Source of the DNA: Planoprotostelium fungivorum
Taxonomy: Eukaryota > Evosea > Variosea > Cavosteliida > Cavosteliaceae
DNA length: 64,000 nt
NCBI GenBank assembly: GCA_003024175.1
Contig: MDYQ01000035.1
Coordinates: forward strand, 172,154-236,153
Direction: 5' to 3'
Made by a program: the position numbers and the translations under genes. Positions 1 to 64,000 of the stretch are shown here, piece after piece. The notes beneath the pieces are model-generated. The model had not been told where the DNA came from. It did no database searches and worked only from the letters and a program-made list of their open reading frames with translations. Each line of letters starts with the position of its first letter. The stretch's first letter is position 1.

Positions 1-19
1 CATCAACTGATGAGAGTAG

Positions 20-2568
20 ATATCGTGAATATCACTCTGGGACAGAACTACACCTCCGAGAACGACGCCAGATACGAGTTGTCGGTCGATGTTCCTCACA
101 TCTATTCCTTCGCCCTTCAGGACTCCATCATTTCCAATCTAGTGGGCTTCAGTAACAAGCTTTACGTAGCTGCCAACACCACCTTGATCACTACGGGTTC
201 AGGTAAACACTTGTGACCGTGGAGTGGCTGACGTTCACATCAGTCTACCCCTTGTACGCCACAACCTATCCTACGACATATGATGTGCAACAGGCTGACA
301 TGTTTGGTAGCACCTTCGTGTACGAAGGAGTGATGTACTCTGCCCCTAGTCTCATCTGCTCTTCACAAGATGCCGTCGTTCTCTTGGATCAATTTCAAAC
401 ACTCGACTACAACGTAAGTAGATCATAGACGTGTCACATGTCGATCAAATTTCAGTTTCTACCCGCTCAAACCTGCAACTTCTTCTCTTCTTTTCTTTCT
501 GCGTTCAATGCCACAGTCATATCCGCTCAGACACCTGCCACACTGAGCGCGTCCGAGTCGGCTATGTATGATGTCAATTGTCAGACGTACGGCAACTCGA
601 CCGCCAAATATGTTCTCATCAAGCTGATCAACACCGACGCCACTTCCAAGGGAGGTATCATCAACGGTCTGAAAGTCAAGTCTCAACCTGGAGCGTTCGA
701 TATCGCATTCAACTGCGGTGCCGAGAACACCATCGATCTGAACATCGAAGTGAACGGACCCTGTGAGATATCGATGTCACACGATACACCCTCTCACATC
801 TCACAGACAATGAAGTGGTCAGCTACAACGTCGATCAACTGAGGGCTTATTCATTAGGATTCTACCAGGTCAACGTGACGGCTGGCATCATCTCGGATCC
901 ATTCAGTAGTAGTCTACTGAAAGAGCTTGGCGTGCAGGGTTGGTGAGAGGATACAAGCCATGTGTCTCTCTGATGATGACAGCTCCACGGAAATGTCTTA
1001 CAACTATTTCGGCAACATCGAGAATGGCGTCGTCGATCGTGAGTCACTGCACCTTCTGCAGTTCAGCTGACGGGACGTCAGTGTGTTACACGGTCAATGA
1101 CAGCATGATCATCGATGTCCCTACCATCAACACTGGATATGTCATCCGGCCACCTGAGGGATACTGCATTCGAAGCGATGGTATTCCCAGCAACTCGTCG
1201 TCTAACGTCTTTCTGTTGTCGGACACTTCCTCCAGTTTCCTCTACGAAGACGACAACACGGCCCTGTACACTGTCACTTGCTCCGATGACATCTTTTACG
1301 TCAGACTGTCCGACGTGGAGTCAATGAGAATCAATTTTACTCTCGGTGAGTGACGTCATCTACCATCCATCTACTGACAGAATGATAGTTCCCGTCCGCC
1401 AACAAGGAGTGTACGGACAGACCTACGACGTTGATGGACTCCTCGCCATTCAGTATCCTCCCCTCAAGGCCTCTGTTGGTATCTTATCAACCAACGTCAC
1501 TGGATCGGCCCACAGCCTCTCTCCTGTTGTGAATCCGCGAATGCTGGGAAAGAGAGCAGTGAGCGCCAACTTTTTGACCGGGAGCAACAGCCTGCAGACC
1601 AGTAATTCTCTCCCAACGCAGTTCATCGTGCTGGCACAGGGACAAGGACAGATGACGACCAATTTGGCCACCAGTGAGTCTTCGTATGAGGACTTCGACG
1701 TGACGAAATGTCAGGTGATGGACTGAACGTCGGATACGACACCACGTCCACTACATCTTCTAGCAGCTCTACATCCAGCACATCTTCCACTGAATCGAGC
1801 AGCTCCACCAGTTCCGATGAGTCCACCAGCTCCACCAGCTCTGAGGAGTCTACCAGCTCTACCAGCTCCGTAGAATCAACTAGCTCCACTAGCTCCGATG
1901 AGTCCACCAGCTCCACCAGCTCCGATGAGTCTACCAGCTCCACTAGCTCCGATGAGTCTACCAGCTCCACCAGCTCCGATGAGTCTACCAGCTCTACCAG
2001 CTCCGGTGAGTCCACCAGCTCTACCAGCTCTACCAGCTCCGATGAGTCGACCAGTTCCACTAGCTCCGATGAGTCCACCAGCTCTACCAGCTCCACTACA
2101 CTCGACACTACATCTGAGGAGCCATCGACCGAGTCACCCTCTACCTCCTCTGTCAGCTCTACCACCTCCACAACATTTGACACTACCTCTGAGGAGTTGT
2201 CTACTGAATCACCCTCCACCTTCACTACTTCTGTCCGCTCTACCACCTCCACTACTTCCGTACAGTCTACCACCTCTTCCACCTCTTCCACCTCTTCCAC
2301 CTCTTTCTCGTCCACCTCCTCTGTCGTGACTTCGTCAGAGAGTGAAGAGAATGGTACAGACTCATCCACTACCACCACGACATCTGCCTCTGTGTCTTTC
2401 ACAGACACCTCTGTGTCGCCAGACAACATCTCGAACGACAGCTCTATGGTCAAGGTATCTGTCCTCTCTGTGGTCGTCATGGCCCTCTTGTGTCTCTTCT
2501 CAGAAGGGTCGATAAAGAATCTTTTGAGTGCAAGTCTTCCATCACAAGTTATACAATATAACGAATAA
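20..2568 (+). CDS. Secreted Ser/Thr-rich surface protein, paralogue A (5' truncated by window)
   Basis: Unknown family. The window starts inside the gene; the exons for the signal peptide and first module, present in paralogue B, lie upstream. Visible exons begin near 20, 244, 456 and 807 and continue to about 1710, separated by introns of about 40 nt that are also similar to those of B. The ectodomain has paired cysteines and conserved blocks (NITLGQNYTSEN; NGPCE/NGPY; PPEGYCIRSDGIPSN; GVYGQTYDVDGL; QYPPLKAS). It leads into a mucin-like stalk from about 1740, with repeats of DESTSSTSS, and ends in a hydrophobic stretch (about 2445-2495) like a GPI signal. In this copy the stop found in B after that stretch has become a Ser codon, adding about 21 residues. 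A surface adhesin or coat protein is an inference. Confidence 0.8.
1798..2096 (+). repeat. 27-bp coding minisatellite in paralogue A
   Basis: Tandem 27-nt units encode DESTSSTSS with small synonymous differences (AGC TCC ACC AGC TCC GAT GAG TCC pattern). The repeat keeps the reading frame and forms the Ser/Thr-rich stalk. The same unit type occurs in paralogue B. Confidence 0.9.
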
Positions 2569-4677
2569 TCAGGTGTACATCACGAGTTGATATTGTTCGG
2601 TGTCGGTATCGTGCATTGTGCAAATACGCGTCTGCCTCCTCACCTCGTCAGCTGAAAATCCATCGGAATTACAGAGGAGACCACAGCAACTGTTGTCCAC
2701 CTGTATCGTTGGACATCACAGCCAAGATGGTCGCCTTGATGATGAAAGTAAAACTTCACCGCTCGATCAAGGTGTTGCCTGCATTGTGAGTGATGTATCG
2801 CAAAGAGTTCCATTCTTCTCTTCTATAAAATCGCTCAACATCTCTGGTCGATGTGACTCACCTTCTGTTGAATCTTTGTATCGAGTATCAGGGTCGATCA
2901 GTGACATGATTTGATCTATTATGATGACGGGAGAGATCCAAGTTCGAGTAATCTCTCAACATCGTGACATTCAAATATGCATGCCACTTCTTCCGCAGAG
3001 CTTAAAGAGAATCGCTTCAACATATTATGTAAATATTCGCTTGGGCCGCACAATAGAAGAGACACGTGCCCGCAAGATCTGGTGAGAACTGCTGTCAAGT
3101 CTTTGGACAACCTGAGTAAGCCAGCAATGCACTGTTGTTCTTTCAAGCCGTACGAAGTTCAGAGAAATGGAAGACGGGGAGAATTTTATTAATCCATTCG
3201 TACGACCAAGTGTCGCCACCCGTTTGCTCCTTACACACAAACAAACAACGAGATACAACAGAATGAACTCGTGGTACACCTTGATCTGTGTCATGGATGT
3301 AACATTTTCTCGTCATGTATCATGAAGATCATGTGATCACCTTCAGTGGTTCGTTGATTGGCTCTATGTTTGTGTGTACTCGTGATGTTCTTCATCTTTC
3401 GAAAAACTCGTATAAAGTCATGTAGAGCAACCTTCTCGTTGACTCTCGTCTCCTCTCAGGCTAAATGCTGTATCCATGATTGGAGGCTAGAAAATAGTCA
3501 ATCATTCCAATGGATGATGGCATCAAGTGGGTAAAAAGAGATGACGTGACAGATGATGTGATGATGATGGTTGGTGTTCGCTCAGATGACAACGACAACA
3601 AGGTGATGACAATCGTGATGATAGTCGTGATGATGATCGTGGTGACGTTTGTGATGATGAGACAGTGAGAGATGATGACAAGATGATCACGATCTCACCA
3701 AAAAGAACCAAAAGTTGATTCCATTTTGACAGTGATCTCAGAGATGAAGTAGAAGGTCTCACGCTGCTCGAAATGACCATCACATCCATCGCTACAGGAA
3801 GATGATATCATAGCCTTGAAGTCGTTCCACTACCTGACATTATTTCTCCAAGACTGCCCACACAAAATGCTTGTCTGTGTATTGATCGTGATAATCCCAT
3901 TCCACTCGCTCCTCCTTGAGTCTCTCTTGTAGTTGACCATCATCAGATCGTTGTGTTTTCCTGCGTCAAGCGGATAATACTTTCTTCTCGTCTCCCCTCT
4001 GTCTCTTGCATTGTGCTCTTTTCTTTCGCTTATGACATCCATCACATTGCGAGCGAGAGGTGATGGACCGCCAACATCAATTGCCTCTCTTCCCTGATGC
4101 TGCAGTGTCACTGAACGAAGAGAGTAAGATGTATTGAAGAGTGTGATGGTGTCCGCTCACTCTTGAGACGAGGTGGGTGATTCGAACGGACGGCTCACAC
4201 AATGTTGGGCATTACGACATGTGAATCAGCAAAAGGTATACTTTCAATGCTCCTCCCATTTGCTCTGACGAGAAATGAGTTTTTGGATGGCAACAGTACT
4301 CACTCTGACGAGTCTCGTGTAGGAGGAATATATGGATTCTCAGGTATCACAGATCTGCCATCTTCGGTGAGATCAGTTGACATGGTCAGATCGAACAGTG
4401 TATTAATAGTGAAAATACATCGAAAACAGTCTATTCGGAAGCTAAGATGTCTCCTTCAAAGGACCTTACGAAAGTATTGCGTAGATGTAAAGCGAGAACT
4501 CCTCTCATACCCCACGCAAGTCTGGATATCTCCATGGTGAACATTCATTTCGTGACTTGGATCTGCTCCTTCGTGGTCGTTCTTTGTCGCATTCCCGTTT
4601 ATGACCGTTACCTGGCCGATTCACCTTGATCGGGTGTGGCTTTGGCGCACCTCCTTCATTCTTTCGGAAGCAACAAG
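2569..4677. other. Intergenic region between tandem paralogues A and B
   Basis: No convincing gene was found. Open frames here (for example 2600-2914, 3523-3789 minus, 3830-4111 minus, 4202-4540) lack recognisable domains, codon regularity and plausible splice structure. A GATGATGA-rich low-complexity stretch lies at about 3535-3680. The promoter of paralogue B is probably in the last few hundred bases. Confidence 0.5.
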
Positions 4678-7665
4678 ATGAGAGGCGCTCTCTCTCTCTT
4701 TCTCCTCTGTATCGCCCTCTCCCAGGCCATCGTGAGTCCTCTGTCACCATCGCCGCCTCTCATCTTTATCAGGAGTATGTGACGCCGGTAACTATCGTTC
4801 CTACCACTGGCTTCTTCTCTCCCCTCTATAAGGCAGACCCACCCGCCGTCTTCAAGTACACATTGAACGGACTGTTCGGCATCTCTTTCGATGCGGCCTT
4901 CTGCGATGGAAAACCCGCGTACTACTCGGCTGCCACCTGTTCCACCTATCAAGTCGTTCTGGGCACTTGGTTTGATGAGCCTGTTACCTTCTTTAGCCCT
5001 GCCTCCCTCGTTGTGGTTCAGACAGGTGAACACATCCGGGTTCCATCGTATCGCTGTCCACATCGTCCAACCCCATCATCATCCATCATCCACACCTCAC
5101 CATCTTCTATAAACTGACGAAAATAGATATCGTTCACATCACTCTGGGACAGAACTACACCTCCGAGAACCCCACCAGCTACCAGTTCTCATCCGACGTT
5201 CCCTACCTCTATACATTCACTCAGGAGGGCTTTGGCTTCGATCGAGTGGACTTCAGTGACAAGTTCTACGCGCCTGCCAACGCAACCTTGCTCACTACGG
5301 GTTTAGGTAAACACTTGAGACCGTAGAGTGGCTGACATTCACATCAGCCTACCCGCTGTACGCCACGACCTATCCTACGACGTTTGAAGTGCAAGAGGCT
5401 GGCTCCACTTTCGTGTATCAAGGCGTGACATATCCCACCAATGATGTCATCTGCACTTCACAAGATGCCGTCGTTCTCGTGGATCAAGCTCCTTTCACCA
5501 TCTTTGACGTGAGTGGAAGAGATCGACGTGTCACGTGTTGACCACGTTTCAGTTCCTACCCGCTCGCACCTGCAAAAACTTCGCATATTACAACAGTGCG
5601 TACACAGCTACAGTCATCTCCACTCAGACACCTGCCACACTGAGCGTGTCTGCGTCGGGCATGTACGATGTCACTTGTCAGACGTACGGCAACTCGACCT
5701 CCAACTATGTTCTCGTCAAGCTGGTCAACACCGACGCCACTTCTAAGGGAGGTATCATCAATGGTAACACCATCTCCTCTCGACCTGGAACGTTCGATGC
5801 CGTCTTCAACTGCGGTGCTGATACAAGCTTCCCCTTGAACATCAAAGTGAACGGACCCTGTGAGATATCGATGTCACACGATGCACCCTCTCACATCTCA
5901 CAGACAATGAAGTGGTCAGCTTTACCTCCGAAGGGCACTTGTTTGGTTATCCCCAGGATTTCTACAAGGTCAACGTGCAGGCTGGCATCATCTCTGATCC
6001 ATCGGCTGATAATCCGTTGAAGGACTATGGAGGACAGACTTGGTAAGAGGAAACAAGTCTTTGTATCTCCTTGCTGATCATGTCACGACAGCTCCACGGG
6101 TACGCCTTTCAACTATTTCGGCACCATCCCCATTGCCGAATTCAGTTGTGAGTCACTGCACCTTTTGTACTTGAGCTGACGCGATGTCAGTGTGTTACAC
6201 GGTCAATGGCAGCACCGTCATCGATGTCCCTGACAGGAACAGTGCCTTCATCATCCAGCCACCTGAGGGATACTGCATCAGAAGTGATGGCATTCCCAGC
6301 AACTCGTCCAACTATGTCTCTCTGTTATCGGACACTTCCTCTTCTTTCTTCTACGAAGACGAGAACACACCACTGTACACTATCACTTGCTCCACTGACA
6401 CCTTGTACGTACATCTGAATGATGCGCAACCGATGACAGTCAACTTCACTCTCGGTGAGTGATATCATCTACAATCCATTCACTGACAGAATGATAGTTC
6501 CCATCGCTGGACAAGGAGTGTACGGACAGACCTACGACATCGACGGTCTCTTGATCCTTCAGTATCCCCCCCTCACAGCCCCCGCTGGAGTCCTATCAAT
6601 TCATTTTGCTGAATCGGCCAACAGTCCCGTTCCTGTCAGGAATACGCGAATGCAAGGAGGAAAGAGAGCAGTGTCCGACGGCTTCATGTTTTTCAGCAAC
6701 ACCCTGAAGACCAACACCTCTCCTCCTTCTGAGTTCATCTTGCTGGCGAGGGGACAAGGACAGATGACGGTCAACTTGGCTACCAGTGAGTCATGGTGTG
6801 AAGACTTTGGCATGACGAAATGTCAGTTAATGGATTGAACGTGGACTACAACAACATCTCTTCTAGCAGCTCTTCCACCGAGTCGAGCAGCTCCACAAGC
6901 TCTGACGAGTCCACAAGCTCCACCAGCTCTGACGAGTCCACAAGCTCCACTAGCTCTGACGAGTCCACAAGCTCCACAAGCTCTGACGAGTCCACTAGCT
7001 CCACCAGCTCTGACGAGTCCACTAGCTCCACCAGCTCTGACGAGTCCACTAGCTCCACCAGCTCCGTAGAATCTACCAGCTCCACTAGCTCTGAAGAGTC
7101 CACAAGCTCCACCAGCTCTGTCGAATCAACAAGCTCCACTAGCTCTGAAGAGTCCACAAGCTCCACTAGCTCTGAAGAGTCCTCCAGCTCCACTAGCTCT
7201 GAGGAATCTACCAGCTCGACTACACTCGACACTACCAGCTCGACTACACTCGACACTACCAGCTCGACTACACTCGACACTACATCTGAGGAGCCATCGA
7301 CCGAGTCACCCTCTACCTCCTCTGTCAGCTCTACCACCTCCACTTCACTCGACACTACCTCCGAGGAGTTATCTACCGAGTCACCTTCTTCTACCTCCAC
7401 CACTTCCGTACAGTCTACCACATCTTCCACCTCTTCCACCTCTTCTTCCTCCACCTCTTCCACCTCTTCTTCTTCCACCTCCTCTGTCGTGACTTCGTCA
7501 GAGAGTGAAGAGGGTGCCACAGACTCTTCCACTACCACCACGACGTCTGCCTCTGTGTCTTTCACAGACACCTCTGTGTTACCAGACAACGTCACGAGTG
7601 ACAGCTCTATGGTCAAGGCATCTGTCCTCTCAGTGGTCGTCATGGTCCTCTTTTATCTCTGCTGA
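4678..7665 (+). CDS. Secreted Ser/Thr-rich surface protein, paralogue B (complete)
   Basis: Complete member of the local family. Exon 1 (4678-4731) encodes a signal peptide (MRGALSLFLLCIALSQA); exon 2 starts at 4773. The first module carries TTGFFSPLY and a conserved cysteine pair (CDG...CSTYQVVL). The next exons repeat the block order of paralogue A, with short introns at matching positions. The stalk from about 6865 to 7480 is almost entirely Ser, Thr, Glu and Asp, built of DESTSSTSS-type 27-nt units and then TTLDTTS repeats. The C terminus (SSMVKASVLSVVVMVLFYLC) is a hydrophobic tail ending at the stop, like a GPI-attachment signal. This architecture suggests a heavily O-glycosylated, membrane-anchored surface protein. 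I do not recognise the ectodomain fold. High similarity to A, introns included, indicates recent tandem duplication. Confidence 0.85.
6874..7214 (+). repeat. 27-bp coding minisatellite in paralogue B
   Basis: About a dozen 27-nt units encode DESTSSTSS, with later units switching to EESTSSTSS. The array is longer than in A and shows its own unit variants (ACAAGC versus ACCAGC), consistent with local homogenisation after duplication. Three copies of a 27-nt TTLDTTSS-type unit follow at about 7209-7285. Confidence 0.9.
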
Positions 7666-7673
7666 GAACAGTC

Positions 7674-7679
7674 AATAAA
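7674..7679 (+). terminator. AATAAA polyadenylation signal of paralogue B
   Basis: AATAAA lies 8 nt past the TGA stop. The matching site in paralogue A reads GATAAA, so A has lost the canonical hexamer as well as the stop. Confidence 0.6.
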
Positions 7680-7853
7680 GACTCGACTGCAAAACTCTCA
7701 TCGAAAGGACGATTAGATGGTGTTGTATATATCTCATCAGCCAAGACTTCGTCTGAATCCTGGTGTGGAGTTCGAAAAGTGATGCAAAGCGAATGGTTTC
7801 GCATATTCGAGAGAACAGAGTCGCGGGAGGACAAAACAAAACGATCAGATCCG

Positions 7854-9822
7854 ATGAAGGTCATCCTCCTTCTATGTCTGGCCATTGTTGCCGTCAGTGC
7901 CGTTCGCAACTCCTTTGCCTTTTCACCCAACAGAGTTTCTAGGGCTTTCGCTCTGGAGAATGCTGGTATGTTGCATTCTCTTGATTGAACTGACTTGGAT
8001 AGAACCCAGCGACAACGCTCGGTGGTTTGAGCAAGAATTAGACCATTTCTCCCCCCAAGATCAGGTGTCTTTCAAATGATCCATCACGAATCTAAATGCA
8101 TTATAGGGAACCTGGAAGCAGAGATACTTTGTTAATGAGACATACTATAAGGCAGGAGGCCCTTTCTTCAGTGAGTCTGAGTATCATTCCATCCTCCACT
8201 GACATTCAACCAAGTCAATGTCGGTGGTGAGGGAGCGATCAGCGAGAAGGAAGTCACTGGACACCTGATGATGTCCTCTTACGCTCAGACATACGGCGCC
8301 ATGGTCGTCTCCGTTGAGCACAGGTATCACACCATCCATATCTGTCCGTCTGATCATTCTCACAGATTCTACGGAGAGAGCCAACCTTTCCCCGATCTCT
8401 CCACCGATAACCTCAGACTCTTGAGCAGTCAGCAAGCTCTCGCCGATCTTGCCAACTTCATCGTCCATCTGAAGGTGCACATCCCCTCCATCATCCATTC
8501 CATGCGATATCATCGACTACATGACTCTCCACTTCGCGCCAAAACTGAGACTCTATCTATAGGAGCAGTACGGTGCCCCCGATGCCCCCGTGATCACCTT
8601 CGGTGGAAGCTACCCCGGAGCACTCGCCGCGTGGTGAGTGGTCACGTGACCTATGACGTGTAATGACGTCACAACAGGTTTAGAATGAAGTACCCACACG
8701 TCACCATGGGCTCCATCGCCTCTTCTGCTCCCGTATTCGCCGCCCTCGATTTCTACGGCTACATGGACGTTGTAGACAAGTAAATTTCCTCGAAATTTCA
8801 CTCCTCACCTCTACAGGTCCCTCGCATCCGTTTCGGGCGAGATCTGCGATCGCAGGATTCAGATCGCCACGGCCTACGTAGACAAACTCGTGCAGACAGA
8901 AGAAGGAAGGGACACTCTCGCAGCCGCATTCAACATCTGCAGACCTCTCGTCTCAGACAAAGACATCAGCACCATGTACGCCAACCTCATGGGAAATTTC
9001 CAGGTATCTACACCGTTGTAGACGGATGATGACGTCATCAGGGAGTCGTACAGTACGACGAGGAGGGTTCACCCATCACCATCCAGACCGTCTGTGATAT
9101 CATGGAGTCCGGTAGTGACCGAGATGCCTTTGAAAACTACCAGAAAGTCAACGCTCTGGTCAACGGAAAGAACTGCATCGAGTGCAACTACGACGCGACG
9201 ATCGATCTCCTCAAGCAGGTGAGTCGTCTACAACGATGTAGATGCTGAATAAAACAGACCGACCACAAGGCCGCCGGTGTTGGAATGCGTCAGTGGACTT
9301 ATCAGACTTGTCTCGAATTCGGTTACTTTCAGACAACCGACTCAGAGAACCAGGTGATCCACATCAAATTTCCCGCGCATTTTAAACCCTAAATCCAGCC
9401 CTTTGGTGACAATGTACCCCTGTCCTACTACACAGACATGTGCCACGACACGTTCGGCTTCACTTTTAAACCCAGAGTCAACGAGACCAACTTGTACTAT
9501 GGAGGTAGAAATCCAAGAGGTGCCTCCAATATCGATTTTGTCAACGGCTCCATCGACCCCTGGCACGCCCTCTCCATCACCGAGGGTGAAGTCGGTCGTG
9601 GCAGGTTGTAGATTGACGTCACCAGACTTCTCCCAGACGGTCATTGCTACGTTCGTGCAGGGAACAGCTCACTGTGATGACATGCTGCCACCCAAGAACG
9701 GAACCACACCGAGAGGTGAGGAGTATGACGTGAGATGACGTAGAATGACGTCATCAGATATGATCGTAGCTCAGAAGGAGATCAGGAGCAGAATCGGATT
9801 GTGGCTGCGTCAGGCTAGATGA
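7854..9822 (+). CDS. Serine carboxypeptidase of family S28 (PRCP/thymus-specific serine protease type)
   Basis: Thirteen exons give a secreted S28 peptidase, a family that removes residues after proline or acts in lysosome-like compartments. The start at 7854 gives a signal peptide (MKVILLLCLAIVAVSA). Family landmarks in order: DNARWFEQELDHF, FINVGGEGAIS, VSVEHRFYGESQPF, the nucleophile motif GGSYPGALAAW, the Asp motif VNGSIDPWHALS and the His motif GTAHCDDM. All three catalytic residues are present. Exon starts are 8003, 8107, 8215, 8366, 8563, 8678, 8817, 9042, 9258, 9399, 9626 and 9758. The intron at 9586-9625 is needed to join the Asp and His exons; reading through it meets a stop. Four introns carry TGACGTCA or a close variant just before the 3' splice site. 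The length is typical of the family. Confidence 0.93.
9007..9022 (+). repeat. Intronic near-palindrome, CGTTGTAGA motif
   Basis: TCTACACCGTTGTAGA in the intron at 9004-9041 of the S28 peptidase is a near-palindrome of the motif found in many introns of the window. The same intron ends TGATGACGTCATCAG. Confidence 0.6.
9227..9242 (+). repeat. Intronic near-palindrome, TCTACAACG motif
   Basis: TCTACAACGATGTAGA occupies much of the 39-nt intron at 9219-9257. It matches the palindrome at 12626-12641 except for one base. Confidence 0.6.
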
Positions 9823-10212
9823 TTCAGATAAATACGTGGTATTCGTCGTTGTAGATGTGATCGATGTCGTACCACCTTCACGATCGACTGATGGACGTTC
9901 TGAGTGTAGTTCTATTCAGGAGAATGTGGACATCACTTTTTGTGGACTTGTAACCACAACGACAAGTCCGCGACATCGGTCGCATCGTGGAGTTCGTTAG
10001 AGAATGTTACAGCAGGTTGAGTCTGCTTTAGCATATTTTGAGAACAATTCGGGACATGAGAGTCTTCAGAGGATGAGCATCATGCTTGGATCAGCTTAAG
10101 AGGAAATCTTCCGCGCGAAAACTCGCCGAAAAAATGAGATTCTTTGAGATTTCACCCTCGATATCTGACATGATGATACAGAATCACACAATCCAAGACA
10201 CACGCACGCAGC
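9823..10212. other. Intergenic region
   Basis: About 390 bp between the peptidase stop and the GRAM gene start. No open frame or RNA gene is visible. The 3' end of the upstream gene and the promoter of the downstream gene must lie here. Confidence 0.5.
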
Positions 10213-11648
10213 ATGAACCCTCTTAACGAATACGTACCCGCCGTTCAACAATGGAGCGCCATAGACCCGAATCTTTCAGGTAGATTCGTAAACAATAAGG
10301 TGATCCACCTGCATCTGACTCTCGAAGCTAACTCTCTTCAGCTGACACAGACTGAAGGAGGTGCTCAGGTGATGCGATCAACCGCTTCACTCGTTTGACA
10401 TTGATGTTCAGATCTTAGAGACACAGAGCATGAACCGCGCCGGCTTTGGAGGCAAGCTATCCAACTTGTTCCATCGAGCTGAAGATCGATTTGGAGGTAC
10501 CCCCAACAGCCGTTGGGCTCTATTCGGTGTGTGACCACAGACGACAAGTCTCTGAAAGAGGCAGGCATAAACGAGAATCTCTTGGCGGAATTCACGGCAA
10601 AGACCTCTTACGGTGCCGCCACAGCTCTCAAAGGTTGGATCTTCTTGGTAAGAGCACGCCAATCGCATGCGGTTCTGATCCATACAGGCTGAAAATCACT
10701 TTGGGTGGGTATCGCACATCGACAGTCAAAACAGAGTGGTGAAGGTGATCGATTCGTGACGATCCATTGCGGGGTGGAATTGATGGACCCAGACTCTGAT
10801 TCCATGGGTGAACGTCACCGACATCATCCCCACCTCTCGTCACGGTCCCTCTAAGAAATACCAATTCCGTCCCATCACAGAGCCAGGCTCAGCTCAACCT
10901 GAAGGCTTTCAACTGTTGACCAGGTACGGTTCGCATCACCCTTCACTCCATCGATGTCCAATGATGTCCAATTCGGTCTGATTCATCTCAGAGATAATTT
11001 AGTCTACCAGTTCTTCGGTCTCAAAAGCAATATCGAACAAGTCTTTCAACTTTTAAACAACGTGTGGCTCGGTAGACACACCATCCCCGGTTTCGTCTCT
11101 GGCCTCCAAATCGGTGGATTCAATCTGGGTCCCCACAACGTCCAGGGCTACGGTCTAGCCGCTCAGGCACCTCAGGTGAGGACTCCATCAGGTAGATGAC
11201 GAGTCGTGATGGGAGACAGATCGAGACGATGTATCATCAGAACACGCTGAATCCAAACTTGCAGAATACGACGGCGCCACACACGGCGTCGATTCAGAAC
11301 CCGAGTTACCCGCCGACCATGAGATCGACGGCTGCGAGAGGAGTTCCAGGAGGTTACGCTCAGACGACTCTCCTTCCATCCACTGCTGCTGTCGTGTCAC
11401 AGACGTCCACCATGTCGTCTCACATCATGCCACCGTCCGTATCACCTGTGAGGGTCAATCAGCCAACAGCTTCGGTTTCTCAATACGACCTGGCGAACCT
11501 CGTTCACAGAGGTTTAGTGCAGCCGGTCTCGACTGCCCCAGCCGCACCTGCGATCGTGACGACGATGGGACTTCAGAAGGGATACGCTCAGTCCTCCACG
11601 GGTGCAGCTTTGGGTCAGACCGCTCCCGGTGTCAAGTTTGGGCTGTGA
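10213..11648 (+). CDS. GRAM-domain protein with low-complexity C terminus
   Basis: Eight exons (10213-10299, 10342-10368, 10412-10496, 10541-10647, 10688-10744, 10793-10923, 10992-11175, 11220-11648). After splicing, the central part reads ALKGWIFLAENHFGWVS, then VNVTDIIPTS, then GFQLLTRDNLVYQFFGL and VFQLLNNVW. This strand pattern is characteristic of GRAM domains, a PH-like fold that usually binds phosphoinositides or sterol-rich membranes. The last 140 residues are rich in Ser, Thr, Gln and Pro, contain no recognised domain and are probably disordered. The N terminus (MNPLNEYVPAVQQW) is short and unassigned. A membrane-associated adaptor or regulator is likely, but the exact orthologue is unknown. 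The domain appears only after removing four short introns. Confidence 0.75.
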
Positions 11649-11781
11649 CCTCTTCATGATGGACGAGTGAACGATATAAACTTAATCTATCGATAGTTGA
11701 TGAAAACTACAACGCGGTGGAATGAAATGCCGCTGGGAATTGTAGTGTGACATCGACCGTTTCTGAGACGCAGACGCAAGC

Positions 11782-13671
11782 ATGAAACAGAGCATCATAC
11801 CCGACGTCTATAAACCGAAGAATGCAAATCTCGCTCAGATCGATCCGAGGTTGAACGATTCCATCAAACATCCACCTCGCATTCCACCGTTCTATATCGT
11901 CCGATGCATCATTCTTCTCTTGACAATAGCTACCGTGGCAGTACTGCCCATCGTACCTCTTCATTTCCTTCCTCTGATCATCCTCTTACCACTTGGTCAA
12001 GAGAAAATCTGGATCGAATGGTGTAATGGATGTACGAATTTATGGTGAGACGAATCATTCGTTATCTTTCCATTTCTGAACCTCTTCAGGTTTCAATGCT
12101 TCCTCATTTTGCTAGAGAAAGTCAATGGGTATCAGCTCATTTTCACGGGTACCAACATGAAGAAAGAAGATTGGGCACTTGGATTGTGCAATCATCCCTC
12201 TGAAGCCGACTGGGTCTATTTCTGGTCTATTTTGGAGAGAGCAGGTAGGATGGGTCAGCATCGTGTTATCATGAAGAACGTGAGTGGAAGATACATTCTC
12301 CCTTCACACGACAGACTAATGTCATCAGATCATTTCCAATGTGCCCGGAATCGGTTGGGGTATGCTTAACCTCGAATTCCTCATGCTCACTCGTAATTGG
12401 CAAAAGGACGAGATCCAAATGGAATGGTCCCTCAGAAAGTAAGTTTCACCATCATCTCTCGAATGCATCACGTGACGTCATACTTCCATCGAGATCGATG
12501 AAGAGGATTTGATTGACATCGCTCTAGATATCTGAAATATTACACTCCTTTCTTTCTACTTTTATTTCCAGAGGGCACTGACTTCACACCGGTCAAGCGC
12601 GCTCGATGCGAGCAGGTGACGATCATCTACAACGTTGTAGATTGACGTGTTCAGTGGGCCAAAGAGAACGATGCACCTGTCTATAAGAGGCTGTTGACAC
12701 CCAAAGTGAAAGGATTCCAGAAGGTGAAGAATGATTTTGTTACGAGGCCATACAAATGTGGGACAGGTGATGTCCACGTTATCACCTAGGTTACAGGCGG
12801 TGTACGACTTTACGGTAGCATATGATGACAACGGTGAGAGATTCGAGTGAAATGTCGTTGAAATTTCAAAGTGAAGCCCACCATCGTAACTGCCATGGCC
12901 GGATGGTATCCCAAGAGGATCCACTATCACATCAGAAGATTCAGTTCTGATCAGGTATTTATTCTATTTTATTCTGTGATGATAGACGTCTCGAGCAACA
13001 ATCATCGTCACGATCATCTCGACATCTCATCGGACGAATCACACCATCAAGAGAGTCATCATCACACATCATCGCACATCAAACACAAACATCATCCACA
13101 CATCAAACACATCATCCACATCACGGAGTGCTCATCGTTCGACAGATCCCCCACGACGAAGCTCAACTCCAAGAGTGGCTCTACGAACGTTACCGAGAGA
13201 AAGACACACTCTTGGAATACTTCACACAGAACAAGAGGTTTCCCACCCCTTCAGACATTTCAGAGGACCTCACCCTCCAATTCCAAGGCCAAAACTTTGG
13301 CCCGTGAGTCACGTGACTCGTTCCTGGAACTAAATATTCCAGGACTTTTCTCTTCGGTGACGCACCCATCTGCGAGACGAGAGAAGGAAGGGTGACCATT
13401 CCTCCGTTCCAGGTGAAACATTAAAACCGATTAAAATGGATTTTAAATGGATCAGATGACTCCGTTTCCATGGATGAACTACTGGTGGCTGGCTTACCTC
13501 TGCATCATCTGCTGCGTGTGCGTCTGGGCTATTTTCGAGTACTCGTGGGTCATGTGGTTGTTCATCGTCGGCTGGACCTTCTTCATCTGCTCTTCTCTAT
13601 TCGACAAGATCAAAGTGTGGAGGGGCATCTCACCTCCAAAGGGATGGAGGCCTCCTACAAAGAAAGAATAA
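11782..13671 (+). CDS. Lysophospholipid acyltransferase (AGPAT5/LCLAT1-like)
   Basis: Membrane enzyme that transfers acyl chains to lysophospholipids, probably in the ER or mitochondrial membranes. An N-terminal hydrophobic region (about residues 35-75) is followed by the acyltransferase motif NHPSEADW (N-H-x4-D) and the second motif LFPEGTDF. The C terminus has two membrane spans (WWLAYLCIICCVCVWAIF and WLFIVGWTFFICSS). The order matches the LCLAT1/AGPAT5 branch rather than small AGPAT1/2. Exon joins through about 12955 are clear. The next intron (about 12957-13130, CATCATC-rich) is long for this genome and I could not settle its acceptor phase; coding resumes at VRQIPHDEAQLQEWLYERY. A 39-nt intron at 12616-12654 contains a perfect 16-bp palindrome. 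The TAA stop lies within AATAAA. Confidence 0.88.
12626..12641 (+). repeat. Perfect 16-bp intronic palindrome
   Basis: TCTACAACGTTGTAGA is fully self-complementary and fills the middle of the 39-nt intron at 12616-12654. It is followed by TTGACGTGTTCAG, combining a likely TTGAC branch site with the 3' splice site. Confidence 0.75.
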
Positions 13672-13672
13672 A
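13667..13672 (+). terminator. AATAAA signal overlapping the stop codon
   Basis: The acyltransferase stop TAA (13669-13671) is inside AATAAA, so if this hexamer is used the 3' UTR is only a few tens of nucleotides. Confidence 0.5.
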
Positions 13673-13996
13673 GAACGGTCCTCTGTGTAACCTTTCTGTC
13701 AAGCGCTCAAGTTTGAGAATATCGAGCGGAATCTCGTGAATATCAGCCCACGTGATTGCAAAGTGGTCTTAGAACCACACGAGCAATGCGATAGAGGATG
13801 AACACCCCGGTACCGCACGCTTAAATCGCGGTAAGGTACCACCTCGTCGCACGTTTCTTACCGTCACGTACTTACGCACGTAGATCTCCTACCGATCTGG
13901 ACTTTTATACACCCCCGGGCAACCGCGAGGAATCAAAGTCGAATTCCAGGGCACAGGGGCACCCTGCATCCTCTTCAGAGGGCGAATTATGTCTAC
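13672..13996. other. Intergenic region upstream of homeodomain gene
   Basis: About 325 bp. It includes GGTACC-bounded inverted sequence around 13810-13840 and several ACGTACGT-like strings. No gene or tRNA signature was found; it is the probable promoter of the homeodomain gene. Confidence 0.4.
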
Positions 13997-14305
13997 ATGA
14001 AGATTTCAGACATCGTCCACCGCACAAACACGTCCTCATTACCTCCCATCGATTTCACTTCGACCAGTGGAATCCACGAAGAGGAAAATAAGAATGCTCC
14101 CGATGTACCAGAAGCGGCAGCGAGAGCGAGGAGAGTGGTACTTCCTCAAGAGCAGAAGGACTACTTGGAAGCCATCTTCCAAGAGAAACCTTATCCCGAT
14201 AATGAGCTGAAGATGGAGTTGGCGGAGAGGTTCAAAACGACACCGAGGAAGATACAAGTGTGGTTTCAAAACAGACGCCAGAAACAGAAGAGTGAGAACG
14301 GATGA
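13997..14305 (+). CDS. Small homeodomain protein
   Basis: Intronless 102-residue frame. A homeodomain occupies about residues 42-101: ARARRVVLPQEQKDYLEAIF, the turn KPYPDNELKMELAERFKTT, and recognition helix KIQVWFQNRRQKQK, with the invariant W, F, N and R present. It is 60 residues with no three-residue insertion, so it is not TALE type. Only about 40 residues (acidic, Ser/Thr-rich) precede the domain, and almost nothing follows it, so no effector domain is visible. Expected role: sequence-specific DNA binding in the nucleus. An unrecognised upstream exon could extend the N terminus. Confidence 0.85.
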   Translation: MKISDIVHRTNTSSLPPIDFTSTSGIHEEENKNAPDVPEAAARARRVVLPQEQKDYLEAIFQEKPYPDNELKMELAERFKTTPRKIQVWFQNRRQKQKSENG

Positions 14306-14522
14306 ACACGGGTAGCATATGTTACGGGTGATCGTGATCGCATACACTGTGGACTGAATCTCGTCAGATATCAGTGAAGAATCGAATTTATTAAGACCGA
14401 GAGTGATGAGGTCGATATCATGAGGCCACACTTGTGAAAATCGCAAATAAAACAATAATGTTCGTGATTTCATCATTTCATCATTAGCATTCAAGACGAG
14501 GCCTCCTGTGTGATACGACGAA

Positions 14523-15185
14523 ATGAGTTACGTTAAATCGGCTTCTGCCTTCTTGACAGACATGGATGAGATCATTCCCAACTTGTATCTGGGCAACATG
14601 AGAGCAGCTCAGACCAAGGCCTTTTTAGATAAGTACATGATCACGCATATCTTGACAGCAGCCACCTCAATATCACCCGAGTACCCCGAGGTTTATGATG
14701 TGATTCCAATGATGTCTCATTTCAACAGGATTACATCTATAAGGTGGTGCACCTATACGATCAAGAAGAACAAGATCTGTTCGAATGTCTTGAAGACAGC
14801 TTTCGATTCATAGATGAGGCTTTGCGAGGGGCCGGAACCATTCTTGTTCACTGGTGACGTTTGTTCCATTCGTATCATCTAATGACAAATCCTATAGCGC
14901 CGCTGGCGTCTCTAGATCGGCGTCCATCGTGATAGGTTATCTCATGTGGTCAAGAAAGAAGTCTTTCCTCGAGGCCTTCACTTTTGTCAGGTACCTTCAT
15001 CTCTCCATCAACATCTAATGTCTCGTATCAGATCGAAGAGACCAATCATAGGACCGAACGATGGATTCATGTGGCAGCTGCAACTGTACGAGAAGATGGG
15101 TCTCAAGATAGATCCGAATCATGAGGAATATCGCCTGTGGATGAACCATCGAGATGACGTGGTGAAGCAGTTTTTTATATCATGA
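14523..15185 (+). CDS. Dual-specificity protein phosphatase
   Basis: Four exons (14523-14690, 14729-14853, 14898-14990, 15032-15185) encode about 180 residues. The catalytic signature HCAAGVSRS (H-C-x5-R) spans the second intron, so neither exon alone shows it. It is followed by the DUSP-typical ASIVIGYLMW. The start region (MDEIIPNLYLGNMRAA) matches the usual opening of the domain, and the general-acid loop is around YDQEEQDLFE. The protein is little more than the catalytic domain, with no kinase-binding or lipid-binding extension, so it resembles atypical DUSPs that dephosphorylate Tyr and Ser/Thr residues. The substrate is unknown. It converges on the receptor gene below; their stops are about 70 bp apart. 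Confidence 0.92.
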
Positions 15186-15255
15186 GGGACTTCAGGGTAT
15201 GATTTATTCTTCTCAAAATTATTTAATACATGTCCTTCATCTTCATCATCTGTGT

Positions 15256-17794
15256 CTAGATGACATCGATGATGCTGTAAGAGTCTTCGTTCTTGTCGTT
15301 TTGAAAGAAGGATTCTCCCGCTTTCGTCCTCTCCTCTAGCTGTCTGCAGATGCGAGAGAATTGAAGTCTCTCTTCTGGATCTGTCTTTGTGCTGTCCTCG
15401 TCTCAACTGATGGAGAGATCTTCGATGACTCACCATCGGACCACGATGGACGTCAAGTGTTCCATCCATTCTGGTCCGGTGATGAGTTCGACTCCAGGTT
15501 GGATCATCTTGATCCTCTGATCGTCATCAGCCGTCGCGAGAGCCACACTACCATTAGGGGGGCCTGTTCGTCTGTCATGAGTTCTCATCCTCTTTCTACA
15601 GCTCACCGTGTGAAGAGCGACATCTTCCACGTTCGTCTTTGTACCGTCCGGGACGCAGTGATAGAATCCACACAACTTGGTGAAGAATTGGTCGCCTTCC
15701 CTCCTGCACAAAATCTGTTGTGATGTGAGATGACGGTCGACTCTGATCTTGACGATGATGATGTGGGAGACATTTTGATGAGCAACTCACTTTTTTTGGA
15801 GTGAGGCGAGTGTGAACTATCTTCATCTCACAGAGGTACTGCATGCCCGTAGCAATCTGCTGTGCACTAAAGAACGTTAAGCTTGGAGAAGAGATGAGAT
15901 GGAATAGACGGTATTACATCACAGCCAGGTGAGGTTGGGTAACCACTCCCACCACATTCTCATCGATCCATTCAATGTAGTAGTACATTCCTGAGACATT
16001 CAGACAACAATAATGTCACACTACGTCACCTCCATCGGTCAAATTTTGTCCCAGATATGTACAATATTAGGATGGTGTAGTCCCTATCTCTCTTCAATCT
16101 CTTCCTTCTATTCGTTTCCCACCTTCAGTACGGTTGCTTCTCTGATCAGATCACTCCTCATCTTACCATCGATGCTCTTCTTGACGGCCACTTGTGTGGT
16201 GTCACTGTATATTCCCTTCCATACTTCGATCCTCTCGTTCTGGTTGATCAAACGATCGAACTCAATGAGATGGAACACGTCGTTCTTTGCTTCCTTTAGA
16301 ACAGACGTTTCATCGTATTTCTGTCGCACATTCAGATCATGGGACGATGATGTGAGATTAGGGTCTTTGTGTGAGATGATGAGGCGAAATAGGATATCTC
16401 TCCTCACCTTCCGTCTTACGATGATCAGAACGACCAACAACGTAACCATGGAGATGAAAGTACCTCCCACGGCAGCTCCAATGATAGTGTACTTGTTGCT
16501 ATCCTTTGATACCGCTGAACTTGCGGCCGCTTGCTGTGCTGTTGGTAGAATCGGAGAGCCCAAAGTGAAGTTGGTCAAGTGATTGCATTGACACGTGACT
16601 CGATCAGACACGTACAACGTCTCACAGCCTTGTTTCTTCCATCCAAACTCTACCTCTCCCCAGTATAGACAAGTCAAGTCTGTGGTGACGTCAATTCACA
16701 CCGTTGTAGATGCGCGATCACTGGCGGGAGAGGATCCGATGGAGATATTGATGGGATGGGATAGATTGGACACATCCATCTCGACTGCCCCGTCGTAGAG
16801 AAACACTCCAACGACACGTCCAGGTCTGTTGAAGAGTCAATCAATGAAAATTTCCATCGAACATCATCACACGGAGAAGGCGGTATCTTTTGGAAAAGGG
16901 CTCAAAGGGATGACAGACATCCATGGTAACATCTGTGCACAGTTGAAACTTCGGTATCCATGGATCAGATCACCCGTCGTCATGACGGCGGTGGGCATGG
17001 AAGCTGACACGTCATCATCGAGTTGCAGAGATAAGCTAGAAGCGTTGTAGACGGAAGACAAGGGTAAAGTGAGGGCCACGAGGGATATATTACCCGATCG
17101 TATACTGAAAGAGGAGATGTTGCCCATCGGAATCGAAGTGACCACTGCAGTCAGGAGAGCAGGTAGCTGTTCGCCTCATTCGCGATCGAGATGATATGAC
17201 GATGAGATCCCCTGGTCTGCGGCTGTTGTGGAGTGCGCCTCTATGATATTCTAAAGTTACGTGAGTCGCTGCATCCCAATGAGTAATCACCTCTGCCTCG
17301 ATGACCGTGAAGTAGAAGAGCTGGTCGATGATGTTGAAAAGCTGGATGATGAAGTGAATGAGCTGGACGACGCCGCCGTAGAGCTGGTCGATGATATTGA
17401 AGGGTCGATCGATGACGTTGTAGAGCTGGTCAACGATGTTGACGGTGATGACGTCGAAGAATGGTTGACGACGTGGAAGAGCTGACCGATGATGTTGAAT
17501 GACTGGTCGTTGAGGATGAAGAGGTCGTAGATGGGTCGGAAGTGGAGATGTAGAAGAGTTTGAAGAAGTCACGGGAGGCGTTGGCGATGAAATTGAGGAA
17601 ATTGGTTGTGGAGATGTCATCGATGATGATGCTTCCGAAGATGTAGTTGTCTAAGACGTCGTGTGAGTGGCGACGGTGGGCTGAACTGCGGTCGCCGACT
17701 GCCCGATAGATTTTAGGCCACTGCAATGGCCTCATTTTATGAGGAAAAGGATGAAGAAGCCAAAGACGAAGATTGAGAGACCAAGCGACCACAT
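15256..17794 (-). CDS. Single-span receptor: GPS motif, TM segment, tyrosine-kinase-like pseudokinase
   Basis: Reading 5' to 3' on the minus strand: an N-terminal hydrophobic stretch (ATG at 17794), a Ser/Thr-rich stalk whose frame needs an unresolved intron or shift near 17430-17500, then a GAIN-like segment (about 17145-16730). A complete GPS motif follows at about 16677-16560: TCLYWGEVEFGW, GC, TCQCNHLTNF, with the HL/T cleavage site. One membrane span (about 16520-16450, GGTFISMVTLLVVLIIV) is followed by a kinase-like domain. The VAVK lysine is kept, but the Gly loop reads NERIEVWKGIY, HRD is HTR, DFG is LCG, and the activation segment is very short. The end, CTKTDPEERLQFSRICRQLE, is a normal kinase C-lobe tail. 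It is therefore a predicted pseudokinase. GPS motifs are known from adhesion GPCRs and polycystins; no seven-span domain is present here. Confidence 0.8.
16702..16710 (-). repeat. Intronic CGTTGTAGA motif in receptor gene
   Basis: In the intron at about 16680-16720 (minus gene), the transcript reads CATCTACAACGGTG and then AATTGACGTCACCACAG, combining the TCTACAACG motif with a TTGACGTCA near the acceptor, as in the peptidase and acyltransferase introns. Confidence 0.6.
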
Positions 17795-17977
17795 GTTGGG
17801 TGAACGACTACCGCTGTGGTATGACAGAACGTTACCAAGCAATTGGTTGTCTTAACGTAAAAAAACGGCGGGGCATCCGTCAGCAAGTTTTCAAGTGAGC
17901 GAAAGGAGTACTCCTTAGCTCTCTATAGCAACAAACGTCCTCGCTGTAATGATGAAAGCTTTAACAAATCAAACCAT

Positions 17978-19362
17978 CTATTCAATCTGATTACAGAGAG
18001 CCCCGATGAAGTTGACCACCGCCTCTGGTACTTTAGACAACAAGTATCCCCCCTCGTTCGTGATCATGATCGGTATGCCCCTCATCTCTTCTCTCAGCTG
18101 TCTTCCCATTTGAATAAAATCGTCTGGTTGTAGCTTCATGCCTCGCAGGTTGCTCGGGTCTGGATCACCTGTGTCGTGTCATTCGAAGAATGAAATAGAA
18201 TAAATGGTGAACCGACTGATATATTCTCACCTTCTAACGTGTCTGAACCAAAAGCGACAACCAGATGAGTGATGTCCAATCGTTTGAGCCACTCTGTGAC
18301 TGACGTCAAGGCGGGAGAGTAATGTTGGTCGAAGGTGGCGCCGGTGGGGAGCGGCAGGTTGTAGTTTGTCCCTTCACCCTCGCCTTCACCTCTCTGGTGA
18401 GGTAGACCCCAGAAGATCGGATAATCTAATTCTCCGTGGATGGAAGCCGTCACGACATCTCCACGCCGCCAGAATATCTATCGAGGGTGAGAAAACTCTT
18501 TCGAGTTTGGAGATCGATCATGTGAGACGAGATAAACGATGATGAGCAGGAAGAGGGTCGCTTGATGTAATTGGACGATGAATGAGACGATAGAGAGTGG
18601 ATAATATTGAGGATGTATTACAATGATCATAATGACGTGTAAGATGAGTCTTACCTGCTGGGCTCCATCTCCAGCGTGATAGTCTAAATCCAACAGACCC
18701 ACTCTCTTCGCTCCCAATTCTCTCAACTTGCATGCAGCCAATGCAGCATTGTTGAAGAAGCAGTATCCTCCATAATGATCCCGTGTAGCATGATGTCCTG
18801 GTGATGAATTGATGGCGTAGTAGATGAGCGATGGATCTCGCATGAGCATCTCTGCTGCCATGACGGAGTTCTTTGCCGATGTCGTCGCTCTGTGCCACGT
18901 CTCGAGTAGGATGGGAGTGGACATGTCTTTAGCGAAGATGCCACAGCGTAGATATACGGGTAGAGTTGGTAAGAGAGCCTGGTTCGAATAGATTAGAACA
19001 TGGAATGTGATGTATGTGAATCTGAATTGAGATGGATGATGTGATACCTTCTTGTCTGCGTCAGAGAGTCCGAGGGCAAAAGTGTAAGGGACTAGGCCAC
19101 CTTCTGGCGTCCACCAATCGTCATCGTTGACTCGCATTCCCTCTTCATATGCGATTTTGAGGAAATCGATCAGCTCCCGACTGTGAACGGACATCAGTCC
19201 ATCGTCAGACAGTCCTTCAGTGTTGATGATCAATTGCACATCTTTCAATCTCCTCTCTAATTCTGCCAAGATCAAGTGCTGTCTCTTCTCAGGCTGATTC
19301 GTTCCTACGGCCCTGGCAGAAGGCGGTGGACCTTCCGTCTTGTCATAGATCACGACCACCAT
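17978..19362 (-). CDS. Acetylpolyamine amidohydrolase-like deacetylase (HDAC superfamily)
   Basis: Four exons encode a zinc-dependent deacetylase of the arginase/HDAC fold. The start is placed at MVVVIYDKTEG (19362); an in-frame ATG lies at 19404. Active-site landmarks: the His pair in SSPGHHATRDHYGGYCFFNN, zinc ligands in LDLDYHAGDGAQQ, the third ligand Asp in AFGSDTLEGDPDP (spanning the last intron) and the catalytic Tyr in TNEGGYLLS. The stretch RRGDVVTASIHGELDYPIFW and the GTNYNLPLPTG segment resemble bacterial acetylpolyamine amidohydrolases (AphA) more than class I or IV histone deacetylases, so acetylated polyamines or other small amides are likelier substrates than histones. No signal peptide or extra domain is seen. 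Bacterial ancestry followed by intron gain is an inference. It lies 162 bp downstream of the receptor's start, in the same orientation. Confidence 0.87.
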
Positions 19363-19492
19363 CTCAATTGTGATGTTCTCAAAGATGCATTGTAGAGGTA
19401 TCAATCACAATAAATTCGATTACAGATCATTTCTCTCGTTCAAATACAGAATCATTTATACATATGTACAAGCCGTGGCCCACGAGGTCCAG

Positions 19493-20407
19493 TTACATCA
19501 AAATCTTCACGGTAGCTCTCTTCTCAGGGTCGATGGTCAGCAGTCTAGACAGCTTCTCTCTCGTGCTGTGAGACACTTGGATCTCATCCGTATTGTCTGG
19601 TAGAGGAATCGACGTGCAGTGGTGGAAGTTTTGCATCATCTCATGAAGAGCGTACGGAAACCTTCCAAAGAGGAGAGCGAAAGTGGTGACACCCAGCGCC
19701 CATGCATCGACGAGGGTGGACCTCAGAGGTGTTTGTTTCGTGATCTCCGGTGACATGTATTCGGCACTGTAGAGGGTGAGCTCCTGGTGAAGAATGAGGT
19801 GATGGGTTTACCTTCCGCAGTAGTCCACCGACTGGCTCTCTTTCCCGTCTACGGTTTGGAAGAAGGTACATAGACCAAAGTCCACCAAGAAGATGCGGTT
19901 TTTGTCGAGATCCATCATGATCTGGGGGACGATTAGGGGAGTCAAGAGATAACGAGGCTCACATTTTCTAATTTGACATCTCTGTGTGCGATCCCCATTC
20001 TATGGCAAGAATGGAGAGCGGAAGCCACCTTCTTCACTATCTTACAGACAACCTTCTCTTCCATCGGCTCGAAGCTGCGTCGTTCCATCAGAGTAAAGAG
20101 ATCGATGCCTCGAATGACATCGAAGACGAGGCTCTATACGAGATCAGCTCCACCTTCTTCACCCATCGCTCACCGTCTCCCGTGTGTTGTCGATGTAGCC
20201 GTGAAATCCGCAGAAACTGCGGCTTCTCCCTTTCAGCATGGTGTTGGCCTTGATCTCATTCGAAATGCGTTTGTTGTCTTCGTGTCTTTTCTTGGGTATC
20301 CTCTTCACAACAACATCCTTGTTTGTCTTCTTGTCTTTCGCCGTGAAGACTTGACCGTATGTACCTTGACCCAACCTCTCGAAGCCTTGAAAGCGTGGCT
20401 CGGCCAT
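19493..20407 (-). CDS. Small Ser/Thr protein kinase, CAMK-like
   Basis: Four exons encode about 265 residues, a kinase domain with no extra domains. Visible motifs: Gly loop LGQGTYGQVF, lysine DVVVKRI, catalytic loop GIAHRDVKLENIM, DFG as LVDFGLCTFF, activation-loop end DYCGSAEYMSPEI, and LVDAWALGVTTFALLFGRFPY. All residues needed for catalysis are present. The GTxxYxSPE-type P+1 loop and the alpha-F sequence place it near CAMK or CHK1-like kinases. The domain ends soon after KLSRLLTIDPEKRATVKILM, so regulation must come from partners or loop phosphorylation. The substrate is unknown. Confidence 0.92.
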
Positions 20408-21048
20408 ACCTATATGACCTCCTGCGGTGTGGCGGAGGTGCAGAATAGAATAGAACAGAACCGATGTCTCACGGGTGGATCTGTGATGCCCGTCTATTTA
20501 ACGGGCAGAGGTGTCCGATCTGTCTCCTGACTCCTCGACTTAGGATCTCACGCGATCGTCCTTGAGTGAGTGAAAGGGGTGTTTCTATGCATTTTCGGAA
20601 CACCCGTGGCAGACGGTGACAGCCGCCATCACTCTATCCTGACTGGACACTTCCTCTCACAGGCAGCCTCTATACCACACGATATACAAGACACAACTCC
20701 TATCTAGACGAGAGAGGCTCACCTGATATAGAATGCAACGATCAATTGACGATGTATCGTGGAGGAAATTTCAACCAAATCTCACCACCGTCATCCATCG
20801 TCACGAAAATTCGGAGCTCAAAATAATAGATTTCGTGTGGAGACGGTGAGAGGTCAGAGACCTTATCAGCGTCTTAATCATTCAGATTAAGACTTCGATT
20901 TGTACTTGCGTGTACTCGGAAGACGTCACAGCTCTGAATCCGAACCTTTAAGAGGCCTCATCATCGGACAGTGATGTCGCAAAGATGGGACTCCTCCGTT
21001 CAAGTCCATCCGCACATCATCATCGCGGACTGAAGTCTTCTTCCTTCT
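20408..21048. other. Intergenic region
   Basis: About 640 bp between the kinase start and the CD36-like gene stop, both on the minus strand. No supported gene. The kinase promoter should lie at its left side; TATTTAACGGG occurs near 20495. Confidence 0.4.
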
Positions 21049-23846
21049 TTATCTACATATACAAGACAAGACAACCAGGACAGAACCCAACACGAAAGAC
21101 ACGACACCGAGCGGCAGCAAGCTGACAAAGAGGGCTTGTCCATACGTCTCTGGATAGTCGATCCTCTCCTTCCACTCTCCCAAGTACTTCTCTGCGTCGG
21201 TTTCAATCCCCGATCGAGTCACATTTTTTCTCACTCGTTACGTTGCCCTGCTCCTCCATAAGAAAGATGGGGACGAAAACGTCCGGTTCAATTTGGATGT
21301 GAAACTGCCAGCTGTTCTTCAGAGACATCGTCCTGCCCGTGATGGGATCTACATCGATGTAGTTGGACTCCTTCGCGTCGGATGTGTGATGATACAATGT
21401 CGACACTGGTTGTGTCAGAGAAGAAGGACGTGGTGGGTCACCTCTCGTCTGATGGACCTTGTCGACGTTGTTTAGTCTCGGCTCGGAGAGGTAGAGGGGG
21501 ACGGGTGTATCTGTTCCTCTCAGCACTGCGGTGCTCAGATTGTACAGTCCATCGATGGCAGAGAGGAAGCGTAGATTTCGCGGGTTCTTCACTTCGAACT
21601 CGTTACGTTCCGGTACGTATCTTCGAGACGAAATTCCATCGGTATTCTCCTCCCGGTCGTATACGTAATTTACTCTTCTGAGAAATTCGTCAGCGTCAGG
21701 GGTGATGGAGAAAATTACCTGAAAATTTGTGGAATGTAAATGGAGATGTTTTTAGGAGCATCGTGGTAAGCGAGAGGCTGTTGAGTGAATCCATCGTTCC
21801 CGCCAATTTTCTCACTTTCCCGCCAAAATTCCACGGAGGACATTCCGTTGTAGACGTGCAGCTCGTTCGCCTTCGTTCCCGCCTCGCCTACCAGATAAAA
21901 TTCAAATTTGGCGGGAAAAAAAATTCTCACCGGTAGACACCGTCTCCACGGTGTAGCTGTTCTCAGCTTCTTCCTCACTCCTGTAACTTTCCACGAAAGT
22001 TCTGTACGTAACGCCGGGCTCTAAGAAAGTAGATAGAGGGTCACGACTACCCCCGAACAAGATATCTCTCACACTTCTCCTTCTAAATAATCCTCTATCT
22101 CCTCCTCGGTACATGTACTTCAACAGCTCCTCGTACACGTAAGTGGACCATTCTGTTACGCACGTAAATACGTAGGTGGTAGACGTAACTTCACCGGACA
22201 GCTGAAGGGTCTGAGACTCAGATACGTTGTACAACTGAGAAAATTTGACGGGCTGGTTGTAGATCATCATCCACTGGTCGGCTCGTGTCAGCCCCGGAAG
22301 TTCCTCGGAAACTCCGTGGAAGATCCCGCGCGTCTGGACGAGGCTCAGGTAGTCACGAGCCTTCCGGTCGTATTGAAATTTCGCGAACTCGATTTCAAAG
22401 GGGAAGCGCCATGAGAAAAGTGTCTTCATCGAAGGTCCTTCTCTATCTTCGCACGTTAGAATGTCTTACATGTGATGACCATGATTATGACAAGAGATGA
22501 TGCAATGGTGGTTCGATAGTTATAACAATGGAGGATTCTGATGTGTCATGATGCGACGATGCGATGATGATGTGTCACGATGTGATGTTGATGTGATGTT
22601 GTACGGTGATGTGATGTCATCGATCGATGAGTCACAAAATACTCACTCGATTCCGGAGAAGTCAACTGAAGTGAATACCACTGGATGTATCCCAAATCTT
22701 TGGGACTTACGGGGTACCCCGGATCGACGTGACCCAAAAGGACATAAGGCACCATGTAACTCTTCCAAGAATTTTTCAGCCACGAGCTGACGTTCTTCTG
22801 TACATCCATCGAAATGTTCCAGAAATTTTCCAAGAAAAATCCCGCCTCTCTATCCTCCAACGCCTGGTCCAATCAGGATCTCGAAATTTCGATGAAATTT
22901 CACCTGCACCCAGAACTTCCACTGTTGAGGGTTGGTGACGGAAAAATCGTAAAGGGGGTTCAATAATTGTTCCGCGATGTCTTCGGGTATCTGAGGGGAA
23001 CGAGAAGGTAGAGCTGCTTCAGCGGGGCCGCCGCATGCGTCATGCGATCGCCAACACCTCCTCCTCTCCTTACCGTTAGAGGACCAGAACCAAGAGACCA
23101 ACGTTTCCGGTAAACTCATGGCGATGAGACGTTCGGTGATCTGAGAGACAGCATGAGATGGTGATGGTGGAGGTGATGGACTCACTTCATTGGACAGGAG
23201 GTGATCTAATCCCTTCATGTAGTTGGACATGACAGCGGCACGTAGACCTTCTGGACCTCCGTATTTCTGAAGGAGAGAAGCGAAAGATGCAGACACGGTC
23301 GTGAACATCTGATGGGGATCGATGGAACTGCAATTGTCCAGAAGATGATGGCGTGTGAATCGATGGAAGGTTACATTTCGATTGTCTTCAGAAAACTGGG
23401 GATGAAGCTTCTTGGTCTCTCTCTGATCGAAAGTCAGTTGATATGCATGATTGGAAGATGAAATACCAATAGACACAATGGTCCGGATTCCTCTATTTCG
23501 ATTCGAATCGAAGGGTCATGAGACAAGTCTTCTGCGTTCGTGATGTTATACAGGTAGAATTTTCTCTCGATCTTTAGCCAATCTGGGTTTAGATGATGTT
23601 GTTGGTGCGTCAAAATGTGTTCCTTCCACACTCTGTCGTCTCTTTTGGTTCGTAATGATAATTTGGCAACAGGTCCTCCAATCATAAGGCCTGCACCAAC
23701 CAGTATAAAGACGATGCCCAGAATGGTGCATATCCTGCCGATCTGAGGTTAATCTCCTCGTTTGAGGGACTCTCACCTCATGCTGATCTTCTGTGGTGAG
23801 AGATTCGTGTCAATATTGCATTGGAGACTACTTCCATTTCATGGAC
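21049..23846 (-). CDS. CD36/SCARB/LIMP-2 family membrane glycoprotein
   Basis: Two-span family protein. The N-terminal span is in IGRICTILGIVFILVGAGLM (exon ending near 23690) and the C-terminal span is QALFVSLLPLGVVSFVLGSV followed by LVVLSCICR and a stop at 21049. Between them is a large, Asn-rich ectodomain with segments typical of the family: VWKEHILTHQQ, KFYLYNITNAED, a long helix-rich lid region, and the near-membrane FHIQIEPDVFVPIFLMEEQG. Family members bind lipids or act as lysosomal enzyme receptors; phagocytic amoebae use LIMP-2-type members. The intron before the last exon (GTGAGAAAAAATG...CAG) restores the frame into KKYLGEWKERIDYP. The first coding exon could not be fixed: codons THR-THR-GLU-ASP-GLN-HIS-GLU directly precede the first span, but upstream ATGs hit stops, so a tiny 5' exon is likely. 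Confidence 0.8.
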
Positions 23847-24030
23847 TTTGTGCGTCTTCCTGACATTGGTAGAATGATCATCGCCATCGTCGGATCCATC
23901 CACCTCTGTGGCTTCACAGGTCAGTGAGGCAATGCGGGGAGAACATCGATCGCAGCTTTTATTTTCGATTCAAAATTCGAGCACACATTTAATATACTGC
24001 ATGATGTGCATCACTATAACGGTTTATTCA

Positions 24031-26381
24031 TCACAAGAGAGCGAGAAGCACAGCCGCAGAGAAGACAGTCGCCTTTACGATCAAAGCATCGCTGACCGGT
24101 TTGTTCGCGGTGACGATCGGCACGACCATCGTCGATATCCCCCCTGCGCCAGCACCTCCATCAGTCGGTGTTCTGGTGGCATCACCTCCTCCCGACATTG
24201 TTGAGCTGGATGAAGTGCTCGTAGGATTAAGGTGGTAGTTCGTGTCGTAGCCCACGTTGACTCCGATATCTATCCACCGATCAGTTGACATCACATGATC
24301 TCATCACTCACTCGTACCCAAATCGACAGAAAATCTTCCTCGACCGAGAACGGCCACCATGAATCTGTACAATGGAAAATCCTTCGTTCTGAACGCATCC
24401 ATCGTCTGATCATTACCGATCACCGCACGTTTGGCAGAGTTTCTGTATTGCTCGAGTGTGACGACGTTGCGGAGGATGTCTAAGGAGCCGGAGGTGTTGA
24501 TGGACAAGACGCCGGTGGAAGCTGTGAGGGGAGGATACTGAAGGATGAATAGACCGTCGACGTCGTATGTCTCTCCGTACACTCCTTGTCCATCGATGGG
24601 AACTGTTGTCGTGTCAGACTTTGACTTGTCGATGATCACCACATCGGAGGATGATCGTGAAAATAACGACACTGACCGAGAGTGAAGGTGATTGTCATGG
24701 GTGCTGGAACGTCCGGATAGACGTAGAGTACGTCGGAAATGCAAGTGAGAGTGAATAACTTCGCATCACCGTCCTCGTAGAAGAAGGAGGACACGTTCGA
24801 GATGATTGTGAAATCGTTTGTCGAGTTGCTGGGAATGCCTTCACCTCTCAGACAGTACCCCTGAGGTGGCTGGATGAAGAAGACGCTCTGATGGGCAGGA
24901 ACATTAAAAGTAAAGTTATCTGTGACTACATAACAAGCTGAGATCGATCAGACGTCACGACGTGGAGGAGACCTCTCACGAGAAAATGTTCCAAAAAGAT
25001 TGTAACCGAAGAATTTGAAGCTCGTATTGGTGTTCGGACTATGCGCATATGAGACTTGTGAGGTGAGATGAACTCACCAGGTTGGATAGGGGTAGACGAA
25101 AGTCAAATATTCGCTGTGTAATGGATCGAGCGTGACGTTGGCCGGAACGTTCATGTCGTAGAAACCGATATCCGATAGCGGTGTAAGTTGGTCGAACTTG
25201 GCATCGACCTTTTCGTCTGTACTTTCGTTTAGATATTACAAATGGATGAGAGCTTCACAAGGCCCATTGACATGAATTTCGAGGGAGAATGTGTCACTGC
25301 CGCGGCAGTTAACGGGAACGACTTGAGTACCGTGGAAATTATCGTAAAAGTATCCTTCGTACTCTCTGGTACCGTTCAACTTGACGAGCGCATATCGATC
25401 GGAAGAGTTGCCGACGGTCTCGCAAGTGACGTTGTAGATGCCGGTGTCGTATGCGATGAAAGAAGCTGGAATATCGTACGACATAGCCGTGACGTTATAA
25501 CTTCCCGTCGGTAGGTAGTCTACATAGTTACCGTTTCCGGGCAGGAGGGTCTGATTCCACTTTAACGAGAATAATAGAGAGTCTCTCACTTGATAGTTGT
25601 TCGTGCCGTCGGTGACCAGAAGAATCTTCTGTGATGAAGTGATGAGGGGTGTTGCCCCGTAAGAGACGTTCTCGTATACGAAAGAGAGACCGTCATCGAA
25701 GACTTCAAACGAGAAGGTCTTGGGGAGGCTTGTGACGTACATCGGATTGACTGGGTTTAAGGTTCAGTGAGAATGTTGGTAATGAAATGACCCACCGAAG
25801 CCGTTCATGCTCAGAGTTGTATTGGCTGACAGGCGAGTGATGGAAAATAAACTTGCTGTGAAAGTGGCTATATATTGTCTTCCGCTCTGTTTCAGTGCTC
25901 CATTGTATGGTTTGGAAGACGTAACGTTCACAAAGACATCGACGGGAGAGGTATAATTCGTGCCCGGTATGAATGGGATCTGCACGATGGCTGACGATGT
26001 CGTCAGTGATGAAAAGAGTGATATGACGGGGCTCACGTGTCTTCACCAAGGTGATGTTGATCGGTCTGGATAATAGAAAAGTGTGGTTCAAATTGGTGTA
26101 CAGCAGGACCTGGTATGTCATGCACGGACCACCCACGTCTTCCGATCCATCACAGAGGTACATGGCGTTGATCGGTTCCTCATAGTAGAACCCAGATTGG
26201 AGCTCGAAATAACATGGAGGTTCTGCCGTCAAGAGGGGAGTGAAGAAGCCAGTGGGTGGGATGCTGCTGACCGGAGTCGTATGTACCTGAAGAAAGTGAG
26301 AGGGGTGATGAGCGTGGAGGGACTTACAACGGCATGAGAGACAGCGACACAGAGGACGAAGAGAGACAGAGTGACTCTCAT
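24031..26381 (-). CDS. Secreted surface protein, paralogue C (short stalk)
   Basis: Same family as A, B and D, on the opposite strand. The start at 26381 gives a signal peptide (MRVTLSLFVLCVAVSHA). Landmarks: PPTGFFTPLLTAEPPCYFEL, CMTYQVLLYTN, PGTNYTSPVDVFVNV, CETVGNSSDRYALVKLNG, VNGPCE, QPPQGYCLRGEGIPSN, SSFFYEDGDAKLFTLTC and GVYGETYDVDGL. Unlike the others it has no long Ser/Thr repeat: after NVGYDTNYHLNP there is only a short TSSSST/Gly-rich spacer and then a hydrophobic tail (VKATVFSAAVLLALL) ending at 24031, like a GPI signal. It shares intron positions with A and B. It is the closest relative of the decayed copy E at 62.6 kb, including within an intron. The function is unknown; a surface or extracellular matrix role is inferred. 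Confidence 0.8.
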
Positions 26382-28306
26382 CTTGCTACTGACTGAGAGA
26401 ATGATTCGAGGATAGACACAAGAATGACTCCTTATCTCGTCGAAAGTATTCAGATCAGGAACACGGATGCGGAAAGGTGTGAAGAGTTGAAGTGTTGATG
26501 GAGCTCCCGTGTCTTTCCTGCGACAGAGCTGCCCACGTTTAACGTTTGAAAAAGTTTGAGACACAGTATCTTTCTGTAGAAAACGCGAGATTCCTGCTCA
26601 CCCGCCTCACCACGAGCAGATAACATTCACCAACAACACACCGTCGAGAGACACTCTCGCTCGTCTTCTCCTGTTCAACGGGTTGTCTTCAGACGAAGGA
26701 TGGCCAGCTGTGGCCTCCTATACGTCCTGTAAATAGACTAGTGACACCGCGGCATACGACAGGAGACTGAGGTGACATCGGATGATGGAAGTACCACATA
26801 AATGCGTACTGAACACAGAGTCGCAGGTGGCACGGCTGGGACGGTGAAGGGCATTCTATTCTCACTCACAACACGTACTCAAGAGGATAGGTCGTGCGTG
26901 AGATGACCTCTGCTTAGAGGAGACATAACTCACGATGTCCTCGATGGGCATTGTAGAGCGCCAACCATCATCGACGGCTTCAATCGGTACCTGAGGCAGT
27001 TGCTTAGACTTACTTGTAACGATACCCATTGTTGGATTATGTGAGCATTGTTTTCTCTTCTGTGAGGTCCATTCACATCGGTATACATAAGGTACACCTC
27101 CACACTCGAAACATTCCATCAGTGATTTTCTGGCAGACATGATCTCTTCAACACGTTCTCGAGCGTAGACACCAACGACCTGTGTTCCATATTACCTCTT
27201 GATGAGGCTAAGACATTACACACCACTAGTGTCTTGAGACTAGATTTCGCCCATTTTGCCTCGGGAGGGGCCGAGGAACGGCGAGATTCCCTCCGTTTCA
27301 AGTTTGTAAAACGTCGAATTTCTCTGCAATTGAAAGCAGCATTACCAACGACCCAACCTCCATTGCCACGTCTTCTACCTCTAAACTGAATCCTCCACGA
27401 TCCTCCAGATATGCACACCCTCCACATGGTCAAGAACGTCTTAACGACAGCAGCCATCGGAGCCATTGTCACGACTGATGTAGTGAAGAAGAACCAACAT
27501 AGAAGCTTGGGACTTTCCTTCAATCAAGATCAATGGCTGAGCTATACCTACGCAAGAGCCAGCACGTGGTACTTTTAGACAACCTGATATATGTAACCAG
27601 CTGTATATATAGATAAACACTGTAACTACTCTCCACGTTCACATCATCCTCTGGTCTCATTCGGCTGCTGCAGAGGGACATCACTATGTTCCGGTCGGAC
27701 TGACGAATAATGTCTCGTTCAAACCTTACTTTCTTTGCGTCGTCTGACCACATCTGCAAGTGACAATGCACGCTTGTACAACCTCCATGACGGCTTTTGA
27801 TTTCATCATCATAATCACAGACTCCAGCCCCACGCTCATATCACCGACTCACAAGAACGTCTTAAGAAGCCTCCCAGATTGGAAGAACGGTTTTAATCAA
27901 AGAGAGTCGCAGCCCAGCACACAGAAGCTTCTGCGGTTGTCGCGTCATTTTGACTTCTGAAACACTTCCTAAGCAACGCGGAAAATGCACCAAGAACCGA
28001 CTTCTCTTCGTATCATGCCAATCGCAGCGCGACTGCACCTTCTACTTCGTCCTAGAAGCGAGGAAGCCAGCACGGATAGATGACCCAGCATCCATCAACA
28101 CAACAGCGATCGAGGTCGTTCTTTTTCTCTCAAATGTGCTCCCGCTGACGAAAGGGACTTAAACGCGGGAATCTTACACGAGATGAATTGATTTGGGAAG
28201 AGATGTGATGGAAGTAGGTGACAGGTGTAAGGTAGGTTCTCGAAACCTTGGTTCATTCGTTGGAGCTCACCATAAGCAAAGTCGGAGGAACAAAGACAAC
28301 CGCATC
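26382..28306. other. Gene-poor interval with weak open frames
   Basis: About 1.9 kb. Two minus-strand frames might be parts of one small gene: 27119-27523 (basic, 134 codons) and 26862-27140 (contains CFECGGVPYVYRC and an internal MGIVTSKSKQ that looks like a myristoylation start). They overlap in different frames and lack matching splice signals, so I do not call a gene. Other frames (27520-27771 minus, 27950-28162 plus) show nothing recognisable. Confidence 0.35.
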
Positions 28307-29888
28307 ATGAAGGGCACCACTATCTTTCTGATGGTGTTCGTCATCGGTTGTGCGTCGGCGCAGGAGTTCGTCAGGTTGAACTGTACCGACTGCCAAGGGC
28401 TTGGAGTGTGTCAGAAGAATGCACAGTGCAGGTGTTTCACGGCGTGAGTGTCATCTTGACACTGAGCATCCTCTAACAACGAATAGGAGACTGCATCCGA
28501 CAGACGATGATGGCAACCTCTTAACTTGGCTCTGCACAAGGAGTGAGTTCGAATGCGTTGTCCGATCTGATACCCTTCGAGATCTCATGAAAGAGAGACA
28601 CGTTGGTGTTCGAGTCTTCAGAGGTATCGCAGGGTTCTTCTCTTTCGCTTTAACGGCTCTCATTGCATGGCGCCTATACCTAGAATTTCGATTTCGCTCA
28701 GAGGGGCTGATGGACGGACAGCCCAGTGTTCGAAAGGTCGTTAAATTCTCCCTGGCCATCGATCTTCTCATCTGCTTCAGTGAGTGTCCGACCTTCTGCA
28801 TCATCTGATGTCTTCAGTTTTATTCATGATGTCGGCTCTGGACTGGTGGGGCACATTCGGAGTGATACCCTTCGGTGTCTATAACGGAGCGAGTCTCTTT
28901 GTAGATTTCTTATTTGTTGTTCTCTTCACCGGCATGATCTTGCATTGGTGATGTCATCTCACTCTCACATTGGTTCTGAATATCTCACAGGGCCGAATTG
29001 TATCAAGTCACGATGAGACAACTGAGACAGGCGTCCATGATGAAGAAGGTCAACAGTAACTATCAAGGAGAGCTCACACTGGAACAAGTGGTCAACAATC
29101 TGACCTTCCTCCAACGCTTTAAGATCCCTTTCATCGTCATCACCTTCATCGCGTTCACCGTCTTTGTGGGTCGAGTGAGTCATCCCATCACTGGCATCAC
29201 ACATCAGAGACAACATCACATCATCTAATCGGACATCCGTCATCTAATCGGACAACGACATCGACATCGCCATCTCATCATCTGAAGACCATCAGATCGT
29301 CGGAGTTCACATGATCATCACTCCAAAGGCTTGGGATACTTTCTTTCCCATCGTAGAGACTTTCTACTGTGTCGTGTGGTTCTGTTACGGCGTGGCCTTC
29401 ACCATCTATGGCATCAAATTGTGTCGAGTCATGCCCGATCTCGTCTCATCAAAGGTCAAACTGGTGAGTCATCATGAGCGTAACAGATGAGATTGATCAA
29501 CTGTGCAGATGACATACAAGATGATCGTCATCTTGATCTTGCAGATCACCAACTCGATCATGGTGGCCATAGTTGACACGGTGAATCCAACAGACCCTCT
29601 TCCTCGTCTCATTCTCTGCAGTACACAGTGGGTCGAGTCTTAGAGAGAGACATCGTCAATCGAATTCTTCGTCTCAGCATCGCCTTCATGATCTTGGAGA
29701 TCAACATGCCGATCAGGAGGATCAGATCGTGGTTCGGGACGAGTGAGATGATGAGATGACTCTAACGACTCACCTTTTGAACAGGTCTTCTCAACACGAG
29801 CTCGTCGGGCAACAGCAGTGGCAGTAGTAAAGAGACGATACCAAGAGTGGACATAGACCTCACGACCATGAAGGCACCGAACCCGTAA
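28307..29888 (+). CDS. Seven-span membrane protein with Cys-rich N terminus
   Basis: The start at 28307 gives a signal peptide (MKGTTIFLMVFVIGCASA). A short ectodomain follows with six closely spaced Cys (CTDCQGLGVCQKNAQCRC), like an EGF fragment. About seven hydrophobic helices follow, spread over seven or more exons: GIAGFFSFALTALIAWRLYL, FSLAIDLLICFILFMMSAL, ASLFVDFLFVVLFTGMILHW, FKIPFIVITFIAFTVFV, FYCVVWFCYGVAFTIYGI, MIVILILQITNSIMVAIV and a last weaker one near 29690. The tail is short, Ser/Asn-rich and cytoplasmic by topology. This layout fits a seven-transmembrane receptor or a THH1/TOM1/TMEM145-like protein, but no family motif settles it. Several exon joins (29178-29300, 29640-29690) are approximate. 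Confidence 0.65.
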
Positions 29889-29893
29889 ATAAA
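29888..29893 (+). terminator. AATAAA signal abutting a stop codon
   Basis: AATAAA starts on the last base of the TAA stop of the seven-span protein, a second example of an extremely short predicted 3' UTR. Confidence 0.45.
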
Positions 29894-30186
29894 AGAAGAA
29901 ACAGAATCACAGACGGGGACGATGAGTGAAATTTCGGGGACGATGAAGGACGTGTAGTGCTTTTGAGACGGATGAAGTAGTGTGATGAAGAATGATGAAC
30001 CATTGTGTGATGATAGACGATGAAGCAGTGTGACGATGAAGGCGTAAAATTCCTGATTTCCGTAGAATTCGGTGATTCGTCAGAAATTTAGCGTGAGTAG
30101 ATCACGTGACCCCATTTCCTTCGGCTGGTGGCAAACAAACGAACAAATCGTCATCGCACATTACTTGTTTCTTCTATATTCTGTAA

Positions 30187-33100
30187 ATGAGCGAGCTACT
30201 CAAGAGGAATATACAGACGTGAGACATGTGCATTCATCTGTACTTCCATTCTCATGCATTTTTCAGTTATTTTGTGCAACTGACGCAAGGATGTGGGAGA
30301 CCGGGATGCACTAATCCAAATTGCGCTTCTAACCCAAGTGAGAGTCTGATGTGAAGAATGTCTGATCGAAAAAAGCGGCATCGAAACAAGATCAACCGAC
30401 GGCTATCAAAACTGCTTTCGCTTTGGCTACGAAGAACGATGTCAGCAATTTGTGCGCTAGTTTTCCAGGTGCCATATCATCATATCATCACGAGTTTCGA
30501 TCAATGACTCCTCTACAGCTAATGGCCCCGTTCCATCCACTCCAACTCCTTCAGCTCCTCCTCCCAAGCCCTCTCCAGTGAAGGCAGAGGTACCATTCAT
30601 CAGAAACTATGAAGAGTTCCTCTCTGTCGTGCAGGCGGCGAGAGAGACCAACGTATTCACGGCCGTCGTCCGTTTAGTCGGCTCCGTCTTTGGTGATCCG
30701 GAGTCCCTCTCAAAGAGCTTCAGAGTGAGTCATCGATCTCGTGTTATGGAGATCGATATCATGTCAATCCATCTGATCCGATCGTCACAGAGTCCAGATC
30801 CCAACATGGAACTGTCTTACGGTAAGTCATCTCTTCTCCTCACGCCTCTCATCTCTTGGGTACCCCATTAGACATCGGATGAGACGACATCATGCTGATG
30901 GTGACGAACAGACATCAACCAAGAGGATTTAGAGAAGACATACGAGCTCATCCGCCAACTCCCAGAGAATGTTCAGAATTCATTTCGCTACGCCCTCGAG
31001 CGGGCAGCGCTGTTAACAAAAGCACCCGGAGCTCCCTCCACTTCCACCATTCGCATCTACATCATGCTTCTCAACGTGAGCTCTCTTCTTTTGTTAACGT
31101 CCGGCTCATTTTTCGGACAAGTGCCCCATCGTTACGGAGGAGGAGCAATTTCAGACGATTTTAGCACCACTGATCGTTGCCATGGCTTCGACACAAGCGA
31201 GAGAAGGGATGATGGACTACTGGAGGGGGTAAGTGATGTCGCCATCACCATCTCATCGCGGACATCTGATGTCATCATCCATGATGATCATCATGATGAT
31301 CGTGTCATCGTTCATGCTGATCGACACGTGCAGGTTGTCGAGAGAAAAATTCAGATGGGCAGTGGATCTTATTCAGAACTTTATCACAAAGAGATCGAGG
31401 AGTACGAATGGTCCGATCAATTCAGATAACTTCCTGACATCAGCCGCTCGCGTCATCCAGCCATTGTGTATCCTCAAATCTCTCATCGCATCGTGAACGT
31501 GATCGATCAACATCACCATCATGATGATGATGCGATCGTCTTGTCATCGCGATCATATCGATCAAGATGACTTTTCATCCTTGACTCCGTCAGTTGAAAT
31601 CAATGAAGAAATGAAAATGTTCGATTTTTCGGTCTTCTACAACGAGGCGCTGAGTGAGAGGGCTGAGGTCATAGACGACTATCGAAACTGGAAAGACTCG
31701 AGCAGGGGCTTCTCGTTCTGTAATTATTCCTTCCTCCTCACCCCCTTCTACAAGTCTCAGCTGTTGTACATCGGTGAGAGGATTTAGGGTTTAACGGAAT
31801 TGACTCGTTGTAGAATCGAAGGTCGAGCAGAGGAGCCGGAGGGCACAGGCTATCGGACAGTACTACATGGGAGTCGATACAATTCCTTTTCTGGGAATCA
31901 GAGTCAAGAGGGAAAGCGTAGTGCAGGACACACTCTACGAGGTCAGTTTTTTCTCTTCTCATCTTTTTTCTTCTCACTTTTTCTCCCCTTCTCACATTTT
32001 TTCTCCATTTTTCTTTTTTAGAAGAGATGAACAAAAAAGAATGAAAGAGAAGATGATTCTGAATGAAATCAGTTGGGACAATATCCAACGGAAGACCTGA
32101 GAAAAGAGCTGAGAGTCCACTTTGTGGGAGAAGAAGGTGTAGACGAAGGAGGAGTGAAGAAAGAACTCTTCCAACTCATCGTCAAAGAGATATTCGACCC
32201 CAAATTCGGTGAAATTTCTCGCAATATCCTCCGAATCTTCGTTGAAATTTCCAGGAATGTTCATCCACAATTCAGAGACGGGGGCCTACTGGTTCAATCC
32301 CAATTCGACAGATTTCGCAGAGTTCCAATTGATTGGGACACTTTTGGGACTTGCCATCTACAACAACGTCATATTGGAGGTGCATTTTCCCAAATTTATG
32401 TACAAGAAGATGTACAACGTCAAAGCCGATCTAGAGGACATCAAGAGCTACGATCCAGTGAGAAATTTCCTCCTTCTTTCTCGTAAAATTCTCGGAAATA
32501 TCTCGGAAATGAATCGTAACATCGTACAGTCACTCTACCAGGGTTTCAGAAAATTACTGGAATATTCAGAAGGAGACGTTGAAGATATTTTCGGCCTCAC
32601 GTTTCAAGTGACATACAAGAATGAATTTGGTGAAAACGCAACTTTCGATTTAAAAGAGAACGGAGAGCAGATCCCCGTCACAAACGAAAACCGAGAGGGT
32701 GAGTGTATACAATGTCAGCCCCCTCACACGTACGTAGAGTACGTACGATTGTACATGGAGTATTTGACTGAAACTTCGGTGAAACAACAATACGACAGAT
32801 TCTACAAGGGCTTCTCCACCCTCTGCAGCTCTCCCGCATTTCACGTGTGTCTCGTTGTAGATGCGACTTCACTCACACGATCAGCTGTTTCGCATGGAAG
32901 AGATAGAACTGTTGATCTGCGGCGTGTCCACCCTCAATTTCCACGAACTAGAGAAGGTCACACACTACGAAGGCTACACGAAAGACTCTGACGTCATACG
33001 GTGACCCGACACACACACATCTCATGATGTCTAACCTCGATCAGAAACTTTTGGGAGGTCATCCACTCGCTGAGTGAAGAGCAGAAGAAGAAATTTTTAT

Positions 33101-33347
33101 CCTTCACGACCGGATGTGACAGAGCACCCATCGGTGGACTGCAGAACATGAGGTTCTCGATCACGAGAGCGGGAGAGGACAGCGACAGGTGAGGTGTGCC
33201 TCATGCGACGAGATTAAGAGGTGCAGGTTGCCTTCGGCGCACACTTGTTTCAATCACTTGTTGCTGCCGGAATACTCGACGAAGGAGAAGCTGAAGGAGA
33301 GGCTTGTCACGGCGATCGGAAATTCGGAGGGGTTCGGAATGTTATAA
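30187..33347 (+). CDS. UBE3A: HECT-type E3 ubiquitin ligase with AZUL finger (UBE3A/E6AP)
   Basis: Ubiquitin ligase that accepts ubiquitin from an E2 on its catalytic Cys and passes it to substrates. After the first intron the N terminus reads [19 protein letters not shown] and continues [20 protein letters not shown], which matches the AZUL zinc finger found only in UBE3A-type ligases. The middle ([20 protein letters not shown] onward) has no named domain. The HECT domain runs from about [16 protein letters not shown] to the end, with [29 protein letters not shown], the active-site [14 protein letters not shown] and the usual C-terminal EGFGML. Start: ATG 30187 precedes an 11-residue first exon. 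At least a dozen short introns; two contain the CGTTGTAG motif (ending at 31813, and at 32845-32884). No E6-related partner is implied. Confidence 0.93.
32853..32861 (+). repeat. Intronic CGTTGTAGA motif in UBE3A
   Basis: The 40-nt intron at 32845-32884 begins GTGTGTCTCGTTGTAGATG. The intron ending at 31813 of the same gene uses TTGACTCGTTGTAG as its 3' end, so the same string can form the acceptor itself. Confidence 0.6.
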
Positions 33348-33700
33348 AGAAGCGGCAGTGAATTGTTTCTCGATAGTAAGTGTGAACGCAACAGTTGACT
33401 GTGGAGTCAAAGACCTAAGGGTTTAGACCGGAGAACAAAGTCTGATGGTTCATCGGATCGAGCTCCGATGGCAAGAAGTGATCACTGCCTCCTTCCTCTT
33501 TCGACAGCAAAAGCTACGGAGTTTCAGTTTTCAAAATCATGATTTTGACAGGAACCCGATGGTTCTTCATACTGACCGCCTTTCGTCAGAAACGTAAGAC
33601 AGAGCTCTTCGAAGGACAGAACTCACACAGCACTCTTAGAGCTCGATAACGAAACCTACCCCTCTGTCACCTTTAGTAATTCTTCCCCTCTGAATGCATA
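33348..33700. other. Intergenic region
   Basis: About 350 bp between UBE3A and the next start; nothing recognisable apart from a possible hairpin around 33445-33475 (GATGG/CGATCGAGC/CCGATGG). Confidence 0.4.
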
Positions 33701-35075
33701 ATGAGGAAGATCAATGGAAGATGTGAACAGAAGCTGATCTTGCTCCTTGTGATCCTTGTCTTCCTCTGGCTGGTGCATACGTCTGATTCTCTTCTTCAGT
33801 GGAGCCCATTTCAAATGCAACTGTCTGAGTACGATATGGCTGTGGTACGTCTAAGGGAACAGAGAAAAGGCAATCTCACAGCTGTTTCAACGAAGAGAAG
33901 GTCAACGATGTCTGATGAATGGGTCAGAAATGATCTCAAGTCGCAGTTTGGTGATTCGTGCTGGACCTTTCACGTGAGGCATTCTCACCTTCTAAAACAT
34001 TTGACTCGATCAGGAGAGGTTCTCTGGGTACGGAGAAACTGAAGATATGATGCACCTGAACTCTCTTCTCTTCGAACGAATGAACCAGACGAGCCAACGC
34101 CAGACTGTTCTCTTCCGAACAGATCACCGAAACGCCCTCACACCTAATGCAACGTTACATCTGCAGGCTTTACTGGTCGAATCTGCCATCGACAGCACCA
34201 TGGACTTTCACATCGTGATGGACGTTGGCGACCGACCATTGACCGAAGAACAATTTCAGAAACTGAAAGAGGAGAAGATGCCTCCGCAGTTTTGGCCGTT
34301 CGTCATCCAGATGGACACGAACACCGTTCGAAATGACTATCCTCTCTTTCGATCGAACTGGAACGATGGACACGCGCAGCTGTCTCTCATCGCTCGGACC
34401 ATCATCCCCCAATACGATTTCTATTGGTTGGTAGAGAATGACGTCCGTCTCATCGGAAGGTGAGACACGCAGAGAGAAGAGAAGCTGATGAGGAAAGCTG
34501 GGCGGATGTATTCAAAGAAGTGAAGAGACAGTGGACGGAGGCGAAACTTTTAGAGTGGCCTGATGTGGTCAACTTCAACTTCATAGGTCCTTCTGGACGT
34601 GAATGGCCACTTTACTGCAACATAGACAATCCATACAATGGCTTCAACTTTCTCGCGTGAGAATTTTATTCGTTTTTAAAGCTCTCGCCCACCATCATCG
34701 ACATGAGAGAAGATATCTCAGTGACAATGAGATGATTACTGTCCTCACGATGCATGACTCGATCTCACACTCCACAGAGGTTGGAGTCGAAGGATGATGG
34801 ACGACATCAAACAGTGGACGACCTCTAATTCCTTCCCATGCAACATAGAATGTGTTCCCAACACCCTAGCCGTTCGTTCGAATCGCACTCTCTTCATCAC
34901 AGAGATTCCACAAGTGGCCAAAAATTACACGGCGAAGGACATGTATGATAACGGAGGCACGAAGAATACCTTCAGTTGGTCGGGAGTGGCTGGGGACTAT
35001 TGGAGAGAGTTTCGAGACGAGAAGAAGTGTGCAAAGTTTACCTTCGTGCATCCGGTCAAGGCGGATGCAGGATGA
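33701..35075 (+). CDS. Type II membrane protein, glycosyltransferase-like (possibly DUF3405)
   Basis: Four exons. A short basic N terminus precedes one hydrophobic segment (LILLLVILVFLWLVHTS), giving type II topology as in Golgi transferases. The lumenal part contains DFHIVMDVGDRPLTEEQF, then IIPQYDFYWLVENDVRLIG with an acidic E-N-D motif in the place where GT-A enzymes keep their metal-binding acidic residues, then VNFNFIGPSGREWPLYC and RRMMDDIKQWTT. The 'DYYW-E-DVR' pattern and the late 'RR-L-D' block resemble the fungal-rich DUF3405 family, from memory only. Several N-glycosylation sequons are present. The donor sugar and acceptor are unknown. Introns near 33974-34012, 34459-34498 and 34659-34778 are inferred from frame changes. 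Confidence 0.55.
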
Positions 35076-35290
35076 TCGATCATGTGGGGTGAAACGATAT
35101 CGAGTGCGGGAGAAGAGTTTTGGAGGGTGCAGAATGAATGGATCGAAATAGATTGTCTTCACTCGTCTCTCTTCATGATCTTTCTTCTCATGCGCTCTCG
35201 TTATTTCTATTCATCATTCGCCCAAGTTGAGATGGTGGTACAACATGCAAACGATAAGAGGACAAGAGACGCTTCTCTGCAAAACTTTCT

Positions 35291-38101
35291 TTAATAATTG
35301 CCTCCAATGTTCGATTGCCTCTTGTTTCCTCCTCCATACGCTCGGTTTCCGTAGCTTCCACTGCCACCCCCGTAGCTTCCACTGCCACCTCCGTAGCCTC
35401 CACCGTAGCCTCCACTGCCACCTCCGTAGCCTCCGTCACCACCTCCGTAGCCTCCACTGCCACCACCGTAACCTCCACCACCACCTCCGTATGCGGCGTT
35501 GCCTCCGTAGCCTCCCTTTCCACCTCTTCCCTTCTTCTTGTCTCTGTCTCCTCCCCTTCCCTTTCGATCGCCACCACCCCTCTTTACGATCTGTGACTGC
35601 ATGTGTGAGGGCACAAACTTTGCGATGGACAGAGTCGAGTTCTCTTGCAGGACCCTTCTGGCGTCTTCTAATGGTACGTCGACGAGAGATTCCCTCTCGG
35701 ACCAGATGATGAGACCCGCGACGACTCCCATTCTCTGTCAAGGGGTCAATTTGATGGTTCGGGCGTCGTCTCTCACTTGGATGTCGGCCTCTACTGCCTC
35801 GTAGCTGTCTGTGGGTTTGTTGTATTTGAGTGTGGTGTACTCGGCTTGGTTCTCGCCGTAGCAGATGATCGATTTCTTCAATTGCTCTTGAGCGTAGCCG
35901 GCGATGTAGGCGAGGGCGCGAGATAAGAGGGTCTCTGCACCTTTCATGATGTAAGAAGGTGCATCTACATCGATGTAGATCTATGAAGATAGATAGATGA
36001 GGTGTAGATAGATACATTAGATGTAGATAGATTAGATATAGATGTAGATGATAGATCCACACACTCTCTTCCTCCTTGAGAAGATCTTTCGCGGCAGTGA
36101 CGAAATCCTTGGCCATGTTGGGATCTACGTTACGAATGGCGATCTTCGCCTGAAATTTCGTGAGGATCTCGATGAAAACTCGCGGAGAATTCGATGAAAT
36201 TCACCTTCTCCATCTCGACGTTCTTCTTGTCCTTCTCGGTGGGTGCCGTCACGGCCTTGAAGAAAATTCCGGTCTGCTTGGCCAATTGGTGCACCCTGCA
36301 CTCCTCTCAGCCTCCACCTTAGAACTAAAATCATCCAACTCACTTGGATGTGTCGCTGTGGGCGTGGGCCAAGATGCAGACACCTTGTCTGCCTGCTCTG
36401 CCAGTTCTTCCGGACCTGTGAATGAAATCGGAGAAATTTTCCGGCAGACCGATCTGGATGACGAGATCGACCTGTACACGTCAGTCGAGTCACGTGATCA
36501 GCCTCCACCTTCGGGATATCTAAACCTCTCGCGGCGACGTTCGTGGCGACGAGGGTGCTGAGAACGTTCATTACGTACGTAGGTTACGTCTCATACCTGA
36601 ATCGCGAGGCCTTGAAATCTGCGAGGGTCTGCTCTCTCTGTGCTTGTGCGACGTCTCCGTGAATTGGCATGGCCTTTCCTTTCAAGTTGGCTTCACCAGC
36701 GAGAGCGGCAGCGGTAGCTTTCGTCTTTGTAAAGACAATGGTTCGACCTCCCTCGGGTGCGTACACCGAGTGTAACTTCTCCAGTACCTCCGAGTAGTTT
36801 CCACTGAAATTTCGTCAGAGTTACGTACGTGAGTATGGTACGTACACGAGGGGTACGGCGTAGTAGGTGATGGTGTCTGCCACTTTTGTCTTTTGGGTTT
36901 GGACGAGATCGATGGTTGTCTTGTCTTTCTTCATCTGTTGGTCGGTGATTGCTTTGACCCAGGGTGGTAGAGTGGCCGAGAAGAGCAACGTCTGTCTGTC
37001 CTTCTCCCTGTTGGCGCTCAGTTTGAAATTTGAAAATGAGAGTGACTCACTGTGGGATGTGGGAGAGGATCTCGTCTACGTCTTCTTTGAATCCGACTCG
37101 GAGCATCTCGTCGGCTTCGTCCAAGATGACGACCTTGATAGACTTGAGATCGAGTGTCTGACGGTTGAGATGATCCTTGATGCGACCTGGTGTACCAACC
37201 AAAACGTGAACTCCCTTCCACAAGTTCTGCTCTGAAATTCTCATCAGCACCATCTTCCATCATCGTCATCATCCGGATGATGATTCGATCAGATGACATC
37301 TCACTCTGGACGTCCATGGGTACACCTCCGTAGATGCATTCGACGGTGATCTTCTTGCTCAGACTCTCGAAATCGGAGGCGATCTGCTTGGCCAGCTCAC
37401 GAGTGGGAGCCATCACGATGACGTAGGGCTGCTTGCTCTTGGCGGGCTGGAAGTCGGCCAGAAGTCTCTCCACGGTGGGAACGGCGAAGGCAAAGGTCTT
37501 TCCAGTACCGGTCTTGGCTGATGGTGATGTGAGCCGGATGATATGATGAATGGGCTCACCTCTACCGATGACATCCTTTCCATCGAAGATGGGATCGTAA
37601 GCGGCGGTTTGAATGGGGAACAGAGTGGTGACACCTCTTTATGGAATGAGAATGGAACGAGATGGATGTCGATTCGTCACCTGCTGGCCAGTGCGAGGAC
37701 GGTGGCCTCAGAGATACGGTAGTTTGTCACTGCACTCTGTGGAATGGTCAGAAGATGATGCAGTTGTTGAAAAAGCTCACCTTGTCGGAGGATAGAGGTG
37801 CCTTGTCGGTCTTTGTCTCTTTCTTATCCTTCTTCACGTCCTTGATGTCCTTATCAGACTTCTTTGAAGGCTTCTCTTCTTCTTCAATTTTTTGCTTCTT
37901 GGCTGAGGGCTGTGACAAAGATCAGAGGGAATTGATGTGAACCCGCGATGCGCTGTGTTGTCGGTGATGATTCTTCACCTTCTTCGACTTCGATTTGCTT
38001 CTCTCATCGGAGCTGGAGTCTGATGAAGAAGAGTGTCCTGACTCTTTCTCAGAGTCTGAGTTGTCCGAATCGCTTTCTTCTTTCCTTCTCTTGATGACCA
38101 T
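35291..38101 (-). CDS. Nucleolar DEAD-box RNA helicase with GUCT domain (DDX21/DDX50-like)
   Basis: ATP-dependent RNA helicase. The N terminus ([13 protein letters not shown]...) is a Ser/Asp/Lys-rich, nucleolar-type region. Core motifs in order: LFPIQ (Q motif), [30 protein letters not shown] (DEAD), [25 protein letters not shown] and IHRSGRTGR. Next is a GUCT-like RNA-binding segment (about 36080-35720: [31 protein letters not shown]). The tail is basic and then Gly/Tyr-rich with many YGGGSGG units, as in DDX21 Gu-alpha. Expected role: rRNA transcription and processing in the nucleolus. Introns interrupt several motifs, for example between the DEAD and SAT blocks. It shares a 253-bp divergent promoter interval with the coiled-coil gene. 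Confidence 0.93.
35330..35520 (-). repeat. Gly-Gly-Tyr coding repeat in helicase tail
   Basis: Imperfect repeats of about 18-24 nt encode GGSGGYGG and GSGSYGGG. Low-complexity RNA-binding tail of the helicase. Confidence 0.8.
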
Positions 38102-38354
38102 CTACAGTGTTGGCGTGAGAACCCTTCTCCGATGATCTCTATCACTTACCTCTGTGTCTAATGTATGAAGTGTCTCGAGTGATGCGGCTGTGCGGTTGTC
38201 TCTCGACTGAGAAATGAATTTGAAAGGAAGGAAGAAAGAAAGGGAAAACTTCAAGTTGAAACCCTCCCAAAGAATTGGAACGGTGTGGACGAAAACAATC
38301 ATTCGACCATCATCTGCATACCGCATTGTGTCTGCGGACTGAAAGGTCTTTGAG
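38102..38354. promoter_or_regulatory. Divergent promoter interval, helicase / coiled-coil gene
   Basis: 253 bp separate the two opposed start codons and must hold both promoters. No named element is evident; GGAAGGAAGAAAGAAAGGG is a purine-rich run in the middle. Confidence 0.45.
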
Positions 38355-40566
38355 ATGGATGAAGCGCAATGGGAACATCTTTATGATGATAATCGATTTC
38401 AGGAGCTTTTGCAAGCCATCAGGTGAGTGCGGTCGATTGAAGATGTGAGCTGACAAACTCTTCGAGTCCTCTCGTGACGCACGCGGAGTGGGAGTATCCA
38501 ATCATGTTCGAGGTGATGCAACTCCATTTTCTACAGACACTGTCCAAGTGAGACATCCATCCTGATTCGTCTTCTATCCATCCATTTACTGATTACTGCT
38601 CACACATTGAAGACGTGGCATCCAAGACGCCAGTGGGGTCCTCAGCCTACCTCACCTTTACGCCCAACGCATGGAAAATTTAGCCAAGGCCATTCAAAGT
38701 CAAGAACGCGCCTCGTGAGAGTATGATCCGACCATATGTTCTAATGGTTACAGTGATCTCATTCGCAAGTATCAAAAGTGGGAGGGAGATGAACAACAGA
38801 GGTCTCTGTGTAAGCGACGATTGAGGACATATCTCCAACAGCATGTTTCAGAAACGAAGCCGGTTGCAAAGGAGAACCTCTTTGGTAGGAAGAGAGAAAA
38901 TGACACCAGAACGGATCAAAATGTTAATCTCGTGAGTGAAAGACGTCGAGTCGATCGTCCATCACGATGTGAACACGAAGTAGACATCTGAAATCACATC
39001 AGATGAGAGCGCAGAAAGAGTTGGCAGAAGAAGAGAAGATCAAGTTTGAAACGAAATACAAGGAGAAGATTGTCGAGTGAGTCACATCTTTTCAATCATC
39101 AAACATCACCTCATCGTCAATCATCAGACATCACCCTGACATCATCTCGCAGACTCAACCTCATCTCACAAGCACATCGAGAGACCGTTCAAGAATTGAG
39201 AGGTGAAGATCATCTCATCCCATCTCGACCTCACATCCAATCAGATCAGATGACGCGACAACATCAAGACTTCGAGTCACGCATTACCGCTCTCACTGCC
39301 GACCGCGACAACTTCTACAGAGAACTTGAGAGAAAGAAGACAGAGCTCGTCGCCCTCAACCAACGCCTCTCCGATGAGCACAATCGAACGAGAGAATTCC
39401 AGGACGAAATCCGAAATTTAAAAGCAGATAACGCCAATTTAAAGATGAGGAGGGACCACAATTCGAGGGATAGGAGAGACACGACCGAAGAGATGCAAGA
39501 CACGATCAACCAACTGAAGAGTAAGATGAGGAGGTTGGAAGATGAGTTGGGGATGTGGAGAGGTAGAGCACAGAATACGGATGGAAAGTTGCAGGGAATG
39601 GAGGCGAAGAACGATGAGTTGATGGAGGATAATGAGAGACTGAGGGGGCAGTTGACAACGGCAGTTACGACGGTGAGACATCGGATGATCACATCATGCG
39701 ATCCGCATGTGTCCACATTGTGCATCTGTCTATGATGATCACATGGTTACATCGATCATCACATCGTCACGTTGATCATCACAATCACATGACGATCAAC
39801 TTTCATCATACGATCATCACATATCACCACACGTGATCTCGATTGAAAGAAAGACAGACGGCAGTGTACGCAGAGAGGATCCGAGAGCTGGATCAGCTCA
39901 TCCAGAGCCACGGTATCCTCCAGTACGAGACACGAATTCGTTACCTCGAGGAAGAGAAGTTGAAGTCCGATGACATCATCCGCGATCTCAACAATCGCTG
40001 CGTTCAGATGGAAGTCATCATCAGAGACACGGAGAAGTTCAAAGAGGCAGAGTTCAACATCTTGAAGAGGGAGAAGGAACACCTCCAATCGCAGCTGCAG
40101 AGGATTTTTGGGAGGATGAAGAAGGAGCCGGTGACGCCTGCGAGCACAGAGAGAGAAGACAGAACAGACATGAAGGACGGTAATGATGCCAAGTGAGGAC
40201 GATCGTGCGAAGATCATTTGGATCTGATGTGATGACATCAGGAGAGCGAGGAGGGAGGAACATAAGACGAACAATGAACCGACGAAATCGGTGAAGCCAC
40301 CGGTGAAAAAGTTTGTACCTACGCCCGAGTCTCTGGCCGAGCTGTCCGAACATTCTAGGAGGAAATGGGATCAACTGAGTCAAGAAGCGAAGAATTCCGG
40401 GTGGAATCCGTTTACGATGGTGTGCCCGTGCGGTGCAGATATGGTGAGACGGTTGCGAGTCGCAGGGGAGGTTGAAAATGAGCAGGTGTTCTTCCAAAAT
40501 GTAGAGAATCATTTGAAATCAACCGAACACAAGTCATGGCTTCGAATGATTCGATTCGACAACTAG
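38355..40566 (+). CDS. Coiled-coil protein with possible C-terminal zinc finger
   Basis: No known family was recognised. The start at 38355 gives MDEAQWEHLYDDNRFQELLQ. After several short introns there is a globular N-terminal part (about 200 residues: HAEWEYPIMFEVMQLHFLQT, GVLSLPHLYAQRMENLAKAI) and then a long heptad-type region (DFESRITALTADRDNFYREL, KKTELVALNQRLSDEHNRTR, SKMRRLEDELGMWRGRAQNT, QLQRIFGRMKK) of about 280 residues with very high charge. A basic linker leads to a C-terminal segment of about 90 residues with VCPCG and, later, NHLKSTEH, which could be a degenerate zinc finger. Such architecture occurs in centrosomal, kinetochore and intracellular-transport proteins, but no specific assignment is justified. 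AATAAA lies at 40574, 8 nt after the stop. Confidence 0.7.
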
Positions 40567-40573
40567 TCCTTCC

Positions 40574-40579
40574 AATAAA
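40574..40579 (+). terminator. AATAAA polyadenylation signal
   Basis: Hexamer 8 nt downstream of the coiled-coil gene's TAG stop. Confidence 0.55.
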
Positions 40580-40742
40580 CCATTTGTATAGAACTGAAGA
40601 CTTCCTAACATCAATCCGCTCTCCAACTCTCCATCCATCTCCTCCAACCTTCTCCACCTATATACACTACGCCCTCGACTCTCAGTATCCCTCTCCTCCC
40701 TCCTTCACGTTCGATCGCGCAGTGTGGGTCCTAAATAAATGG

Positions 40743-40807
40743 TCAGGGGGGGAGGGAAGAGAGAGGGGGAGGGAGGGAGAAAAAAAGAAAAACGAGGAGA
40801 GGATCCG
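40743..40807 (+). promoter_or_regulatory. Polypurine tract upstream of RPS16
   Basis: About 60 nearly uninterrupted purines (GGTCAGGGGGGGAGG... then AAAAAAAGAAAAACGAGGAG) end about 50 bp before the RPS16 start. It could be a promoter element or lie in the 5' UTR; polypurine or polypyrimidine tracts are common near ribosomal-protein gene starts. Confidence 0.45.
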
Positions 40808-40853
40808 AGTTGTCTTTTGGAGCATCCTTCTGAACCGAATCCGTCCTTCCAAC

Positions 40854-41659
40854 ATGGCTGACCAAAGAAAGAACTACGTCCAAACCTTCGGACGCAAGGT
40901 GAGAGCGAATACATTTAAAATAGAATGCATCATCTCGATACCATGATGGATGATGATTTGATCGCGTGTGAGACGAAAGAGTGTGTGGAAACGGTCGATA
41001 AGATCGATTGTTGAATTATGCACGATACATCGTCAATACATCACCGACATGATATCGAATCACATACGATCATCGTAGTGACATTCTTCTCTGTAGAAGA
41101 CTGCCATCGCCGTCGCGATCGTCAGACCTGGAAAGGGAAACATCCGTGTCAACGGAACCCCCATCGAGCTGGTCGCTTCTGATCTCCTCCGCTACAAGCT
41201 CCAGGAGCCCATCCTCATCCTCGGCAAGGAGAAGTTCTCCAACTTGGACATCAAGATCAGAGTCTCCGGAGGAGGTCCAGTTGCCAAGGTATACGCCGTC
41301 CGTCAGGCTATCGGCAAGGGAATCGTCGCCTACTACCAAAAGTGTGAGTAACAATTTTCATCACAAAATGAAGTCTCTCATCGCGATCGCGCCGATGGAT
41401 GTGGTAGATGATCATTCATTTCACACAATGAAATCATCCCTGCCCAAACGATCGAGCGACATGATGGAACTTCATCTCGATCGACGATCAACGAGGGACT
41501 GATCATGTCACAGACGTCGACGAGCAGCAAAAGAAGGAGATCAAGAGAACGCTCGCTGCTTACGACAGATCTCTGCTCGTTGCTGATCCCCGTCGTTGCG
41601 AGCCCAAGAAGTTTGGAGGACCCGCCGCCAGATCCAGATACCAGAAGTCTTACAGATAA
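40854..41659 (+). CDS. RPS16: 40S ribosomal protein S16 (uS9)
   Basis: Three exons: [15 protein letters not shown], then [20 protein letters not shown] through [16 protein letters not shown], then [20 protein letters not shown] to the conserved basic end [15 protein letters not shown]. It is about 145 residues, the usual length for eukaryotic S16. The C-terminal Arg reaches into the ribosomal P site. Both introns (about 200 and 175 nt) are four times longer than the local norm, as is common for ribosomal-protein genes. They contain ATGATGA-like strings but I see no convincing snoRNA. A purine tract precedes the start. Confidence 0.97.
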
Positions 41660-41983
41660 ATTCTTTTCGTTGGTCTCTTGGTTCAGAGAGGAGAGATGTT
41701 TCTTGTCTTCTTTTTCTTCTTTCTTCATCTTTTCACTCCACCATCAGATGATGTGAAGGGAAGGGCATCATGATGTGATGGGATTGACGGACACGGCATG
41801 ATGGAGCCTTTCTTTCATCATGATGAGCTAGGGGAGAGGTTTGTAATGATGAGAGACAGTTTCGCATGAGAAGGCTGTCAGGATCATTTATTCGTGCTCG
41901 TACGAGGCTCGGAGGAATAAAAGTCGATATTACCATGATGTTGCAACTCGCAAACACACACCAAAAAGAGTCCATCGAACATC
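41660..41983. other. Intergenic region
   Basis: About 320 bp between RPS16 and the P450 gene. No gene is visible; GATGATG-type simple sequence occurs near 41760-41830, and AATAAA lies near 41914. Confidence 0.4.
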
Positions 41984-43959
41984 ATGCAAGAATACATCCT
42001 GATCGGTTCCATTGGCATCGTTGGGCTTGCTCTCCTAATCCAGAAGCAGTCTTATTCTCGTCGATTTGTGGGTCGCAGGGATGTATGATGCGGTGACGGA
42101 CTGATCCGACGACAGCCAAATATACCTTCTGTAGGTCCACACGGATTCTTCTCTTCTTGGAAGAGTGCATGGGATCATTTTATCAGATCGAGAGAACTGA
42201 TCCTCGAGGGTTACCACAAGGTGAAGGATTTGGCGAAGATTCGTACTCACTGTTCACCAGCACAAGATCTTCAACTATCCATCTTTCATCGAATGGAGAA
42301 CTGTGTTGAGCGACGTCAAGTTGATCGATGAGATGAGAAAAGCACCCGACAACGAGCTCTCCTTCCCTGAAGCCGTTAATGAGGTACGACAATCTGGCCA
42401 CTACCAGTTGTATCATTCGAAGGAACTCACGGATCACAGATTCTCGGTACAGAATACACTTTGGGTCCAGCCATCCATCACAATGCCTATCACATCGAGA
42501 TCATTCGCAACCAACTCACAAAGAGCCTCCCACTTGTCTTCGGCGATCTAGTCGACGAGCTACAGTGTGCTTTCAAAGAGATCATCCCGGCCACCGATGA
42601 ATGGTCCAGAATCAATGCGACCCCATCCATCATGAAACTTGTCGCCCGATCGAGTAACCGCACTTTCGTGGGTCTACCTCTATGTGAGACCTCTTTACCT
42701 GTCGCATCGCCGTCTCATGTTCACGCAGGTCGCAACCCCGAATGGATCCAACTCAACATCGACTACACGATCGAAGTCGTGAAGGGAAGTTTCGTCATCA
42801 ACATCGCACCCCACTTCCTCAAGCCGTGAGTCCATCTATCACATCCACCCTCATTAGCTCCTCTCGTTCACATCTCGATCATCTCCATCACACGATGGTC
42901 TCATCGATTCATCTTCCATCTCTAATCATCTCGCATCACCTCCATCTCTCATCATCTTCCATCACCTCCATCTCTCATCATCTTCCATCACCTCTGAATC
43001 CTCTTCAGTCTCGTCGGTCGCTATCTCACCACCGTCCCCAAGGCAAACCGAAGAGGTCTCACCCTCATCGGTCCCATGATCGAAGAGAGGAGGAAGTCAA
43101 TCGAAGGAGACCAGAAGCCCAACGACATCCTTCAATGGATCTTAGACTCTGCTGGCGGCCAGGCCGAATCCACTCAAGAAATCACGACGAGAATTTTGGC
43201 GGTAAATTTTGCCGCCATACACACGACCAGCATGGTGAGACTAAGCTTCGTAGGATGTCCAATAACCTTCTTTAGAGTTTCACGCACGCCTTGTACGACA
43301 TCGCAGCTCATCCCGAATGGGTCGATGAGATGAGAGCTGAAGTGGAAGAGGTGCGAGAGATCCTCTCATTTTATTCTATCTTATTTATCGTGGCAGGTCA
43401 TCGCCCGGGAAGGTTGGACGAAGATCGGCATGAACAAGATGCGCAAGCTGGACTCCTTCTTAAAGGAGAGCCAGAGAGTGAACGGCTTGGGAACCACCAG
43501 TTTACAACGTAAAGTCTTGAAACCAGAGGGCTACACCTTCTCTGATGGAACTCATGTGCCATGCGGAGTCACCATCAGCGCCGCCAGCGGCGGCCTCCAT
43601 CGCGATGAGAGAGTCTACGAGAAACCGGAAGAGTTCATGCCTTTCCGGTTTGCAGAGATGAGAGATGAAGAGGGTGAAGGCAGCAAGCATCAGATGGTGG
43701 CCACCAGCAACGAGTACTTACCTTTCGGACACGGAAGACATGCATGGTGATGATGGAAGATCGGATGATGTTGAGAAGCTGATGTGTCTTCAGCCCGGGC
43801 AGATTCTTCGCGGTGAACGAATTGAAGGCGATGATGTCATACGTCCTTTTGAATTACGATGTGAAGACGATCGATGGACAGAGACCGAAGAACAGCTACT
43901 TTGGAACGGCCGTTGTTCCTCACACAACGGCTGAGCTCTTGATTAGAAAGAGAAAGTGA
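41984..43959 (+). CDS. Cytochrome P450 of fungal type
   Basis: Heme-thiolate monooxygenase anchored by an N-terminal helix (MQEYILIGSIGIVGLALLIQ). Landmarks: I-helix AVNFAAIHTTSM (oxygen-binding A-x-x-x-T), K-helix FLKESQRVNG (E-x-x-R), PEEFMPFRF, and the heme loop FGHGRHACPGRFFAVNELKA. The axial Cys codon is split by the intron after 43748 (TG then C), so unspliced reading shows Trp there; the cysteine is intact. The HACPGRFFA-NELKA signature and the SNEYLPFGHGRHA approach are typical of fungal, especially basidiomycete, P450s, not animal CYPs (usually FGxGxRxCxG). Nine or so short introns match the host pattern. The substrate is unknown; hydroxylation of a hydrophobic metabolite is expected. 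Fungal origin by transfer or an old shared subfamily are both possible. Confidence 0.93.
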
Positions 43960-44124
43960 AGAGATGAATAGATGACATCGCGAAAACATCAGACGATGTG
44001 TGGATTTATTTCATGCATTCGATGAAATGAGATGGAATGTCTTGTCGTGACCCTCTTTCGAGATTGAGACGGGTTTAGAATAAATAGCTCTCTTTCCTTC
44101 CTCGTGCAACTTGTCTCCTGTCCT

Positions 44125-44562
44125 TCACTTCGTCGCTTCTGCTTCCTTCTTTCTCTGTACTTCGATTTCCCTCTTGGCACATTCGATGAACGTAATCATC
44201 CTCCTGTCTACTTCTCCATCTTCCAGCTAAAGACAATGAGATGGTGTCAATGAAAATGATGCTAACCTCGATCTTGGATGTCGATTCGAAACACAAGGGG
44301 GAGATACAGCGTAGAGTCCCCGTTCCATCCTCGTCGTCCAGGGATAACATTTTGGGTAATCGAAAATCATTGTTTCTCTTACACTCTAGTTCTTTCATCT
44401 TGTATAGATTCTATGGAATTCGTATTAATCGCCTGTATTTAAGAATGATCTCACCGTAATGAGAGAACTCGGTCCATGATTGTTCCTCTTCGTTCGACTG
44501 TTCTGCGATTGAGAGAACGAGACGCACAATAGAAGAAGAAGGACGATGGTGTAGATGCGCAT
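44125..44562 (-). CDS. Small secreted protein, unknown family
   Basis: Three exons encode about 110 residues. A clear signal peptide (MRIYTIVLLLLLCVSFSQSQ) is followed by a basic segment (SRTKRNNHGPSS, a possible dibasic processing site) and a mature domain with four Cys (ECKRNNDF, TLRCISPLCFES, FIECAKREIEV). It ends in a charged helix, EIEVQRKKEAEATK. The intron between ECISPLC-side exon and the last exon (GTTAGC...TTTAG) is required to reach the LEDGEVDRRMITFIECA frame. No homologue is recognised; even cysteines suggest disulphides. It is divergent from the RRP40 gene with 92 bp between start codons. Confidence 0.65.
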
Positions 44563-44654
44563 GGTGGGCGATGATGCGATCTTGACTTCGCAGAATATTC
44601 TACTTTTTCTACCTGATCTGATCATCGCATCACATCACAGTCCATACAATAAAC
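44563..44654. promoter_or_regulatory. 92-bp divergent promoter interval, secreted protein / RRP40
   Basis: The two start codons face away from each other with only 92 bp between them, so core promoters and 5' UTRs must overlap. Confidence 0.5.
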
Positions 44655-45748
44655 ATGACCAACACCAAGAGGGTGATCGAGACACATTCACTCCACCTGA
44701 TTCTCCACAGAAAGATCCTCCCAAAGAATCTGTCGATGAAAATGATGTAGAACAAATAGAGGAAGAAGAAGCTCAGGCCGAAGAAGAGGAAGTATTAGAG
44801 ACTGAATCACCCATGGACACCGTGGAACAAGAAGATGCACCCATTCCAACATCTGCGATCGACCGCGTGGTCCTCCCCGGTGAGGTCGTGGGCAAATGGA
44901 TGGAGAATCATCCCATCCGAATAGGACCCGGTCTGTCTCAAATCAACGATCGTATCGTCGTGACGAAAGCTGGAGTCCTTCGAAGGCCCATCACGAAATA
45001 TTTCTGGGTGGAATGTCATCAGAAACGAGTGAGTCTGCACGTCTCACACTCGTCATCATCATCTCCATCGTCCATCCACACGATAACTCCGCATGCTGAT
45101 CGTTCGCCTTTCAGTACGTTCCCACTCAAGATGACATGGTCATCGGCATCATCACGGAACGACACGGAGACAACTACAAAGTAGACATCGGCTGCTCTCA
45201 GGTCGCCACCCTGTCCATCTTGGCTTTCGAAGGCGCCAGCAGAAAGAACAAACTCAACATAAAGGTGACACTTTCATTCACGAGAAAACTGAACGAGGGA
45301 CAGAACGGCAGCATCATCTATTGCAGAGTGACACTGGCAAATAAAGACATGGAGCCCGAGGTTGCCTGCGTCAGCACCAGGAACAAGTCCGAAGGCTACG
45401 GAGAACTCAACGGTGACGGGTCATGATCTCATGATGCGAGACTGACGATAATTCAGACGGATACATGTTCAAGTGTGGGATCGGTCTCGCCTACAAGTGA
45501 GTCTTTCAGACATAGTCAGCGAGATTGAAGATGTCAGGCTGCTGAGAGACGATTGTGCCGTTCTGGCCTCGTTGGGTCGTGTCGTACCGTTCGAGATTGC
45601 CGCGGGAATGAACGGGAGAGTGTGGATCAACTCGGGAAGCAGGAGACATACGGTGCTCATCACCAACGCCATCATCAACTCGGAGATGATGCCCGATGAT
45701 CAGACCAAGATGATGGTGGACAAGTTGTCCTCGTATTTTACTTCATAA
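44655..45748 (+). CDS. EXOSC3: Exosome complex component RRP40 (EXOSC3)
   Basis: RNA-binding cap subunit of the nuclear and cytoplasmic RNA exosome. The short first exon (MTNTKR) is followed by an acidic, probably disordered N-terminal extension (about 60 residues of Glu/Asp/Ala) absent from most orthologues. The conserved body follows: DRVVLPGEVV, RIGPGLSQINDRIVVTKAGV, S1-like RYVPTQDDMVIGIITERHGD and YKVDIG, LAFEGASRKNK, then KDMEPEVACV, and the KH-like end VVPFEIAAGMNGRVWINSG. Introns at about 45030-45114, 45264-45298, 45414-45458 and 45498-45537 are inferred from frame changes. The start is chosen because the longer open frame upstream overlaps the divergent neighbour's start. Confidence 0.93.
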
Positions 45749-45920
45749 AGCTTGTTGAGAGACGTGTGCTTCTAATGTTCATTCCAATCGACTCGTATTA
45801 CACATGTGCAGTATCTGATTTATCTCAATCCATTCGGCCCAGCATTCGGACCTCTGCTCTCTGTACAAAAGCGGCGTTAACACCTCAAGTCCTTCACTTG
45901 CACCAAGGATGCTCCACAAC

Positions 45921-48900
45921 CTACTCTTCATCAGTATCACCCACACTATCTCTCTTCACCTCTTGCAGTGAAGCCCTTGAAGCAGGATCCACCACCAGCA
46001 TACTCCGAATCAACTTGCAGCAATCTAATACTCTTCAGATTTCTTCGTCTACAACGATGTAGTCTCACCTTCTGACACGTTGGGAGGATCTATGAAATTT
46101 CCAGATATCAATTCGCCCACGTTCGAGAATGGAAATCTTGCAGTAAGCATGGAATAGAGGACGACGGCAGCGCTCCACACGTCCACCAGATGTCCTTCGT
46201 ATTGATGTCCCAACACCTGACGCCACGTGAGTCTGGTCCCAAATCGAAAGAATAAAATGATCGCTTCCGTTTTTTTCGATTCATATTGGGACCACTCACC
46301 ATCTCGGGTGAGGCAAAGGCAGGAGTACCACAATACGAAGTTTTCATCGTCCCCTCCTCGTTCCAATTCGACAGACCAAAATCGATCAACATAATCTATC
46401 ACCTCATCAGTCACCATCATCATCATCATCCATCACCTTCTTCGTCTCACGGTTGATCAAGATGTTCTTGTGTTTGACGTCCCTGTGGATGACTTTACGT
46501 TGATGGCAGTAGAAGAGTGCGGAGACGAGTTGGATGAAGATTCCTTTCGAATCGGCCTCAGAGAGACCGTTGTGCTCGATGACGTAGCCCATCAAGTCGC
46601 AACCGTCGACGTAGTCCATGATGAGATACAGTTTCTTCGGTGTCTCTATCGTTCGATGTAATTTGACCTGGAAGGGTCAGTGGGGTCACGTATTTGTGAT
46701 GACACGGGATGATGATGTGTTACAGTGATGTGCCGTATGTGATGTGATGTGATGGATGATGGATGTGATGTGATGCGATGGATGTGATGTGATGATCAAC
46801 TTACGATGTGGCTGTGATCGAGGGTCATCATGATCTCCGTCTCCCGATGAGCTCTCTGCAGGTCCTCCGCCGACAATTTCGACTTGGTGACGATCTTGAT
46901 GGCGATCTACAACGCGTCAATCCATGAAATCCACTCGAAATTTCACCTGCTGGCCGGTGGTAGGATCGACAGCCTTCTTCACTTTGCTGAAGGCACCGAG
47001 GCCAATGGTTTCTAAAAATAAATATTTCTCTATCTCCGTCTCACTCTCCGTTGTAGTCTGTTGCACCCTGGAGACACGCAGACACTGTACAGGCTGGAAG
47101 TTCGAATGACCTGGTTGGAGGTCAGGAGTGGCTCGTTGTAGATCGACACTCACGGATTCTCATGTCGGGTGTACCGTTGAACGGATCTTCTGGTGATAGC
47201 ATTCCTTCATAGAGACAGCGAAGGGGAGCCGGACCAATTTTTTGGTCCTGGCTATGGGTGATGGGGTAGGACTGTTCGGAGATGAGTTTGAGATGGCTCG
47301 TTGTAGATGGATTTTCACCTGAAAGTGGACGAGAACTGTACCACCGTCGCCGTGCTTGAATCTCGCTCGGTTCGCCCCAGCGCTGTCGAATTTCAATATT
47401 CAAATTCGAAATACTGGCGGGAAACCTCAACGATATCGTACGATGATATCTCACCTCTGGCTATCCGTCGGGCTAGACACGTCGGGTACGTCACTGTCTG
47501 ACATCTTCAGTCTCTTCCTCTTCTCCGTCTCCACTGTCAGATGTCACACGCATGTCAATCTGACGCTCGTCCCACCACTGCTCCACGAGTCTTCATCGTC
47601 CTCCACCATCCACTCGCTGATGCTCCTTCCAACCAATTTGAGTGGAGTCAAATTGAACATGGTGGATAAACTGTAGACGGATGTTCGGGTAATTAAATGA
47701 TCCGAATTCAAGAGAAGAATGACGTCGACCGTGTGACTCAGGGGTTTGATCTACAACGGTGTAAATGGAGAATAAAAGGGAGAGAAATACCTGAAAGGTA
47801 TTGAGGGTGAAGCCGGAGACTCCGATGGTTGCCTTAGTTACATAGGCCCAAAACATTGTGCCGTTTGCATGTTTGAATCGAACGTTGCTCGGTGACTGCT
47901 CCTTCTTATAATCGAAATTACCAAATAACGTCTCCGCAGACTACATCGAGTCAGAATCGTTCCAGCGAGTCGAAAAGTTGGAAGAAGAGGAGGCACCTGT
48001 CGGATGACATCGGGGCCATTCTTTCCAAATACAGACAGAGTATCCCTCGAAGTTAAGATGATGCCATTCGCGTCGGTAGTCACCATGGCGGAGCTCTCTC
48101 TGTATCTACAACGCGTCAGTTTTACCGTCTCAAATATTCGTGACCGTCTACAACGATCCGTTCTCACCTCTCTACCAGGGCGAGGAGGTGCTTTTTCCCC
48201 GAATTTTCGACCGAATTCGATGTGTTGGCGGGAGTGATGGCAACTCTGGCCAAGTGACACTTGTTCACGTTGAATGTACCGGGCTGTTCCCGCCTCAGCC
48301 TCCGTTCGAAATTTGAAAATCTCACCGCGCGGGAATTCTCCTCGCCCTGCTGTGATGACTTTCGATTCTGAGATGGAGACTTTGGGATGTGACATAGCTC
48401 GACGACGGTGGGAACAGCCAAGGCTGCCTCGTATTCTTTGTGGTTGCGATGGTAACCATCGATCAGACTATTGAAAAACTCCCTGAACGATGGTCATCCC
48501 ATATACAGGTACGTTATGTCCATATGATTACGTATGATTACGTGTGATTACATATTGTTGCGTATAAGTGTGGGGTGATGAGTCACCTGTAGGGAGGCAC
48601 GAAGATAGAGGTGAAAGATTTTCCGGTCAACTGTGACGTAGAGAAGCCGAATTCTTCCGTATTTCCCGCCGACACTACCTCTCCACTCTGTACACGTCAT
48701 CCATCTACAACGAGACGTAAGAGAATTCTAAAAAAAATCACCTCTCCGATGAGAATGTAGGCCGCAGTGCTGGCGTGGCCCTCGGTCTCTGGTGTATTGA
48801 TTTGATTCACGATATTTTGGGACACATTTGGGACGGTCGGCAAGGCAACCGAAGGAGGTAACGGAGGCGTAGTGGGTGACGTTGGATTTCCATTCCAAGA

Positions 48901-50096
48901 GCCTCGTCTGTCTTCTGTCAATCTACAACGAGCCATCTCATAAATCCAATTTCGACTGATTATCTCACGGATTTCGCGGCGTGAGCCTTCGAACTGATCT
49001 CTGCATCTGCTGAGCGCTCATGATGAGCGACTGGACGGCGGCATTGTGGATCTGCTGAGACGTCGCCGCGTTGGGGTTGATGACGTTCACATTGGGAGGT
49101 CCTGGCTGGCCGTTGTGTTGTGATAGAATCTGGTGGACGGCCGGCTGTAAGAGGCGATTGTAAGTCGGCTCCACTTGTCGCTGATGTGTGATGATGTGAT
49201 GGGGGTGTGTCTGGACGACCCCGTGGGGGAGTAGTTGTGGTGCGTTGTAGTTTGACGTGTGGTTTTGAAGGTTGACGTGATGAGGGTGATGCGTGATGTT
49301 ACTGTGGATGTCTTCGGGGCGGACGGGCTCGCCGTTGATGATGAAATCTGGACATGTGACATTGGTGAAGTCGTGTAGCGGTATGGGAGCTGGCATGGGT
49401 ATTTCTATGGGAGGTAAGGTGTCTCATCGCGATGTGATCTCTCTTCAAACTCACCGTAATCGTTTAATGTTGCGTTACCGGATTGAAATAAACTCTGGTC
49501 GGCTGTTTTTGTTATTTCGTTACCTTTGCCGTGAATCATCGCAACGAGGGACTCACATAGAACATGAGTGATTCCCGTATCGCCTCTTACTTGGGGTCTG
49601 CCCGTAATCGATGTTGTACTTCTCCTCCGAAAGATTTGCTTTGAGGAGTGAATGGATGTTTCTTATTTGTGATGGACGAATCGGGTATCACCTGTTTGAT
49701 GATGTTCTGATGCTGCTTCATCTGATTCTGAGGGTCTTGATAAGAGTTATCCGTAGAGTTCCACTCTTGCTGCAATTGAGGTGTTGCAAAATTTACCGTT
49801 GCAGTAGAATATGGAGACTAAATCATGTATCACATACCGTGAGATGATGATTTAGAGTTTCATACCTGACGTTGGGCATTGCCCGGCATGGAGGGGTGCT
49901 CATACGGATTGTATCGTGGATTAGCATTTGGAAATGATGTCCGCCGACCATAGCTGTCCGTTGTGTATGGTGAATTGACGCGTGCAAAGAGGTCTGTATA
50001 CTCGCTATCGTCCCCATCTAGAGGTGCACCGTCCATCTCATTCAGAGAGGAATTGAAATTCAGTGTTTTTACGCAGGAGAATTCTCTATTGCGCAA
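45921..50096 (-). CDS. PAS-domain Ser/Thr kinase (PASK-like)
   Basis: Large multi-exon gene. N terminus: Gln/His/Asn-rich, low complexity (about 50090-48960, for example SLIMSAQQMQRSV). Middle: two or three PAS-like segments, one around 48700-48560 (TAAYILIGEV, STSQLTGKSFTS), one around 48110-47810 (SSAMVTTDANGIILTSRDTL, ETLFGNFDYKKEQ, NGTMFWAYVTKATI). C terminus: a complete kinase domain with YLFLETIGLGAFSKVKKAVD, IAIKIVTKSKL, MDYVDGCDLMGYVI, KVIHRDVKHKNILI, MLIDFGLSNW and YCGTPAFASPEMV. It ends LIRSMLVVDPASRASLQEV and stops at 45921. PAS plus CAMK/SNF1-like kinase is the layout of PAS kinase, a nutrient sensor. At least eight introns carry the TCTACAACG/CGTTGTAG motif. I treat PAS and kinase parts as one gene because no stop, gap or start separates them. 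Confidence 0.83.
46725..46798. repeat. GATGTGATG simple-sequence tract
   Basis: Imperfect tandem GTGATGTGATGGATGATGGAT in a PAS-kinase intron; a similar tract (GTGATGTTGATGTGATG) lies at about 22550-22625 in the CD36-like gene. Confidence 0.7.
48106..48167 (-). repeat. PAS-kinase intron with two CGTTGTAG copies
   Basis: In transcript orientation the intron starts GTGAGAACGGATCGTTGTAG and ends ACTGACGCGTTGTAG, so the same octamer occurs near the donor and forms the acceptor. The intron at about 46907-46945 ends in the near-identical TTGACGCGTTGTAG. Confidence 0.65.
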
Positions 50097-50144
50097 TAGA
50101 CTCCTGCTACAACGGCAACATCTCTGGCCACAGACACAGGCATC
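50097..50144. promoter_or_regulatory. 48-bp interval between divergent starts, PAS kinase / IWS1
   Basis: If the PAS-kinase start at 50096 is right, only 48 bp separate the opposed start codons. A downstream in-frame ATG (MDGAPLDGDD, near 50036) would widen this to about 110 bp and is the likelier start. Confidence 0.4.
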
Positions 50145-51524
50145 ATGAGTTCAGAAGGGGTCCAAGTGGTGGAGAACGAGGAGAAAAACGATAAGAGGGA
50201 GGCAGAGGATGAGCTGACACCTATCGGAGAGAATGAAGAAGAGGAGGCTGCCCCCAAGCCCAAACGTCTGAAGAGAAACGAGGGCACGGCTGATGAGTCT
50301 GGCGGATTATCTGATGCCTCTAATGGAGAGGAAGAGGCGAAATCTTCAGAGAAGGACGAGGCCGCCGCTGTATCACATCCTGAAGAGGAGGACGATGAAG
50401 ACGATTTTGGAGAGGGAAAACAAGAGACAGAAGAGAGAGACGAGTCGAAACGTGAAGCCAGCGACGAGGAGGACGAACCTCAAGAGCAGGAATTAGATGA
50501 TTTCGACAGAGCCGTGCAATCTCTGAAGAAGAGAAGTCAGAGGAGAAAGAAGGGAGATGAACTGAACCCGACCCAACTGACGGCGGTGGAGAACCTTCTG
50601 AGGAAAATGCGAGACGCAGCCGAGAAGGATGTAGAAGATAACAACGCCAAGAAACCCGCATTGAACAAGATCAAGATGTTAGACGAGGTGATTGATGTTA
50701 TGATTAGGCTCTCCGTCTCATCAAATGTGAACAGATCACCATCTATCTGATGAAGAAGAACCTTCACTCCACTCTGTTGGACGAAGGTGTATTGGGTGTC
50801 TTACAAAAATGGCTTGCACCTCTTCCAGACAAATCACTGCCCAACATGAAAGTCCGAGAGACCATCTACAACATCCTCCTTCAGGTGATCTTCTCTACCA
50901 TGTCTCACCCTCATCATCCGAGCGTGGTTTGCATGTGAACTCGATCAGTTTCCCACCGCAGACACCGAAGAGCTGCGCGCCAGTGGCATCGGTAAAGAGG
51001 TCATGTCGCTGTGGAGGCACCCTCAAGAGACTCAGAGCAACAAGAAGAAGGCAAACACTCTCATCCAGAGATGGAGTAGAAAAGTTTTCCAGAGCTCGGA
51101 GAGGCCAGATGCAGAAGACTCTGGACACATGCGTGAGCCCATGGAGTCTGAGACGAGAGAAGTCATGTCTAGAACCCCTGGAACATCCATCACCACCACC
51201 GCCAGAGAGGACGTTGACATCATCGAGAGCGTCAAAGAGAGGTGATGTTTCACCTACAACCGCGCCCATGAGACTGATGTTCGTGTCAGTGATTCTGCAC
51301 CGAAGAGCGTGAGATACCACGCGAGAATACCTCAGAAGGTCAACATGGACTTCAAATTCAAACCTCAGAGTCCTCTGTCTGCAGAAGAAGCCAAGCAGAT
51401 GAAGAAGGCACCGAAGACGTTGAACAAGTTTGAGAAGAAGTTCCAGGCCATGCGAGGAGGAGCATCGGGTAATGCCAGGGGCATGAACATGAGCATCGAG
51501 GGAAGAAAGTTAGATAAAGGTTGA
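50145..51524 (+). CDS. IWS1: Transcription elongation factor IWS1/Spn1
   Basis: Nuclear factor that binds Spt6 and RNA polymerase II during elongation. A long acidic N terminus (Glu/Asp/Lys/Ser-rich, about 130 residues) is followed by the TFIIS-N-like core: DFDRAVQSLKKRSQRRKKGD, LNKIKMLDEVIDVM, KKNLHSTLLDEGVLGVLQKW, LAPLPDKSLPNMKVRETIYN, then ELRASGIGKEVMSLWRHPQE and SNKKKANTLIQRWSRKVFQ. The GIGK-x8-HP-E and 'LI-x-WSR' blocks are diagnostic. The C terminus (ARIPQKVNMDFKFKPQ) is also conserved in the family. The introns at about 50708-50739, 50885-50958 and 51242-51290 are short; the second removes an in-frame stop. It is divergent from the PAS kinase. Confidence 0.93.
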
Positions 51525-51815
51525 AGAGGAAGATGTTGTTGCATTCGTGGAATACGGGGTCAGCGATTACCCACAAAACGGACAGGCCGTTGTTCGTGGC
51601 ACATGTTATAAAGCCAACAGCGGAGTACCTTCATCATCATAGGAGACACGGGCTCATGAGCTCCTTTTTGAACTGTGATCTGTGTGGGATTTGGTGCAAT
51701 AGAATAGTCTTTGTCATCTGTGTTATTATGCACACCTTCGGATAATTGTCTGTCGGCGTTAATGAGGGGAGTTCTCCGATATCCGAAATACAGACCAGAG
51801 ACACCCAACAACACG

Positions 51816-53698
51816 ATGAAGCGACAGAGGACGGAGATGTACGAGAGTGTCTCCACGATAGAGGATACGGCTCTGAGTATAGTCCTCTCATCGGAGAAAG
51901 CCATGTTGGTCGTTGCATTTTCGACGGAGGGCCCATACCTAAAGATCATCAATCAAATCGCACGTGAATTGTTGTCACAGTTGTGGGAGATGAGTAATAT
52001 CCAGTGAGTGTTGAAAATGTCGAACATCAGTTGACCGAAAAAGAGCCGAGGAACCAATGCAGAAGTTCTGGAGTTCTGTAGAAGCAACCGCAAGGGGAGA
52101 GAAGGATTTATGTGATACACTGAAATTGAGTGGTAATCACATTCGCATCAAGTGATTGGCTCAAAACGTCGATTATAACTGACACCTCCAGATACAGAAG
52201 GGCCGAAGTCAAGGCCGAGCCCATCGTCGTCGTTTCTGCGAAGAAGGTCAAAGGGAGAGATGATTCCATCCCCTTCGGGCTTTCTGGGCTGATGAATGCA
52301 TTAGAGGAAGACATCGTGGGGAAAGTATTGGGAATGACCCAAATCAATGCTTCTCTCGTCGAGGTGTGCTTCATCTCGAAAAGATGTAACATCTCCATCT
52401 CACATTCGAAGATGCCCGTGAGGGGAGTTCATAAATATCTGGTGACGAATCGAAATCTAGCTAGTGTATTCAGTCTAACGGATGCCCATTCGATGAGAGG
52501 CAAGAATTGGTGTGCGTAATGCAATGACGATCTATCATCTCAACCATCACAGTTGAATTGGGTCAACTGTCCTCAGATAGTGCAATGATCTACGACATGT
52601 TTAAGAATTACAACGACCCCAAAAGTAAGACGGCAACATCGTCCCTCGAATTGGATCAGTTTCCCAACATCACATTCATGAGTGCATCGAGAGAGGTGAA
52701 CACTTGTCTTTGCATCTTCTCATCCTCTCATTGTTATCGTCCATGTTCCATCCATCATCACGATGCATCATCATGACACCTTCTAGATCATCCCCAACGT
52801 CTTCTTGTGTCTCTCTATCACCCACAATCGCTCGGCCTCACGACTATCCCCCAGACCTCCTGCGATTCCCCGAGCGGGTGTACCAAAGAGTTGGATGAAG
52901 AACCGTTGGGATTATTTCATGGAAGATTGCATTCACTTTATCGATGCAAATCGTCAGCACGCCTCCCAAATCAAGTGTAAATTGCCAGGTGATCGCGATG
53001 ATCATCATGACGATCGCTGATCATCCAAAGATGAGTTCTTAAACGACGCCAACAAAGTCTTCGTCTACGCTTACAGATCCGAACAACGTGAGTTCTCCAT
53101 CGAAATCCACCACGCGAACACCTTCCACTCTTCCTCTTAACAAACTTGCAGCCTTTCTACCATCGGGAAATTCAGACGGCTACACTTGGAAGTCGAGTCG
53201 AAACATCGCCTGCACGGGTGATTCTACACTGCCAAGTTGATGACATCATCTGACGTCATCCAGGCAATCTACAACGCAAGTACCACTATGCAGACCTTCG
53301 CAACGGGAAGAAGCTGCGGCGTAGGGTCATGTGGCTGAAAGAAGTCAAGGACACGTGGATGGTAGAATACAGACACTTTGAATGCAACAACAACAGCACG
53401 GAGGCAGACAATCTCATCGGTCCTAAGACCATGGACTGGCCGACCGTTCTGAACGAGATCTACTCGCAGACGGCCCATCAACTCTTATTGGAGACAGACA
53501 AGATCGTGAGTCATCCTCTATAGACGATGAGACGATGAGATGGAGAGATGGAGGATGACGATGATGCAGGCGTCTCATTTTGACATGGGGGATACGAGGG
53601 TGGAGCAGTCAGATTTAGGAACGCACAACGTTGTGACGTATGTGAGCGACATACTGCACAATTGGGCCTCTGAATACGGAAAATCTTGTGGATATTGA
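51816..53698 (+). CDS. Uncharacterised protein with weak CG-1-like C-terminal domain
   Basis: A multi-exon gene starting MKRQRTEMYESVSTIEDTAL. Joined exons include FSTEGPYLKIINQIARELLS, IDRKRAEEPMQKFWSSVEAT, EPIVVVSAKKVKGRDDSIPF, MKNRWDYFMEDCIHFIDANR and DEFLNDANKVFVYAYRSEQP. The C-terminal exons are secure: SDGYTWKSSRNIACTG joins across the intron at about 53219-53264 to NLQRKYHYADLRNGKKLRRR, VMWLKEVKDTWMVEYRHFE, then DWPTVLNEIYSQTAHQ and a stop at 53698. The spacing DGY-W ... YHYA ... RR-x-MW ... VEYRH resembles the CG-1 DNA-binding domain of CAMTA factors (DGH-W, YYAH, RR-YWM, VHYR), but without ankyrin or IQ motifs. The resemblance is by eye and weak. Two exon junctions near 52140-52190 and 52850-52900 do not keep frame in my model. 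Confidence 0.5.
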
Positions 53699-53945
53699 AG
53701 ATAAAATTAACTTATTTTGTATTTATTTCAGAAAACTCTTCGAAATCTCTTGAATAATGATATATATTTGGTTAAATTTGAAAAGTCTCAGAAAATCGAA
53801 CGAAATCTCGATAAATTTTGAAATTTCATCGGAATCTCTACTGAATTTCCGAATAGAAGAATTTCGATTTTCAATCTCGATCGATCAGAAGTTAACACAC
53901 CACAAGAGATACACGAAAGAAGACAACGTAAACTCATCACTCATC
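53699..53945 (+). promoter_or_regulatory. Upstream region of HSP20 gene with GAA/TTC clusters
   Basis: AT-rich 247 bp with many GAA and TTC triplets, including GAAATTTC (GAA-n2-TTC), CTTCGAAATCTCTTGAAT and GAATTTCCGAATAGAAGAATT. Spacing fits the heat-shock element (alternating nGAAn) only in part. Because GAAATTTC is also frequent in introns here, the assignment is tentative. Confidence 0.4.
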
Positions 53946-54395
53946 ATGCCCAGCGACACGAACCCCCAAGCTCTTACAAGCTTCCCCCCTGCACCTTTCT
54001 TCGATCTCTTCGATGGCATCGACCTCTTCGCGCCATTTTTTGACCTCCGCTCTCTCAAGACTACCTCGAGGGAGAGCCACAGGAACACTATGTCTAAAGA
54101 CATCGAGAGGACTGAAGGAGGTTACGTCTTAGAGGCAGAGATGGCAGGTATTCCGAAGGAGAATGTGACGGTCGAAGTGAAAGATGGACACCTGCAGATC
54201 AGTGGTAGACGAAAGAGAGAAGAGGAGAGGGAGGGAGAGAAGGTATACAGCCGCAGTGACTTCTATCAGTCGGTCAAGCTTCCAAAGGATGTGGAAGAGG
54301 GAAGTGTGAAGGCTAGCTACACCGATGGACTCTTGAAAGTGGAGATGAACAGGAAGGATGAGAGCGAGAAGACAAAGAGGATCACGATTCAGTGA
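53946..54395 (+). CDS. Small heat-shock protein (HSP20/alpha-crystallin)
   Basis: Intronless 149-residue ATP-independent chaperone. The N-terminal arm is Phe/Pro-rich (FPPAPFFDLFDGIDLFAPFF). The alpha-crystallin domain runs from about residue 57: GGYVLEAEMAGIPKENVTVE, VKDGHLQISGRRKREEE, FYQSVKLPKDVEEGSVKASY, TDGLLKVEMNRKDE, ending in the I-x-I anchor (RITIQ). The A-x-x-x-G-L signature appears as ASYTDGLLKV. It is of the class I-like cytosolic type. The lack of introns among intron-rich neighbours is typical of heat-induced genes. AATAAA follows at 54404. The 5' region carries GAA/TTC clusters. Confidence 0.95.
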   Translation: MPSDTNPQALTSFPPAPFFDLFDGIDLFAPFFDLRSLKTTSRESHRNTMSKDIERTEGGYVLEAEMAGIPKENVTVEVKDGHLQISGRRKREEEREGEKVYSRSDFYQSVKLPKDVEEGSVKASYTDGLLKVEMNRKDESEKTKRITIQ

Positions 54396-54403
54396 TTGAC
54401 TCC

Positions 54404-54409
54404 AATAAA
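54404..54409 (+). terminator. AATAAA polyadenylation signal of HSP20
   Basis: Hexamer 8 nt after the TGA stop. Confidence 0.6.
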
Positions 54410-54750
54410 ATAGTCGAGAGCTGATCTTCATTCGTCTCAGGATGGGCATCTCTTGAATCCATCACTTCCTCGAGTTGACGACTCTCAACTCGTTTAGGCT
54501 CTCCCACGAAATACCATCGACAGGTTGTATCATACGTGTTTGCATCCTAAGGAAGATCAGATGTGGTAGAATGATTGAATCGACCGAAGCATAGGATACA
54601 TAATATGTTTGGTCAGGTTCGGACACGCCTCAGCGACGAAAATGTCCTCTGAATCAGACGGCGGATCATCCGGATGACGATCACGAGCACACACGTCGAT
54701 TGCGCAAGTTGTAGAGGGAGCAACATCGTCGACATCACCATTGCTTCAGA

Positions 54751-55032
54751 TTAGGCTGGAGAAGACCTAACCGTGAAAGTTTTCTGTTGAGCATCACGAA
54801 TGACTGTTATTTGTTCCATCCTCACTCGGTCTTTCATCCGACATCTTCTCAGAGCCATCACATTCAGAATGTGATCTGCTGTTTTCATGAACGATGAGCA
54901 TAATCTACAATCAGGAACGAACAAACAGATAACTGACCACCACCATGAACCAAGGGAAAGGGAATGGGACAATCGCCAACTAGAAGATGTCAACTGACCT
55001 GTCAGAGATCTGCTATAATCATGATAGATCAA
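54751..55032 (-). pseudogene. Relic of a non-LTR retrotransposon C-terminal region (tentative)
   Basis: The frame contains SRSLTGQLTSSSWRLSHS and PDCRLCSSFMKTADHIL followed by ALRRCRMKDR. C-R-L-C ... E/K-T-A-D-H-I-L ... C-P-x-L-R-R is the usual zinc-binding tail after the reverse transcriptase/RNase H region of LINE-type elements. Here the last Cys of the motif is missing and no reverse transcriptase frame adjoins, so it is a decayed fragment at most. The rest of the 54.4-55.2 kb interval shows no gene. Confidence 0.35.
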
Positions 55033-55175
55033 GCCCAGATGGTGGAGTTGAAGCTGACGTTGAGGGGATCAAAGGCTTAACAGAGGGTGTTTCATCACTG
55101 TGATCGGGACAAGGAGTCCTTAGCTGGAAACTTGATTTTTGCTCGGCACACAACATTCTCTCTCGCATCAGCAAC

Positions 55176-58100
55176 ATGAGAGGTACTCTCAATCTATTCC
55201 TTTTATTCGTCGCTCTCTGTCACGCTCAGGTGCCCTCCACTCTTCTAAGACTCTTCTGACCTCTTCACAGAAGCATCTCCTATCTGTATCAAGCTTCCCT
55301 CGCACTGGCTTCCTCTCTCCCGTCTATTCTGCATCTACCCCGGCCTATTTCACATATACATCCAACGCACCGCCCGATGAACGTGGAGATGGAAACTCTC
55401 TCGGTCTCGAATTCGTCGCTCTGTGTGACGGTCAATTTGTACTAGCAGGTTCCATCTGTTCTAAGTATCAGTTGGTCGTCTACGGACCCAACTTTGTCGA
55501 AGACCTCTCCACTCCGGTCAACATCATAGTGATCCAAGCAGGTGCTTCATTCATCATCATCCATCATCACACGAACACATGATCGTCATCTTCTGAAACA
55601 CGGTTCAGTCGTCATCGACGTCGCAACTGAACAAGATTATACCGTGAATCAGATCAGCTATCTATCGTTCAATTCTCGTCTGCCATATTTCATTGATTTC
55701 AACACATCTCTCTCACCATTACAAACCAATTTCAAGAGGTCCCTCATGGTTGAGGCCGATACCACCACGAGAGTTTTGGGCTCCGGTGATGCGATCACTA
55801 GATGTGGTGCAACACTGATTGTAGACAGAATGCCCGTTTTATCTGCGCTCTGGGGAGAAAGTCAAGTCGTTTTACCTCAGCTTCAAATCTTATTCCGTAT
55901 ACAATTATGAGGGAGTCACTTACCCATACGTTCCGTTGCTCTGCACCACCAATCAAGCCGCACATATTCTGAAGGATGGTACATTTCCGGGTGTGAGTGA
56001 TCGTGTCATGATGAGACGCGAAATCACCGTGTTACACCTTCTCATTGCCTCTTACAGTACCTCGATAAATATCAGTGCAGCAACTTTGGTACTGAGGGAG
56101 ATTTCTCGTACACTCTCCTATCGGTTCAGTCCACACCTACCGCGGAGGTATCCTTTACGGGGAACTCATCAGCGGCGTGCATCAAGGTTGGAAATTCGAG
56201 CGACACGTATGCACTGATCAAGATTCGACCAAACAATCTGTACGGCAAAGCATTCATCAACGGCATCGCTCATGACTTTGATCCCGCGAGAGCTATCGAT
56301 GCGGTGATCAATTGTGGGAGTGAAGATAAGATCGACATTCGCACCATCCTCAGCCCAGGTGAAAGGAGCTGCATTCATCGAACTGATGTGGACAGTTCAA
56401 ACGATCGATATCAACTCCTCCAACCTTGAATTATCTCTGTCGGGTACAGTGGCCAGAATCAATTTTTCGGCGGGAATTATAGCACCGACTGCCACAAATG
56501 ATCCTCTAGCCTTAGCATTCGGTTTCACCTCCTGGTGAGATCTCCTTATATATCCACACACACTAACGTATAAAGTACAACTTCTCCCCTGAGTGTCGAT
56601 TATGGTGGATACATAACTAGTAGATACAGCTGTGAGTCTATACATCTCCACACCTTTTGACCCGTACAGTGTGTTACACCGTATCAACGCAGACGGTTTT
56701 AAACATTCCATCGGGGCAAGTCGCTTTCGTCATCCAACCACCCAGTGGCCACTGTCTGAGATCCGATGGTATACCCAGTCCATTTGACTCGTACTTTTCA
56801 CTCAGCTCTTTCAATTCATCGACGTTCTTTTATGAAGATGGGAACACCTCCCTCTACACGATCACTTGTTCCAACGACATATTGTATGTGCCACAATTCG
56901 AGGACGATGCAGAGGTGGTCTTCACGTTAGGTGAGTTCTTCACATTGGTTTCCAGGATTGAAGGAGATGCAGTACGAATCGATCTCATGGGCGTGTACGG
57001 AAAGACGTACGATATAAACGGTCTCACCCTCATTCAATATCCTCCCATCATCACATCGGTTGCCGTTCAGTCGTTCACCACCACCAAAACTGCCACTTAT
57101 CTGTCGATCGTCGGTCGAGAGTACATACGGTCCAAGCGTACGGTCGCAACCAGCGGTATACCCACCATCAATAATGTGCTCACCCCTGGACCCGCCTCTC
57201 GGTTCATCGTGGCTGTCACTGGAGTCGGACAATTCACTGATAATCTGGGAACTAGTGAGTCGTGAGAACCACATGATACGTATGTGACATGATGACAGAT
57301 ATGGAAGCGATATCTTCATCTGCAGAGAGCAGCACCTCTTCAATCGAGAGCACGAGTTCATTGGATGGAACCACTTCATCATACACAGAGAGTTCCACCT
57401 CATCGTCAATAGAGAGTACTGTAAGCACATCAAGTGAACAAACAACCTCTACCGATAGTACAACCTCTACTGATAGAACGGACTCTACCGACAGCACGAC
57501 TTCCAACGACAGAACAGCCTCTGTGGACAGTACATCCTCTACCCTGGACAGTGCTACTTCTACCGACAGCACATTCTCCACACCCACCGAGAGTACATCC
57601 TCCACCGATAGCACATCCTCCACATCTAGCGAGAGTACATCCTCCACATCCACCGACAGCACATCCTCCACATCTACTGATAGCACATCCTCCACATCCA
57701 CCGATAGCACATCCTCCACATCCACCAATAGCACATCCTCCACATCTACCGAGAGTACATCCTCCACCGATAGCACATCCTCCACATCTACCGAGAGTAC
57801 ATCCTCCACCAAGAGTACCACCTCCACATCTACCGACAGCCCATCCTCTATCTTTGCAGATGCTACATCCTCTGTTGATAGTACCACCTCTACCAACAGC
57901 ATGTCCTCTACTTCTACAGACAGCACATCCTCTGTAGACAGTACGACCTCTACCGATAATACATCCTCCACCGACAGCACAATCTCCGTAGACAGCACAT
58001 CCTCTGTAGACAGAACAACCTCTGTAGACAGTACATCCCCCAACGATAGTACGACCGCTACCGATAATACATACTCCACCGAGAGCACAACCTCTGTAGA

Positions 58101-58749
58101 CAGCACAACATCTTCTGTGGACAGCACGAGTTCTTCGTATTCTGAGAGCACAATATCATCGGCAGATACTTCCTCATCATCCACCGAGAGTACAGCTTCC
58201 TCAGACAGCAAATCTTCTTCATCCAGCTCAGCTGCTGAGAGTGCAACTTCACCGTCCACGGACAGTACAACTTCGAGAGATGCCGCCATCTCCTCCAAAA
58301 GTACAACGTCTTCGGTCACCAGCTCAACATCCACGGGCAGTACAACCTCATCCATCACATCATCTTCTGACGGCTCTACATCTTCCGACGGCTCTACATC
58401 TTCCTCAGACGATGCATCCTCCATCGATGTTATGACATCCATCGATTACACTTCAGAGGCCGTGACATCATCCGACACGGAGCCAACATCCGTGGACGAC
58501 ACTTTTGTGGTCACGAGGACATCTTCATCCATCCTCAACACCAAATCCTCTCAGAACGTGGTTGCACCTACTGTGTCGGAGAGTGCATCCACCAGCGACG
58601 ACAACACAGGTTATGTCGGTAGTGGTATGTTTAGTGATGCCGCGACCACATCTGTCAATCCCTCTGGCGCGCTCACAAGCGGTGCAGAGACCATCACCGC
58701 ATCCATGTTCTACGCCTTGATCGTGACGGCTCTTGCCATCAATCTGTGA
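55176..58749 (+). CDS. Secreted Ser/Thr-rich surface protein, paralogue D (longest stalk)
   Basis: Fourth family member. Signal peptide MRGTLNLFLLFVALCHA (start 55176). First module RTGFLSPVYSASTPAYFTYT with CDGQFVLAGSICSKYQLVVY; later SDTYALIKIRPNN, QPPSGHCLRSDGIPSP, SSTFFYEDGNTSLYTITCS, GVYGKTYDINGLTLIQYPP. Residues in the same block order as A-C have diverged more, and A and B are closer to each other. The stalk (about 57300-58600) is the longest of the family, roughly 430 residues of Ser/Thr with Asp/Glu, built largely from DSTSSTST octapeptides (24-nt units) rather than the nonapeptides of A and B. The C-terminal hydrophobic tail (ITASMFYALIVTALAIN) ends at the stop, as expected for GPI attachment. 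The function is unknown. Confidence 0.82.
57580..57860 (+). repeat. 24-bp coding minisatellite in paralogue D
   Basis: Tandem units ACATCCTCCACATCCACCGA-type encode DSTSSTST; they alternate with ESTSSTDS variants and decay outward on both sides. The period (24 nt) differs from the 27 nt of A and B, so the stalk expanded independently. Confidence 0.88.
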
Positions 58750-58973
58750 AGAGGTAGACGATAAAACAATTCGCTGTATATCGACTCTACTTCTTTCGTG
58801 GTGATCGAGATGAGAAAGTATTTGGAGCTTTTTCGTGACGGTGAAAGATGTCAGCGGTGCATAGGGATCGCATATCGATTGGAGTCTGAAAGAGAAGTTA
58901 GGCTGGCTGACGAGAGTCACCTTGACGTCCGCGAGAGACATTGGACGGGTGGCATTCCAAAACAAACCCGGAG

Positions 58974-60257
58974 ATGAAGAAGCAACTCATCCTGGCGGCT
59001 CTCCTCCTCTGTGTAGGAGCTGATGTCACCTGTCCATCTGCAGATGGAAATACCTGGTCTGTATCAGACAGATCATTTCGAATCCGATGTGGAGTCAACC
59101 ACGCTGGTGAGTCCATTTTATAGAAAGTCCTCTCACGACTTGGATCAGGTGTTGTTTTGAGCACATCTCTCACCCATTCGTTCGAAGATTGTCTTCAACT
59201 GTGCTCTCTAGACTCTCGCTGCGTCGGTATCAATCACTCTGGTAGTGTTTGCCATCTGAAGAGCTCCATCGACGACACCCTCAGCATCGCATCGAAATGG
59301 AGCGCCGCCTCTTTGGTAGCATCGACCAGATCGAGGAAAACAAAGACAAGATCATCCACAAAGACAACGATCACTGCATCTTCTACCTCTCCTCTTCCCA
59401 CTTCATCGTTGATCTCCGGCTGTGGTGCCAGTCTCCCCAAAGGAATGAAACCAGGCGGTCCCTCTCAGACTTTCTCCATCATTACAGCCGATGGCCGCAA
59501 TCGCACCTACATCCTCTACATTCCCACTCAGTATGCCTCCTCCACACCATCTCCATTGATCTTTGGCTTTCACGGTCTGGGAGCAAACTCTCATGACATC
59601 GAACAGCAGACACGGTTCTCTCAATCGAAAGTCAATGTCGATCACATCGCCGTCTACCCCGATGGCTGGGAACATCACTGGGAAGGCGCCCCGTATTCCA
59701 CCCCCAAGCTCAGCGATGTGTCCTTCGTGGAGCAGCTCCTGCATCATCTCCAGGGTCAGCTCTGCATCGACACACGTCGAGTCTACGCCACGGGACACTC
59801 TAACGGAGGCGGCTTCACCGGCACTCTGGCATGCAACCCCTCCGCCTCAAACTTCATCGCCGCCTTCGCAGCTCATTCGGGTGCCTTCTATCAAGCGACG
59901 AAGCCGTCACCATGCCAGTCCGATCAAGTCCTCATACGCTGCCAGCCATCACGCCCTCTACCTTTCATGGAGATCCACGGAGACAAAGATCCACAGATTC
60001 CTTATTTGGGTGGCGTCCACAACGGTGAATGCATGCCCAGCGTGCCTCATTACGTCAGCGAGTGGGGCATCCGAAACAAAGACACAGAGAACGAGAAGGT
60101 GCAGCTGCCCCAGGGCAACGTGAGATACACGTGGGGAAAGAAGGACAGAGTCGTTCACATCATGGTCAAGGGGCTCGATCACAGTTGGGCTAACCAGTTT
60201 CACAATTTCACCGCCGGTCCAGTCATCTTGGACTTCTTTCGAAAATGGTCCCTGTGA
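58974..60257 (+). CDS. Secreted esterase: PAN-like domain plus CE1/feruloyl-esterase-type hydrolase
   Basis: Two exons. Signal peptide MKKQLILAALLLCVGA, then a Cys-rich PAN/apple-like domain (CPSADGNTWSVSDRSFRIRC, HSFEDCLQLCSLDSRCVGIN, VCHLKSS). A Ser/Thr/Lys linker leads to an alpha/beta-hydrolase of the polyhydroxybutyrate-depolymerase/feruloyl esterase group: oxyanion GFHGLG, YPDGWEHHWEGAP, nucleophile GHSNGGG, Asp in MEIHGDKDPQIPYLGG, His in GLDHSWANQF. The triad is complete. Such enzymes release ferulic or acetyl groups from plant polysaccharides. The PAN_4-type domain before a hydrolase is mostly known from fungi, so a fungal source is possible. It follows paralogue D by about 225 bp. 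Confidence 0.88.
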
Positions 60258-60305
60258 TGATGGAAGATGAGATGTTCTTCAAGACTTATAAACTTGAACT
60301 CGATG

Positions 60306-62200
60306 TCACTCTTCTTTATTCTTCTTCACCGTGCGCGTCGTCGTCGTCGTCGTTGTCTTCTTCGAGTCTGCCAAGCTCATCAACTGCAGGAGATTAAAAT
60401 GAATATCCACGTTTTATTGTTCTCACCTTCGGTGCCTCACCAGAGTGTTTGTATGCACTCCTCGTTCTCTTCGCGACAGGTGTGTTACCTTTATCCCAAG
60501 TGTTAAGAGCTACAGTGCGAGCAGACACCTTCTTCAGAGGTGGTGGTCTAACGGGAGACAACTGCTTCGAGTCAACCTTGGTTTCTCGCCGTGAATTTTG
60601 GCGGGAAAGCGTCAAAACTCACAGATTTCTTCTCGAAAAACACCTTCAGGTCGTGAACGGGAGAAGTGGGTGAAATGTCGATGAAATCGATCGATCGAAC
60701 TACAACGGGGGAGAGGGGCACAGGTGCCGGCAGGCCGGCGGGAGGAATTTGGGACCGGGAGGCTTTGGGACTGCGAACGGGCTCGGGGGAGGCTGATCGG
60801 ATGAGCTGAGGGGAGGGGTGGACTCTCATTTGGGACTTTTCAGAGGCCGGGGGAGGGGCAGGAGCGGGAGAGGGGGCAAGGAGTGGTGCGGGTGCCGCCA
60901 TCTGTGAGGGTGCCGATTGCTGCTCGGCGGGCACGACATCGTTCACCGGCTGGTAGAAGTTGAGATAGAGGCGGGAAAAAAATGGCGGGAAATCACCTCG
61001 GCGGGAGTTTTCGTCTCAATTCTTGGCTGTGGTCTCTCTTCGATGATTTCTATGGGAGGACTGAGAGCCAAATTCTTCACATTCTCTTTTCCTTCTTCAC
61101 CCGACAGACTCGCCCTCCTCTTCATGAACGCCTGCTACCCTTCAGAATAGTTCTAAGACACACATCCAAACGGTCACACGACCACTGACCTTGAAGTTGG
61201 CCGGCTTCTCTACGACCTTCTTCGGTGCAGCTGTTGTCTTAACCGCAGCCGTGATTTGTTTCTGAGTGGAAGCTTCTAGAGAATCAAAGAGGGTCTTCGC
61301 TCTCTCTCGATCCAATTCTTCCAATTGGGAGTACAAATTTCTACCTAAAGCCCTCACGGGTGGTGCACTGTCGCTGGATGGACGATGAGAATGGAAAATG
61401 TCATGCGAGCTCACCTGACGCCCTTGCGAACCAATTCGATGATGGATGTGAGGCAGACTTGTGATCGGACTGCATCAGGATCGCGGGGTTTCGTTAAGAC
61501 TTGGACGGCGTAGCTCATGACACCCGTGCGGCTGCTCGGGTGAGCGTCGTAGGATTTATCGCTGAGGAATTCGAGGGCGAACTCGGGACGGAGATGAGGT
61601 AAGAAGGCACGGACACACTTGTCACCCGATGTGCAGATGACCTATAGAGGTGAGAAGATGGAGGAGGGATGGAGATGGACCTTGATGGTGACGATGAGAA
61701 GATGCATCAGACTGGGCCACACGTGGATGGCGATGGGTTCGAAGTCTGTTTTCAAGTGGTCTGAGATGGCAGTGATGGCCTCACAAGCATCTTTGACTAG
61801 ACTCGATCTCTTTTCTTTTGCCTGAGATGATATGAATGAAAGATAGCAGAGGAACGAATTTCTACCTGAGTGGCCAGCTCCTGCCCGATATTCTCTGCGA
61901 TGAGTATGGCCAGATCAGTATGAAGAGTTATTTGCTGTTTCTTCGTGTTGAACAGCGATGTGATGTGCTGCAGGGCCTTCGACCGAACATTCCAGTCTTC
62001 ATCTCGAAGCGCCATCCTCAGGTTCTCCAATCGTGCCAGCAGATCATCTCGTTTCGTCACTGGCGCCTGCATTTTCTCTTCAGAACAACACGTAAAGAAT
62101 TTAATAGAGAATAGAGACTTGACGGTGTCACCTCTTCGTCGAATGGTAAATGCACCACCACCGGTTCAGGGGGCGCTCCTGCATCCATTTCGATCGTCAT
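60306..62200 (-). CDS. CLASP-like microtubule-associated protein (single TOG domain)
   Basis: The start at 62200 gives MTIEMDAGAPPEPVVVHLPF; after one intron a HEAT-repeat TOG domain follows: RDDLLARLENLRMALRDEDW, VRSKALQHITSLF, SSLVKDACEAITAISDHLKT, VICTSGDKCVRAFLPHL, then CLTSIIELVRKG and RNLYSQLEELDRERAKTLFD, SLEASTQKQI. The order matches the CLASP_N domain that binds tubulin and stabilises growing microtubules. The remainder (about 250 residues) is Pro/Ala/Ser-rich with SP sites and basic patches, suited to microtubule-lattice binding and kinase control, and ends in a Thr run (TTTTTTTRTVKKNKE) coded by an ACG microsatellite. Only one TOG domain is present, fewer than in animal CLASPs. Confidence 0.82.
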
Positions 62201-62640
62201 TGCGTTTTGTCTGTGTGTTGAAAGTGATCTCACAGTTCAGCGATCGTATTTCCAGTTGGATTGATAGAAGATGAGCGAAAGGCGCCCGGGACGAGGAAAG
62301 GAGGCGAAAAAAATGAACCTCCCGCCCAACGGACAGAGGTCGCAGTTTCAATTCACTGAATTTCCCGCCCAATCCGACGTTTCAAATTGTGTTGGAGTGG
62401 GGGGATGAAAGAGTTAACGCGAGCATTGTTGGGGTGATGGGTTATGGATTAAACAGACCATTCAATCGTTAATTTGATTTCGAGTGGCTGGCAGAGGTGG
62501 ACTCGAGTGCGCATCATACCAGCAGATCACAATAAATAAGAGCACAAGCAGAGACGTATATACGATTTGGTGATGTGTTGCGGAGTAGTTAAGTGAAATA
62601 TTACACCCCGTCTGGATGTGATACAAATACCAATGTTAAC
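62201..62640. other. Intergenic region
   Basis: Probable promoter of the CLASP-like gene on its left; no gene seen in the remainder. Confidence 0.4.
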
Positions 62641-63085
62641 ACCAGAGATTGACCTTGCCTGATCTCTTTGCTCCAACTCGACAAATGATTTCACGATCAT
62701 CTCAAACGTGTCCTCCTTCTACGAGGACGGTGATGCAAAGTTATTCACTCTCACTTGCATTTCAGACATCCTCTACGTATATCCAAACGTGCCAGCACCA
62801 ACACAATCACCTTCACTCTTGGTAAGCGTCATTGTTTTCATGATCATCATCACATCTGATGTATTGACCACAGACATGTCATCATCTGACTTGACAACAA
62901 TTTCCATTAATGGACAAGGAGTTTACAGACATACATACATTGTCAATGGGCTCCTTGTCCTTCAATATCCTCCCCTCACAGCTTCTACTGGCAGTGCTGG
63001 CAGAAGTACATCAACTGCTGTCGCACTGATTGTCACCATTGCCAGACTGCAGGAATGTTCCAATTGTAATAGCAGCTATCTGTGA
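62641..63085 (+). pseudogene. Decayed copy of paralogue C (copy E)
   Basis: From 62675 the DNA matches an internal part of paralogue C (24.4-24.9 kb, opposite strand), coding NDFTIISNVSSFYEDGDAKL, FTLTCISDILYVY and PAPTQ, with one Phe codon lost and a frame-changing deletion where C reads PAPMTITFTLG. The similarity continues through C's intron and into the next exon (GQGVYRHTY, VNGLLVLQYPPLTASTG), then fades by about 63000. No signal peptide, N-terminal modules or stalk remain. It is a fragmentary duplicate, not a working gene. The upstream limit is approximate. Confidence 0.78.
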
Positions 63086-63133
63086 GTGGGAACATAATAT
63101 AACAGAATGATAAATCTGATAAATAGCACATAC

Positions 63134-63253
63134 GCCAAAATAGGAGAAAAGTCAGACATGAAATGACTAAGTGACTTGTGTATGATGTGCATTTATGCAC
63201 ATCATCATAAGTCATCTTAGGAATGGAATGTCTGACTTTTCTCCTATTTTGGC
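63134..63253. mobile_element. 120-bp foldback element (MITE-like)
   Basis: Two 59-60-bp halves are imperfect inverted copies. The outer 26 bp (63134-63159 and 63228-63253) are perfect reverse complements, and the centre ATGATGTGCAT-TT-ATGCACATCAT is a second perfect arm. The middle parts differ at about a dozen bases. No coding capacity; it resembles a foldback or miniature inverted-repeat element. Confidence 0.75.
63194..63232 (+). repeat. 39-bp direct repeat, first copy
   Basis: The sequence from TATGCACATCATC to GGAATGGAATGTC is identical to 63962-64000, 768 bp away. It starts at the centre of the foldback element, so the second copy (cut by the window edge) is a half element. Confidence 0.9.
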
Positions 63254-63961
63254 GGAATCAGAGCATCTGGTGCATCTGACTGAGTCAGGATGATGTGGGT
63301 TGGAAGTGGTCTGACCTCCTGGTTCCACGGAGTCCCAACAGTTATGACCAGAGGGGCATGTCAAATCTTAGGGAGGGTAGCAGGTCAGTTTTCACACTTT
63401 TTCCAGGTAGAAAGACACATGGACTACACGGTGGTGTAATCCATTTTTTCGTCCGGACGTTCATATCAGAGTAAAGTGAGAATTACACTAAATATTAGCG
63501 TATGTACACTAAATATTAGCGTAATATGCACTTTACTCAAGTTGGGCATCGTTTTCGTGACCAGTGTGATATATCATTGGAATCAGCGCGTCTCAGAAAG
63601 TCAGAATCAGGTCAGTTCAAATCGGTCTGATACCAAATGTATGCATGAGAAACAGGGTCACGTCTGACCTTAGGGATGGTGTCAGATCGAATCTGACACC
63701 ATGACCATGTAGAAAAACACCTGGCCTACCCAGGAGTGGTATCTGTTTCCACCTCCGACCGTTTGCATCAGAGATGAATGCAAATTACGCTAAGGTCTAG
63801 CGTCCGTACGCTAAGCCTTAGCGTACAAATGGCTTTATCTCAGCTGGGAACGACTTTTACCACTTTTCTCTTTCACCGTTGGAATCAGCGCATCTGTCCG
63901 AGTCAGAATGATGTATGCTGGAGTGTCTGACCCCCACTTGCCCCAGTGGTGAAATGGCTGC
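63254..63961 (+). repeat. Divergent tandem repeats, period about 310-325 bp
   Basis: The marker GGAATCAGxGCxTCT recurs at 63254, 63579 and 63891. Between them the units share a similar order: AGGGAxGGT, TAGAAA-ACAC, TCAGAGxxxAxTG, xATTAGCGTA/CTTAGCGTA palindromes, CTGGGAACGACTTTT-like. No coding frame. The region reads as old satellite or transposon sequence. Confidence 0.65.
63676..63702. repeat. Perfect 12-bp-arm hairpin
   Basis: ATGGTGTCAGAT, then CGA, then ATCTGACACCAT. The arms are exact reverse complements with a three-base loop. A second palindrome of the type ACGCTAAG-CCTTAGCGT lies at about 63810-63826. Confidence 0.85.
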
Positions 63962-64000
63962 TATGCACATCATCATAAGTCATCTTAGGAATGGAATGTC
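63962..64000 (+). repeat. 39-bp direct repeat, second copy (runs off window)
   Basis: Perfect match to 63194-63232. It likely continues beyond the window into another repeat copy. Confidence 0.9.

Follow-up and report, generated by a model that had tools for sequence, protein, structure and literature searches.

Introduction

Most of what is known about self-cleavage by the GAIN domain comes from seven-span receptors and polycystins, in which the exposed stalk acts on the membrane spans. Polycystin-1-like proteins have a channel partner and are not known to carry a kinase. Receptor pseudokinases form a separate class that includes plant receptor-like kinase (RLK) pseudokinases, ErbB3 and ROR, while in JAKs the JH2 pseudokinase regulates a linked active kinase.

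The accessible part of PMC12716839 dates GAIN to before Holozoa and derives the GAIN-7TM module from stem holozoans. It also describes the GPCR-TKL/K and GPCR-TK proteins of choanoflagellates, each a receptor with a C-terminal kinase, together with kinase fusions in oomycetes and amoebozoans. In that part of the source the choanoflagellate GPCR kinases are given neither a pseudokinase label nor a GPS, and they have seven spans as against one in the GPS frame described below. Polycystin-1-like GPS proteins have eleven spans according to the available portion of PMC9672506, unlike the family reported here with its one. A one-span ADGRE2 construct is reported to get to the cell surface, and GAIN processing to be helped by membrane tethering (PMC12488864), so that the full set of seven spans is not strictly required there.

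Here, we analyze a stretch of 64,000 nucleotides from Planoprotostelium fungivorum (contig MDYQ01000035.1, hereafter the window; positions are counted from its first letter) and the 36.86 Mb, 471-contig assembly that contains it. The window holds one copy of a large family of GPS-bearing receptors. With adhesion GPCRs the family shares a GAIN-type profile and an HLT-containing GPS beside the membrane; unlike these seven-span receptors, it combines one span with an intracellular pseudokinase. As in polycystin-1-like proteins, the GPS adjoins the membrane. LRR receptor-like kinases and receptor pseudokinases are resembled in the LRRs (15 of 45 loci), the one span and the kinase-like domain without catalytic residues, whereas the GPS and GAIN-like region between LRRs and membrane sets the family apart from LRR receptor-like kinases, the loci having been picked by their GPS. 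Among the matches listed in searches of the open full-text literature, no description of a GPS/GAIN one-span kinase was found; the terms "GAIN domain" and "pseudokinase" together gave nothing in this literature, and "GPS motif" with "pseudokinase" gave only a shedding database. The modules themselves are known; what is new, as far as searched, is their joining in so expanded a family.

Results and discussion

The receptor locus lies on the minus strand of the window. An open frame of 195 amino acids without an intron (16695-16108) encodes TCLYW, CQCNHLTNF, a membrane span and the VAVKK-containing N-lobe of a kinase. Pfam PF01825 recognized the GPS motif (16674-16564) with E 1.2e-9 and 38.9 bits, against a cut-off of 22.5; HLTNF lies at 16581-16567, and HLT is predicted to be cut between its L and its T. 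Based on hydropathy, a single membrane span was placed at 16491-16417, where the 19-residue mean reaches 2.6; this is the sole stretch above 1.5 within the GPS frame, in which the span is followed by the kinase and no seven-span domain was found. The N-lobe covers 16266-16123, with VAVKK at 16191-16177 in frame with the GPS. A preliminary description of the locus had claimed a GPS beside a single span and a retained VAVK lysine, and both are found here. Since GPS, span and N-lobe share one open frame, their join does not stem from a mis-joined exon. With the window copy excluded from its construction, a family profile scored 414 at this locus; the antisense strand gave 86, and none of 20 shuffles exceeded 102.

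Upstream of this frame the copy is harder to read. A putative start (17794-17735) consists of an ATG and 20 mostly hydrophobic codons followed by TGA, with open segments in three frames, and a Ser/Thr-rich stalk (17650-17289) with up to 32 S/T in 40 amino acids likewise extends over three reading frames. The GAIN-like region (DVSASMPTAV ... GRVVGVFLYDG ... NLSHPINISIG, 17157-16722, with an intron at about 16930-16826) comes next; the family profile of this region, from which the window row is absent, matches adhesion-GPCR GAIN structures. A 42-base phase-1 intron (16721-16680) lies between the GAIN and GPS exons, in a position and phase shared with many relatives; given this match, the TGA just before the GPS was dropped as a candidate lesion.

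Downstream of the N-lobe, the HHPNIV exon (16083-16039) ends in an in-frame TGA at 16041-16039. Enumeration of in-frame GT-AG paths from there to the MYYYIEWID exon at 15988 returned 0 with one intron and 0 with two. The latter exon (15988-15918) encodes the hinge and has a phase-2 donor as in relatives. It is followed by an exon (15866-15791) with VHTRL for HRD (15817-15803), which on its own matched Pfam PK_Tyr_Ser-Thr at 17.6 bits (E 0.0025), below the cut-off of 23.1. In the next exon, ILCRREGDQFFTKLCGFYHC... (15714-15607), GFY stands for DFG (KLCGFY, 15678-15661). A phase-0 GTGAGT..AG intron yields ILCRREGDQFFTKLCGFYHC in the window copy, so the DFG site is read as GFY and both aspartates are absent, in agreement with the loss of the HRD and DFG aspartates claimed initially. 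The site had previously been read as VDR; GFY is preferred since both the phase-0 intron and the relatives fit ILCRREGDQFFTKLCGFY. The APE...DVWSFG block of relatives, which forms helix F there, is missing at about 15606-15532. What remains of the C-lobe are a late exon, ADDDQRIKMIQPG...TSIVV (15531-15434), and the last exon, TKTDPEERLQFSRICRQLEE... (15391-15256), whose stop codon at 15258-15256 completes the C-lobe tail that had also been reported. The proposal of one gene from 17794 to 15256 is thus confirmed for GPS, span and N-lobe, which occupy one frame, and needs correction for the frame break, the missing block and an ATG that runs for only 20 codons. The window copy is probably a decayed family member, a pseudogene, or else mis-assembled; judged by the frame break and the missing helix-F block, the molecule it encodes is probably not functional.

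To place this copy among its relatives, the genome was searched with PF01825, which gave at least 150 GPS motifs over the Pfam cut-off (150 of 176 candidates scored). Four paralog kinase queries were then compared with the 150 listed motifs. For 99/150 motifs, the same strand carried a family kinase match no more than 1.5 kb downstream; within 1.5 kb upstream there were 0/150 and antisense 0/150. For contigs above C90 without C281 (six loci read there), the downstream count was 64/102. The 49 motifs without a kinase match, even with added rows, include several that do have a kinase when read. We read 51 loci using gene models from a home-made spliced aligner: 44 in 40 stretches, the window copy and six from the top of the GPS list, a non-random sample confined to contigs C1-C90, the window and these six motifs. 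A kinase-like domain was present in 50 of them (44/45 and 6/6), one being cut by a contig end and one, C58:66573, degenerate. Spliced-aligner scores were at least 380 in 44/45 loci, the degenerate-looking C58:66573 scoring 380 and C36, without a kinase, 126. Antisense nulls stayed at or below 146 in 43/45; the two exceptions (576 and 584) are the convergent family genes C58:331384 and C58:334229. Three spliced pseudokinase paralogs matched Pfam PK_Tyr_Ser-Thr at 7.4e-37, 2.7e-27 and 3.2e-29. Outside the window, span counts refer to the best span scored per GPS frame, and a 7tm_2 profile search of the genome gave no match, a negative of little weight, its control being silent too. The suggestion of a GPS receptor with a one-span pseudokinase and no seven-span domain is therefore carried far better by the family (50/51 kinase-like, 45/47 without the HRD aspartate) than by the damaged window copy for which it was made. 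GPS genes are clustered on contigs C351 (10 GPS), C1 (7), C58 (6) and C196 (6), and the contig pairs C5/C120 and C185/C187 show equal GPS scores and are perhaps haplotype duplicates.

HLT is kept in 51/51 loci read (45/45 and 6 further). Using a GAIN-region profile of 14 paralogs, 21 adhesion-GPCR PDB sequences were matched at E 0.0037 or better, among them ADGRF1, ADGRG1, ADGRG3, ADGRL3, ADGRG6 and BAI3. The alignments to ADGRG1 (9s9u, 6.2e-9, positions 47-155; 5kvm, 2.2e-7, positions 43-150) and BAI3 (4dlo, 0.0017, positions 49-156) reach well N-terminal of the GPS; many others add little beyond it. The Pfam GAIN model (PF16489) found no match in three spliced paralogs or the window fragment, and none in a search of the genome, which likewise carries little weight because the control was silent too. 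A GAIN fold N-terminal to the GPS, as had been envisaged, thus receives backing from the family profile, which matches adhesion-GPCR structures beyond the GPS, and none from PF16489; on this profile comparison, a GAIN domain at this position is supported. Further upstream, LRR-type repeats were detected at 15/45 loci within the 2.2 kb searched (antisense 0/45; window copy 0), and Pfam LRR_1 matched two of the LRR segments, from C34 and C85, at 1.1e-14 and 3.7e-19. S/T stalks are present in 8/45 loci including the window.

Catalytic residues were assessed in the same gene models, excluding C36, C58:66573 and L003 at both sites and C58:343658 at the HRD site as not assessable. The HRD aspartate is absent in 45/47 loci and the DFG aspartate in 37/48. 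Both are lost in 36 of the 47 loci, only that of HRD in 9, and 2 keep both. The HRD aspartate is kept in C33:10946 (HGDV) and C1:310224 (DIDL), in the latter of which the VAVK position aligns to T. The 11 loci keeping the DFG aspartate are C33, where the site (YDFS) was missed by the aligner and read by eye, and ten members of the C1/C69/C196/C335 clade (WDFR or WDLR). At the VAVK position, lysine is found in 36/45 rows, a count that includes the spurious C36 row, and another residue in 9/45; the APE glutamate is aligned in 43/45. With its VAVK, HGD and YDFS, the GPS gene C33:10946- (locus L026) is a candidate catalytically active member. In the WDFR/WDLR loci (L009, L011-L013, L039 and L005-L008 on C1, C69, C196 and C335), HRD is mostly replaced by DNI, DYR or GNI and the VAVK position varies; several of these members carry S/T stalks and lie in clusters.

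When the kinase profile was compared with the PDB, the best match was 7t6f ("Tyrosine-protein kinase"), which we take to be JAK1, and the third was TYK2 (4oli). The first matched domain of 7t6f has HGNV where the family has HTxL or HGxx. JAKs are cytoplasmic, have a tandem active kinase and are not known to have a GPS, unlike the GPS-bearing one-span receptors of this family. The JAK-type best match, considered together with the control that JH2 exerts over a linked active kinase, suggests by analogy an allosteric or partner role for the family kinase domain.

In 15/15 close pairs (more than 120 codons, proportion of synonymous differences below 0.6), kinase dN/dS was 0.16-0.41. The pairs derive from 11 genes in three clusters, all HT or HG members, and are consequently not independent; gene conversion can distort them as well. 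Read from the codons, these ratios show purifying selection on the kinase in close paralogs of two clades. For the GAIN region, dN/dS was 0.17-0.81, and the two highest values involve C58:343658. Many paralogs share intron positions and phases (query 51 phase 0, 67-69 phase 1, 96-98 phase 2, 122 phase 0 and 147 phase 0). In a tree built from 42 domains, a single change suffices for the HT rows (94/88; 97% of the bootstrap trees), 7/8 HG rows form one clade (99/95), the WDFR clade received 100/100 and the window copy groups with C28 at 89/86. The placement of C33 is unsure because of its long branch.

Several other explanations have to be weighed against these data. Introns separate the GPS exon from the C-lobe exons, and one might think of two neighboring genes or of an assembly join; however, the uninterrupted frame in the window and the order and strand shared in 99 of 150 cases, with nothing upstream or antisense, leave next to no room for this idea, which was rejected on these grounds. 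It is conceivable, if rather unlikely, that an assembly or base-calling error produced the damage in the window copy and that the organism carries an intact gene. Most of its other splice sites and phases agree with relatives, and HRD and DFG are both legible in the second window kinase, so that the motif reading is not at fault. Two things speak against an intact gene: a C-lobe block is missing in addition to the frame break, and the S/T stretches of the N-terminus fall in three frames.

At the scale of the family, most members could be pseudogenes in decay, which would make it a graveyard of receptor kinases. Such decay is seen in the broken window copy, a stop inside the GPS of C61, the absence of a kinase from C36, the degenerate C58:66573 and an HRD exon absent from the C58:343658 model. 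The low kinase dN/dS of all 15 close pairs (two clades only), the recurring intron positions and phases and an HLT motif in every locus read argue to the contrary, and we hold wholesale decay to be very improbable; the relatives of the window copy in the same genome look functional. An equally doubtful possibility is that the domains are active kinases working by an unusual route, with other residues standing in for the aspartates. Residual activity is known for some pseudokinases, the VAVK lysine is present in most rows, the APE glutamate is aligned in nearly all, and selection acts on the kinase domain in the tested pairs; aspartate loss in itself does not prove loss of kinase activity. Yet 36/47 loci have lost both aspartates, and the replacements are many and different (at the HRD site R, A, Q, I, N, S and further residues), leaving no single conserved substitute.

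Taking together the architecture, family size, GAIN-type profile, HLT, loss of the HRD and mostly also the DFG aspartate, usually kept VAVK and intron phases established above by sequence comparison, we favor, with a probability of about two in three, an expanded family of the order (LRR and/or Ser/Thr stalk) - GAIN/GPS - one span - pseudokinase, whose members would be GAIN-cleaved and signal as scaffolds, the window holding a decayed copy. In such a receptor, the GAIN domain would cut itself at HL/T, resulting in a non-covalent two-part molecule whose outer part may be changed or removed by a ligand or by pulling on it. The single span could then relay the signal by dimerizing or clustering, and the cytoplasmic domain, presumably unable to transfer phosphate, would serve as a docking or allosteric module. 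Pseudokinases might also be paired with the rare members that keep both aspartates, e.g. C33:10946. There is no seven-span pocket here for a tethered agonist; the conserved TNFSIG may be important as the final strand of GAIN, or it could instead act on a partner. The mode of action suggested initially, tethered-ligand or shear sensing with a scaffold or ATP-switch output, is likewise putative.

A broader proposal is more tentative, and we would sooner doubt than assert it: in about 100 or more genes of one unicellular eukaryote, GAIN self-cleavage may act as a force- or ligand-released switch of kinase-dead one-span receptors, with a tethered element that works without seven spans. Signals would then pass mainly through dead kinases, and a few active members would serve as shared effectors. 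If true, a large selected family of one-span dead-kinase receptors would show GAIN to be a portable switch, help to tell its role from that of the seven spans, and offer many natural pseudokinases for the study of dead-kinase signaling.

The receptor locus is surrounded by several other genes. Directly upstream lies a histone deacetylase gene (18136-19404, minus strand; PF00850, E 9.8e-28), followed by the second window kinase mentioned above (minus strand, about 19480-20500), which has an intact HRD (HRDVKLEN) and DFG. On the other side, a dual-specificity-phosphatase-like gene (14514-15185, plus strand) is convergent with the receptor locus, its DSPc match being weak (one exon, E 0.01, below the cut-off), and a homeodomain-like frame (IQVWFQNRRQKQK) was seen by eye at 14050-14305 on the plus strand. 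Two further proteins, at 5508-7665 (plus strand) and 24031-24947 (minus strand), look alike by eye, the first carrying a long STSSDES repeat.
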